Source: Dichotomocladium elegans (lineage: Eukaryota > Mucoromycota > Mucoromycetes > Mucorales > Lichtheimiaceae). From it: a DNA stretch of 64,000 bases. The DNA is taken from contig JAIXMN010000015.1 in the NCBI GenBank assembly GCA_025716815.1, positions 496,001 to 560,000 on the forward strand. Reading direction: 5' to 3'. Positions 1 to 64,000 of this stretch are shown in pieces. The position numbers were made by a program, and so were the translations under genes. Positions within the stretch are counted from its first letter, which is position 1, and each line of letters opens with the position of its first letter. The notes below the pieces were generated by a model, which saw only the letters and a program-made list of their open reading frames with translations, made no database searches and had not been told where the DNA came from.

Positions 1-2755
<2,755 letters not shown>

Positions 2756-3233
2756 TAGATTCTTTCTTCATAATACATAAACGCACGCATATACACCAGC
2801 CCGCCTCCTTAGTTAAAGCAGCATTAACCTCCTTCCCCGCCTCACCCCTTTATCAGTTGTCCCGTCACCAATCACCTTAGCTTCCCTCTCTGCCATCGTC
2901 CATAGTACTCCGTAAAGTTAGCTATTTTTTTAATTATCGTGTAATGTATATATTCTCTCTTCTCTTGTTCCTGCCCTCCAATGATCAAAACTCTTTATTA
3001 AATGAGGTTGTCATTCCATGTAATACACCTTTATGCATACAAATGCACGCCTCTATCGGACTCCGTTCCACTTTCCCTTTCTTCTCTGTCTCTCTGTCTC
3101 TATCTCTCTCTCATTCACTTCTCTTCTAATCTCCTAACAAACTCAGTCGTGTTAAATGAAAGGGAGACATAGCGGAGTTCTGCAGGTAGTGTGGAACTCG
3201 GTTCCTTTTTAAACCACCCCTCTATTTTCGGCC
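2756..3233. other. Intergenic, CT-rich
   Basis: Gap between the epimerase stop and the coiled-coil gene start. It holds pyrimidine-rich tracts (about 3070-3125) that suit a promoter or leader. No gene is seen. Confidence 0.5.
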
Positions 3234-4303
3234 ATGCTCGACGAAGACACATTTTCGAAGCTGTGGAAGCTAACAAATGAATGGGCTGCCCAGCAAAAGA
3301 GCAATCATGAGCTTGCTTCGGACATCAGTAAACAAATTGCGGATTACAAGGTACACACATTTATCCAAAAACGCAATTCCCCCTTACTCTAAAGCACTTT
3401 GCTTTATTTTTCTTTCTGCTCAAAAGCAACAAAAACTAGAAGCCAACCGACAATCCAAAGAAGGTATACTCTAAAAGGAAAACAAGAGCAAGAGATGCGT
3501 ATTTTCTTTATTTCGTGTCGGTTCAATCATAGCAGAACAGAAACAGGGATCCGCTCTTGCGAAATTGGATCAGCAGCAGTCCGACAATGTTGATCGGGCG
3601 ACGGTCGAGCTTCTGACAGACTACAAAGCGTTGCTGGATCTCTACCAGAAAGTTTTGAGCCAGAACCAGACATTGCAACGAGAAAAGTCACAGCTGGAAG
3701 AGATCTGCAAGGAATACGAAGATAAACTCGAAACCGTTGTTGGGAAGCTGAGGTCACATACAGTAAAGTGTTCAAAGGACCCGTGACACACGTAATCCAC
3801 ACAGACTGGACAGTGCTTTTATGATAGGTCGCCACCACTGAAGGCCATGCTCAATTACGGAGAGAGTACGAAGCCCTACTGGATGCAGAAAAGGTATAGC
3901 AAAAGGAAATAAGAGGACTCGGTCTGTATTTCAAGTAAATCAATCGGTGTACCAGGGCACAACAGCCGAGTTATTTGTAGAGAACATGACGCTCAGGGAT
4001 CGTCTTTTTCAACTGGCCAACCTGATCCGAGAAGCCTATCAAATACAAGACAGTGATGATGATGTGCTCGAGCTGGCCCGGTTGCGCGAGGAAAACCAAG
4101 CTTTGCGCGAGATGCTTCAAATTTCTCAACTTTCCAATACTATCACCACCACCAAGCCTTCTTCACCACTCCCATCTCGTCGATTTCCGCTTTCGACAGA
4201 GCAAGTAGACAAACTAGACGGTGGTATAGTCCTCCAACAAAATGTCCAGCATCCCGCAGCATCTGCAAGTGGTGTGGTGGAGACTTATTTTCAAGAACAA
4301 TAA
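3234..4303 (+). CDS. Coiled-coil protein, SIKE/FGFR1OP2-like (STRIPAK)
   Basis: Five exons join in frame: 3234-3350, 3427-3463, 3533-3762, 3828-3893 and 3956-4303, encoding about 265 residues. The middle is a long heptad-rich coiled coil (KVLSQNQTLQREKSQLEEI and following). It is followed by an NMTLRDRLFQLANLIREAY segment and the motif LREENQALREMLQIS, which resembles the LEQENKGLREILQIT block near the C-terminus of animal FGFR1OP2 and SIKE. That family is part of the striatin-interacting phosphatase and kinase (STRIPAK) complex; the fungal member in Sordaria is called SCI1. The C-terminal tail is Ser/Pro-rich and disordered. The exon structure is well supported. The family call rests on one conserved block plus architecture, so another coiled-coil scaffold is possible. 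Confidence 0.6.
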
Positions 4304-7080
4304 AGAAAGAACCAAGCGGACCACCAACAAAAGAGTATGGCTTACCTTGCGCAATCGCAAACTACGAGAGATACCGTAGCTTTGGAACATCATGCGATTA
4401 TTTCGAGAAATGAGCGACGGTACTTGTCACATCATCCTCGTTTTTGCTTATTCTTTGAGGAGGAAATAGCGACCCTTAAGCGTCATAAATATATACATAC
4501 AGTATGATGCCGCGCCGCATCAAAATCCTTATCAATCTTGAACCGCAGCTGCTCGCTCCAAAATGGCGCACGAGTCCAGGCGAATCACACCGTTAAAGAG
4601 TAGCCACAATTATGGGACTGTTCATGATCCAGAAAAGCGACATTGCCAGATGCACATTCCATAGAGTGGTATTCGTTCAAGCTCATAGGTTCCCACGGCA
4701 TGATATGTCACGGCTAGTCAGTTATGAGAGAGATAACGACGTTGGGTAATAGAGACGAGTAATTGAAAAAGGAGAATGAGCGCTGGAAAACGAACAGAGT
4801 TCAGCAACAGTAAGGAATCGTCGTTAACGTGAGAATGTCAAACAGCTCTGCAGACAAATTGGCACAGCACGGCGGTGGGTGCTTTTCCAGTATTCAAAGC
4901 GAACGCTGGATGCAGGATATAAACACGATAGTAGAATCCAAGACCAGAGAGAAAAAGGTTGTGCAAGTCATCTCCGCTGGTTACTGATCGTTGAGCACGT
5001 TGAATAGTACAATTGTGTTGTGCCTAATGTGACAGGACGCAACGACCGCGCTTCATGGCGGTTATTGGACGTTACGATATACAGTCAATGCTTAGTTGAA
5101 GATGTCAAAATGGGTGTAGAAGGAGTATAAAAGGCCGAACACTCTTGTTATAATCCGAGTCGTCGAGTCTCGCGCTTGGACTAAGTTCCTTGATGACAGG
5201 AGGGAGGGCCGGACGAAGAATCTTCAAATAAGTTTAGCGCCGACACACAAAATGAACCTGGACGGGACTGTTGAGCGAATATCGATCGTGTCCTTTAGAC
5301 ATTATGCGTAAGTACTGAACTTGGGAGCACTCCTAGTCCTTGAGGCTACTATGGGATTGGGTTATTAAATATCCAGAATATGCTGCTGAATGGCGCAAAC
5401 AAAGAAGCCATTATAAGGAATCATACTCTATGCTCTCGCAAGGACGGCTGATGGCGAACGATTAGAGACCCCTTCTATTGCTAAACACATGCACTTGGAT
5501 TGTGGTTTTTGTATGTTTTTCTTTCCTTGGGAATTTTAGTTTTCCCTTTCTTTTTAGTCCATAACATCTCTGTATTCGCCTGGCAGTTTCTCGAGGAACC
5601 GAGCACGGCTAATGCAATATGATAATTATGACATCCCTGTTTCTAGAAGTTGGAAAGTTAAGAATAATGAAAAACTAGCGTCTAATTGAATGGAACCCTT
5701 TTTGCTGACGAACATCTTTAACGGGACTTCGGCAAAAACCTACTGAATGGCTAGCATTTCAACACTTTTTTGAATTCGTCTCGCCACCATAGAAAACCGA
5801 CGGCTTACATAGTGAATATTTTCTTCTTCGTACTTTGAAATAGGTTGCATAAAATAGATAAACACATTAGATAATCTACAGAGCTCCCAGATCCATCTAT
5901 ATATCTATCGTTCTTTCTTACTGGCTATTCAAAGATTTTTAAATTTGGTCATATAAATTTTACGTGCTATGATGGTCTGCAAAGGATTAATGAGAAATAA
6001 GCCTTTCAAAAGTACTTTGCGTTAAGCTAGAGGATGGCATATTGAATCGTGCTGGACTGACATACGATCTGTGATAGAATGCCTCATACACAGCGACTTA
6101 ACTTCTGCAAAAAAAAAAAGGTGCACGGAGTATGCATCCCGCCAATGACTCTTCATCAGCCAACATCACGTTCAATACAGATATCGAGAAGATCGAAGAA
6201 TGATGTCATTGGGACCCAGAAGGTCATGACATTGATCATGTATTGTAGACTGCTTAGGATAGCACCCATCATTGATCTAGAGCGTACCCACGGAGGATCT
6301 ACTGGGGGGTTGGACTCTGTAGACCACAGTTCGTCATAGAACCAGTTGACCTAACCAACGGACCACCCATCTTGATTTTCCTTTTTCAAATATCCTTCTC
6401 ATCACTGTACTATATAGGATTGTATGCATGAACAGCAACGTTGGAGGTATTGCCAATCTAGAGACATTGATAGATGCATAACTACTTTAACGGCAATTTG
6501 ACAATCGAAGGCCACAGAAAATTAGCATGTCCGCAAAGAACCTTTGCGAAACGATGGTTCTGCGAGCCTTTCGTATCACGGTGTATCACGCGCAACAGGG
6601 GAGAAAAAGAATTCTTGGAGATGGCACAGATGACGGCATTTGAAATTTAAACTTTTATTTTCTCCACTCAGCAACACATTCCATTTGAATGTCAGGTGCA
6701 AGATCGGGATAAAGTCATTATTGTATGGCATGTTAGAGAAATGGGGCAGCGGCAACGACCGGGCAAGCGCGAGCTGGAAAGACAGATTTGGACAAGGACA
6801 AATCGGGATTAATTTATGAATGTTTCCTTTAGTAACCCGCATCGCCGCAATATTAGGTGCCATGTCACCAGCCTCATTTATCGTTGTTTCCCCTCCCCCC
6901 GTGTACTTCCGACACATGGAAGATCATGCATGAAAGCATGCAGAAGAAAAACGGGCGATGAGATTTCATTGGTATAATGTTTGTGCTTTCCATACAAAGG
7001 ACAGAGAGCGAATAGGGGGGAGAGAGGAAAGAATGATACACATAATCACACACACATGTACAATAAACAAAGGTATAGAA
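4304..7080. other. Gene-poor stretch
   Basis: No convincing coding exon is visible. The only patterned element is near 5120-5310: a TATA-like AGTATAAAAGG followed by an ATG at 5251 and a strong GTAAGT donor at about 5307. No matching downstream exon could be recognised. Confidence 0.45.
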
Positions 7081-7103
7081 TGTGCATATGTGTGTGACTA
7101 TGT

Positions 7104-8336
7104 CTAATTGTCATTGGATGCTGCATACTTCTTCAGAAGTTCCTCTCGTCGTGCTTTCCAACTGCTTGGCCGTTCACCCATGCTCATTGGTTTTTTACTG
7201 TTCAGCGACGTTTTGCCTAATACGGGAGGCGGCAGTCGTCGGTTCCACTGATAGAATGTCGAGGTTCGTTCGAGCGTGCCGTATTTTGTGCCTGAAGCAA
7301 ATCGTTCTATATCAAGTGGCCGTCGATGGTTGCGACGCTCGATAATACTTATGACCAGCATAGCAATGCAGTATATAATGACAACAGCCACGCACCCGAT
7401 ACCGGCAACCAGAAGCCAGTATCTGAAGTCAATAGGTTCTGGTAAGGGTAGCGAATATATATATAGATATATATATATCGAATGAGTTTTATCGACGAAC
7501 AAAGTAATGGCATGGTTGGTTATCTCCCATTTCCATACCAGCAGTGACAGCCGATGTAGAAGCTAAGCCTGACAGATTTGTTATGAGGGCCGGGATGTTA
7601 TATTGCTCAACATGCGCTATCCATACCTTGTTCTTTGGACATGGATTGAAATGAAAAAGAAATAGAAGGAAAAGTCAGCACAAAACTCAAACCAAGGATC
7701 TTTTCACTTTTTAGTCGCTGCAGTGAAACGGATTGGGGACCATCGCTACTTGTTTTGGCTAAAAAATAAAATTTTATTCCATGTCAACGAAAGCCCACAA
7801 TCGATCGAAGTTTCTATGTGTACTTGTTGGGTTGTGCTTGTGCGTATGCTGCCATTGCCCATTGTTCGAGCTTTCATGGGAATATCAGTCTCCTTTCACT
7901 TCTCTCCCTCTCCCTCTCACTTTTTGAGCGCAAATAGGACATCAGCCATTCTATTCTCAGGAAGAAACAGACACCTTCAGAATTTCGGAGCGTCCATGTC
8001 AGCCCATGTGGTTTTTGAGGATCAGTTTCCTTTCTTTATTATAACTATCTCAACAAAGCCAATGACTGTGAAGTTCTTACAGAGTAGGTATCCTCTAAAC
8101 ACCTAATCACCCATGTTACATCGGGAAGACCTACGAAGAAAGTATGCGAAATATATCCCACTTGCCAGTCCGCTGCGGCGGACAAAGGAACCTGACAGGT
8201 AGCATGGGCGAATTCCACTGACATAAGCCTTGGCATGAATACGGGCGTTGGGATTCATTTCTACATATTGTACATGACCTCGAAGTAATACTCGCGCTAC
8301 TGGTAATTCAATCCATATCTCATTAAATACTGTTTC
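7104..8336 (-). CDS. Unrecognised multi-exon protein with C-terminal TM segment
   Basis: I do not recognise the family. On the minus strand an exon starts at 8336 after an acceptor (GATCACAG) and reads ETVFNEIWIELPVARVLL and onward to about 8150. A further exon near 7540-7640 ends at a GT donor, and its phase matches the last exon (start about 7442, stop at 7104). That last exon encodes EPIDFRYW, a strongly hydrophobic segment (LLVAGIGCVAVVIIYCIAMLV) and a basic cytoplasmic tail. This suggests a single-pass membrane protein with an extracellular N-terminal part. At least one junction between 8100 and 7640 is unresolved. A small upstream exon (IAQNMALIDMTLLSE, about 8420-8465) may also belong. 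It could be a diverged or decaying gene. Confidence 0.35.
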
Positions 8337-8469
8337 CTGTGATCAGTCATCGTGGGTATTTTCGAAGTTGATTAGGCGCGGATCAATTGCCATACATATC
8401 AAGAGAAAAAGCCACTAACCCTTCTGATAACAACGTCATATCAATCAATGCCATGTTTTGTGCAATCTA

Positions 8470-10555
8470 GTGAAAACGTTGCATAAGATAATTCGATTTG
8501 GTTTCACTCCAGTTCTAATGTTTATTGTTATGCGTGAAACAACTATACTTTTGATTTTAATCCTCTTGTTAACCGAGAAACTCAACATCACTATGTAGGT
8601 TTTGTCGTTGATGGTGTGTGCAATATACTCCCGGTTAGACGCTGCATAAGCCATAGCACCCAGAAACAACCCTCCTCCTCATCTTCGTCCACAACTTTAA
8701 CGAAATTCATAGTTAACCGGAAAGTATCTGATTGTGTGGTAACATTTGATATATGTGGGGTGCGTACACAGGAGGAGTTTTCTTCTGAAGGCAACAAACG
8801 ATACACATTATCAAAAATTTTCGCCGATGGCTTCTTTCAGAGATGATGTCCACCAGGTTATGCCCGGTGAGTGCACCTCCTTTAGTGGAATGATTGCTCA
8901 GAATATGCAGCTGTGAAGAAGATATAATTCGTGAAGAGTCCAGAAACGCGTAAATGATCCTGGGGCCTGGGGATTCAGCACATACAGAGGTGTTGCTTTA
9001 TGTGGCTCTTGTATGAATTTGGGTCAAAGGATTATTTGCGTATTTTTTATCCTCGGTCAATCCCGCGTTGGGTCTAAATACTTTCAGACAGCTGTATATT
9101 CTTTTAATGTCTTCAGGCCGCCTTATTGGAAGCCCACTAATACAAGCCGTCATGTATTCCCATAATAACAAGCCACGTATCTGGTTGGACATATAATCTT
9201 GTCTGTCCACCAAAAATTGGATGGTACTGAAGCAGTCTTAAGACCCTTACTTGCGTTTCTGTTAGCATTTGACGAGGAAGGCTTATTCATGATTGTCAGT
9301 ATAGTGCTACGATGATTCCACGCAGCGCTTCTGCATATCCACATTTTATGATAAATTGTATGTAGCTCTGGGTCGTGGTTTGTCTGTAAATTGTTCGGGA
9401 GGGTGAAGAGGCAAGGTGACTCATTTATGGCGAGTCATATGTCTTTTTTCCACAACAGTGATGTGTCAATATGAATTCTCGAACAGGTAGATCTACATAG
9501 TGGTGAGATGCAATACTACGTAATCAGTGGCTACATACAATTAAGTGAGAACTTGGAAGCTTCCATTTGTCTATGATGTATGTCTACTAGCTTATCTAAC
9601 GAAAATCTGTCAAGACCGCCAAAGGAAAAGACGAAAGTGAGGTTTCTCGATGTCATGTATATAAATCTGGCTAAGAGATGAACTTATGAAAGGCGGATAT
9701 GAACAATGATGGTTTTGCCTGATACTGTGAGCATGTGCGCATTTGGATATCGCAGGTTTACTGTCTCCAATTTTTTACTTTCAGAATAGTGGATAAATGA
9801 TAAGAAAATGTGAAGTTTCCAGAAGGTTGTCTACTGAAGAAGATATTATATCCTGAGCCCATATACGCCAAGTAAGTTTCCTACCGTAGCGGATCACAGC
9901 GGACAGCATCCGATTCTCGTATTGTTGATAGTGCCCCTTAATTGACACCATGCTAAAGGCTAAACTATCGTTTCTTAATTTCATATCTTCCGCTCATTCC
10001 TGGTATTTTACCTCACGGATTAAACATTTGATATGCAGTTGTTATTTTCCGTGGGTATACTTCATATTGTTCATAGAAATACCACTGTGATGTACCCGAA
10101 AATTACGGCTAATTTCGCCATCATAGGTGTTCTCTGTAAACAATTAACGTATCATGGCAGACAGCGCCTATTTATTTACTCAGTTTTATACTAATTCATG
10201 TTACTGAATACCACCATGTAACTGCGTTTTAATGCTCTTTTCTTGTGCGAATTACCCGAGGCGTTTTGGTTTGGGAAAAAATCCATTTTTCCTTATTGAA
10301 GGCGTAATCTATAGGAAACTAAAACATAAATGGACAAGGGGGTGGAGAAAAGCAGGACGCCCAAACTTACTTTGTGCGGTATGCGACATTAAATTTTGGA
10401 TTTCTGAGTTCGCTGGACTTCGAAATCGGCCTTTTCTTTAACCGAAACAAAAGCATGCGCTGTAAATGAATGGACCAGAGGAGAGAACAGACTGCGAGGA
10501 CCCGCCCATTTCTCCATGTCTCTTCCCCAATTGTCTTCCTTTTTCTTTTTCCACA
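8470..10555. other. Gene-poor stretch with possible decayed coding fragments
   Basis: Coding-like fragments appear in more than one frame between 8.8 and 9.35 kb, for example an ATG at 8827 followed by a GTGAGTGC donor, and on the plus strand a run reading LRPLLAFLLAFDEEGLF near 9240-9290. They do not assemble into a gene. From about 9.4 to 10.5 kb nothing is recognisable. Confidence 0.35.
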
Positions 10556-12615
10556 ATGGACACTGCTATCAGAAAAGCAACTCGTCTCGAATACCAGCCC
10601 CCCAAGCGAAAGCACCTGGACAGTACGTTGTCATTCTTTCTCACGCATTGCCGAAACTTTATTGATTGTCATTTTACAAATATATTTCGTTGCGTATTGA
10701 CTGGCATTAGCATTGGTCGCTTTTATGCACCAAAACCCGGAAAATATCGATAATATTATGCATATATTAGCGAAACGGATGCGTGAAAGCTCATGGATTG
10801 TATGTACTCTATTTTCTTCTGTCCCCTGTCTTATCTGTTTTCCTCTTTACAGATCGTGTTCAAAGTGCTGATCATCATCCATACTCTCATCCGTGAGGGC
10901 CCCGGAGATACAGCCATCAATTACGTATATCGCCATCTCGATGCCTTAGACACCAGCAAATTGCGTGATAAATCCTCAAGTTGGTTTTTTTCATTTCCTC
11001 TCATCTTTGAGCAATGGTTAATCTATTGTTCTTTTCTTCAGCTCATGCACAGGTTCAGAATATTCGTATTTACCAAGAATATTTGACGCATCGGTCCGAG
11101 GCATACAGCCGATTAAAGGTCGACCTAATCAAGGCACAGACAGGACAACAAAAGGAAGGCCGGCTTCGTCATCTTCCGGTCGCAAAAGGTTTATTGCGAG
11201 AGACTCAAGTGTTACAAGACCAAATTGATTCCATTTTGAGCACAACAGTAAGTTCATCGGGTATGCGCTGCACCCGTACGTGAGAAGGCCGGCTACATAC
11301 TTACAGCGATATATTAGCTGCATATTGATGGAGTAGACGGGTCTATTTGCGTCTATGCCTATCGATTGATTATAGAAGATTTGCTGGCATGTTTCCAGAC
11401 ATTGAACGAAGGCGTTGTCAATATTTTGGGTACATCGCTATTATTGTCGAGAAGATTTCTGAAATGGGAAATTAATATTAGTACTACAGAGCATTACTTT
11501 GAAATGAGTAAAGTAGATGCTAAAGTATCACTGGAGATCTACAAGCACTTCGCGAAAGAGACCGACAAGACCGTTAACTACTTGAACCAGGCCAAGCGGA
11601 TTCAGTCGGATATGCAAATCTCCATTCCAAACTTAAAGCATGTAATGCGCACTACACAAACTTCACCTGCTCATGTTTATGCAACACTAATCTTTAACAA
11701 TCCCAACGTTAATCAGGCGCCACTCACACTTGTTTCTGCTTTGGAGGAATATTTGAACGATCCCAACTATGAATCGCAGCGTGAAGAACTTACCAAAAAC
11801 GCGAACGGATCATATAATCAACAGCAAGGTAAAATAGACCATTTATTATTGTAGCAACACCCATTGCTGATTGTACACGGGTTTCCTCATGCTTTATGAT
11901 GGCAATACATCAAGATTCTTCACCGAAGCCCGTAGCGTCGAATATAGTCAATGTCCAGCAACCACAGCAGCAACAAATACATCAACCACCATTCACGATA
12001 CCCGTAGCGCAAACAAAACAGCCAGAGATTAACGACTTTTTCGAAAGCATAGAGAATGAACGTGCAACCATCTTTCATTCAGCCAACGGAGTCGTTTCTT
12101 TCATAGCTCCACAACCTACTGGCCAGCAGCTTTTCCCTTCCACCACGGCAATGAACAATTCCATTATGTCACCTCTGAGGACAACCAATACAGGAAACAC
12201 AGGCAACCCTTTCCGAGCATCGAATTTGCCCTCTCAAATGAACGACAGTGCTCTATCACCCCAGAATACCGAGCTGATTTTCCAGCAACAGCAGCAATTA
12301 AATCGGTCTGCTTCCATGATGCTTCCTCGAGCTAACACAGGAGCGACCGCGGCATCTAATCCGTTCCGAACACTACAGCAATCACAAATGACGGGCGCAA
12401 GCGGATGGTCTTTACCACAACAACAATCGCAGCCCATGTTCACACAAATGACTGGGAGTTCGCAACAGCCGTTTGTGTTTTCCTCTTCTCCACTTGTACA
12501 AAATCCTCAGCCCACAGGAACCAACCCATTCATGTCGAATGGCAATGCTACTAGGACTCCTTCTACTACTATTACTACTGCTGATGCCTCCTGGTCAGCA
12601 CCTTCTGCATTTTAG
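10556..12615 (+). CDS. AP180/CALM clathrin assembly protein (ANTH domain)
   Basis: Endocytic adaptor that binds PI(4,5)P2 and clathrin at the plasma membrane. Seven exons close in frame: 10556-10622, 10711-10799, 10853-10979, 11042-11247, 11318-11429, 11490-11828 and 11915-12615, about 546 residues. The ANTH domain is complete: KATRLEYQPPKRKHLD carries the basic lipid-binding patch, then WIIVFKVLIIIHTLIREG, LRDKSSTHAQVQNIRIYQEYL, LLACFQTLNEGVVNILEHYFEM and the helix that follows. The tail from about residue 310 is Gln/Ser/Thr-rich and holds three NPF motifs (NPFRASN, NPFRTLQ, NPFMSN), which bind EH-domain endocytic scaffolds of the Eps15/Ede1 type. Domain order and length fit fungal yAP180 proteins. 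Confidence 0.93.
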
Positions 12616-12773
12616 AGATACACTGTAATCTTCTTCACAAAAAGGGAAAGTTCCAATCAATGCAAATAAAACCGCATTTTCAGGGCCGTTCCCCAAAACA
12701 AAATTAGGGTTAAAGCGTCATTCACTCGCTTCCTTTCCCGTTTCTTTTTTTGTACTTAAACATTCCTTTCTTC

Positions 12774-14940
12774 ATGCTACACGAACTAGTTTTTGTCCTT
12801 TCAGGATTCCCTAGCGACGTGTTTCTACCTCACCCAGCGGATCAACCCACGACGTTTGCGATTGCTTCCAATTTTCCGTTGCTCCATCCCGCTGAACGTG
12901 CGTCGCTCAATCGATTAGCGCATCTTGGTTGGATCTATGCCCAGCTGAAAAATCGGCATGTGGATCAAGGAGCGTATGCACATGCTCTCGCGGCATCGCT
13001 GAATGAGACGCTTGACGATTACCGGCGCGACATTTTGGATTTAGAATGTAAAATTCTCGACAAGACCTACGATGCTGGTGGAGGTGTTGTGCCTACGTCG
13101 CTGCTTACTTCGGCCCTGGGTCGGTGGGAGGCTTTGCTACCGTCCCTACTCGACTTTGTACGAAAGATAGACGCCTCACATCTACGCGGCTGCCGGCTCT
13201 TAGATCTCGTGCTTGACGAGACACGAACTGGTCATACGGACTATCGGGACGTCATGGAGAAAGCAGCACACCGTCTCCGTCAGGTTCTTTATAAGCATAT
13301 GGCGTCGTGGATGGTATACGGACATTATGTGACGGACGAGGAGTTTTTTATCACAAGCGAGCAGCGGCAAGGGGAGTCAAGCCATGCAAGTCGAAGTAGC
13401 AGTGGATGGCAGCAACAATATCATCTGGCCCTTGACAAAGTCCCGACACGGTATATGTCCGTGGGGGTTGCTGAAGCCATTCTATTTGTAGGAAAAGCTG
13501 TGGCTACCGTCAATACGATGGGGGGCAGTTCCCGAATGCCAGAGTCACAAAAACACCGTCATCTCCAGCTTTTACTGTCGCTCCGCGACCATCCTGACAA
13601 CCTCCGGCACGTGATCCAACAGATCCGCCGATCGACGGCCGAATGGCTCTTCTCAGAAGTTCTCGTAGGCGAACATGGCCTCGACAGATACCTCACCTCG
13701 TTTCGAAACATGTTCTTGCTCGGTTATGGTGATCTGGCTAGCAACTTTGTTGCCGCTTGCCAGGTATGGCGGCGGCGATCCATTGCGAGATACCCTATTC
13801 TTACGACAACCACAACTTCACCCACACTTGAGCAGCAGCAGCAGCAGCAACAACAACTAAACAAGGCCAAGTCAGCATTGATTTTTCGACATCAGGAATT
13901 CAATGCGTTGCTGATAAAGACATCGATCGGAACGGACGCTGAGGATCGAATGGATGGATATTCGGTCAAGGTGATAGAGGAGCACGAAGCCGACGCAATT
14001 AGTAGTCAACTGCCCTTTAGTGATCTTTTGCTGGTCACGCTGCGATGCATACTCCAATACAGCATGCGATGGCCAATTGATTTGTTTCTGAGCCAGGCAG
14101 ACATGGATACCTATATCAACTTATGGACCTTCTTGATTGGGCTCAAGAGTGTCCAAGCGAATTTGTCATGTCTATGGACGTCCTTGAGACATGGGCCTGT
14201 AGATCTCCAAGGGCGACGGATTTGGCGAGTGCGTGCTGCCATGCTTTTTTGGGTGGATACCTTTTGGAACCATATACAGGTAAACCTTCTTGAGGAGGAG
14301 CTAATGCTGATAAAGGATGAGATAAGTGGCATGGAAGCACATGGCTGCTAACAATTTGCTTCATAGTCCAATGTCATTCGGCCGCATTATCAGCGATTAA
14401 TGCATATCATGAAGGATACCACGAATAAAGAAAACACGCTTCCTGACTTCGAAGATCTCCAAGCAGCGCATTTAAAGTACCTCCAGCACATTGTCCGCGG
14501 TTGTCTATTGTCCACAAAGGACACAATAGATGTCATGCATCGGATCTTGCGCTTATGCCAGAAATTCAGCAGGTTTGTGGAACAGCTCGCGCTAGAAGAA
14601 AAATGGTGCGAAAACCATCCGACTTCGAAGCGGCGAAAAACCGTCAAAACAGCCGCGGAGATTGTTCGAGAATGGACCAGACCATTGGACGGACCCGACA
14701 TGGACGTTATCAGCAAACTCGATCGAGTAGAAAAGGTAGAGAAGGAATCATAAGAAGGCTAGAGACTGATATGCTCATCTCGTTTTTTTTCTCAAGGACT
14801 TCGCACACCTGACCGAACGATTCTTTACTCTTGTGTCAGACGCACCACAGGACATCAAAGCCAGTGGAAGCCTAGATATTCTGTTGTTACAATTAGATTA
14901 TAACAAATGGTATTCGGATACGCGGATAAAGCTGCCATAA
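12774..14940 (+). CDS. Gamma-tubulin complex component 4 (GCP4)
   Basis: Subunit of the gamma-tubulin ring complex that nucleates microtubules at the spindle pole. Three exons (12774-14279, 14367-14735, 14797-14940) give about 672 residues, close to animal GCP4. Diagnostic blocks in order are MLHELVFVLSGFPSDVF at the N-terminus, FPLLHPAERASLNRL, MASWMVYGHYVTDEEFFI (GRIP1), VAEAILFVGKAV, the linker before WPIDLFLSQADMDTYINLW (GRIP2), and the C-terminal LDYNKWYSDT. A Gln-rich insertion (about residues 354-363) interrupts the region between the GRIP modules. The start is the ATG at 12774, which matches the family N-terminus. The gene begins 158 bases after the AP180 stop, on the same strand. Confidence 0.92.
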
Positions 14941-15421
14941 GGAAAAGAACGAAACTTCAGGATTCAGAGGACTGCGGTATGAAAAATTGCTTGTACTACC
15001 TTTGACGGATGGGAGATTTCTTCTGCTTCTATCACTCTCCTTTTATCCAGTTCCCAGAATAGCAATCAGATAACGACCCTCCTGTGACGTTGCCTTTCTA
15101 GGCGCAATCACAATGCTGGTCAGAGCAATTCAATGGGTTCTTATTGTTACTGTTTGATGGATGCCCAGAAATATAAGGTGTGTGTGCCACGTTCCATAAT
15201 GCATGAATTGGGTCATCTGATAACGTTTATGCGCGGCATAGTGGGATGGCTGAGAGCGTTCCGATTGCTAGCTCCGACGACGGAGGCGCTAAACTAAACG
15301 CTCGTGATCGGGATTGAGGTGACTGTCAGTCTGGTCTCTATTTCAAGCTTTCCCCGACCCTCCTTCCCCCACCTCGCTCCTGCTGCTATCACGAACATCC
15401 TCTCTTGCGTGTCCAGCTACA
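14941..15421. other. Intergenic / heme oxygenase promoter
   Basis: No gene is seen. The right end is CT-rich (about 15340-15420) just before the heme oxygenase start codon. Confidence 0.5.
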
Positions 15422-17174
15422 ATGTCTGACGTTCCTGCTTCTTCTGTCCCGTTTCCTCACCCAGGCATCGACCATTTGGCCAACCCTGAAGAATTGAAGC
15501 GTCAATGCCCTGCTTTTGCTGCCGGTTGCCCTTACGCTAAAACTCAGGACCACGCTTCTTCCATCGCCTCATTCGGTGAGGTATCTAAATGGTAATAACA
15601 GCATTGACTCACAAGGATGCATTGTGCTGATTCTCCTTCTTCTTTTTTTCTCCTACCTTACCGCATCTTGTGTGTAGTCCCGCATTCCAAAAAGGTACGC
15701 ATTATACGAAAAGACCGCTATTTCCTTTTTATTTTTTCTTTAAAGAAAAAAGAAGTACACGATAACAATGGCGAATAACTGTTCCTTCCTTCACCACTTG
15801 TTTCATTCCGGAATAGGCTGTCCTTTTTCCAACAAAAGCAAAGAAGAAGTGGAAAAGATGTTCGCCGATATTCCAGCAGATCACCCGCCTGTGGACATGG
15901 AAAGTCAGTAAAGAAAAAAAAAGTGTAAGACCGTGTCGAAGAATACTGATTCAGGCACCCGATTATGGTCAACAGAGGCAGCAGCCACGCCCGAGGGCGC
16001 TATCCTTGTCCAGATGCTCAACCAACTGCTTTCAGAGACCACCTTGGCCGCTATCTTTGGTAAGAACGACAAGCCTCAGTATTTGGAGGATCCACAGCTG
16101 GCCGCACATATGCGCAAGGGTACCATGGCTGCCCACAAGGCGGCAGAGAACAGTGTCTTCACAAAGTAAGCGTTTGTTTATCGTATGATGGCCTGTTTTA
16201 TCCTCGCTTAAGGGTTTTGATGCACATCATCTAGGCGATTCCTCAAGGGCGAGATCAATCGCGACGAATACGGTTGCTACCTTACTTCGCTTTACTTTGT
16301 ATACAGGTACATATATCAGTGGAAGGATAAAGGAGGAGCAAACCAGAGGGAACCGATAGATAACCAAAATGGGCCAGAACAATGGAGAGGTTGCTTGAAA
16401 AGCACAAGGATAATGCTGCTATCAAGGTCATTTACTTTCCTCACGAGCTGAATCGACAAGAGAGTCTTCTGAAAGGTATATTGGCGTCGTCTACGAGAAA
16501 GAATGAGCAGCTGAACAAAGGATTATAGATCTCAAGTACTATTATGGCGAAGAACGGTTGGCTCAGGTGACTGATCCTGCGAAGATGGCTCCTGCGGTTC
16601 GAGAATATGTTGAGGCCATGGAGAGTGCATGTGCCAAGGATCCATCTCTACTCGTTGCCCACAGCTACTCACGATACTTGGGTGATCTAAGTGGTGGCCA
16701 GATCCTGGCAAAGCGTCTTAAGAAGCACGTCCTTGGTCTGTCGGAGGCGGATGGCACGTGGGACTCGGATGATGGTCTCGCATTTTACGTGTTCAAAAAT
16801 ATCGGAAACCAGAATGAGTTTAAGAATGAGTATCGTGAACGACTCAACATGGCGCCTGTCACAAAGGAATCACGAGGTAAGAAGTGGGATGGAAAATACA
16901 AAGACAAATGGTAGCTTACGCTTCATTTTTTATCTTTTTCAAAATAGACCTGATTGTACAGGAGGCCATTCACTCCTTTGAACTGAACATTGCGCTCTTT
17001 GACGAAATTCAGAGACTGTCAGAAGAAAAGGCCTTGATTTCTACCAAGAAGGAAGGTGCAGCATATTGCTGCAATAATATTGCGCTGTCACGCTGGCCGG
17101 TTGCTTTGGCTACCACTGCTGCTGTGGTGGGCGTGGGTGCTGTGGTGTATGCCCGCTATTGGAAGCGTTCATAG
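15422..17174 (+). CDS. Heme oxygenase, tail-anchored, with CP-motif N-terminal extension
   Basis: Oxidises heme to biliverdin, CO and iron. Seven exons close in frame: 15422-15575, 15817-15903, 15955-16165, 16235-16306, 16378-16475, 16529-16876 and 16948-17174, about 398 residues. The proximal heme ligand is the His in GTMAAHKAAE at residue 141. The distal-helix signature is SRYLGDLSGGQILAKRLKK. The protein ends with a hydrophobic anchor (WPVALATTAAVVGVGAVVYARYW) and a basic tip, as in ER-bound heme oxygenases. About 115 residues precede the usual start and contain three Cys-Pro pairs (QCPAF, GCPYA, GCPFS), a pattern like heme-regulatory motifs. The first intron (241 bases) is long for this locus and contains a 17-base segment flanked by AG and GT (15678-15694) that would break the frame if included. 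Confidence 0.9.
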
Positions 17175-18060
17175 ACAAGTGGTACATTTTCGACAGAGTC
17201 TGTTTCTTCGTGTATTATTATCAATCAATATCTAACCACACGTACCATTGACAACACCATATTGAATGGAGTTCTTTTGATCATGAGGGCTCCAGACGCT
17301 GCCTTCATCTGAAAGTGCGTTGAACTAGAGAATCGCAGTTCAGTCCGTCTATATTTGTGCGTATCTCTCACTATCCTTCATGTGATACCATGGGGCATTG
17401 CGCAAAAAAAAAATCTTGTTGTCTGTTTTCCCGGACACGGTCTGGCTTGGTGCGATAAAACGATCTCCCATTTCAATGTGAATAGCTTTTAGAGAAAACA
17501 CACTTACTTTTCAAGCGAACTCGATATGGGTTGATAAATGAATGGTTCGGGTGAATCCCATAAAAAGTTTTTTCCATTGCACGAATACATTCAAGGGCAA
17601 GGACCGAAAAGGAAAGGCTGACGTTCATTAATCAGCTGAAAACAGCAACTCTTCCTCGTACACTTTAACTCACCTCCGGAGAGTAGTTTGGGTGGTCTGG
17701 CGATAACTAGGACGGAAAATAGGAGGAGGAGCATTGCATCAAGAATAATCCAATCTATCAAGGTGTGCCCCTACGATAAATGAGATCTAACACTAAGATT
17801 ACAAAGAACTCATAGCGTGACAAAGCTCGTTATCGCCTGTTTCGCTGATGACTTGTTCTATAGCCTTTACAATATGGCATCATGTTAGTATCCTGTCTAG
17901 TTCTATTTCTTTATTATATCCACGACCCGACCTAATTTCTCGTAGTTCTATTATAGAGGTAATGATCTTTATCCATATACATATTATAATGATCCGCTTA
18001 TAGAATTATCACCACTTGGATCATAGCTTTGCCCCATTATAACACCTGTAAAAAGTGAGA
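17175..18060. other. Intergenic
   Basis: No gene, RNA or clear repeat is recognised between heme oxygenase and the transposase relic. Confidence 0.4.
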
Positions 18061-18079
18061 GACGAATCCTTCGAAATCG

Positions 18080-18985
18080 CTCAACTTTAATTTCACTGAT
18101 CAGGGTTGCCAGTGTCTCTCGCTTTCCAAGAACCTATTACGATTTATTTTTGCTCTTCACAACCAACCAAAACTGTCCAATAGGATTGAGATTAGGCGAA
18201 TGGGCTAAAAAATAGGCGCATCGATATCCTCAGCATTATGAATAGGTGCATTGTCCATTACCAAATAATGGCCCTTCATATGTTCATACTTGATCATTTC
18301 ATCCATGGTAGTCTTAAGAAAGCTGAGTTGATGTCCAGTTACAGTTCCTCTGCTGGCAGGTAGGGACTGTCCCGCTCTTTTTTTTTTTTGGTTAGTGGTT
18401 GGTGGGAGTCTCAAACTACATTTGGTGATGCCTGATGTCGAAATGGCTCCCAAGTTGATTGTTTGTTTTAGCTCTTGTTTCCGCACAACGTAAACACTGC
18501 ACAAGTACCCTTTCTTCGACCATGTCATGCTGTGCTTCATGTTAGTGTGGAACCCAGATTCATCAAGGAAAAGACAGATATTTCTAAAGTCAATGTCAGT
18601 CGTGTCGTATCGGCACACCCAGCCAAGGCGATCTTGGATATTTGCATCACTATTCCCGCCTACAGGCTGAAACGAAACCTTCTTTAATGACAAGTTGCAT
18701 TCATTTTCCATAAATTGATGGAACGTGGTTTTCGACACTTTAAGACTCCAAATCTGAGGAACAAAAGCTCTAACCGTTGCTCTAGGACAATTGACGGATG
18801 CCCATCAACCCATTCTAAAACAGCACTCTTATGCTCTTCGTTGAGAATAAGTGAACAGCCTCTATCTCAATGTTTCTTAAAAACGCGGCCAGGGACCTTT
18901 TCATACCATGATGCGCATCGTTGAACTGACTGAGGATGGATTCCTAGCTGTTTTGCAGCAGCTGATGGGCTCAAGACCTTCTTAG
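18080..18985 (-). pseudogene. Decayed Tc1/IS630-like DDE transposase
   Basis: Reading right to left on the minus strand, an N-terminal helix-turn-helix-like part starts near 18985 (MSKKVLSPSAAAKQLGIHPQ) and contains an in-frame stop after VFKKH. A frameshift near 18745 leads into an open stretch (18205-18738) with the catalytic-domain motifs FLDESGFHTNM and YLVMDNAPIHN. Another frameshift or stop near 18205 precedes SPNLNPIGQFWLVVKSK, the equivalent of the conserved SPELNPIEQFW block. In that block the usual Glu positions are changed, so the copy is dead. It belongs to the Tc1/mariner superfamily with a DDE_3-type endonuclease, common in Mucorales. Terminal inverted repeats were not located. 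Confidence 0.75.
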
Positions 18986-18989
18986 ACAT

Positions 18990-20190
18990 CATTTTAAAAA
19001 AAAAATCCCGAACTTATCTTTGTCTGTGCACACTGTATAGCCGCGCTTAAAGTCTGCTTCTTTCATCCGACTCCTTTCGCTTGGGGATATGCCTAACGAC
19101 AAAGTCAAGGTTACCACCGCAAGATAGATTACGCAGATGCCCTGTGTGAGAACAAACGGATTGAAGAGAGCGCGTTCCTCATCAACGACATAGTTCAGGA
19201 GAGCCACATTCATCGACGACATGGCCTTGCCCATCTCTTGTAAAAAAAGTCGCTTGTCCGTTTCAGAATGTAAAATGGGTATAGAGATGAAAATCTTTCT
19301 GTGCGATATTTGCTTTAGTATCATGTGTAAAGATACCCGACTTCAATTTTGGAAACGCTGGGTGCAAGACGATACCTTATACTTTATTCTCCAAAATACT
19401 AAAATTTCGTACACGAACGCGCTCTGTCATGCCTTCTGCACGCTTTTGGTTTGAACATCTATTGAAACATCAATATACTAGAAAATTTTGTCTACTTAGC
19501 CTACGGTAGACTTCCAAAGCTCTACTACTACGAGTAAGATTGCTGGTTCGATAGACAAAAACAGCTATTATCTGAACAGTTAAGAATAGGATAACGTACC
19601 TAACCTCTACCCTATGATATCCGAAAAGGATCACGATCATCCAATCTGGATGACTACAACGACTACCGGTAGTCAGTTTGCCGGTGGTATTTTGGCCTGA
19701 CAGAGCTCGACGGTAAATCGAATGCTGACTGTAGTCTCTCAATTCGAGACATGCGCAGCAAAAAGCACAGACTTACTCATGCAAGATACACTAAGTAAAT
19801 ATACGGTGTGAGAACAGACGGTTGCGGGTGCTTTTAAGAGATGAGTTTGTGACATCTTATTTCCGTGTACGCAGAGAATTTTTGGCAGAAGCGACTTGAT
19901 TTCGGGAAATGATGTATATACATAATGCTTCACAAGGCACGTATCAAGAAAAAATCAGTGAAAGCATCTATGGGTAATTATGAAGGTACAATCGCATTTT
20001 CATTCACATATCCTCGACTAGCTATTATAACTGAAGGTATCTGTAATGCGATCTTGTATATAACCCTTCACACAAGGCCACCATAGCATTCGATCGATAT
20101 GCAGCTCTGTGGATACAGAACAAGTTACCTGGCTCTGAGCCCATCAGATGGTCGCGCATTAGCCGTTAAAATCTTTTTTACAGTTAGGAC
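18990..20190. other. Stretch without a supported gene
   Basis: A minus-strand frame at 18989-19324 includes a hydrophobic run (LTQGICVIYLAVVTLTLSLGI) but has no recognisable family. The rest shows nothing. It lies exactly where the missing C-terminal half of the neighbouring SPRY gene would be expected. Confidence 0.3.
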
Positions 20191-20276
20191 TCATAAAGCG
20201 CCCCATTCTTTGGCAATGTTCAGCATGGTATCTCGACGCTGCCTCTACAGAACAATATCACTGAGCTTCAAACAAG

Positions 20277-20312
<36 letters not shown>

Positions 20313-21200
20313 CTAATATTTTTACCCGGACATGTCCTTCAATATCGTACACGAATGGCTGCTGTCCAAAATTGACAAACACATGCTCCTCGCTGGTATT
20401 GAGACCAACACATGGGTACAGTGCAATAGACGTGTTGATCGTCGTAAACGCAATTCCGAGATACACGCCATTCTTTGTATAAAAGGCGCGGCCATGCGCA
20501 ATGTCCATCCCGCATCCGATCACATCGCCTGTGGTAAATTTGGGTCCATATTCTTGCCCCTGACCGTGCTCATCAAATGTCTTGCCATCATCGCCGTGGT
20601 ATCCCCATGAATATCTATCCCAGCCTACAGCACATATTACTACGCCAGCACATAGCACACAGCCCTCTCGCTTTTAACCACTCCCTTCTGCTTTTCTGCA
20701 AACAAATGGCAACGTACAGTACCTGGCAGTCGATTTAGATTGGTGCCTACAGCACTAAATCCAATGCCGATATAACCCTCTACGCCCTTGTTGAGCACAT
20801 GCACCTCAAAGTAAAACAGGCCGCATTCTGGCGGAGCAGGGTAATTGGAGCGCACCATGCCAGCATGAGAAACTTGTGTACCAGGTCCTATTTTATACAG
20901 AAAAAGATGGGCGAGGCGAAGGAGAATGTCTCGGGTTAAGGAAGCTCCATCCAGAATAACCTCGATGGTTTTACTTTTTTTTTTTCTTAGGGTTCAGCCT
21001 TCACCCACTCCGGACACCCAATCTATACCAATGTAATGGACCTCTGTATCGTCGAGGAGCTCAACGTACTTGGACATGTCTTTTAAATTGAGTCGAGAAG
21101 GCAACTGTATGGATTCTGCAGCGTTTAACTCGACCATTTCTGCGTAAAGCGTATGATAGAGATAGGTCTTGCAGAGCGATTGACTAGTTGATTCCTGCAT
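20191..21200 (-). CDS. SPRY-domain protein of the RanBPM/Vid30 type, lacking LisH-CTLH
   Basis: RanBPM-family proteins are scaffolds of the GID/CTLH E3 ubiquitin ligase. Four exons close in frame on the minus strand: 21200-21029, 20887-20723, 20624-20326 and 20244-20191, about 229 residues. The SPRY domain is complete and very close to RanBP9: [71 protein letters not shown] and [15 protein letters not shown]. After it the reading ends in a short basic tail ([14 protein letters not shown]) and a stop, so the LisH, CTLH and CRA helices that follow in the family are missing. The last intron carries an (AT)n(GT)n microsatellite (20278-20312). It is either a natural short form or a gene truncated by the decayed insertion downstream. 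Confidence 0.8.
20278..20312. repeat. (AT)n(GT)n microsatellite in a SPRY-gene intron
   Basis: Alternating AT dinucleotides switch to GT dinucleotides. The repeat lies inside the last intron of the SPRY gene, between the donor next to 20326 and the acceptor next to 20244. Confidence 0.9.
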
Positions 21201-22014
21201 GCGATCCTTTGTTCGGAAAGAGTGCGTTAAAGCCTTTCACACGCGGATGCGCGCACATTGGTTACTTTTTTGGGCTCCGGCTTATGCATGACCTCCCCCT
21301 CCCCCTCCATTCTGTTGTTACACGTGATTAGGCGAAGTAAACTTTTTCAAGGTGACAATCGTCAAAAGGATCTTACTTCTTCTTTCACGACGTACTACAA
21401 CTTTGCTTTTTCCTTGTCATACCCATTCGGTCACTGCACCTGGTACATGCATGTGCGATTGAGGACGACTGGGAACGGGAAATTGGGCTGAGCTCCGGGA
21501 GGAGAGGAAGATATGAGTCCTATGTGCGCTAAAAAGGAGCTTGAGATGGCCATCACCCGATCACTGCCAACGCAGACGACTATGTATGATACAAGAAGCA
21601 TGTACGATTTTTGTATATCAAACGGCCAAGCTCGCCGCCGTAGCTGATACAAACAGTTTCCTCTATTACCGTTACAGCGCACAGAACAAAGACCGTCTTC
21701 ATACACCCGCGGCATCCCACATTACCCTATGTTTCCATGTCTTCATCACTGTTTGTTTGCCTCTGCACAGCTGGGAGGGAGAAGGGGACCTGTATCTCCA
21801 AATTCCATCCTTCCCCCCAAATCACACACACACGCGTGGGAAAGAGAAAGGAACATGATGTTAGTCTCCAACTCTTGCGCAAAAGGGTTGTGACGGATAT
21901 CTTGCGATTGTTCTACATGATGATGCATTTGCAAAACAAACAGACGCGTATTTCGGTACCAACATACTTCATATGCGTGGGTGTATATGCGTGCTTTATG
22001 TGTGTTTATTGCCA
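21201..22014. other. Intergenic between SPRY gene and PSMA1
   Basis: No gene is recognised. It holds the SPRY gene promoter and the 3' region of the proteasome gene, both on the minus strand. Confidence 0.45.
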
Positions 22015-23216
22015 TCATGCGTCTGTATCCATAGGAGCCACATCCCCACCCTCTGCCTCTGCAGAAGTAGTCCCGGCGCCACGCCTGGTTCTCGCCGACT
22101 CATCTCCAAGTAAATCAAGGTATCTTTGGAGAGCCTCGCCTTCCACTACATGGAATGCCACATCTCTACCCACAATACCAATCGAAGTGTTCAGAGTATT
22201 CAACTCGTTGTCTTGCTGCAATGTGTCACGGAGCGCAAGCAGACCATGTCGTATCAACTCATCCAGGGACGCTAATGAATAGTAGCCCAATCCAATTTCA
22301 GTTTGCGCGCGTCTTTTGTTCCATTACGATTCCCGTTACCTGTGGCAAACTCTTTATAGTTCTTCTCTAGATATGTCTTCGCAGACTGGGAACGTGCACC
22401 AATCGACATGGCATAGTATTCAAAGCCAGTGCCTGCCGGTGAGAGCTCGTGAAGATGGGGTCCGGTCTCCTTTTCATGTGCGCATATCGATGTTTGTTTC
22501 CACGTATGAAAAATAAAAAAAAACACCACCTCTAAACTTACATCGTAGCCAATAACAAGTAATCCGACGCCATAGGGCCGACGACCGTACTGCTGAGTGT
22601 TCACTTGGGCCTCTGCAGCCGAATGGACATTGAGCATGACCATCAACAACTTCCTTCGGTAACATACTTACTGTCGGCAATCGTCGTCACAATACGCTGA
22701 AGGGGTATGGGTCGATCGTACAACATCTTGGATCGCATTGCTTCGGTACGCATGAAATTGCTAATATTGGAATGAAAATTACAATCCGGTTCTTTATTCT
22801 TCTTCTTGTCTGGTTTACCTCAAAACACGCGCATCGGACGTCAGACCAGCGATAGCAATACCCATATGATCATCGATTTTGATTAGTTTTTTCTGGTAGG
22901 AGGCCAAGTCTCCCGAGGAGCGCTATTTGAAGAATGTTCGAGGTCCTCATTAAAAGCCTGTTTGATTCTCTGTGTAGGTCGGCATTTGTTGAGCTGAACG
23001 GCAGAGGGCAGTACCTTGAGACCAAGGAGAATCGCATATTCATTATTTCTCAGGCCAATGGCCGCCGAGCCTTGCTTGACCGCTTCAACAGCGTACTCGA
23101 CTTGATGGATGCGGCCTTGCGGTGACCAGGTTGAAACGTCATTGTCGTATTGGTTTCGGAACTATAGTTGTGTAAGCGACCTGGACGAGCAACCAAAATA
23201 CATCTTGGCATACCAT
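22015..23216 (-). CDS. PRE5: 20S proteasome subunit alpha-1 (PSMA1/Pre5)
   Basis: Structural alpha-ring subunit of the 20S core particle. On the minus strand the start ATG (23216-23214) forms the whole coding part of exon 1; a GTATGC donor follows it directly. Exon 2 (23161-23015) reads [27 protein letters not shown], which contains the alpha-subunit N-terminal signature. Later exons encode [45 protein letters not shown] and [16 protein letters not shown], and the last exon gives [18 protein letters not shown] with an acidic tail ending MDTDA. All blocks are collinear with PSMA1 rather than other alpha types. The internal exons are numerous and small; boundaries between 22290 and 22820 are approximate. 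Confidence 0.92.
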
Positions 23217-23634
23217 GGCGCGATCGGTTTAAAGATGCAGGAACCAGAGCAGAAAAGAAAAAGGTTGAAGTAAAAAAAAAGGCACCGGAACGCCCACCTT
23301 GGACCAGCCAGTACGCGCGGCAAGGTGACGTGCGGGTATCCTATATTGAATCTCCGACGACGTAAACCTTGTGTGATTATCTGGTTTACAATAGGATTCA
23401 AAGCTATTGTTGCCCTGCAATAAGTTTTCATCTGTATGAACTTGTCTGGTTGAACGCAACACGCAACATCGTGTTGATTTCTTCGTCTGACCCATTTGCT
23501 TCCACCGGATCTCTCGAGGAAAGGGCATTGACGAGTTCCTGGGTTTCGGCGACGTTACGAGATTTATTTTTGAAAGCACAATACAGTGTCGTTTCCCAAG
23601 GGTATATTTCCATCAGCTCATTTTCACCCTATCA

Positions 23635-25513
23635 TCACCGTATTGGCTTATGCTGTTTGCCGATGCTAAGCAGCTCGGCGTCCTCCACACTGAGCTGGAT
23701 CAATCGCGTGTAGTACTGGATTGACTTTTGGATAATTTCCTTTTCACTGATACGGCATGTAATCGCATAATATGCCCGTTTGTTTACAACCTGGCATTAA
23801 AAAAGAAAAGGACACCGTGAGGGCTCAGATGAGCGTCGATCAGACCTTTTTTACCTGATTCCGGATCAGCCTCTCCTCCTCTGCCGATATCCATTGCCGT
23901 TGCTCGTCCAAATACTCCCGTTGCCTGTACTCGGATAGCATCCTACAGGCCATATACACCAGCTTTTCCGTTTTTTGCAGCGCATTTACCGTGTTCCGTG
24001 CTCGTTTTTCGCCCGCACGCTCTTGATTAGTGAAATTATCCAACTGGTCCAGGCACTCGATTGCTTTGGAGGTATCTGATTTGAGCTGAGTTGTGAATAG
24101 GTGATCATTCACAAAAACGATCCACAGAAGCGTGAGTAGCGGCTTGTCATAACGGCCATGGACGTCTGTATAATAGGCATGTGGTAGGTTTACTGTGTGC
24201 GGGAAGAGCACATGTTGAATGGATGACAAGTAAAAGTCAAAGCGGTCTTGGACCCGCTCATTCGCCTTGAATGTCGCGTCATCCGTGAGCTTCCGTTTCC
24301 CATGCACTTCGTCGCGAATAATCTCAACACAGACGGAAAATACAGTCTCGTTGTTGACAGAAATATAATCGTTCTTATTGCCGTCATAGCAGAAGCCAAA
24401 TTTGTTCAACAGCGCGAAGTTCGATAACGAACCGTACGCGGCAAGGAGCTCTTGTCCAGGTACAACATCCCGATCAAGAATAACATCACATGTGTCGTCA
24501 TTGACCGCACGGGCAGTCACTTCTCCCGGTGCAGCTGTCACCCAGAAGTTCACGCCTGCGTCTTCCAGTGCTTCAAGATCCTCCAGAGCGCCATGCCCAA
24601 TACCACAACCGTTACCGTCCTTTTTTTCCACTTTATCGTTTTCTTCGCCATGGTGTTTATCGCAGCAAGGTCGACCGCATGCTCTACACACGTCATAGTC
24701 GATCATGATACGGACGCTTTCATCACGCCCGCCACCTCGGTGATTGAACATGTCCGCAAAGGGTATGAGCGCATCTTTGTGAAAGCGATCGACGGGAAAG
24801 GCACGCGACGTTACAATGGCCATAACTTTGCAGAAATGATCAAACGATATAAGGCCGTATTGAAAAATATATGGATACTTTTGAAACATCGGTACCACCA
24901 CCATGTTGTAGTCGTCCATCAAGTCATACTTTCAAAAGAATTCCGTTATCAGAACAGTCCGCTTGAGATATATCGTGAGTCAGGAACGTACGTACGTATT
25001 CATTGGCGACAACGCTATCCAATTCGGTCCCCTCTAGCAGCAACCGCTCCTCGTCGCTCCAGAATATCGGGAGATCTTCGGGTATCGACAGAGTCTGCAG
25101 ATAGCCGAACCAAGGCGAGTCAGCGCCCTGGAATATCTCATACAGGAGCGCCATCGCTAATGAGCAAGCACCGTCTACTTGCTCATCATGGAGAATATTG
25201 GCAAAGGCACTCGATTGTGTCGATAGCAGAGCCGATTTCGGGATCCGTACCACTTTTACCTACAAGTCAGCACCCTTCCCTCAAACACACGCACACACAC
25301 ACACACACACAACACACACGTCCGCTCTCTAGTGCGCGCGCATACGTGCCCTTTGGCCTTACAGGTTTCTCTTGCTGCATAATTGCAACTTCTTAGCGCA
25401 AATACACCAAGCCCGTACTCCATGCGGCGGACCTCAATGAGATCCTTTTTCCAGATAACGCCGTTATCTTCGAACCATTTCATAAGCGTTTCCAGCGAAT
25501 CGTTCCCGGTCAT
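23635..25513 (-). CDS. SET-domain protein lysine methyltransferase (SETD6/RBCMT type)
   Basis: SAM-dependent protein lysine methyltransferase with a split SET domain. The start ATG is at 25513 (MTGNDSLETLMKWFEDNGV). The early SET motif EYGLGVFALR is split by an intron carrying a (CA)n repeat, and VRIPKSALLS follows. The main exon (24928-23855) holds the catalytic DMFNH motif with an inserted Cys/His-rich loop (VCRACGRPCCDKHHG), then GQELLAAYGSLSNFALLNKFGF. The C-terminal exon (23790-23635) ends in a Rubisco-LSMT substrate-binding type helix (RISEKEIIQKSIQYY). Exons 3 and 4 close in frame; the boundaries of exons 1 and 2 are approximate. The substrate is not predictable. Confidence 0.85.
25283..25320. 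repeat. (CA)n microsatellite in a SET-gene intron
   Basis: Run of CA dinucleotides between exon 1 and exon 2 of the SET-domain gene. Confidence 0.9.
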
Positions 25514-26500
25514 TGGGCCGTGGTTCTTCCGTTTTTTTTTTTAAAGATAAGTACGTATGTGTACCCTCTTTCCAGAAACGCTTTTGTGCATGTGTCGGAT
25601 ATCAAATGCCGAAACTAGAATTTTGCAGTAAAAATTGCGGAGTTTGGAAAACGGGCCCAAGCTTACTCTATTTTGCGGCCCATCCTCATTTTCCTGGAAC
25701 AGCCATTACCATCATCTCGCTCCACGATGGCAAGCATTTGCGGTTGGGAACTGGTTTTAATTTTATTCGAAAAAACGTGCCTTTTTGTTATCTTTTTAGA
25801 AAAATGGATCCCGTGTTCGTCGCATGCAATGTTTCAGCGCAATCAGACTGTAAATCAACAGTAGCAATGCGACAAAGGATTATACCAGTAAGCAACATCA
25901 GCAGAATATTTATTTTTGCAGGAAACAATTAGTACGCGTCATTACTTCATCATGCTTGCTTAAGCCGGCTACCAAGTCAACGTAAGAATCTAGTTGACAT
26001 TCGAAGCACTCTATGCTTATCCGAGCAAAGACAAATTTCATTCTGATACGATCGATCAAGTTGCCAATTGCTGATTACCTCTGCAGGTTGGATTGACGCC
26101 AATTATTCAACTTGTTAAACAACAATCGAAAATCAAATGCTGTTTCTTCATATAACGACCAAACTCCGTTTGACCGTTTTATTATGACTCTCAGCAAACG
26201 AATCTATACGATATCCCATATGTGGCAGCATCACGGCAAACACCAAAGTAGGATAATTCACCAATGACAATGGTATGGGAAGGGCCTGTGATATTGCGAA
26301 TGGAAGGCGGAAGAATGTATTCAAAAAGAATAAACATGGAGGCACCATATTGGCCCGCAGTAGAAGAAGTTTTTCAGCAAACCGTTGCAAGGAATGGCAA
26401 GGTCCACCGGCCAGGAAAATCATGGGATCATTGGACGTAGAAAAGAGGTGGTTGCATTGCAAAATGGAAGGATTTATGGAAGTCGGAAATCAAGCGAGAT
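25514..26500. other. Intergenic
   Basis: No recognisable gene. Open frames on both strands look like chance. The region holds the promoter of the SET-domain gene. Confidence 0.4.
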
Positions 26501-26639
26501 AGAATAACTACATTGGATCTATGTTCTACGCTGTCGCTCATACAAATCCTGCATATCTTTCTGACGATCCTCTTACTGTGGAATACGCACACCTTAACAG
26601 TTTGATAGCACCATTGAAGCGAGGACAGTCAGGCTCTGC

Positions 26640-27140
26640 ACGCGTGCTGGCGCCTTTGCGGTTGATTGCGATTTTCGCGCTGAAGCAATTCGAGAATATC
26701 ATTCAGGATCCACTGGAGTTGATGGCCATGCTGGGCTAGGCGGGGCTGCAGCATCCAACAAGGGAACAGATGGAACAGCACTCGTTCGGATCCAGCCAAA
26801 AAACCCAAGTCAGGGAAGCAGCCGCGGGACTGCCGACAACGCAGCGAGCAAGCGTGGCACAATCGCTGACCGCTTCATCACCAACACGAGGACATCCCAC
26901 AAGCATACAGAAAATCATGGATATCGCTGCATATATCTCCCATCCTATTCTCCAGAGCTGAATCCAATCGAACAATTTTGGTGCATTTGCAAAAGCAAGG
27001 TCAAGAGAAAAGCTATTGGACGAGGAGACCTTATAGTTAGGATTCTAATGGCTTGGAATCAGACTCTTATTGGCGATCTCCGTGGAATTGTAAATATTTT
27101 TACTACGAGGTTTGATGACTGCTTGAATAGAAGGTAAATG
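26640..27140 (+). pseudogene. Second Tc1/IS630-like transposase relic
   Basis: On the plus strand a frame near 26935-27140 reads YLPSYSPELNPIEQFW, then KSKVKRKAIGRGD and a C-terminal tail (TRFDDCLNRR, stop). This is the conserved third-acidic-residue block and end of a Tc1/mariner DDE_3 transposase. Unlike the copy near 18 kb it keeps the Glu of ELNPIE. Upstream the reading frame shifts and the first two catalytic Asp blocks cannot be found, so only the 3' part survives. Terminal repeats were not identified. Confidence 0.65.
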
Positions 27141-27373
27141 CGTTTGCCCAGTTTGCGCTTTGTTCATGCGCAATACATTGGCTATGCGAAAAGTAAACAG
27201 TTGACTACGAAATAAGCAATTTATACCCGAAAAGATGTACACTACTTGACTAAAGAACTCTTTGTGAAGGATGTACAAAACACGGCGGCCAATCAAAAAT
27301 CGGGTGGTTCCTTAGCGCTTGGAAAAGGCTAGAGAAGACCTAAAAGACAAGAAGGAGAAGGGATTAGGATCTA

Positions 27374-28680
27374 TTATTTAAGCCCTACGAAATCATACAT
27401 TTTGGATCCATTGTTCATCCTTGATAAGAAGGCATCTTCTAAGGCGGACTGAGTGATTGATGAATCCGAGGAACCTGTCAAATAATCGTTCTGATAAACA
27501 ACTTTATCCTCGCCGGCGTGATCAGCGAGCACACACACACATACACGAAGCGATTTACCTAAGCTAAACATGGAACAAGGATTATCCTGGTCGATCTGCC
27601 GCAGATGCCTTCTGGATCTTTTTTGGGACAGCAGGAAGGATTCTTTCTTTGCCGCTGCCTGTGGCAGAAAGGCAAGCTCTTCTTCTGTTTTCAACTTTTC
27701 GAATTGCCTTGAGAAATCTTCGGTATCTGGCTCTTCCTGATTCTCCTCGTCCTCGTCTGACTTGTTCTGGTTCCTGCTCACTGATCCCTCGGGCGAATAG
27801 AATCCCCTGCTACTTTGGAAGCTCCTGTATAGAGATTCTTCAATTATGGACGAAATATCACTCTCTTCTTCTTGCTGTTGCTGATGCTGCAGCGGGATGC
27901 GCGGTGCCACATTCGATATTGCCGAAAACATCATCGCATCTTCTTGTGCTGGCCATTTGACCTCGTTATTCGGGCAATCTTTTTGTGGTTTTGTCTTTCC
28001 ATGCAGACTTACATTTTGTCCGGCCATCAACAGCTGTCATAGGCTCCATTGTTTCATCATTTCGCGGTGGCGGGGCTAGCATATAATTAATGTGTTTAGC
28101 CCATCCTGCTCTTATCAAATAAATATGCTTATAAAGCCAGGACGCCTGGCGCCTGGATTGCTCACTCTGTCGACTATTTGGAAGAGTAGTCGTGGAGACA
28201 ATTTTCCTATGCGACACAGGAGATGACTTATTCGTGTCGCTCAATCGTAACCGCTGTTGGATCTCACGCAGCTGAGTTTCGTAAATAAATGCTGCATGAC
28301 GAACTAGATAGGACGAAGGAACCCCCAGTTGCTCTGCAATGTAGTTCCCTGTGAATAAACCAAATAGAAGGAGAAAAGGTCAGTCGGTCTGTCTCGATTG
28401 ATTTGGAGGGCGGGGGAAGTCCATCATATACAATCTTTATGTTTCTGGCTCATGTACTGCCGAAGGCGCTGCTCCATTTCATCCGTCCACAGGATCTACA
28501 GACAGACATCGTTGGGGTTGTCGTCAGCAGCTGTTGTGGTTGAACGGCCATACACGATTGCTCGAAGGGACTTTGTGAATGTAAGGACGAAATTCTTACG
28601 GGCGGAGGCCCCACAAAACCCTGGGGGCGTTTGAATGGTAGGCGAATGACGACATGAAGTGTGTCTTTTTCTAGAGTCAT
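27374..28680 (-). CDS. ATG29: Autophagy-related protein 29 (Atg29)
   Basis: Atg29 works with Atg17 and Atg31 at the phagophore assembly site. On the minus strand exon 1 (28680-28600) reads MTLEKDTLHVVIRLPFKRP, then GFVGPPP. Exon 2 (28495-28432) gives ILWTDEMEQRLRQYM. Exon 3 from 28348 gives WNYIAEQLGVPSSYLVRHAA and IYETQLREIQQRL. This is the Atg29 N-terminal domain in order. The rest is an acidic, Ser-rich disordered tail, as usual for the family, continuing through an intron with a perfect GTAAGT donor (about 28013) to the stop at 27374; a further intron lies near 27560-27480. Tail splicing is less certain. An upstream in-frame ATG (28725) exists but is less likely the start. Confidence 0.85.
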
Positions 28681-29277
28681 GCGGCGTAGTGGGGGGTGTT
28701 TGGTGGCGAACGACCAAAAAGTCAAGGTGGGTAGAAGGCACGAAATTTTAGGTTTAACGGACCGAACGGGTGATCCAAACCGTAAAGAGCATCGCAGCTC
28801 CCAATAGAGTGTTGTGTTTCATAGAATACCATACCTATAGCAATAACAAGGCTTATGCGAGCATACAAGCGGACCCACGGTTTGCTGTAATTACAATAGC
28901 ATGGAAGGAAATATCGGAGACTTCAGCCGAAGCAGGTGGCCTATCTAGGACCAAGTATGCATACGTATGTAACGCTGGCTCTCACGAGCACAGGCCACCC
29001 AACAGGACTTCTTACTATGGGCGGAGGTGACTCGATCTTTCAAAACGTCGCAGTCGGGAATAGGTAGAAAAACGTATGATACGGGTTTGAAATTCCAGAA
29101 TGTCGGAATCTGCTGGCTGGCTCCCCCTGAAAGGCACGCTGTCACCAAAGGAGTACCCGGCATGGTCGGGACACAAAGGATGATAACACCGCTTCTACCC
29201 CGCGTTCAGAAACAAAAAAAAACCTACTCAAGCTGACTAACACTATTTCCTCTTCTTCCCACTCACTACTCTCGGTC
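28681..29277. promoter_or_regulatory. Divergent promoter region, ATG29 / dioxygenase
   Basis: About 600 bases between two head-to-head genes. No further gene is seen; specific elements could not be assigned. Confidence 0.5.
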
Positions 29278-30808
29278 ATGGCCCTTCGCCTCCTATCACG
29301 TCCGTCTGTCGCCATCGCAGCTGCCAGCAAACGAACTACTCCCTCTCAAGCGTCTCGCGCCTCAAGCTGGTTCTTGCGCCGCCATTTCACTACAACCTCC
29401 CAGCCGGTTCAGGACCCGCAAACAAATGGAGCCATTGCGTCAACGCATACCGATCAAGAAGCCCTGCATATCCGCTGGACTGCGTCAAGTAAGCCAAGTA
29501 CATACAGCTACCTGTGGCTCCGAGACAACTGTCGATGCCCACAATGTATTCATCCAAGCAGCGGCCAGAAACTCCATTCTTCCGCAGACGTTCCGCTCGA
29601 CATTGCGCCCGAGTCGGTCACCATCAAAGGCAACGAGGCCGAGATTGTCTGGGACAAACCATTGCGACACCAGCTAGCAGGCAACAATAACAAACATGTC
29701 AGCACATTCCCTGTAGAGTGGCTGGAGCGATATGCATCCCGAGAAGCAAGCGAGACATATCGCTTCAATAACCTACCACGCCGCACATGGGCCAGTAAGG
29801 ACTACAAGCTCAAGTGGGTGCATTACGACGACTACATGAACACCGAGCAGGGGCTCCACGAAGTCGTCCAGAGGATGTACAACACGGGCCTCGTGTTCCT
29901 CGACCAGGTCCCGATCAGTGACGAGAGCGTGACTAAGGTGGCAGAACGGATTGGACCTGTTCAAGAAACATTTTATGGTCGCGACTTTGACGTCGTCAAT
30001 GTCGCAAAGGCACGCAACGTCGCTTACACTAGCCTATACCTTGGCTTCCATATGGATCTCATGTAAGAAGAAAAGCCTCGCTTTCTCTCTCTCCCTCTCC
30101 CTCTGTGTGTGTGTGCGTGTGAAGAAGCCATCCATGTGGCTGAAGAAGAAGTTGGAACCTCTTTTTTTTTTTACAAGGTATCTTGACTGTCCCCCAGGCA
30201 TCCAGCTCCTCCATAGTTTGAAAAACACCGTGACTGGCGGCGCTAGCATTTTCGTCGACTCATATCATGCCGTCGAGATGATGAAGGAGCAGCACCCCGA
30301 AGATTACGAGGTGTTGACGAAAACGCCCGTGACGTTCCACTATGTCAATGATGGACACCATATGTACTACCGGCGCCCGACCATCGTCACAGGCGAAAAG
30401 CAAAGCGGTCCTGCTTGGGACATGCACGTAAATTATGCGCCCCAGTTCCAAGGTCCCATGGACCATCTCTCTGCTGCTGATGCCAAAAAGTTCTACCGCG
30501 CATTCCAGCGGTTTGCGGATTTCATTGAAAATGACACTCTCCGCTTCCAACTTACTCTTAAGCCCGGCCAATTAGGTAGGTTCTTGAGGTAACTAGTCAG
30601 CTCGACACTCCACTCTTACTCACTCAATGGGATCCTTTTTTTGTAAAAAAAAGTCATGTTTGCCAACCGGCGTGTGTTGCACGGCAGAACGGCTTTTGAT
30701 CCTTCAAGCGGTGACCGTCATCTCAAGGGCACGTATATCGCGCTCGATTCGCTCAAGGACAATTTACGTGTTCTGTGTGAAAAGTACGGTTTTGACTCCT
30801 CCGTCTAG
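29278..30808 (+). CDS. Gamma-butyrobetaine hydroxylase-family 2-oxoglutarate dioxygenase
   Basis: Fe(II)/2-oxoglutarate dioxygenase of the BBOX/TMLH family in carnitine synthesis. Three exons close in frame: 29278-30062, 30178-30575 and 30654-30808, about 445 residues. The N-terminus is Ser/Arg/Ala-rich and lacks acidic residues (MALRLLSRPSVAIAAASKR), like a mitochondrial presequence. The DUF971 zinc-binding region has LWLRDNCRCPQC. The catalytic facial triad begins in GFHMDLMYLDCPPGIQLLH (HxD), and the distal His is in NRRVLHGRTAF. The GGASIFVDSYHAV segment is typical of gamma-butyrobetaine hydroxylase. Assignment to butyrobetaine hydroxylase rather than trimethyllysine hydroxylase is by resemblance. 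The 3' end faces the METTL6-like gene 170 bases away. Confidence 0.88.
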
Positions 30809-30978
30809 AAAGAGCGTGATGTGGGGAATGACAAATGACACTGTTATTATTTAATACATACAAATGGGCCGGCCGATATGCATATGCATACACAAGATTA
30901 CAACAGAAACATGGGTCTATTTTCCATCAAAGTCATACCCTGCCAGTTCTGAAGTCGCAGAATCGCAAAAATATATGT

Positions 30979-32122
30979 CTATGATGTTGGCTTTTGAAAT
31001 TTAGCCTGTACAAAGATGCGGTCGACATTAAGCTCAAGCCTTCGATTACTCGTCTCGCGGTACACATATTCGTTTCTAATCGTCTTGAAACCAGCGGCTT
31101 CGAAACGAGTTGCCAAATCCTCGACTGAGAAAAAGTAACTCATTGTACCTGGGGGCATGAGGGAAATCATCAATATCGGGCAAGCCTCATCCACTTCCAA
31201 ACGAGGAATACGCAACAACCATTACCATCCTGTCGCACATAAAGGTTCTCGTCGAGCTTCTTGTCCGATGCAGTGCTGAACTTAATTTGAGCCTCATCAT
31301 AGAGGCCATAATCTCTGAAGAGGACATATCCTCCAGGCTTGATGACGTTGTATATATTTTTTATCGCCATCTCCATCTTTTCGGGGGGAATTGCAGAGAA
31401 GACAAAGAGCGCAGAGACGAGGTCAAGGCTCTCAGCCGGCACATTGTCAGTGAGCGAATCGGCTGTCAGGTCGCATACGAATGCTTTGCACCGTGATTCA
31501 TCGTATTGCTCATTGCTCTATAGAGCGGGCATTAAGAAAAGGAAAGAGAGAATTGCAATAGGGCGCTATTTCAGCCTTGTTACCTTGACCATGTCCACTG
31601 CCCGTTTTGAGAAATCGCATGCATAAATAAACAAGTTTGGATTATCTGCCAAAGCAGGAAACACAAAGTTGCCGACGCCGCAACCCACCTCGAGACAAGA
31701 CAGCTGCTGACCGGGAGGAGAGCCTATTTTCTTTAGACACAAGCTGCACGCTAAAGCGAGGCATTACTCTATCATTGTGCGTACCTTGTTGTGCTCATCG
31801 CGGTTATATGCTAATTCCTCAAACTCTCGATCTGTCCAATGACGATCTAAATCATGGGGCCATTGAGTTTATAGCGCTTTCCTTTTTCCGCATCCGGCCG
31901 ACGTTGATCCAATGTACCTTTAAAAAACTTTGTTGTGTTGCGCTTATAAAACAGATCCCAATTTTTGGCTGCTTCCTTTTTGTATTTGTTGACCCAGAAT
32001 GGAGGTACTTCTTTTTTGTCTTTCGCGATGGCTTCTTGAGCACGCTGGATATGGCTATCGAGACGCTGTGGATCCATATTGACACGTGCGCCGTCAATAC
32101 GGGCCTTGGGTACTTCAGTCAT
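30979..32122 (-). CDS. tRNA N3-methylcytidine methyltransferase, METTL6/Trm141 type
   Basis: SAM-dependent methyltransferase that makes m3C32 in tRNA(Ser) in METTL6 relatives. Five exons close in frame: 32122-31918, 31846-31785, 31730-31584, 31517-31226 and 31148-30979, about 291 residues. Family blocks in order are [19 protein letters not shown], the SAM-binding [74 protein letters not shown] and NEYVYRET. These match METTL6 more closely than METTL2/8. It starts 137 bases from PRP18 on the opposite strand. Confidence 0.92.
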
Positions 32123-32259
32123 AGTGTGTGGGGTTGGGAGGGAACGAAGAAAATAAAAAAGTAAAAAATAAAAAATAAAGAGTTGCGGAGCTTGCTCGCT
32201 CTCTTTTTTTTCCCTTCTCTTTTTCGGAACGGCTTTCTTCATATACCTCGGTATACAAA
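32123..32259. promoter_or_regulatory. Compact divergent promoter, METTL6-like / PRP18
   Basis: Only 137 bases separate the two start codons. The segment is T/A-rich with homopolymer runs and holds both 5' leaders, so both promoters must share it. Confidence 0.6.
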
Positions 32260-33777
32260 ATGGATTTTCTCAGCGAAGCAATTAATGCCGAGATCAGCAA
32301 AAAGCGTAAAACACTGGAGAGCACTGCAAGGGACTCCAAAAAAAAGTACATCAGCCGCGCAGAACTTGAGCGACTGAGAGAGGAAGAGTATCGCAAGCAA
32401 GAAGAAGAACGACAGCGAAAAGAGGAAGAGGTAAGAGGACAGAACAATGGTCATAATCAAAGCGATTAACCAATATATTGGACCATGATTTATAGCGAAA
32501 GCGAAAGAAGCAAGAAGAAGAGGTTGGTCAGGACTGAATGCGATGGAAAGAAGGGAAAAGAGAGAGAGAGAGAGAGGGAGAGAGCGCGCGCGATCTAACG
32601 GGTCATTCTGCAGGAACGATTGCGAGCTCACGAAAAGACACAAATCAAGAGAGCCAATGAAAATCAACAAAAGGATGGCGAGGTACCGCTTGCTTTCTTG
32701 CTTTGGTTGGTTAGTTCTAACAGATACACAAAATCAGATTGAAGTGGAAACGTTCAACATTACTCGCGAAGAAGTCATTCGGAGATTGCGGGCAAAAGGT
32801 CATCCCATTCGCCTCTTTGGTGAGACGGATAAACAATGCAAGATTCGCCTCCGCGCGCTTGAATTGATGGAAGAGCACTCGGAAGAGGTTGGTACCCGTA
32901 CTCTGTGAAATCGAACCGATAAGCTAATAGTATGTCGGCATGTTTGAGCAGCAGGGTCAACGCAACGATTATATGCGAAAATTAGAGGAAATGGAGGAAG
33001 GCATGCGTTTAGAGGAGTTGAAGCAAAAGGCTGGCGTGCAAGACGAGAAGAAGTTGAGCAAAAAGTTAAAGAAGGCTGAATTGGTGGTGGAGCCAATCGA
33101 GCTCGGACTTCTCCAGAAGGATGTAGACCGTCTCTTCACGCAGATCTATACATATCTCGTGGTAGGTTGCGGGATTAAGGCTTGTAGGAATGAGATGCTG
33201 ATGCCGTGAGACGGTAGTATACTATGGATGAATGGGAAGAGTATATGGACGCGCGACCCGAAGAAGAAAAACAGAGTGGGCCTGGCAAGCGAGCAGCTGT
33301 CATGCAGAAACAGACACACGATTACATGGCGCCTCTTTTACGGCAGCTCAAAAAGCGGGTAATGAAGAGAGAGGGAATAAACAAAGGGGGAGTTGACCAA
33401 AACTTGTATTCTAGACCTTGGAACCGGATATCCTTGCCCGCGTAGCGGAAATCACACATCACATGCAACACCGAAGATACCGGGATGCGCAGGATTCGTA
33501 CCTGCAGCTTTCGATTGGAAATGCACCTTGGCCCATTGGTGTCACCATGGTTGGGTGAGTTGCTGGCTGGCCTCGTTACTCAAAGCGGATATCATGCTCA
33601 TGTCCTCTTTTTCCTCATAGCATCCACGAACGGTCTGCCCGTGAGAAGATTTTCTCCTCTCAGGTCGCCCATGTGCTAAACGATGAGACTTCTCGCAAAT
33701 GGATCCAATCCATCAAGCGACTCATGACCTTTGCCCAAAAGAAGTACCCTCCCTATACACTGAGTCAAATATCCTAG
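32260..33777 (+). CDS. PRP18: Pre-mRNA splicing factor Prp18
   Basis: Second-step splicing factor that acts with Slu7 in the spliceosome. Eight exons close in frame: 32260-32430, 32496-32522, 32614-32682, 32738-32887, 32952-33161, 33218-33358, 33415-33554 and 33621-33777, about 354 residues. The N-terminal half is a charged coiled coil, followed by the PRP4-like/SFM motif [19 protein letters not shown]. The C-terminal five-helix Prp18 domain contains [32 protein letters not shown] (the conserved loop) and [15 protein letters not shown]. Exon 5 has tandem CAG acceptors (32951 and 32954), a NAGNAG site that can add or skip one Gln. One exon is only 27 bases. Confidence 0.94.
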
Positions 33778-33993
33778 TGTTTATCATATCTCTTTCGCGT
33801 GATGCCATCATCATCTTTAACTCTAGAGAAAACTAGCTGGGCCTGCCAGTCGCCTACTTCCGCTCCCTCGCCTCCTCACTCCCTCGCTCTCTTTTTGTCT
33901 TTGTCTTGGCAACCACATTCCCACAGCAAAAAAAAAAAAAAAAACGAATAAAAGGAAGATAAAAAAACGGGAACCGGATCTCTCCTTTTCTTT

Positions 33994-34963
33994 TTAGCTG
34001 TCATATTTTGGTTTGAAGATCCAGGAGTTCCCCATGAGACCTCGGCCTTGTGCAGCCGCCATGCGATAGTACTTTGCAGCCTGATAGGGATCTTTTTTGG
34101 TGCCGTAGCCATTGTGGTAGCAGTGGCCGACCTCGTTTTGTGCGTCGGCGTCTCCCAGCTGTGCTGCGATTTTAAAGTAGTAGAATGCGGTTTCCCGACT
34201 CCGTGGCACGCCCCAGCCCTGCTGGAATGACACGCCGAGTTCGTAGATTGCAATGACCAGCTCACCCTTTTTCGATGCAAGAAGACTGTCGTACTCTATG
34301 GCACCTGAGGAGCAGCTATTTTGGAGACCTGTCACCGCGTGTTCGGCCGCTTTTTGTAGGAATTGAAAGGCGAGCGCGCTGTTGGGTTTGCAGCCCTGTC
34401 GTGGGAGGAAAAGGGTTAGAGAATGCGGGGAGGGAAAGGGGTGGGGAAAGCGTTTCCTGAGAATGAAGAAAATAACATGTACACACCCATCCGTGCCGTA
34501 AAGAGATGCCGTAAAGAAACATGCCGATGGGCGAACCTTCCTTCGCACATAGTCGGAAATGATGGGTTGCTTTTTCAAGCTCGCCAAGCTCATGGAACTC
34601 GATGCCTCGCTGGACATGATGATCAATATCTGTGTTCTTGTTCTTGCCGGGGCTGCTTCCGCCGATGAAGCCCGCCGCCGCTGCCGCCGCATCCGACCCG
34701 GTCCAGGCTGAATTTTTTTTTCGATCAAGCACGGCAGTGTTGTTGCTGATTTGACTGCTATAGAGGTACAACAAAAAAAGAAAGAGAGGCGAATTGGCTT
34801 AGGTTTGTCAAGGCCTGTAGACCAGCCCTACCAGGCTGGGTGGGGGAGGGGGGAAGAAAAACAATTCTTCTTGGTCGTACCAGCTCGAGGAGGTCGGTAC
34901 CTGACAGACGTCCTTGGCACTGTCTTCCTTCTGGAAGAGTAGCGACTGGAACTTCTTTAGCAT
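33994..34963 (-). CDS. Sel1-repeat (TPR-like) protein
   Basis: Three exons close in frame on the minus strand: 34963-34881, 34757-34487 and 34395-33994, about 251 residues. The N-terminus (MLKKFQSLLFQKEDSAKDV) is followed by a low-complexity Ala/Gly stretch. Sel1-like repeats then run to the C-terminus, for example AIYELGVSFQQGWGVPRSRETAFYYFKIAA read across two repeats, and DAQNEVGHCYHNGYGTKKD. It ends MGNSWIFKPKYDS. This short Sel1 form with a GNSW(I) ending resembles fungal proteins annotated as Dsf2 or the S. pombe Nif1 cell-cycle inhibitor, but that link is from memory of the family and is weak. Such repeats usually mediate protein binding. Confidence 0.8.
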
Positions 34964-37530
34964 ATGTGTATATATCTATATGCTAGATGGTGAACGGTGG
35001 AGGAGAAGGGTGTAAGTCAAGAAAAAAAAGAAAAAGAAGGGGGGGGAGGAGGAGAGACAGAGCAAGGCATGTTGGCAAAAGAAGAAGGCAAATACAGAGG
35101 AATTCGTCCAGGAGGTATTAAGGGACATCTGCAAGGTCAATATCGGTAAAGTATATTTCAGTCTACACGTGACGTTTTGATTGTCTTGTCATCCACCGTG
35201 GTGGACCAGGTACTTGAAACCGTTTTCGTCGGGATCACTTGGCTTTCGGCTTTATTCGTTCTTCTCCCAAGTGGGGAAACGCACAGGAATGAAATAAGGT
35301 TTTTGCATGTAAAGCTAAAACATCAAGCAAGCTGAGCTGATGAGCCGCAAGAAGCTAAACTGTTTGACTTCTTTTCTCGCTACCATTTGGATGGGTATCC
35401 TGGGACCGAACACGTTGCCTCGGATGTTCTATCTGTTTGCTTCGAGACGATATCCCATTCGTCTTCTTGAGGGTTCCTAGAGCAGTATGCTAGGGGGGTG
35501 GGATGCTATGCTGGCCATGTCATTAAGAGGAATTCACACTGTTACCATTTATCCAGGACATGAAGGGAGGAGGAGGAGGGGGTGATCTTCAAGGATTGCA
35601 CATGGACTAGAGATATTTCAGTCTTGCCTAGACATTCCGCTGATACGCAAGTGCGCCCGGTCGGCCATTTAACTCAATAATTTTGACGCATTGACAATTG
35701 CAAGGCATGCAGCACATGTTACACCGATGCTAGCAGGCAGGGCATTAAGAAGTGAAAAATGAGGCACGCATCACTGCCCATTTTTATACCCATTGATGAT
35801 TGATGACTGAGAAGCCTAAAAGAAAGGGGGTGGTGGTAAATAACTGGCTCCGGTCTCCCCCTCGCCAGTTATGTAAATATGCGTCGATCCTTTCCCTTAT
35901 ATACACATTGAACAGTCTGAAACGAGCAATCGTTTTCTTTTGCGAAACCGGAAAGGATCATGCTCTTGATTGCCTTTGCTCCCCCCAATCCGCACAAAAC
36001 ACCATCCATCTTGCAACCATAACTCTGATATTGTTCGAGAACGGTTTGAATCCATCAGCCGCACCATAGCGGTCTAGAAACGCATGCCTGTGCTGCGCAG
36101 TGCGTGGGCATTGCCGTACGAAAGAAAAGAGAATGCCCTTATTGGCAACGCAATCAGGCTAAACGTCATTATGAGGATAAACATCAAAGCGATGAGGATA
36201 CATAGGATTGTAAATGACTACTTTTTCTTTATCAAGTCTGTTCCCCTCTCTCGCTCTCTTTATCATGGCCTAATCCACTTCAAATACGCATGGCGTCGGT
36301 TCACTGAAATATTGGCATTTCGCTGTTCATTATAGACTTACCGGGATGACCCAAGGTGATGGAGAAAAGGAAACTTTCCTCTCCGGTGGGTCCATTGCCG
36401 TGAGCAGGATCCCTCTTTTTGTGTGTGTGTGTGTGTGTGTGTGGTTTCTTTGCGCCTTTAATCCTAGTCAGCACTCCAAAAGACGCCTGGACATCCGATG
36501 AAATACATATCACATTGCATATCTGAGAAGCTAACTGGTTCCATTGATCCTTTACGTCTCCTTCTTATGGGGTCTGCATTGACTCTCAGTATGTTCATCC
36601 TGATAATATTCATTTGGATGGTGGACAAAAAAAAAGAAGAGAAAAGCAGGATTTCAGACTATCCATGCCTTTTTTTCCTTTTACCATTTATCTGATGCAG
36701 GTGATCTTTGCTAGAAACGCACTCTGTCGATTGGATTGGGGTAACTTCTGTGAAATTAGGACATTCCCATGATTCTCGGTCCAACGCTATAGCCGCAGAA
36801 TGTTTAAATGAACATAAAAAGACGTGCTTTTTTAACAAAAGTTGAGCATTGACAGCATCTCTTACCAAAAAGTGGCATCCGATCAAAGCAGCGCTATATA
36901 TTAAAAATGAAGCGCAGACTGGTCAACATTGATCTACACGGTTCGTTCGTATACAACTGGGGATTATGGCAAACCGGACGGATTCCCTTACTGCTGTATC
37001 CTTTTAGTGAAACTCCGCAAAAGTTTTCTGCCGCCACGATGCTTAAGAGGGGCCACACTTAAACATCGAAGCGCCAAAGTTCGGGACTAAGGTGATACTG
37101 CCAATAAATCAAAACACAATGGGAACCTGCATAACAACGTTTTCAAGCACTTTGCCTCCCCTCCCTGCCTCCCGGGAATAATTATGAGATCAGTAAGCCC
37201 GACACCAATACGAGTCTTATGAGTACGAACGGTACGTAGACCTATGGGTAAAGGAGGCATGAATAAACACATATATGAGTCAAAACAGCGTGGGTTTCCG
37301 AACCTTAAAGAAGATTAGTATTGCGTGCACAGAGAGAGAGAGAGAGAGGTGCTGGGCGGAAAACGTACATACATAGCGGCAACGGGCGGAAAACGTTGTA
37401 GTTCAGATCTACACAGGAAGGTTTCCAGAGATTCTAAAATGGATGGACCGAATTTCCTTGTTTTCTCTTCCAGTGCTCTAAAAGCTGGCATCGTTTGTGT
37501 TTATCGGTTTATTAGCCCCCTTTTTCTCAT
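34964..37530. other. Gene-poor stretch, possible unrecognised membrane-protein exons
   Basis: No gene can be assembled. On the minus strand between about 36.1 and 36.9 kb there are exon-like pieces: one bounded by a GTAAGT donor (about 36341) and ending SITLGHPG, and a hydrophobic stretch near 36095-36205 (ILCILIALMFILIMTFSLIA). They may belong to one multi-exon membrane protein, but phases were not resolved. The rest shows nothing. A (GT)n repeat lies at 36421-36442. Confidence 0.25.
36421..36442. repeat. (GT)n microsatellite
   Basis: About eleven GT dinucleotides in an otherwise unassigned region. Confidence 0.85.
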
Positions 37531-37532
37531 TC

Positions 37533-38312
37533 ATGGCTCATTTCGTGCCCCCGTTGGCCGTCTTCCTTGCATATGCGATCTATTTCATCCATGCAATCGA
37601 CTTGCAGTGCCAATGGCCCTGCGCCCGCGAAGAGGATGTCTGCCAAGTGATATCTACCACTACGGGTTGTATCGCGCAATGCCTCCCACTGGACCATACA
37701 CAGTGGGTATTGAAGATCCGCTCTGGGGGATAATTCCATAGAATACTCACTCATACGGGCCCGCCACATACGCAGACACAGGTGGGTTCTTGTCTCACCG
37801 GGGAGCGACCCAGTCTTTTATACCAAAAGCCCTTCTTCTCTGTTACCCTCGGCGGGAGAGCCATGCCGACCGTCGCCACCTGCATCTCCTCACGGAAAAA
37901 AACAGAACCACACACTTCAGCGGCGCGATGCCGACAGCAGTGCTGACGCTCGAACGCAGCAACACAGCACTGCGTTTAACGTTGTTCATGTCACCGCCGC
38001 TGCGCTAGGGATCGTTTGTGCGACGCTTGTGGGCATAACTGCATTTATCATGTGTCGTCGTCATCATCATCACCATCGTCACCGCTGCGTTGCCCGAACT
38101 AATCCCCAGGCTGCTACATCCATGGATCGTTTTCATCAGTTTGCGCAGGACTACTGTCATGAAGCCAGTGATGAAACAAGACTCATCACGCCACTCCCCG
38201 AGGCGCACGTTGACAAGAAACCTTCGATCAGCCCGATTATGCAACAGATACACTTGCACCGCCAGCTAATTGAGCAGCACCAAGCACAATCTCCCCCACC
38301 TTATCGACCATA

Positions 38313-38313
<1 letters not shown>
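37533..38313 (+). CDS. Probable single-pass membrane protein with PPPY tail
   Basis: Unrecognised family. Exon 1 starts at an ATG at 37533: a signal-peptide-like hydrophobic run (PLAVFLAYAIYFIHAI) is followed by a small Cys-rich ectodomain with six cysteines (CQWPCAREEDVCQV, then CIAQC). A donor-like GTATTG follows the Trp of DHTQW. The downstream frame, open to 38313, holds a Ser/Pro-rich linker, a transmembrane segment (VTAAALGIVCATLVGITAFI), a juxtamembrane Cys/Arg/His cluster (MCRRHHHHHRHRC), and a cytoplasmic tail ending SPPPYRP. PPPY is a WW-domain ligand of the kind bound by Rsp5/Nedd4 ligases. The splice joining the two parts does not close in phase with the obvious acceptor, so the middle is uncertain. 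Confidence 0.5.

Positions 38314-38350
<37 letters not shown>
38313..38350. repeat. (TA)n microsatellite
   Basis: Long run of TA dinucleotides directly after the stop codon of the PPPY membrane protein. Confidence 0.9.
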
Positions 38351-38353
<3 letters not shown>

Positions 38354-39140
38354 GCATGCCCTTCCCCCATCCCATCTGTACATATCCTGTTTCCCAAAAT
38401 GCAAGTAGCTCCCTAGTAGTTCTGAGGTCGCAGGAGCACAAAAATAGACGTCGAGTATTACCCATGAATCTTTACGCGTGGTGACAAAGCGAACGTCGCA
38501 TGCACGGCGACAAGAAGTCGTATAAAGTGTATAAAGTTGTCGTATCAATAGATAAAGAGATTTCGCGTCGATGAATTGCTACTCATTAACTTACACTCGA
38601 AGGATGAGAGGTGCGGAAGGTGCGTCCGGGACCCCCTTCTTCCATGACAAAAGGAGAGTTGACGTTAGAGTATAATAAAACAAGCGGTCATACCGGATGA
38701 GAACATGCAGTAGATACAACGACATATGCATAATTTCTTTGGGATAGACCTCTTTATGATGATCAACCATGACAATAAGAAAACACGAAAGCTGACAACA
38801 CCTCCTTGATACTGTACCTCTCTGTTCGTGATGTCAAAGTAGGTCCATTCCAAGCCTTCTTGGTTGTCCACCTAAACGAAACCAGACGGGCACCAAGTCG
38901 GATCGGTCCTTTCTTTATTCGCGCGTATTCTATTTTTGCGATTGATGGACTTATGAAAGCAAGCATACAACCTTTGCCTTCTTCCTTTATCTTTCACGGC
39001 CCACACACGGCTTTTATCTTTTTACATATCCTACCGCTCTAACAACTCACAGAATCCAGCGAAAAAGCCAACTACAAGATATTAAAACTCGTACGGTAAG
39101 GCTTCTGATATCATATTTGGTCCCAAAGATTATGTTATAT
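38351..39140. other. Unassigned stretch beside the Fanzor relic
   Basis: Minus-strand coding-like pieces occur (NQEGLEWTYFDITNREVQYQ near 38805-38865; a short piece near 38590-38645) with plausible donors, but no family or consistent gene model emerges. They may be remains of a gene interrupted by the neighbouring insertion. Confidence 0.25.
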
Positions 39141-39299
39141 CCCGCAACAGAGGAAGACATGGAGCAGCCTGTCAACACTATCAGGACGAGGGGTATAAAT
39201 CTCGCCCGGCACAGCCTTCGGCCCACCTGACCGCATACTGACGGTCAAAAGGTCCGTGGATGGCATCCTCTGAAACCCGCCGCTACCACCAACCGCTGA

Positions 39300-41145
39300 T
39301 GGACTTGGGTGTCTGTTGCCCATAGGACAACAAGGCGCGCGAATTTCTTTTCTGAGGTGTGGCTGTCCATGCTCGACAAGGGGATTTGCGTTGGAAGCGA
39401 TAGGCGAACGCTGGTCCGCGAGTTTTTGGACGAATATGTCGAGGCCACCCAATACCGAGGACCGGTATCCAAGATTCTCAGCAATGCTCTGCCAACGAAA
39501 GCAAGAAAATGTTTGTTTCATACTGCAACTATAGCAACATGCGATCTGGCCAGTACCTTCGACGCGTGGTCAACGCTATTCTAAAACTTCGAGAGCGGAA
39601 GGCGGCGAGGAGACGAGCGCTGAACACACTCGCCATTCCACAAGGTTCAAGCTCGCCATTGCACGCCGAGGTGTCCAGAGGGAAGACATCGCCGCATAGC
39701 TAGCATTCCTTAAAGAAGCATACGATCAGATCCGGCCGGTCTTGGATGCATACCCTCCAGAGTACTAGGTCGAGAAAAGAAGCTTTTATGACGACGCTAA
39801 AGCGCACTCCTCCAACCGTCTTTGAGTTTTCCTGGAACTTGCTCATGCTATCCAACGTAACCGCTCCTGGACCACTTGACATATGCAGATCGCACACGAC
39901 GATCCTCGTGCGACGCATCTGACGAAGGTTAAGGAACCACGTTAGTCAGAAGTCGGCTCTCTGGGGAGAAGTCGTTAACCTAGGCTCCCCTTCATTCCGA
40001 TCCCAAGAAGGTGGCATGATTTTGAGGCCCATGACACGATCCACACTGACGGAGTGGGCGTTACCGTCTCCAAGAGATTGAACGGCTGACGACCATCGTA
40101 TGGAGCGAGACCAGCTATGCCAGCACGCCAACAGCGCGGGAGCGCCAGGACATCTCCGGTAGATGTGTCACCATCGACACTTGAGAGGAGAAAACCTTCT
40201 CTTCTGTGTCTTCGAGAATCTCAGGTACCTGTCAGAAGTTCCGATCCACCAAATCGCAGTAGGATAAGATCCGCAAGAATAACAGCTATCACCAAATTAC
40301 TGGAGCAGCTCAAGGATACGAATCCTGAAGCCGCTCGTGCCGAAAAACGTCTTGCTGCTGTTCAAGCACATGCCTTGGACAATGCTGACTCTAAACCACT
40401 TCCTGCTTGCTCGATTCCAAGTGCCACCTGTTCTCGAGAACTACTATGCGCATACAGCCACCCATCATCCAAATCTGCAACCTCTGTTCGGCAAGCTCCG
40501 CCTCTCGGCATACTTCAACAAGCAATGAGCCGACGATAAATAACTTGATTGTGAAGTTTGTGCTGAATGCTGTATTCGCAATGGGTCATGGGTCGGCCCC
40601 GAACGCGAGATATCACGCGCCAATCCGCGGTGTGGGTTTCCGGTATCTTCTCAAGCGGTGGCGAGAGCCGTTTCGGCGTGTACTTGATCGATGAGTTCAA
40701 GGCCAGCAAATGTTGCGCTGCAAGCAAGAACGAGAGCCTTTGTATGTTCAGGATGGTGCCGAATCCACGACCTTATTGATGAGCCGAGAATCCCAACGTC
40801 ATTTGCCATGGCCTGCTACGTTATGAAGGTCTGTTCGGTGGAGGGGTTCGAAATAGTAAAACCCAACATTTCTTTCTTCTCTGTAGATCACAACCTGTAC
40901 AGCAGGCATGGCAAAGGACGTTCCACATCAGTTTTGGAACAGGGATATGGCAGCTTGCCTGAACATGCGCCATATTCTGAAGGGATTTCGCATAGCTGGC
41001 TTGGGTGCCAGAAAGGTTTCGGCGAGCACCTGTTGGAAACTGTCAGGTGCCTACCACGAACATCTAGATCGCCTGACCTCGAGGAACGAAGGGTGCGGCC
41101 GCGGAGGCCAAGAGGGGCAGGGACAACGCTGCCCACCAGGATAAC
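39300..41145 (+). pseudogene. Decayed Fanzor (eukaryotic TnpB-like nuclease)
   Basis: Pieces of one protein are spread over all three plus-strand frames in the correct order. In N- to C-order: a helical region near 39420-39700; a TDGVGVTVSKRL-like block near 40050; VTIDT at about 40167-40181 followed, after a frameshift, by ERRKPSLLCLRE (RuvC-I, family pattern DPG then K and LLC); a helical linker (ITAITKLLEQLKD); GVGFRYLLKRW near 40630; LIDEFKASKCC near 40684 (RuvC-II Glu plus first zinc-ribbon Cys pair); and WNRDMAACLNMRHILKGFR near 40935-40990 (RuvC-III Asp). This set is characteristic of TnpB/Fanzor RuvC nucleases, known in eukaryotes including Mucoromycota. Stops and frameshifts are many, so no intact product is made. 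The 3' end lies about 80 bases from the alpha/beta hydrolase stop. Element ends were not found. Confidence 0.75.
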
Positions 41146-41224
41146 GAATAGCTACCTTTCTTTACCCATCCATGTGACAACATTTTGTATTTTAATGCGG
41201 ACTTTATTTGTGAAGCATTTTCCT

Positions 41225-42161
41225 TTACTTCGGACAGGCCTTATGTTCGATCCATGCATTCACTTTATCCACCAGCGTCTCCTCCTTTCCAAACCAAAAA
41301 TGGTCGACATCCTCAACAACGACATAATCAAGACGGTCACCTTTCTGCTTTTCAAGCCATCGCCTGTATGATCGAACTCCTGTAAAGTTGTCTCGGTCGC
41401 CGACGACGATAAAGGCATTTTCATTAGCCATCACCCGATCCACCTGGTGTGCAAAGAAGGATGATTTGATCGTCGCCAGTGCCCACTGCACTCCGAGCGG
41501 ATAACTTATCAAGAGGTACGAATGAGGTATGTTCGGCGGTGGTTCCATCGAGGCGGCCACCATGCTCCCGAACGAGTATCCCTAAATCATACAAACCATT
41601 TAGGCGACCTCCCGCTTTATAAAAGAAAGAAACGTACACTGATAATGATACTCGAAGGAACTGGCTTGGCATCATCTATCAAATGATGAATAACCGCCTG
41701 GTAGTCCCCCCGTTCGGCCATCCCTGTCCAGCTTGTTCGGCCTTTTGAATTCCCAGAACCTCTACGTAGTTGATTGAAAAAAACATATAGAGGAGCTACC
41801 GCATCAGCTCCTCCTCTCCACTGCGGTGTCCTGCCTTCAACACTTGCCGAAAATTCAGGCTTGCCGTAATATACCCTTTGCTGGAGAAGTAACGATGGAG
41901 GGCCACGACGACATTGTTGTCCATGTTTCCACCTAAGGGGCCAGTTGGCCATTCAACACTGTTTACTTCTCCTTCCTTTGGGAGACTCAGCGCGAAGTAG
42001 GTAGATGTGCACATATATTATATACCTAGCGGCCCATACGGATGAGCTAGGATAACAGCAGGTGCTGATGCTGTGTTTTTGGTGTTCCCGTTATACGTGA
42101 TTCTCGTCTCAATGGGAATGCCGTCATGACATGACTGGAGAAAGATCGTTTGTGTTGGCAT
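41225..42161 (-). CDS. Alpha/beta hydrolase (KANSL3/Tex30-like fold)
   Basis: Predicted serine hydrolase of unknown substrate. On the minus strand exon 1 (42161-42026) begins MPTQTIFLQSCHDGIPIE and reaches ILAHPYGPLG, joined in phase to exon 2 (41932-41844; GGNMDNNVVVALHRYFSSKG). That block is the oxyanion-loop region HPxGxxGGxMDN of this group. Later exons give GRTSWTGMAERGDY, then the nucleophile elbow GYSFGSMVA, the acid site FIVVGDRDNF and the catalytic His in VEDVDHFWFGKEE. The triad is complete. Exon 2 to exon 3 (about 41740) is off by one base with the visible AG sites, so that junction is uncertain. It lies tail-to-tail with the Fanzor relic. Confidence 0.8.
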
Positions 42162-42571
42162 TCGTTCCAAGAGAAAAAATAAAATAAAATATATCCCCCC
42201 TCTGTATGTGCTCTTCACTATTTATACTTCCCAAGCCCGCGCAAATCAATATCATAGATCACTTTGTTCAGGATATCCAGGTTCATTGCATCATACAGTA
42301 TGTCCAAAGCACAGAAAAGGACGAGTGCATGTCTGCCATCTGCAAGAGCGACCCGTAGCCTGTTTGTTTGGCCAATCCATTATACGCATGGACACCGGCT
42401 GTACTCGAGATCATCCTCGAACCACTCCCCAACCTTATGGCTTTGTGCTCATGAAGCAATTCAGAGGGGCACTGGGGGACTGGCTGGAACGCGATGTTCC
42501 CCCACACCGACTTTTTTTTTTAAAAAAAAAAAAAGAATATGTGTATACAATAAAATAGGCCCTTAAAGAGA
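42162..42571. other. Intergenic
   Basis: Upstream region of the hydrolase and 3' region of the next minus-strand gene. A run of T then A (about 42510-42536) is the only notable pattern. Confidence 0.45.
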
Positions 42572-43636
42572 TCAATCGAGATGTCCTCTTGATAATTTAT
42601 ACAAGACCGTTCTTGAACGTTGTCGAGTAGCTACCGTTCTGGCAGTAGTATCTCTGCTGTCTGCACCATTGCCTTTTATGTCAAACACTTGGCTACTGCC
42701 ACCGTCTCCGCTGCCTGACACCGTCATCCGTCTCGAGCGTAGCGACGCGCGAATATCCTCATAATTGGACGTACGAGTGTGATCACGCACCGCTGCGGTC
42801 ACTCGGCTGTTTCTCTGACGAATGTTGGCCAAAATATCACTTGCCATCTCTGCCACGGATTTTTCTGTGTTGCTCTGTCCCTAAAGACATATTTCCCACC
42901 ATCAGCCATGATCTACACAGCGAGGGTAAGGAAATCTAAGAGATCCCCTACCTCGTCACCCGAACTATTGGGTGTCGTGAACACGCTGCTTTGCGTGGAT
43001 AGCGTATTTCGCCTTGATGACCGGTCCGAAATATCAGTGGCTCGTGACTGGTAACCTGGCCTGGCTGTGGTTGGCGATCCAGGGTCTCGTCGATGTTGGG
43101 GGCGGATGTCTTGATGGCTAGCTAGCGTTGCACGCCTGGAAAACTTCTTCTCAGCTGTAGCATTCTGCTGAGGGGACTTTCGTACGGCCGCGACGTCACC
43201 ACTGGAAGGCATCACATCAGCACTATCCTCCGGGGAACGGCTGGGTAGGATCGGATAATATGATCTACGCTGCTTGGCAGCAGGCGACTTCAAGATCTGC
43301 GGATCTTCGGTCCCCTTGTTTAGTATATCGCTATTAAGTGTGCTAGAGGCGATAGATGCCTGTTTTTCTGGCATGGAAAATGTACGCGTTCGGATTGGAG
43401 ATAGTCGATGTTTCTGATTTGCGGAAGACGTCGATGATGATGGCTTTTCCTTACGCCGGTTTTTGTTATTCTCGCCGGCACTAGTGTTGCTATCCGCTAG
43501 GGAGCAGTTCCTCATTTTTGATAACAAGGACGCCCGCCGCTCGAGGATAGCATCCGTATCCTTCTTCAGTTCAAGCAGAACCCCAAAATCCATACTATGT
43601 CTCATTTCGTTATCAACGCTGTCAAAGCGTGCGGAG

Positions 43637-43668
<32 letters not shown>

Positions 43669-44650
43669 CAAGGATGCATTATCATGATTCTTACTATCAA
43701 TCCCTCTGCCATAGGGTTGACGATGTTCCGAGCGTCGAATTGCTTGTAGCAACTCCTCGGTCTTTTGGGCTGATTTGCTAAGCATGGCATTCATGCGTGC
43801 ATCACCACTCTCTGTGGCCGTTGTTATCACCGATGATCGTCGTCGTTGTCGGTCTGTCGCCACAGCGCTGCTTGCTTCTGAGTGCTGGCCTTGCTTCTCT
43901 CGTTGCTTCTGTGAAACCCGTGGATCCAGGTAAAATTTGCGCTCGTTCCTGGGAAGATTCGCTCCGAGCTTTTTGATCGGAATCAAAGTTGGTGATGGTG
44001 GCGATGGAAGCTGGTACGATATTGGCGAAGTCTCCCTAGCTCGACTTTTTTACGGGGAGCATCTTACTGCATTAACCCAATGATCGTTTTCCGGGGGGGG
44101 GAAGAAATAGGGAAGAAAAGAAGCATACCTGCCTTATAGTAGGGTTCCGGCTGGACGGTCGTGAGAATGTTTCTTCCAGTAAAGCCTGATCGACAAACTC
44201 ATGAAGTGTGCTCGAAACAAGGTCAATACCGACATCAGCATCACCTTTTTCCATCATTCGGCGATGATTGAGACAACAATATAAATTGACAACTGCCTCC
44301 CCATGTTCTCTCTGAGTCGTCATCCTACCATTATTGAGATTGCGAAAGAGCATGACACTCTCGCTTCTGTCGGCAGGTCCAGATCTGCTTGCAGCCGGCG
44401 ACGGAGAACCAGACGCTAATAACCCTCCGCTCTCCAGATGTCGATCACTGTTAGGGACGGGTGTGACTAAGGACCGCATAATCCGCTGCAATTCATCGTC
44501 GTCCACACTTCGAAAGCTAATTCGATAGCCATGTCGTCGAAGTGAACCGGCAGATCCGGGTGTGAAGCGGCCATTCTCATCTAGGATGCTATCCAAGTCC
44601 GTGAAATCGTCGTTAGTCAAGTCTACAACTTTTGCTCGACTGTAGGGCAT
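42572..44650 (-). CDS. Large disordered protein, function unknown
   Basis: I do not recognise this gene. Exon 1 (44650-44129) begins MPYSRAKVVDLTNDDF and includes a possibly folded segment (AVVNLYCCLNHRRMMEKG). Exon 2 runs from about 44030 to 42952 and exon 3 from about 42883 to 42572; both 3' junctions close in frame (SSGDE joined to GQSNTEKSV). The total is a little over 630 residues. Most of it is Ser/Arg/Gln-rich and disordered, with a run of nine Gln encoded by repeated CAG/CTG near 43639. The start has an acidic VDLTxDD pattern reminiscent of SUMO-interacting motifs (hydrophobic core next to acidic residues), and the C-terminus is basic. It could be a scaffold or a nuclear regulator. 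Confidence 0.7.
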
Positions 44651-46081
44651 AGCGTGGAACGGAAGAGGGGGGAGAAAAGGGGCGGGGGAAGAGGGGGCTC
44701 GTGCGCTCTTTGTTTGCTAATGCAGTGTAAAATGCTATCTTTTCTTCTGTCGTGATTTCCAGAGCGCTATTCATACCTTATGACCAGAGATTGTCGATAA
44801 AAACTACATGCCCTGGATCCACGTAACACCCAGTGCGCTCTCCACGAAATGGCTCTCTTTTTAATATTGCTATGATTAATAAGTAGTGAGCCAATTAGGC
44901 ACGGCAGCCATAAAGCCATATACACAAAAGACCGTGATGGGGATAGAAACTGCTCAAGTGACGAGCAAGTTCCAACGGAGGAAGGGTTAGCTCTGGAAGG
45001 ACGTGATTACGAGAAGTGATTGACAGCGTCGAACAGTCCAACGAAGCAAATCAGCAATATTTCGATGGCGGGGTGGTTAAGCGGTGGGCCACGAAGGGTA
45101 TGCCGGAGGATGGCGCGAGTGTGTTGGACATGAACCCAGTCCATGCAGCATCCAGGCACGAGCCATTATCGTAAAAAAAATACCATTACAAACAAAAAGA
45201 GTGGATGGCCAGCTGGATAATCTTCGACTCGGCTGACAATGAACGACCGATGCGTAGCTAAAGCATCCATAACAACGGCCCAGATCGCTATCCCGAGATA
45301 TAACCTAGACGTAGGGAAGGGCCCGCATGGTGCAACCATTATTGAAATTCAATCGATAGAGGTAATTTATGCGTGTAATAAGCCGAGACGTTTGCGTGTA
45401 CGCCGATACACATAGGATCAAATGAGAATGATGCGGCAGACAACGATCGCTTCATATTACTCCAACTTGAGAAGCATGAGCTGCATCAATGCCCAAATGG
45501 CGACTACTGGTAATTATTTCATTAACTGCTATCTTACATGTGTTCCATAGTTGCTGAAAGGAGATGGTGAACAGGTATGTATGGGTTCTACGCCCGATCA
45601 TAAGTGGTGATCGTGCAAAGAGAATTGTTTATCTTATGCCACTTGTGGCCAATTGCAAGACTACTGCTGTGGTAAAGGCGTGCAAGATACACGCCAAAAT
45701 GTGATAAATGGTCACTTTGGCACGGCAACGTTCCAATCAACAAATCACGTAATATCACCCTTGAAGGGTATTGTTCATGTATCTTCAAGCCCCATAAAAG
45801 CTGTTCCGGAGACGTCATTGGAGCGCAAAGAAACGCTGCCTTCGCTGTTGGCAACGACGCGTTCTGGGATACTCCGTGACTAGAATACTTCTTTCGAGGA
45901 GTTTGATTGTGGTATCAGGATAGTGTTGAGGTGACCAGCAGCTGTCGACAGACACTATATTTATTTTCCAGTAGGTGAACACACACATCTGAAAAAAAAA
46001 TTTTGGGTGCTGGGATTCAAAATCTTTGGTGTTCTCAGGCGTCCTCGGGCGCTCGCAGGTCAACACTGTTTAGCGAATATC
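44651..46081. other. Gene-poor stretch
   Basis: Divergent promoter space between the disordered protein and the WKF-domain gene. No further gene is supported. Confidence 0.45.
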
Positions 46082-47139
46082 ATGGGAGCAACAAAAAAGG
46101 CGAATTCGCCTTCCAAGAAGACGAAATTGTTAAAGAAGGACTCAAACAAAAAGAAGGAAAAGAACGTAGACCTTACCGAAAGCAAACCTACTCAAGTAAG
46201 GATCAAGGGCGATCATGGTTGATTCTCGATCGATCGATCGATCAACTGGCTGACCATATTGCAACTTTAGGATAAAGAAGAAACAAAATTAGATCAAGAA
46301 CCAAAGATCGAGGTATTTGGGATATAAAGAGATCAGGAATAGAATAGAACGTAATGCCAAGTCATTATCGAAGACCAGTGATAACAATAGCACGCAAGAC
46401 GACGCTGCAGTGATCAAAAAGGTAAAATTAAGGCGGCTGCAAAGATATACACGTTTAAATGCTGATTGATGCAAGCAATTTATAAAGAAGTCTAAAAAGC
46501 GAAAAGCCAAGAAGACTCTAGAGGAACAACCTAAAAAGAAAATTGTTAGCAAACAGTCAGGTGAGAGAGTTAGAGGCTTACGACAAGAAAGTAGAGAGAG
46601 AGCGGCTGTTGACATCGTCTGTGATAGATCCGATTGCATATCTTAGACTATTTCAGTCAGACCGCAATGCATGGAAGTTTAGAACGATGGACCAGATATG
46701 GCTGTTGAAACACATCTACGACGTAGATCAAGCAAGTGGGGGGGGATGGATTGTGTGCAGGCTCCTTGAGGAAAACTGACTAACACGTTTTCGGGATACA
46801 TAGATAGATGATAATGACTTTGCAATTCTGGTAGAATATGTGAAAGGCCTCAAGGGTGGTGCTCGCGATGTGAGTTTGCCGTAGATAGAAGCAACCCGAC
46901 TCGGATGCAGTTAACTCTAACGAAAACATGACGCGACATAGCGAACTCTAAAGGAAGCTCATGGAAAAATTCCTGCGAAGACGACGGATTATGACCAAGA
47001 CGTCTTCGATGCAGAAGCAGCATTGGCATCTGTAGAACCACAGGCGACTTCTGCCGCTGCAGCGAGCGACAACGAGGATGAAAATGACACGGTTGAAATC
47101 AAACGGGCGCGCGCCATTGTGAAGGCGTTGACCTGTTGA
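46082..47139 (+). CDS. WKF-domain protein (C7orf50-like)
   Basis: Small basic protein, probably nucleolar by comparison with animal C7orf50. Exon 1 starts at 46082 (MGATKKANSPSKKTKLLKK) and ends at about 46195 with a GTAAGG donor. Several small Lys/Glu-rich exons follow. The WKF domain is in the exon around 46570-46735: PIAYLRLFQSDRNAWKFRTM, then DQIWLLKHIYD. The next exon gives FAILVEYVKGLKGGARD, matching the end of the domain. The last exon ends in an acidic Ala-rich part and ARAIVKALTC. Domain recognition is good; exact boundaries of the small internal exons are not resolved. Confidence 0.75.
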
Positions 47140-47995
47140 ACAATAAACAAGCATGATGATGCCGTCATCGCTTTTTTCATATCTGGCGTAGTCCAAATTT
47201 CTATATTTAGCGGCCTCAACAAAAGAAAAACGACAACGTGAATTTTTTCTTTTGCGCACGGATACAGCCCGGCGCGTTCTTTGCTCCTTTTTCATCTCCT
47301 GGCACTGCTGCTGGTTGTGCTCTATCTCAGCCTTGTTTGTACGACACCGCTAACACCGCCCCGCCCTTCTCTGCCCTTTAAACACACAAGCGCCGGGGAG
47401 GGCACCGTTTCTGGCTTACGATCATACAATAAAAACCGCAAGGAAGAAGGGGAGTATGGTGATTTGAGTCGAACAAATAAAGAGGGCATGGCTATCGATG
47501 AAGTTCCTGGAACAAGTTGTACAAGACAACTTTGCATGACATATCTATGTAACAAAGGGAGTGCAAATTAGGTGACCGGTGCCAGAATTACCTGGTACGT
47601 TTTTCCAGGCTGTGGAAACATGACCTCGGTAAAGGCCGCATCAAACGAAGCTTGGTAAAAGAAAGAAGAGAGCGGACGAGAGATTGAGCCGGAGGAAGAT
47701 GCCGTCAAGAAACGGATGTGTCCACCTTTTTAGATGTCGGAAGTACATACACATACGCACACGCACGCACGCATACACACACATATATACACACACGCAC
47801 GCACGCAGCATTGCCTGCTTCTCGCCTCCCCTCCCCTCCCCTCCCCTCCCCCTTTTTTTCTGACCGTATGCTTTTTATAGTTGGCCCACTTTTCATCGCA
47901 CTTGTCCTCTTCCTTTTCTTTCTTTTTCTCTCTTGCTCTCTCTTTCCTTTTCCTCTTTACGTTAATTAAGAAGCTAATACCCTCAAGACACAGTC
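47140..47995. other. Intergenic, promoter of the GATA-PHD gene
   Basis: Contains a CA/CG-alternating tract (about 47747-47806) and a (CTCCC)n-like tract (47825-47850), followed by CT-rich sequence up to the start codon. No gene is seen. Confidence 0.5.
47747..47806. repeat. Imperfect (AC)n/(GCAC)n tract
   Basis: Alternating purine-pyrimidine tract built of ACAC and GCAC units, followed closely by repeated CTCCC pentamers at 47825-47850. Confidence 0.8.
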
Positions 47996-49818
47996 ATGAA
48001 TTCATCCATCCTTCCGCAGCCTGCGACAACAAAGCAACCGCTCGCCGATAACACCACCCTTACCCCGGTCATCGCCGAATCCTTGATGCTCGACAGCGCT
48101 TGCTCTACCTTGCCAGGCGACCTTAGCTCCACATTTCCGCCCCTCGCAGTGTCTGACCAGCCGTGTTCTGCTAAGCCGAGAGGGGCATCAGCAGGTGCGC
48201 GTCACGAGTGGGGCACTACAACTAGCCTGTTACCAATAACAAGTCCAGAAATGGCGATTGATCCAAGTCCGACAAACTTCTTACAGCTCCTGCTGTCCTA
48301 TTATTATCAGACCCAATTCCTCATGCCGCAGCTCGTAAAAGATGATGTTTTCTTGGCACCCGCAGCTATTGCCGACAACGAGTCTGTCACTACGATCGAT
48401 AGCAATAATCTCTCGGATGGAAACGGTTGGGCTCCCACCCCTTGCTTATCCCCCGTGACATCCCCCTCAGATTTCCTGTGCGACCACGAACCGCTTTTTG
48501 ACGGCATCGAGGATCTTCAGCAGCACCACAACCAGAATCAGAATCAAAACAGCCTTCTGCACAACCACCAGCATAGCCAAAACCATAGCCACAGCCACAG
48601 TCACAGCCACACTGCTCAGGCTCAACATTCCAGTATGCCCATGGATGTCTCCGACAGCTATCAGATCAGTCTCTCCTCCACTTCCCCCGTCATTGTCACA
48701 AAACCCGACTCGCCTAATCTTAATTGGTTCGAGTTGACAAAAGAGGAGGATAGTCATACCTCATCCCACCTCAAAATGCCAACTCCGTCTCCTACTGCCT
48801 CGGAGAATGAGAGCAGCCTCTTTGGCGGTGACGACGACGACGATGAACCCTTTTCCTTCGATGATCTCAGCAGCATCGATAATAGCGACATCGACGGCGA
48901 CGAAGATGCTCATCTAACAAACCATGCTGCCTTGCTATCTGCACGCCCACTGAAGCGGAAGCGGTTTCTCGGCGCCAGCAGCGGCAGTGGCAGCAGCAGT
49001 AATAGCAGCAGCAGCGGCAGTGACGACGAAGAAGATATGGGGAACGATAGTGAGTACGAAGGACTGCAGGAAGGCGCCGCTACCCCTGTGTTACATCGTC
49101 TTCATCACCTGCGCCTTTCTGAACCGAAGATCCTCAAATCTTTGGCGGCTCATCACCAGCAGCGCAAGTCAAGGGCCAAGCCGGTCTCCAAGCGGCGCAC
49201 CAAACGGCACCCCAACCGCCGAGCTCGGACCAAGGCCGTGGCGTTATCTGCGTCTGCAGCCGTTGCCGCAGCGGCGATCTACGATCATCTTGAGGAGGAG
49301 CAGGACGGTGTTCATCGCACGATCTTTGAACGCTTGACCCAAGCAGGGATCGATTGGTGTCGTTATTGTGGTACGACAGAAGGTGTTAATTGGCGACCCG
49401 GGCCATGGGGCAAACGCACCCTGTGCAAGTAAGTGTTTTTTGGACAATAATTTCTGTGATTTGAATGCGTTCTCATCCGTCATCACGTTGTTTCCTCTTT
49501 AGTAAGCATGGGTGCGATTATAAGGGCTATGGGATTGCAAGTCGTCTGCCCCGGCTCGACCTCTCACAATATATGAACGAACGACTTGAGGACCGGCGTC
49601 GACCTGTCGTACAGCAACAATGCGTGATCTGCAAGTCTTCCGACTTTACAAGTGAAAACATGCTGGTTCCTTGTGAGGGAGGATGCTCCCGCGCATATCA
49701 TCAATTGTGCCGTATCCCTGCAATCACGCTGGCAGCATACCAGGATCAGCAGTGGTGTTGCAGCACTGTGTGCCGTGAAAATCGCAAGCGCAACAAAGTG
49801 GGTCCATATGAGGTATAA
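47996..49818 (+). CDS. GATA-like zinc finger plus PHD finger regulator
   Basis: Probable chromatin-associated transcription regulator. Two exons (47996-49428 and 49503-49818) join in frame, about 582 residues. The first 430 residues are disordered: a His/Ser/Asn repeat region (HSHSHSHSH), acidic runs (GDDDDDDEPFSFDD), a Ser/Gly tract and a basic nuclear-localisation-like stretch (KRRTKRHPNRRARTK). The first finger is WCRYCGTTEGVNWRPGPWGK then RTLCNKHGC, GATA-like but with C-x4-C at the end instead of C-x2-C. A PHD finger follows (CVICKSSDF, then CEGGCSRAYHQLC and WCCSTVC; C4HC3 pattern). The intron splits the GATA-like finger. The DNA target is unknown. Confidence 0.85.
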
Positions 49819-50515
49819 TTTCATCCAGAGGCTGTCACTGCATTGCACACGCACTCCCACCACTCATGCTTTCCTCCCGTGTGTTGCTTTTACCCACTCT
49901 CGTCACCTCTTTTTCTTTTTCTACCTGCTTGTCTGAATTCTCCCACCCCCTCATATATCGGCATTGCATTTTCTTATTTCATTCTTTGCATATTTCCTTT
50001 TCTTCCATGTCCATATTATACAATATCAGCGCAGACCTCCGCCAATATCTTTTCCTGGAGATCATGTAACTTAGAACAAATTCACCCTTCCCCGCACACC
50101 AACAACCTTTCCCCCCCCAGAAAAAAAATAAGAAAAAATTATACACACACACACATCCAGCTTAGCGCCGCTGCTCAACAGCGCGCATCGTACTCGTAGA
50201 TATCGTCACCCCCCGGTCCCCCTCATATTCTACACACGCAATAAACAAAAAAGCATATAACAGTATCTCGCCTCTATCGAAAAGGTCGGATCGTAAGCTT
50301 GATGAATTGAATTCCTAATATTTCGAATTGACCTGGCTCGTTTTTTTTGGCTGGTACGAAGACCAACAGAATGTAGAATTGACCCTCCCTCACATATTTC
50401 TGTAAGTATATAATTTCCAAACGTTTTTTTTTCTCTATCTCTACGCGTTCTTTCTTGAATTCTCTTTTTTTTTTTCTCCCTTCTCTGTTTGTTGAAAAAA
50501 AAAAAAAAGCCAAAG
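49819..50515. other. Intergenic
   Basis: 3' region of the GATA-PHD gene and promoter of the deacetylase-like gene, with several homopolymer A and T runs. No gene is seen. Confidence 0.5.
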
Positions 50516-51947
50516 ATGTTATTGAGAGGATTATTCTTGTCAGGTACATACAGTGCTCTGAGAGGGATGATGGCCAAAAAAAAAAAAGATTGATCCATTG
50601 AACACGATTAGGTTTGGCATGGATGTTTGTTGCGCAGACGGTGCGCGCAGCAGATGATGGGAAAGGTAAGATACATGGACACAAATGTGAACTGTGTCAC
50701 CGGACATTCAGGGTCTTCTGTTTCCCTCCCCCCACACACATAGATACCGTGCTCCTCCCCATCTGGAACCATCCAGTGGATGGACCTACTGGCACAAACA
50801 TCCCTTCGCCTCAAGCGACTGCGTGCGCTCATCAAGGCCATATTGCTCTGACCTATGTAATGCAAAAAAAAAAAGAAAAGGAACAAATGGCTCATCCTAT
50901 TCTATATGTTAGAACGAGGGGCCTAGCGACGTTACTGCCAAGGTGCTAAATGGTCTCAAGGCGGGCCAGGCCAAGGCGAGCTTTTTTGTCAATGCAACAT
51001 GGTAACAAAAGAGCACGTTTTTTTTTTTTTTGAATTAAAAGACCTTGAGTATCACTGATAAAAAGTAAAAAAATTGGTTGGTCATAGGCTATACACTCAA
51101 CAATATGCCATGATCCTTCAGAGGGCCTACAATGACGGACATCTGATTGGCATGACCTACCGTGCTCCAGGCGACACTATTGACGGCATGTCGGACGAGG
51201 AAGTCCGAAAGGACGTGACCAGTCATGCCAAGGTGATCGAGACGTTGATAGGCGTGGCGCCAAAGTATATTCGCTTGCACTACACCCAACCCGAGGATAC
51301 GCGTCTACAGAACCTTGTGCGCGAGATGGGCTACACACTCATCTACTACAACCTCGATACCCAGGACTACATCTATAAAGACAAACCGCAGGGGATCGCG
51401 GATCTTTACAGGTCCACATTTGAAAAACAGCTTGAGACGTACGATTCCAAGGGCTCCTTTATCTCGGTCCAGTATGACATTCCAGACACCGGATCCTGGC
51501 AGGCCATCTATGACATCATCAATACCATCGATTCCGCAGGTTATAATATGGTCCGCCTCGACGGATGCTTGAATGATAAGAAACCTTACAAGAAATGTAA
51601 AAAGAATGATGAGAGAGAGAGAGAAAACCCTATGCATTTACTCACTCATACCTCGTGCGTGTGTGTGTATGCCCATTCTCTACCAAAACATAGCTGCCAC
51701 ATCGAAGGACTTTGTTTCGGACAAGCACTCGCTAGGCTCATCGAATTACAAACAGGGCCAAAAGATGGTCGACAAACCTTCACAGTTATCGTCCACCACG
51801 CCGCCAACAGGTGCCAATAACGGGAAAGCCGATGCAGCTGTGGACGACGGTGCCAAGGAGAGCAGTGTCGCGAAAAACACCGTTAGTACTCTCTTTACAT
51901 GGATTGGCTCCGCGTGCTTCTCCCTGGGTGTATCCATATTCATATAA
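50516..51947 (+). CDS. Chitin deacetylase-like pseudoenzyme, GPI-type
   Basis: Carbohydrate esterase 4 (NodB) fold. Six exons close in frame: 50516-50543, 50612-50665, 50744-50856, 50913-51001, 51088-51596 and 51694-51947, about 348 residues. The signal peptide is split between exons 1 and 2 (MLLRGLFLSGLAWMFVAQ, then VRA before ADDG). The C-terminus has a Ser/Thr-rich spacer and a hydrophobic end (TLFTWIGSACFSLGVSIFI), so it is probably a GPI-anchored wall protein. The fold is recognisable, but active-site motifs are altered: TFDDGP is TYNEGP, HxxxH after HLIG is MTYRAPGD, RPPY is RLHYTQ, and the last LH is VQYD. Catalysis is unlikely. The reading frame and splice sites are intact. Confidence 0.85.
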
Positions 51948-52058
51948 ATAATGATACTTTTACATGACCCAAATGAATGCTACGCATATGTGTTTTTTTT
52001 TTATCTTTTCTATTGTGAAACGAACAAAAAAAAAAAGAAGGGAGACATCCGTAGCAGT

Positions 52059-53970
52059 CTACGCTAGCGCACCCATTGGGTCATAAGCAGGCAAGACGGA
52101 GGGTTCGGTATCCAACAACGATGTCAACTTGCGAGGGACGGCGGATTTTTCGAGGACGACCTAGCGTAACAGACATGAGTTTCTTTTTTTTTTTGGAGGA
52201 GACGCAGCATGAACCCAGCCATACTTCTCCCCACCCCCCTCCTCGGATGGATCACTCGAGGCGGCCGAGTTGGACAAGTGTCTTGTGGGGGTCATATATA
52301 TAAATATATATCATACCTGGTAAACAAAGCTCGAGAACCATGCATCGCTCATGATCCAGTAGCCCTTGTCCCCTGTTCCTTCGCCCCATGAGTTCTCAAC
52401 ACGCCAGCGGATTGGTTTGCCATCCTCATCAAGATGTACACCCGTAAAGACCATGGCATGGGTCATCAAGCTCTCGCCGTACAACAAGCGATCCTTCTTG
52501 GTCAAACCAAAGTCCACGTTGAATGCCAAGCCATAGTCGTATATTTTCGTGTCCATAACTCCAAGAGAATTATTTGAGAATTGACCTAAAACATGTTTGA
52601 TATGGGTCAGGTTCCGTGTATCAGCATCGTTCACCTGGCCGGATCTACTTTACCAACATCGCAGCCAAACCAAACCGGATTTCCAGACTTGAGGACATTG
52701 ATTGCCAAGGTCTTGATTGTCTCGGCAGTGGTGTTAACATAACGGATTGGGTGGCCGCCAACCACATTTCCGAGCCGATCGACCGTATACAAGGCCGAGT
52801 AGGAGTTGCGCGGATCGTTAATGAGCGACATGGTTTCGGCAATCTTGTTTGTTTCATTTCATTACGTCAGTGCCATGCTGTGGTTTCATAGGGTTACACA
52901 CGCAATAAGAAAGACGAGAAACTTACAGGGTATTTCACAACCTCCTTAAAGAACTTGAGCGGCGTCAGGTTTTTGATGCCAACATACTTGCCATCCTCAT
53001 TGACGGTTTCCCAATCAAAAGTGGAAGGGGGCTCGCCGAGGCAGATGACCATGATACGGTAGATGTCTTGCATCATTTGATCCTTGATCACGCGTACCTG
53101 GCTCTTGGTCGCTCCCTCCTCGTTTAGGGCCTTGCGGATCCTGCTTGCAAACTCACGCAACTTGACCGTGACCAGCCAGTTGAGGCGACGCGAGTTGGAC
53201 GAAGCAAACGTTTCTGGATAGGCCGACTTTGGGCACACGCCGTACTTTTCGACAATATTCACAAACATGTCCCACTGGCCTCCGTCACCCACAGGATCCT
53301 TCAGCAGATACTGCACGACACGGTCATCGATGTCCTTATCAGCCAGGTCAATCATGTTCTCGAGGAACCAATTAGCCTTTTCAAGTTTATCTATTGGTGT
53401 GGTATTTAGTGCGGGATATAAAAATTAAGGTACACGCACGTATGCCTCCCCCCACCCCGTCTCCCCGTCTTGCGTGTGAATTATTTCTCCGGGAAGGGAT
53501 TGTCACATTTTACCATAAAAGAAGAGATAGCTCTGAGAGAGCTCAAAGTCATCCTTGAGTTTATAGCGGCGGATCACCTGGAGCCGCAGAACGTTTGTGC
53601 CCGCAAACAACCAGCAACGGCCGGAAGATTTCTGGTTGGTGATCTTGCCTTCCAAGTCGAGCTTGACGTTGAAGACGTGCTGGTCACTCACGGCTGTCTG
53701 ACGGTTGACGAGGAACTGGGTCAGGTCGTTGGTCATGGCTGCGTTGAGCGCAAGCTTGTTCTTGTCGTCCTCCCAGAAGTCTTTGGAGTACTTTGCGAGG
53801 CTGCCGGGGGTGAGAGGCGCATAACGCGCAGCAATCTCCGCATCGTCCAGCTTCAGGTGTCGAAGCGTATCGGAAATCACTGCAGTATCAGCAGAAGAGG
53901 ACCATCTTGTGTTGGCGTGGTCATGCTTTTCGTCAAAGTGGACGGATTGTTTGGAGGTCTCTGCACCCAT
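52059..53970 (-). CDS. Bleomycin hydrolase (C1B cysteine peptidase, Gal6/Lap3)
   Basis: Cytosolic hexameric cysteine aminopeptidase that detoxifies bleomycin and homocysteine thiolactone. Five exons close in frame on the minus strand: 53970-53514, 53390-52927, 52843-52654, 52585-52317 and 52160-52059, about 493 residues. The catalytic triad is visible: Cys in NQKSSGRCWLFAGTN, His in GESLMTHAMVF, and Asn in RVENSWGEGTGDKGY. The C-terminus is AYDPMGALA, the conserved tail that enters the active site in the family. The N-terminus MGAETSKQS fits an N-myristoylation pattern, which is unusual for this enzyme. Confidence 0.95.
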
Positions 53971-54112
53971 GGATATATCTGTGGTTGGGGATTATAGAAG
54001 GATAAGAGCAGAAAGAGAGAGGGAGAGGGAGAGAATATGAAAATGCGTTGTTGCCTTTATTTTTATGGACAACCACCCCCAAGTCACACAAGGGAAAAAT
54101 ATTAGATATCTG

Positions 54113-54310
54113 TCATCGCTTAGGAAAAGCATCTGAGCCATCACCATTGCCAAAACTTGTAACGCTACTTTTGTCATCGCTATCGAGCGCGAATAATCCA
54201 CGCTCTCGTATCATACGACGTTTTAAAGCTAGGCACAACCCATTCTCATTCTCATTGTCTACTACAGTCATGTATGGCGGCGTGGGACTAGCGCTGTATA
54301 TAGATGACCT
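54113..54310 (-). CDS. Small acidic protein, 3' part (paralog of the 55.8-56.4 kb gene)
   Basis: Unrecognised family. On the minus strand an open stretch reads SPTPPYMTVVDNENENGLC, then RRMIRERGLFALDSDDKSSV and FGNGDG, with a stop at 54113. This aligns residue by residue with the end of the gene at 55755-56391 (PTPPRTTVADDEDHDGL, LRERGLHIL, DESSVSDFGGDDD). The 5' exons were not identified; candidates on the same strand lie up to about 54660. It may be a complete second gene with short 5' exons, or a truncated copy. Confidence 0.5.
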   Translation of the reverse strand, partial: RSSIYSASPTPPYMTVVDNENENGLCLALKRRMIRERGLFALDSDDKSSVTSFGNGDGSDAFPKR

Positions 54311-54399
54311 AACTCTGAGGTCCCCTCAGTCAGAGGACACGCAACGTGACTTTCAAGCCTACACCGAGCCGGAGAATGACCAATAGAACCTTGGCGGAT

Positions 54400-55692
54400 T
54401 GAGCTGCAAATCTTCTCTTCCTTTGGTGTACAAGCGTTTATGTCTCGTCCAGGAAACGTTTCGGTCACATATCCTGCGATACCGCCTCCATCACGTTGAG
54501 TGTCGGGGTGGGGGGTCAGGTATGCTTGTTGCTCGATAACGTTTCCTGCATGACTTTTTCTCGATTCTGTCTTGTACCTTGCCCGACATCGAAATGATTG
54601 CGTGGAGGCTAGAGGGCTAAAAAAAAAGTTGGAAGGGGGGAGATTATAGAAATCCATGGCAGCTTCATCCTCGATATTAAATGTGATAAATACCAGCTTG
54701 CATCTTGGTTAGCGACCTCGCTGTGTTCTTAGCCGCGGTCCCAGCCAATATCACTTCTTTCTGGTGTATTCCCATATCCACATACAGAACGGTCATCGCC
54801 AGTGAGTTATCGAGCCGACGACGCCATTGGCAGCCTACCTGCCTTCGCTACGTATTCTTTGGGTAAATTGAGCGGCTGTAATCGATGTAGCAGACTCTAC
54901 ATATGGCCGAGGTCCCCCAAAATGTCTATCTTGGAAACATTACATGTCTAACGGGTGATCGTCGCCTGTCCCATATATGGTTTTGCAGGGCACTTTTGGA
55001 CAGATGAATACTTTCTTGTATCCGGTTTTTGAATGGAAGAAAACGAAATGCGGGTGATACAGGTGATGGAGCATTACACAAGGAGAACAAGGCCAGTGCG
55101 AACTTTAACTATGCCGCCTTGAGAAGCATTACATCTGCTCTGAATTGTTACAGGAACTACCTATGACACAAGACGGATCGGCAAAATACACCAAGCCTTG
55201 TTCTAGCACCATTTCTGATTTCAATGGCATGGAGGTATGCTGGACAGGACTGAACCTCACCAGAGTAAATACACTAGGTGCGTGACAGTGCTCTCCCCGT
55301 CACCACCAGTCGCGCTAATGGACTAAGCAATAGACGAGTTTTGGACGGGCCATGGGCACATGATGCACCCGGATATGAGCCCTCCCCGTACCACTACAAA
55401 TTTAAAACAATGAACAGTACGTCTCTCCTTATCGCAGAACCCGGATTTATCCATTGCCTCCCAGCTTTTTGGCACAGCCGTCTGCTTTATTTATCCACTG
55501 CTGAAGAGGGCACGACTGTCGCTGCTTCCTTCAGGGAATGTTGGCTGCATCCCGAGCGGATATGGGAAACAGAACCTTTGCTGTTTTGGTTCCAATATTA
55601 GACTGGATGCATTTATTCATGAAAACCGTGTATGTGTATTCCATTGGAGGGGTATTGGTTCAAAGAGATTGTGTGCTGATTGGTTGGGAGGG

Positions 55693-55723
<31 letters not shown>

Positions 55724-55750
55724 CGAAAAAGGCTGGATATTTATGGTATT
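54400..55750. other. Stretch between the two acidic paralogs
   Basis: May contain 5' exons of the left paralog near 54.4-54.7 kb. Otherwise no gene is seen. A (GA)n repeat lies at 55696-55722. Confidence 0.35.
55696..55722. repeat. (GA)n microsatellite
   Basis: About thirteen GA dinucleotides just beyond the stop of the acidic protein gene. Confidence 0.85.
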
Positions 55751-55754
55751 TTGT

Positions 55755-56391
55755 TCATGCTACTGAAAAGCACCCGAAGCATGCTCTAAACACACTACCC
55801 AATGCGGCATGGCTCTGAGGGTTGATAGCGTCGTCATCACCGCCGAAATCGGAAACACTGCTCTCGTCATCGCTGCCTTCTCCGTCCTGGTCTCGATCGA
55901 GAATGTGCAATCCACGCTCGCGCAGCATCTGGTAAGTCCATGATAAGTAGAGGCCGTCGTGATCCTCGTCGTCTGCCACAGTCGTGCGAGGTGGTGTGGG
56001 CGGGGGATCATATTCTGATGGCTCGGTATCTGAATCGACGGGATGGGGAGTGGCCCGGGAGCATGTTAGACCAACACACCTCTTCTAATTTCAGCAAATG
56101 CCCAGCACTGACCCATCGCCCAAATTGCGCTTAGAAATGATCCGTAGCTCCTGGACAAATGCAATTGAACTCCCTCTATATGGGCCATTTTCAAGTGATT
56201 AGAAACTGTTAATCAGTGGTGGAGGAGAGTGCGTATCACACTTTATTGAGCCGGTCACCTTGTGAAGCCGCCGACGATGAAGTAGGTGTCGGTGGCAAAA
56301 TCGATTGCTGGATTATTTAATGCCCACTTGTAAGTTTTTCTTCTGTGTATTTCCTTATATGTATCTTGATAATTTCTACCTTCTCGGACAT
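55755..56391 (-). CDS. Small acidic protein of unknown function
   Basis: Family not recognised. On the minus strand the ATG at 56391 gives MSEK, then a GTAGAA donor; exon 2 (QSILPPTPTSSSAASQ) ends at a GTGACC donor near 56268. A middle exon near 56190-56100 may encode HLSRSYGSFLSAIWAMG. The last part is secure: PVDSDTEPSEYDPPPTPPR, DDEDHDGLYLSW, MLRERGLHILDRDQDGEG, SSVSDFGGDDDAINPQS and a Cys-containing hydrophobic end (VFRACFGCFSVA, stop at 55755). Middle splicing is not resolved. The related sequence at 54113-54310 on the same strand shows that this is a duplicated gene. Confidence 0.55.
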
Positions 56392-56549
56392 TGTGTTGTT
56401 ATTTGGAAAAGGGAAAAGGCAACCGAGTGATGAAGGTGGCCGAGGAGGGGTGAGGAAAGAGTGGGGAAAGGAAGAAGCACAGAAAGGCTAGGAAAAAAAA
56501 AAAAAAAGACCCTCACACAAAAAAAAAAAAGGACGGGTACTGAATTTAT

Positions 56550-57473
56550 TTACAGATCGAGGCGATAAATACGCTGAGCATTGCGGTAGAACAGCTTGTC
56601 TTTATCTTCGTCAGACCAGTCTGCTACTATCTCTGAGATGACGTCAAGCCACCGTCCCAATGCGGCGCTGTTCTCGACAACAGGCCAGTCACCGCCATAC
56701 ATGAGTCTGTCAATACCAAATGCTTCAAGGGCCACCTTGACGAATGGTGCGAGCTGCTGGGCAGTGACGACGTTGGTTTCCGTGACGAGACCGGATACTT
56801 TGCAGCTGATGTTGGGGAGTTTCCCTATCGCAATGATATTTTCCCGCCAGAAGGAGAACGCCTCGTCGCCGGGCTGGCAATCGCAAGGCGGCTTCCCCAT
56901 GTGATCAAGAATAAATGATACTTCGGGACACTGACGGACGAGCTCAATGCTATGAGTGAATTGCTCGGGGGCAACGTGGCAGTTGAAATTCAGATCAAAG
57001 CTTAAGCCGAATTCACGAAGAGTCTTGACGCCCTGTATGAATGTGGGCGAAGAGATCCGTGCAGGGTTTTGGTCCGGATCCTGGACGAGATACCGTACAC
57101 CCCGCAGGTGTCGATCCTTCGGGATAAGTTGGGTCAGAACTCGCAAATAGTGTCGCACAGGTTCGCCGATGTTAACAGGCGCATAGGCGACAATGCCGCC
57201 AATCCCTCCAAAGCGCGAATCCATCTTTAGCTGCTGCGCATACCGTGCAATCCACTCTGCTTCGACAAGCCCCTGCGTGGGCTCCACATCCGTTTCGACG
57301 TAGACAGCCTTGTGGACCTCGACCCCCTGAGGAAGTGCCTCGACGTATTTTTCAGCGTCCCGTCGCTCGTTGAAGTGGGGGGCGGAACTGAGCCAGGGAA
57401 CATAGACTTGGGATGGATCCCAAAAGTGAACGTGTGAGTCGATCAAACGGTGAGGAAACTCTGCCTGGACCAT
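56550..57473 (-). CDS. Amidohydrolase-2 family lactonase (L-fuconolactonase/PDC-lactonase-like)
   Basis: TIM-barrel metal-dependent hydrolase. Single open frame of 307 residues with no intron, starting MVQAEFPHRLIDSHVHFWDP, which carries the HxH metal-site motif typical of the family's beta-strand 1. Further blocks are HKAVYVETDVEP, GIGGIVAYAPVN, LRGVRYLVQDPD, FDLNFNCHVAPEQ, ILDHMGKPPC and DRLMYGGDWPV, the catalytic-Asp strand. It ends AQRIYRLDL. The closest named activities are L-fucono-1,5-lactonase and 2-pyrone-4,6-dicarboxylate lactonase; the substrate cannot be decided. The lack of introns is unusual beside its intron-rich neighbours. Confidence 0.88.
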   Translation of the reverse strand: MVQAEFPHRLIDSHVHFWDPSQVYVPWLSSAPHFNERRDAEKYVEALPQGVEVHKAVYVETDVEPTQGLVEAEWIARYAQQLKMDSRFGGIGGIVAYAPVNIGEPVRHYLRVLTQLIPKDRHLRGVRYLVQDPDQNPARISSPTFIQGVKTLREFGLSFDLNFNCHVAPEQFTHSIELVRQCPEVSFILDHMGKPPCDCQPGDEAFSFWRENIIAIGKLPNISCKVSGLVTETNVVTAQQLAPFVKVALEAFGIDRLMYGGDWPVVENSAALGRWLDVISEIVADWSDEDKDKLFYRNAQRIYRLDL

Positions 57474-58971
57474 GTTGTTACAGAAGAGAAAGAGAAAGAA
57501 AGCGTAAGCTTATTTGGATCTCTGTTCCTACGCAGATATGCAGCCCCTATTTTAACAATACCCTTTTTTTTCCCCGGAACCCGCATTTTTCTCCGAGCCG
57601 CCAATGCGTGGGAAGCCCCTTCTTGCGGAGGATTCCATACCACCTCTCCGATCGTCTTCTGGTCGCTACTAAAGAAAGAACGGACATCACAACCACTCCC
57701 CGCCCCAAAAGATGAAAGCGGCGCTGCCTTGTCAGAGCCCCTCAATCGTTTCTGGCCAAGGTGCGTGCTTTTCTCGTTAATTCAGAACGGGTTAGTGCCC
57801 AACCAAGCGTATTTGACACCAAACCCAGTAGATCCAAAACCAAAGAATGACGCTATCATAACTCCTGTGTAGCATCGCCCAGGTGTACCTCGATAGTCAG
57901 TGGAATCTCATGATGCTCCCATGTTGGATTTGACAGGTGTTGCTGTAACCAATTGTAAACAAGTTGCGTTTGTTTTGGGGTGCGTTTACATTATGGATTC
58001 TGATCAAGAGGTCCATTGCTTAATGTTTAGCAATGTACAGGTCGTGTGAACTCTCATTTCCCCACGGAATAGATCCCTAGTAGTCTCGTTGCATGGTTTC
58101 TGGTATGCGCAGTTTTATATCCCGATAATAAAAGATGGAAAAGAATCCCTAGTCAACTCCTGTCAGCAGACAGAGGGACGTCTTTACCACCCTCAGGTAC
58201 GCATGCGCCTCCACCTTCACATCAATAAAGCTACACACCAGGTCACATGGGGTTCTTCACGACTTATTAGTCCATTCATATTTAAAACATAAGGACGACA
58301 TTTTCTTTACCGTGTTTCGCTAATCCGATCAACGATTGCAGATAACATAATTAGGTGCATGCATGGCCGGATCGAGCGCAACCATAATCATCGCCCTCGT
58401 CTTTAATTTCCGCCATTTCTTTAAAGTAACTGCATGTTTTCTTTTTCGGGTGGGGGCAACACTATTATGCTGACAATAGGTTCCACTGCCATTCATTAGA
58501 AGAGCGAAACTCCTTTACTATAGATACTTATACCAACTGCTTGAACAAGTATGCATGCTTGATTTCCTGCCATGTCATGTACCTATATATGGTAGATACA
58601 AAGCATAAAGACCGGCGATCTTGTCAACAAAGTGGGTAGGACCATTTGGAATAATAACTGAATGTTAAGCGCATAATGCCATAATAAGAGTAGACAATTG
58701 AGAATACATTGGCAAGGCCCATGGCAAAGGTAAGAAATAAATGACAGTATCGCTCTCGTTTTTAAGGAACAGTAATTAAGACACGGTTTATCATAGTTAA
58801 TCAAAGCGTTCAATTCACTCAACTCGCCTTGCGAGACGTTATTCTTAAAGATCAAGTACCAACCGAAAATCCCCGACAGAGAAACTGTATAAAACATATC
58901 CAGCAGCGATATAAACGTTTAAAACATTAATCTGGGTTATAAATATGTGGTACAAAATATATTCAACAAGA
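57474..58971. other. Intergenic, no supported gene
   Basis: Open frames (57450-57872 plus; 58583-58897 minus, with hydrophobic runs) have no recognisable motif. The right end leads to the tRNA gene. Confidence 0.4.
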
Positions 58972-59044
58972 GGGGCTATGGCCAAATGGATAAGGCGCCT
59001 GACTACGAATCAGGAGATTCCAGGTTCGACCCCTGGTAGCCTCG
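58972..59044 (+). tRNA. tRNA-Arg (ACG)
   Basis: 73 bases without an intron. The acceptor stem pairs GGGGCTA with TAGCCTC (one G-T wobble), discriminator G. The anticodon arm is CCTGA / CTACGAA / TCAGG, anticodon ACG (reads CGU and, after inosine editing, CGC). The T arm is CCAGG / TTCGACC / CCTGG with a good B box. Confidence 0.95.
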
Positions 59045-59373
59045 CTTAAATAGAACACCCACCTTGTGGGGTTAACATTTTATCATTTGTGTCGCTGTCG
59101 ACTATTTTTGGCGGATAAACCTTAGCCAGCGATAGTGATGGGCAGTGATAATTAATGTAGTAGTATTCCCCGTTTTATTTACGACAAACACCCAGGTATT
59201 TATATTAGTTAAAGTGGAAGGGCCAGTCCGGTATCTTCATACTCATTGCCATGGCTTAACGAATTAATAAATGTAGACGGGTTAATAAATGCAACCCGGA
59301 CAATAAATGCAGTCGACAGGGACGTCGATGGAGTCAGGGGTAGATGTTCTCCAATAATCCCCTTTTTGGGTCC
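59045..59373 (-). mobile_element. Probable 3' LTR and polypurine tract of the Ty3/gypsy element
   Basis: Between the pol stop and the tRNA. In element orientation the segment starts with a purine-rich tract (AAAAAGGGGAT near 59353-59363), then has a TATA-like TATAAATA near 59199-59206 and an AATAAA poly(A) signal near 59175. That order suits U3-R of an LTR. Exact ends cannot be fixed without the 5' LTR, which is outside the window. Confidence 0.55.
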
Positions 59374-62300
59374 CTACAGCAAGTCGATCTGATTGGCTCC
59401 AGAATTCATACGCGACAATACCCCCTCCCCAGAAGGTTGGTCGTCCTCGGACAACACGGATAACTGGGCATTGGCGGCAGCGGCGGCTTCCAGATGGCGT
59501 CGTTCGGCAGCTCGAGCAGCGGTCGGGTCATACCAAGGGTCTTGTGTGACTGGAGAACCAGTGTGGATAGGTCGGAGGCGATCGGTGTGGACCCAGGAGG
59601 AATATCCGCGGCCTTGGAGGTCACTGAGCTTATATATGTTGGTGTCGTAGTTGCAAGCGAGAACTCGAAAGGGGCCCTTCCAATTATATTCGAGACTCAA
59701 TTTGTTTTCATGGCGTAGAAGCACGTGGTCACCTATGGAGAACTGCTGCGGCCGGATAAGTGCATCCCAGCGAGCTTTGTCTTTTGCGGCATTATCGTGA
59801 AGACGTTGTGTGGCGAGCTCCCGAGCTTCTTGTAATCGACGGACTTCCGGAATACGAACCGACGTGGGCGTAGGGTTAGGCGACAATGGGGTGGAGTTAT
59901 CAAGGAAAGGTCGGAGCGCATCACCGGGGAGCCTGGGTTCTTGCCCGTATACTAGGAAAAATGGACTGAACCCCGTTGTTCGATGCTTGCGTATCCGACA
60001 GGAGAAGAGGGAGGGTTCAATGAATTGATCCCATTGGTGTATCTTGCCGTTGACATACTTGCGCAGCATTTGTTTGAAAATACCATTCGTGCGTTCGGCC
60101 TTGCCGTTGGTGCGGGGGTGGTATGCCGAGGTCAGCATATGCTTGAGCTTCAAGCGGCCTAAGTAAATACTGAGAATATTGGACATGAAGTTGGCTCCAC
60201 GGTCGGTAACGATCTCTGCCGGGCAGCCAAATCGCATAACAATTTCCTCGTATAGAAAATTGGCAATAGCCTCTCCGGTCGCGTCAGGGACTGCGCGGGC
60301 GACGGTCCAGTTTGTCATTGAGTCGACGCCAACAAGAAGCCAACGATTACCTGATGCAGTGGTGGGAAGCTCGCCCACAAAGTCTAGATGCCAGCGCGAG
60401 AAAGCGGGCGGTACTTCTAAAGGTTTCATCGGCGCGTGATGGATGTTGCGTCCTGCGTTGGAAGCCAGTTGGCACTGCGGACATGAAGCTAGCCAGCACT
60501 GGATATCGGTACGCATATCAGGCCACCACCACCTTTTACGCATCAAATCGTACACGGTCGTATTACCAGCATGGCCAAATGCTTGATGGAAGTTCTGCAC
60601 CAGGTCGGCTCGTCGAGCAAATAGCACGTAACGCACTTCGTGCTTATCCTTGCCGATCTTGACGTAACGGAACACTTGGCCATTGTTGCTGGCGAACTTA
60701 TCTTTGTGCTTGATGAGGAGATCCTTGTACATAGCTGGCCATTGGTCCTCCGGCTTAGCGTAGAATTTCGGCCAGTCCGATTCCTGTATGGAGCGTACCG
60801 CATACAAATACTCTGGCTCAAGATCATTTTCGGTGGTTCTACATGCTACGCCGTCGCGCCGTGACAATAGATCAGGAACGTGATTTTCTTTACCTGGTTT
60901 GTATTGTATGTCGGGGTCATAAAGCTCCATCTCGGCAATCCAACGAGTTAACCGTGGCGTTGGCTTGGTCTGAGAACGAAAATATTTCAACGGATGATGG
61001 TCGGTGAACACAGTGTAGCGCCGCCCTTCAATGAAGCAACGCCAGGTCCGGAGAGCATGGAGAATCGCTAAAAGCTCGCGCTCTTGTGCAGGATAATTGC
61101 GCTCCGCAGCCGAAAGCTTTTTGGATTCAAAGGCCAATGGGTGTCTTTGGCCATCTGGGCCATCTTGCAGGAGAACAGCGCCTACGCCGTAATCAGATGC
61201 ATCTGTTTCTATCACAAAAGGTAAGTCTGGATTAGGTGGCTGAAGAATTGGTGCGCCGCTCATTCGGGCCTTGATTTCTTCAAATGCACGTTGACAGTCG
61301 GCAGTCCAGGTTATCTCCCTTTTCTTCGTGCCCGTGCCTTTTGTTAAGTCAGTTAATGGTGCTGCAATCGCCGCGAAATCGCGAATGAATCGCCGATAGT
61401 GCGATCCTAAGCCGATGAACTGGCGGACCTCTTGTACGTTTGCTGGTTGCGGCCATTCTAAAATAGCTTGTACCTTTTTCCTTGACGGGAGGATACCGTT
61501 CGCCGATACTTGGAACCCAACAAACTCAAGTTCGGTCTTGTTCAGCTCGCACTTCTTGAGGTTGGCAATCAACTTCGCTTTGCGCAGACGCTCCAGTACT
61601 TGGCGAACGTGCTGATAATGTTCGGCTTCCGATTTGCTGAAGATGAGGATGTCATCTAGATAGACCAAGGCGAAGTCATCGAGATAATCCCCGAGTATCG
61701 AATTCATAAGCTTTTGGAAGGTAGGCGGTGCATTTGTAAGGCCAAATGGTAGGACAAGGAACTCGTACGACCCATAGCGAGTATTAAAAGCCGTTTTGGG
61801 GATATCTTCTTCTCGGATACGCACCTGATGGTATCCACTCTTCAAGTCGATGCTAGAGAAGAACTTGGCGCCCCCAAGTCTCTCCAAGCACTCATCGATG
61901 CGTGGTAATGGGTGTGTGTTACGGAGTGTGACTCGATTGACTGCACGATAATCAACGCAGAGGCGCATAGAGCCATCTTTTTTTCGGACAAAGAGCACAG
62001 GGGCTCCCCATGGCGAAGAACTCGGTCGGATCAGGCGAAGGTCCAGCAGTTCACTTATTTGTTTTCTGAGCTCGTCTAGCTCGCGGGGACTCATCTTGAA
62101 TGGCGGCCTCGATATCGGATTGGCATCGCCTGTGTCAATGACATGTTCGACACCGCGGTCTGGAGGAAGACCGGGCAATTTGTCCTGGAACACGTCACTG
62201 AATTCGGCCACCAGAGAGGAATACATGTTGTCCTTTGGCTCGCCGACTTCCTGTGAATTGGGTCGAACATAGCAAAGGAACATCTGTTCGATTTGCTTGG

Positions 62301-62913
62301 ATCGTTCCATGCGCTGTACTTGCCTGTGCGAAATTAAGTAGGCCAGGTCGGGGACTGCGCGTTGCTGCTGCGGGCGCAAGACGTAGCTGTTGTTATTGGT
62401 GTTGATCCGCCATGTGTCAAGGTCCCAGTCAGGCATCGGATTAACTGTCTTGAGCCAGTCGCGGCCCAAAATTACATCAAACTTGGTTTCGAGGATGTAT
62501 GCTTCGATCGTGTGCTTGTAACCTTGTGCATCGAGGGGCAATGTGGCTTGTGAGGTAATGTGTAGGACATGTCCACCAGCAGTTTCCACTTGTCTGCCAG
62601 GTACGGTTCGAATGGATAGGTTAGTGGCGACACGAGGCGCCACATAAGAACCCGTGGCTCCCGAGTCAATAAGGACGTTCACGGGACGACCGTCGCATAA
62701 CATGGAGTACAATGGCAAATCAGTTTTGTTTATTGATAATAAATCGTCAAGATGGTGCCTGTCTGCTTCTAAATGGTCCTGAAGCCTCCGGGCCTCTTGG
62801 TCCTCGCCGTCGGATAGATCGATGAGTGCCTCTTCTGACACTTTGGCCTTTTCGTGCTCGGCCTTGATCGCGTTGAGGGATTGTTGTTGTGGGCGCGGAT
62901 GGACCCTCTTCAA
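59374..62913 (-). CDS. Ty3/gypsy retrotransposon Pol polyprotein
   Basis: One open frame of 1179 codons. Domains in order: aspartic protease (VNVLIDSGATGSYV, about residue 80), reverse transcriptase (KDGSMRLCVDYRAVNRVT; the YLDD catalytic box in LVYLDDILIFS), RNase H (FVIETDASDYGVGAVLLQDG; FTDHHPLKYF), integrase zinc finger (HAGNTTVYDLMRKRWWWP with CPQC) and integrase core (WHLDFVGELP, then IVTDRGANF and NGKAERTNGI, the D-D-E triad), ending with a GPF/Y-type segment (YNWKGPFRVL). Protease-RT-RNaseH-integrase order defines Ty3/gypsy. No chromodomain is visible. No stop or frameshift interrupts it. It overlaps gag by four bases and lies in the -1 frame relative to gag; position 62913 is not an ATG, so it is probably made by frameshifting. 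Confidence 0.95.
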   Translation of the reverse strand: MKRVHPRPQQQSLNAIKAEHEKAKVSEEALIDLSDGEDQEARRLQDHLEADRHHLDDLLSINKTDLPLYSMLCDGRPVNVLIDSGATGSYVAPRVATNLSIRTVPGRQVETAGGHVLHITSQATLPLDAQGYKHTIEAYILETKFDVILGRDWLKTVNPMPDWDLDTWRINTNNNSYVLRPQQQRAVPDLAYLISHRQVQRMERSKQIEQMFLCYVRPNSQEVGEPKDNMYSSLVAEFSDVFQDKLPGLPPDRGVEHVIDTGDANPISRPPFKMSPRELDELRKQISELLDLRLIRPSSSPWGAPVLFVRKKDGSMRLCVDYRAVNRVTLRNTHPLPRIDECLERLGGAKFFSSIDLKSGYHQVRIREEDIPKTAFNTRYGSYEFLVLPFGLTNAPPTFQKLMNSILGDYLDDFALVYLDDILIFSKSEAEHYQHVRQVLERLRKAKLIANLKKCELNKTELEFVGFQVSANGILPSRKKVQAILEWPQPANVQEVRQFIGLGSHYRRFIRDFAAIAAPLTDLTKGTGTKKREITWTADCQRAFEEIKARMSGAPILQPPNPDLPFVIETDASDYGVGAVLLQDGPDGQRHPLAFESKKLSAAERNYPAQERELLAILHALRTWRCFIEGRRYTVFTDHHPLKYFRSQTKPTPRLTRWIAEMELYDPDIQYKPGKENHVPDLLSRRDGVACRTTENDLEPEYLYAVRSIQESDWPKFYAKPEDQWPAMYKDLLIKHKDKFASNNGQVFRYVKIGKDKHEVRYVLFARRADLVQNFHQAFGHAGNTTVYDLMRKRWWWPDMRTDIQCWLASCPQCQLASNAGRNIHHAPMKPLEVPPAFSRWHLDFVGELPTTASGNRWLLVGVDSMTNWTVARAVPDATGEAIANFLYEEIVMRFGCPAEIVTDRGANFMSNILSIYLGRLKLKHMLTSAYHPRTNGKAERTNGIFKQMLRKYVNGKIHQWDQFIEPSLFSCRIRKHRTTGFSPFFLVYGQEPRLPGDALRPFLDNSTPLSPNPTPTSVRIPEVRRLQEARELATQRLHDNAAKDKARWDALIRPQQFSIGDHVLLRHENKLSLEYNWKGPFRVLACNYDTNIYKLSDLQGRGYSSWVHTDRLRPIHTGSPVTQDPWYDPTAARAAERRHLEAAAAANAQLSVLSEDDQPSGEGVLSRMNSGANQIDLL

Positions 62914-63977
62914 TGCATCCGCGCCTTGCCTTTTGGGTGGCCTTGGAAACTGGGTTGCCGCTGGTTGCTGCGACGTTGCTTACCGGGCTCCGCTAACTCT
63001 GATGGGCATTCCCGTGCGAGATGTCCTCGGCCGCCACAGTTGAAGCATTCCTTGCTACGTAGATGATCACGTGAGCCGTGGCGCCGCCCTTGGTTATTTC
63101 GTTCTCCACGCCCGCCTTGCTGGAAGTGTATCGCGTCTAGATCCATTGGCGCGACCCCGTTGGTCCGTAAGTACTGGGGCGTTGTTGTGATATTTCGGAA
63201 CGTGGATTGTGAAGGTACGGATCCATAAGATCCTGGTGTGTCGTTAAAATCGTGACCCCTACGACGAGCACTTTCGTACGCCAGTGCGATGCGGATCGCC
63301 TCGGTGGAGGTCTGAGGGAAGCAAGTCCTGACGTGTACGCATACCTCTTCTTGTAGACCTCTCACGAACCTGTCAAGGGCCTCATCATCCGTCATGTGCG
63401 GCAGCGAGGCACAGGCAATCTGGAACTGTGTGACGTACGCTTGTACTGAGCCGACCTGCGTCAAACTCGCTAGGCGGTCTCGTGCCAATTGACTTGCGTT
63501 CACTGGACTGAAAGTGCGGATGATGCGTCTCTTAAAATCGTTCCAGTCAGCAATGTCCTCACCAAAACGCTCTTCGTGCTGCCACCAGATATCAGCGTCA
63601 CCCCGTAACAGTGTTTTGGCATATTCGGGCCAGTCATGCTGTGGAAGTGAGGACATACCCAAGTACCGTTCGACCGCGCGTGTCCAACATTGCACGGCAT
63701 CAAGGGAGCGGTCTCCGTTGTACGTGTCGGGTTCACGCATTTTCACCGAAAAACCTTCCTTCTTTGCAAGAAGTGCAAGGACTGCCTTGAGCATCACTTG
63801 GGTCGCGTCTTCCTGTGGTAGTTCTTGTTCTTGACTTGGCATAATGGGGCTTTCCGGTATATCTTCTAATATAGATCTTGTTTCAGGGGGTTCCTCGTCG
63901 TCGTCGTCGTATGCTCGCAAGCGGTCGCTGCGATATGTTCGGAAGCTGGGTGGAATAGCTTGAGTCGGGTGGGTCAT
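62910..63977 (-). CDS. Ty3/gypsy retrotransposon Gag
   Basis: 355 residues. The N-terminal part is acidic; the capsid-like core contains YNGDRSLDAVQCWTRAVERY, DWNDFKRRIIRTFSP and LASLTQVGSVQAYVTQFQ. A single CCHC zinc knuckle (CFNCGGRGHLARECP) precedes a basic tail ending KGKARMH. The start ATG is at 63977, only 23 bases from the window edge, so the leader, primer-binding site and 5' LTR are outside. The frame is intact. Confidence 0.93.
   Translation of the reverse strand: MTHPTQAIPPSFRTYRSDRLRAYDDDDEEPPETRSILEDIPESPIMPSQEQELPQEDATQVMLKAVLALLAKKEGFSVKMREPDTYNGDRSLDAVQCWTRAVERYLGMSSLPQHDWPEYAKTLLRGDADIWWQHEERFGEDIADWNDFKRRIIRTFSPVNASQLARDRLASLTQVGSVQAYVTQFQIACASLPHMTDDEALDRFVRGLQEEVCVHVRTCFPQTSTEAIRIALAYESARRRGHDFNDTPGSYGSVPSQSTFRNITTTPQYLRTNGVAPMDLDAIHFQQGGRGERNNQGRRHGSRDHLRSKECFNCGGRGHLARECPSELAEPGKQRRSNQRQPSFQGHPKGKARMH
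62931..62937 (-). promoter_or_regulatory. Candidate -1 frameshift heptamer at the gag-pol overlap
   Basis: In gag reading the codons CAC CCA AAA contain C CCA AAA (pattern X XXY YYZ), eighteen bases before the gag stop. A one-base backward slip enters the pol frame, which is open from there. A downstream pseudoknot was not analysed. Confidence 0.4.
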
Positions 63978-64000
63978 ATAAGCATCAGCTACCAGTTGTC

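Follow-up and report, generated by a model that had tools for sequence, protein, structure and literature searches.

The window, which is the whole stretch of 64,000 nucleotides analysed here (positions 496,001 to 560,000 of contig JAIXMN010000015.1 of Dichotomocladium elegans), contains a decayed, right-truncated mobile element that extends from 38385 to about 41209. All of its features lie on the plus strand. Only the left element end is visible. It is preceded by the sequence CATA at 38381..38384, the TA of which is the presumed target duplication, and CATA is also located 5' of all eight other copies of the same subfamily (the L035 subfamily, named after one copy) that were read at their left end. 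The left end and left arm (38385..39158) were identified by their matches to the left ends of copies L035 and L036, with 77.9% identity to L035 over window positions 38379-38520 and 79.4% identity to L036 over 38388-38520. A tblastn search (E up to 1) that used four pieces of transposase reading frames found no transposase remnant in the left arm, and its only matches in the window were at 18196-19822.

The Fanzor1 pseudogene occupies 39159..41121 and corresponds to residues 1-703 of the 706-residue protein of the relative L008 in the frame-aware alignment. About 80 coding bases present in related copies are gone at an internal deletion junction (39333..39345). The RuvC-I region (40160..40200) reads VTIDT followed by a stop and a frameshift, at the place where the aspartate region of intact copies reads VTVDPGRRDLLFC. 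RuvC-II (LIDEFKAS) and the first zinc-finger pair were found at 40680..40730, with one cysteine lost (CCAAS versus CCPAC). A former intron lies at 40822..40890, between CHGLLR and the second cysteine pair, at the intron position of related copies; six of these carry an intron of 57-69 nt with a GT donor and an AG acceptor at this site, whereas the GT of the donor is gone in the relic. The RuvC-III region WNRDMAACLNM was located at 40930..40970 from the reading frames and the frame-aware alignment. The letters D, E and D of the catalytic residues are kept, DPG is lost, and stops and frameshifts break the frame. Downstream, a conserved 3' non-coding stretch (41142..41209) showed 86-90% identity to three related copies over 55-58 bases, 85% identity to L034 and 83% to L022, and it ends before the right end of the element. 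Judged from the end of the matches and a comparison by eye, the relic breaks off near 41209, short of the right-end stretch that is present in L022 and partly in L034.

The first-pass annotation had described 39300..41145 as the relic of a Fanzor, on the basis of motif-like strings scattered over three frames. All of these strings were present in the order given, in three forward frames: GRCVTIDT and LERRKPSLLC at about 40145-40200, GVGFRYLLKRW at about 40630, LIDEFKASKCC at about 40685 and WNRDMAACLNM at about 40935. VTIDT does hold the RuvC-I aspartate, but ERRKPSLLC, which had been assigned to the same block, turned out to be a wrong-frame translation of nucleotides encoding LLFCV... in intact copies. 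A Fanzor remnant is present in the segment, but the element and its coding remnant both begin upstream of it and the element also ends beyond it.

A frame-aware search of the kind proposed in that annotation was run against the spliced L008 protein from the same genome. The alignment comprised 626 residues, 399 of them identical, with 11 in-frame stops, 18 frameshifts and 71 deleted residues. It scored 1597, whereas five shuffled versions reached 35, 41, 48, 35 and 39 and the reverse complement 38. Differences from L008 at codon positions 1, 2 and 3 amounted to 114/619, 99/621 and 202/613, respectively, and the excess at third positions indicates that a large part of the divergence dates from a time when selection still acted on the protein. 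When 39100-41200 was searched as DNA against its own genome (39.4 Mb in 122 contigs), at least 71 matching stretches were found, itself included (the best 40 of 136 candidates were scored), several of which are pieces of one copy. The stretches other than the relic itself were 64-92% identical to it, and among the matches listed eight places besides the relic had E values below 1e-190. The annotation had also expected HMM support, of which the Pfam scan gave little: PF07282 did not match any of the six open frames of the relic, which gave only weak matches to unrelated families, and two intact spliced tails reached 20.1 and 14.0 bits against a cut-off of 26.3. The cut-off was reached in L001, a more distant copy. 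The profile support is weak, and the sequences of the relatives, which align with the relic and match two solved Fanzor1 proteins, support its identification as a Fanzor.

At least 21 of at least 79 matching stretches (best 69 of 839 candidates scored) had a first exon free of stops for about 600 residues or more, and 19 of the 21 belong to a second, high-copy subfamily. In L008 and L011 the reading frame runs uninterrupted for 648-649 residues. Splicing was tried on seven copies, four of which gave full-length proteins of 706 (L008), 709 (L039), 709 (L040) and 702 (L041) residues; the other three could not be spliced to full length, with a stop just after the splice in L011, a broken frame in L007 and a donor reading AT, not GT, in L038. 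The prediction that live relatives exist, and that a genome search would find intact copies, was borne out at the level of the sequence. Intact copies carry VTxDPG, L(I/V)DE(F/Y)KTS, the zinc finger and LWNRD, so that the D-E-D triad is complete, and in the spliced copies a C4 zinc finger lies between RuvC-II and RuvC-III (CCPxC and CHGLLRCxNQNC). Protein identity is 99.7% between L039 and L040 and 56% between L008 and L039. Among solved structures, the first exon of L011 matched 9cf0 (E 1.4e-112) and 8gkh (E 1.6e-41), and that of L040, from the second subfamily, matched the same entries with E values of 1.2e-119 and 1.6e-43. These matches covered almost the full length. L011 had four PDB matches at E up to 1, two to Fanzor1 and two weak and unrelated, and Fanzor1 was the only kind of Fanzor matched. 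A large protein set contained 38 related proteins, and the named ones come from Mucorales and other early-diverging fungi. Two of the 38 are models from D. elegans itself (Mucorales, Lichtheimiaceae), and the pieces of one of these were placed on contig C29 at 958630-960086 with 93-98% identity. Judged by this long similarity to characterised Fanzor1 proteins, the intact relatives are assigned to the Fanzor1 family.

Other Fanzor sequences were seen in the same genome. L001-L003, found with PF07282, are more distant Fanzor copies, and a search with the related protein P0026 gave at least 189 matching stretches; taken together, these results suggest that several Fanzor subfamilies coexist. L037 (2861-3746) has the appearance of a chimera: towards its 3' end it shares 82.5% identity with the high-copy subfamily, whereas the 5' part resembles the window (72-78% identity). 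Such a mosaic may point to recombination between subfamilies.

The unit common to L035 and L036 is about 4.2-4.3 kb long; its left part contains DDE_3-like frames and its right part the Fanzor gene. The high-copy subfamily (L038-L041 and others) has a unit of about 3.9 kb, in which the transposase region of L035 and L036 is matched over its N-terminal part only. PF13358 (DDE_3) matched frames of L036 (E 2.6e-5) and L011 (E 8.7e-5), below the curated cut-off and on gene pieces only. All 28 copies for which both ends were placed are flanked by TA on either side (L035, L036, L038-L041, the L008, L009, L010, L013 and L014 copies, sixteen further pairs and L056). Related copies have short terminal repeats, 19 bp by alignment in L035; applied to L038 and L041, this alignment picked up internal repeats instead of the ends and was rejected. 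From the flanking TA and the terminal repeats the elements are classed as Tc1/mariner-type. The right-end pattern matched the genome 338 times with up to two mismatches, and a reversed control matched 0 times. Set against at least 79 Fanzor stretches, this number suggests that end-bearing copies probably outnumber Fanzor-bearing ones, a loose comparison in which pieces, or only the matches listed, were counted.

L038 (2230-2571) and its homologues have an open frame for the N-terminal transposase part only, which is weakly HTH-like (E 0.049) and may encode a binding-only regulator or be a leftover. Further fragments lie in the window. A second relic on the minus strand (18042-19490) contains transposase pieces 59-68% identical to L036, L011 and L008; it adjoins 78 bases that match exon 2 of the Fanzor gene in related copies (77-81%), and the parts are arranged differently from those of intact elements. 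A third fragment of 63 bases (30917-30979) is 81-85% identical to the region at the left end of these elements.

The left flank of the elements is conserved and specific to the subfamily. Positions -4 to -1 are CATA in all nine L035-subfamily copies, among them the relic. In the high-copy set they are TATA in 28 of 29 copies, and the remaining one, L059, has TATA shifted by one base. The search patterns for the left ends excluded the flank itself. The L035-subfamily rows were L035, L036, L129, L131, L132 and L133 (scripted), L130 and L134 (read by eye) and the relic (added by hand), and the high-copy rows were L041-L066 (L041 with a changed pattern), L070, L087 and L088. Among the matches listed, 27 of the 29 high-copy rows adjoin a Fanzor match and L045 and L056 do not. 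On the right, the mirror base after the TA was G in 2 of 12 L035-subfamily copies (L008, L009, L010, L013, L014, L018, L025, L026, L027, L030, L035 and L036) and A in 12 of 19 high-copy copies (L072-L086 and L038-L041, with L040 and L079 read by eye). Since the right mirror base is mixed and the left flank conserved, the preference is one-sided. Fisher tests of left against right gave 2e-4 for the L035 subfamily and, for the high-copy set, 7e-4 with L059 counted as a match (29/29) and 4e-3 with 28/29. Copies missing the end in question (for example L012 on the right and L034 on the left) and L037 were left out of these counts. In the larger set the conservation sets in abruptly, with 1.78 bits at position -4 against 0.56 at -5, and in the smaller set -5 and -6 are biased as well (1.41 bits, 7 rows).

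Other copies with a similar left end have TATA at the exact place in 15 of 23 rows (20 fetched, L126 dropped for lack of a pattern match, and L067, L068, L069 and L071 added), and four of the remaining eight rows represent one duplicated site. This group was considered as a Fanzor-free control and rejected as mixed. The left ends L121 (C33:946777), L123 (C36:846305), L124 (C39:608396) and L128 (C121:11159) have the same flank, which indicates that the element was duplicated along with the surrounding host DNA; each lies about 4.6-6.0 kb from a contig end, and the block is possibly subtelomeric. Uninserted sites were also compared. L045 is nested inside the transposase leader of another element, and among uninserted homologues of its site the closest (L125/L137), L015 and L066/L056 have TATA while L035/L036 have CTCTAC. 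As TATA occurs in three of these four kinds of homologue, it was probably host sequence before the insertion. A search via the left flank for the empty site of L041 gave no second match in the genome, and L054 was rejected as an empty-site case with a homologous stretch too diverged to decide.

These flanks can be read in more than one way. The near-complete conservation, and the L035/L036 homologue of the L045 site without TATA, would fit if CATA and TATA belonged to the end of the element and not to host DNA. We regard this as improbable, since TATA is present at the insertion point in the other uninserted homologues, conservation sets in sharply at -4 in the larger set, some other copies deviate (L121 with TGTA, and L069), and a TA stands 3' of the right end in all 28 copies placed at both ends. 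Alternatively, the flank could be a preference of a mariner-type transposase whose unlike ends are oriented on a non-palindromic target, unrelated to Fanzor. In our estimate this stands at even odds. The other copies with a similar left end mostly have TATA, L045 and L056 have it with no Fanzor match within several kb among the matches listed, and the ends differ between the two subfamilies too. On the other hand, the former group is not cleanly Fanzor-free (at least L068, L069 and L112 adjoin Fanzor matches), the flanks are compatible with published Fanzor1 TAMs, and the Spu-1 elements of Spizellomyces punctatus have the same conserved CA. A tentative reading, which we consider possible and do not favour outright, is that the TAM has changed between two sister Fanzor1 subfamilies of the same genome, from CATA to TATA or back. 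In such a TA-targeting DDE transposon, an insertion would then be kept only if two further bases made up the full TAM of the Fanzor it carries, the sites would be a fossil record of the TAM, and the guide of each live copy would target its own empty site. At the sequence level, the flank pattern offers a testable lead on the TAM of two related nucleases.

Two further alternatives concern the relic itself. Chance motif-like strings, or fragments of another family, might be suspected from the weak and unrelated Pfam matches of the separate open frames, but the alignment score, the genome matches and the Fanzor1 matches of the relatives contradict this, and we give it practically no weight. It is also very unlikely that the relic is a 'ghost' element with a dead protein that still serves as a source of guide RNA, as Spu-1 in S. 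punctatus. Copies bearing ends are many (338 right-end matches, in the loose comparison above), and ghost guide RNAs work with SpuFz1 according to the portion of PMC10432273 available; the relic, however, ends short of the right-end segment that would be needed for the scaffold and to locate a guide. With its frame broken and this end gone, it should make neither the protein nor a guide RNA. The first-pass annotation had expected a conserved 3' omega-RNA region. A stretch of 55-68 bases, 83-90% identical to a few copies, is indeed there, but folding and Rfam gave it no support: Rfam returned nothing for the relic, L038 or L035, and single-strand folds of four right ends (that of L037 was wrong-stranded and is disregarded) showed AT-rich sequence with no common RNA structure.

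Taken together, the observations are best explained, in our view with high confidence, by a defunct transposon of Tc1/mariner type that once carried Fanzor1 and whose intact relatives most likely act like other Fanzor1s. The relic would have been inserted at the TA within CATA, would have lacked or lost the transposase, and would then have decayed through stops, frameshifts, deletions and the loss of its right end. In intact relatives, we infer that the protein, spliced from two exons, would bind an RNA transcribed across the right end, with flanking host DNA as the 3' tail of this guide RNA. Fanzor would cut DNA matching the guide tail beside the left-flank motif (CATA or TATA), which would act as the TAM. 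If the TA is counted within the TAM, each empty site would read the TAM followed by the same flank that is used as guide. The predicted target is therefore the site of the element itself in its unoccupied state, and cutting there may favour retention or spread of the element.

The relic itself is an ordinary data point in a known family. The relatives outweigh it, as a high-copy family with full-length coding copies that apparently do without the cyclophilin-binding insertion of PpFz1. Its natural sets of insertion sites predict the TAMs of two related nucleases ahead of bench work, and the role of a Fanzor for its transposon would become directly testable in D. elegans. A search of open-licence literature (titles and the openings of abstracts) found nothing on D. 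elegans elements or on a TAM switch between sister subfamilies, and Dichotomocladium does not appear in the part of the species table of PMC3627910 that was available.

Among solved structures, the best match of the intact relatives is PpFz1, the Fanzor1 of Parasitella parasitica (PDB 9cf0-9cf3), which has its RuvC and zinc-finger motifs in the same order. Its cyclophilin-binding RuvC insertion (FRI, about 100 residues) appears to be absent from the relatives, since the alignment skips from residue 986 to 1096 of the PpFz1 chain while the query (L011) advances only from 501 to 510. In the accessible sections of PMC11423790, the TAM of PpFz1 is ATN, which is compatible with both CATA and TATA flanks. 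GtFz1 is given the TAM TTAA in PMC10432273 and in a later passage of PMC11423790, as far as the text of each was available, and one sentence of the latter swaps the order of GtFz1 and SpuFz1. The excerpt of PMC10711439 describes a DPG signature and an alternative-Glu signature for Fanzors. Fanzor2 and IS607-type elements belong to the same nuclease superfamily, whereas the solved Fanzor matches of the relatives are to Fanzor1 only.

The closest parallels to the whole element are found in S. punctatus and in the Mariner elements of Bao and Jurka. SpuFz1 (8gkh) is a homologous protein, and Spu-1 occurs in many copies with inverted repeats, as in D. elegans, with partial and ghost copies also known (PMC10432273, in part). 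The same excerpt gives CATA as the TAM of SpuFz1 and reports a conserved CA 5' of the 5' repeat of Spu-1 elements; D. elegans has in addition a sister subfamily with TATA instead. According to that excerpt no transposase was found between the Spu-1 repeats, whereas some D. elegans copies have DDE_3-like frames. Mariner elements that carry Fanzor1, with TA duplications and terminal repeats and in some cases without a transposase, were described by Bao and Jurka in 2013 (PMC3627910). The elements described here share with them the TA duplication, the terminal repeats and Fanzor1, with a putative transposase or without one; in the available part of that paper, however, the mariner cases come from viral and other hosts, and the elements of its Mucorales species are of MuDr type.
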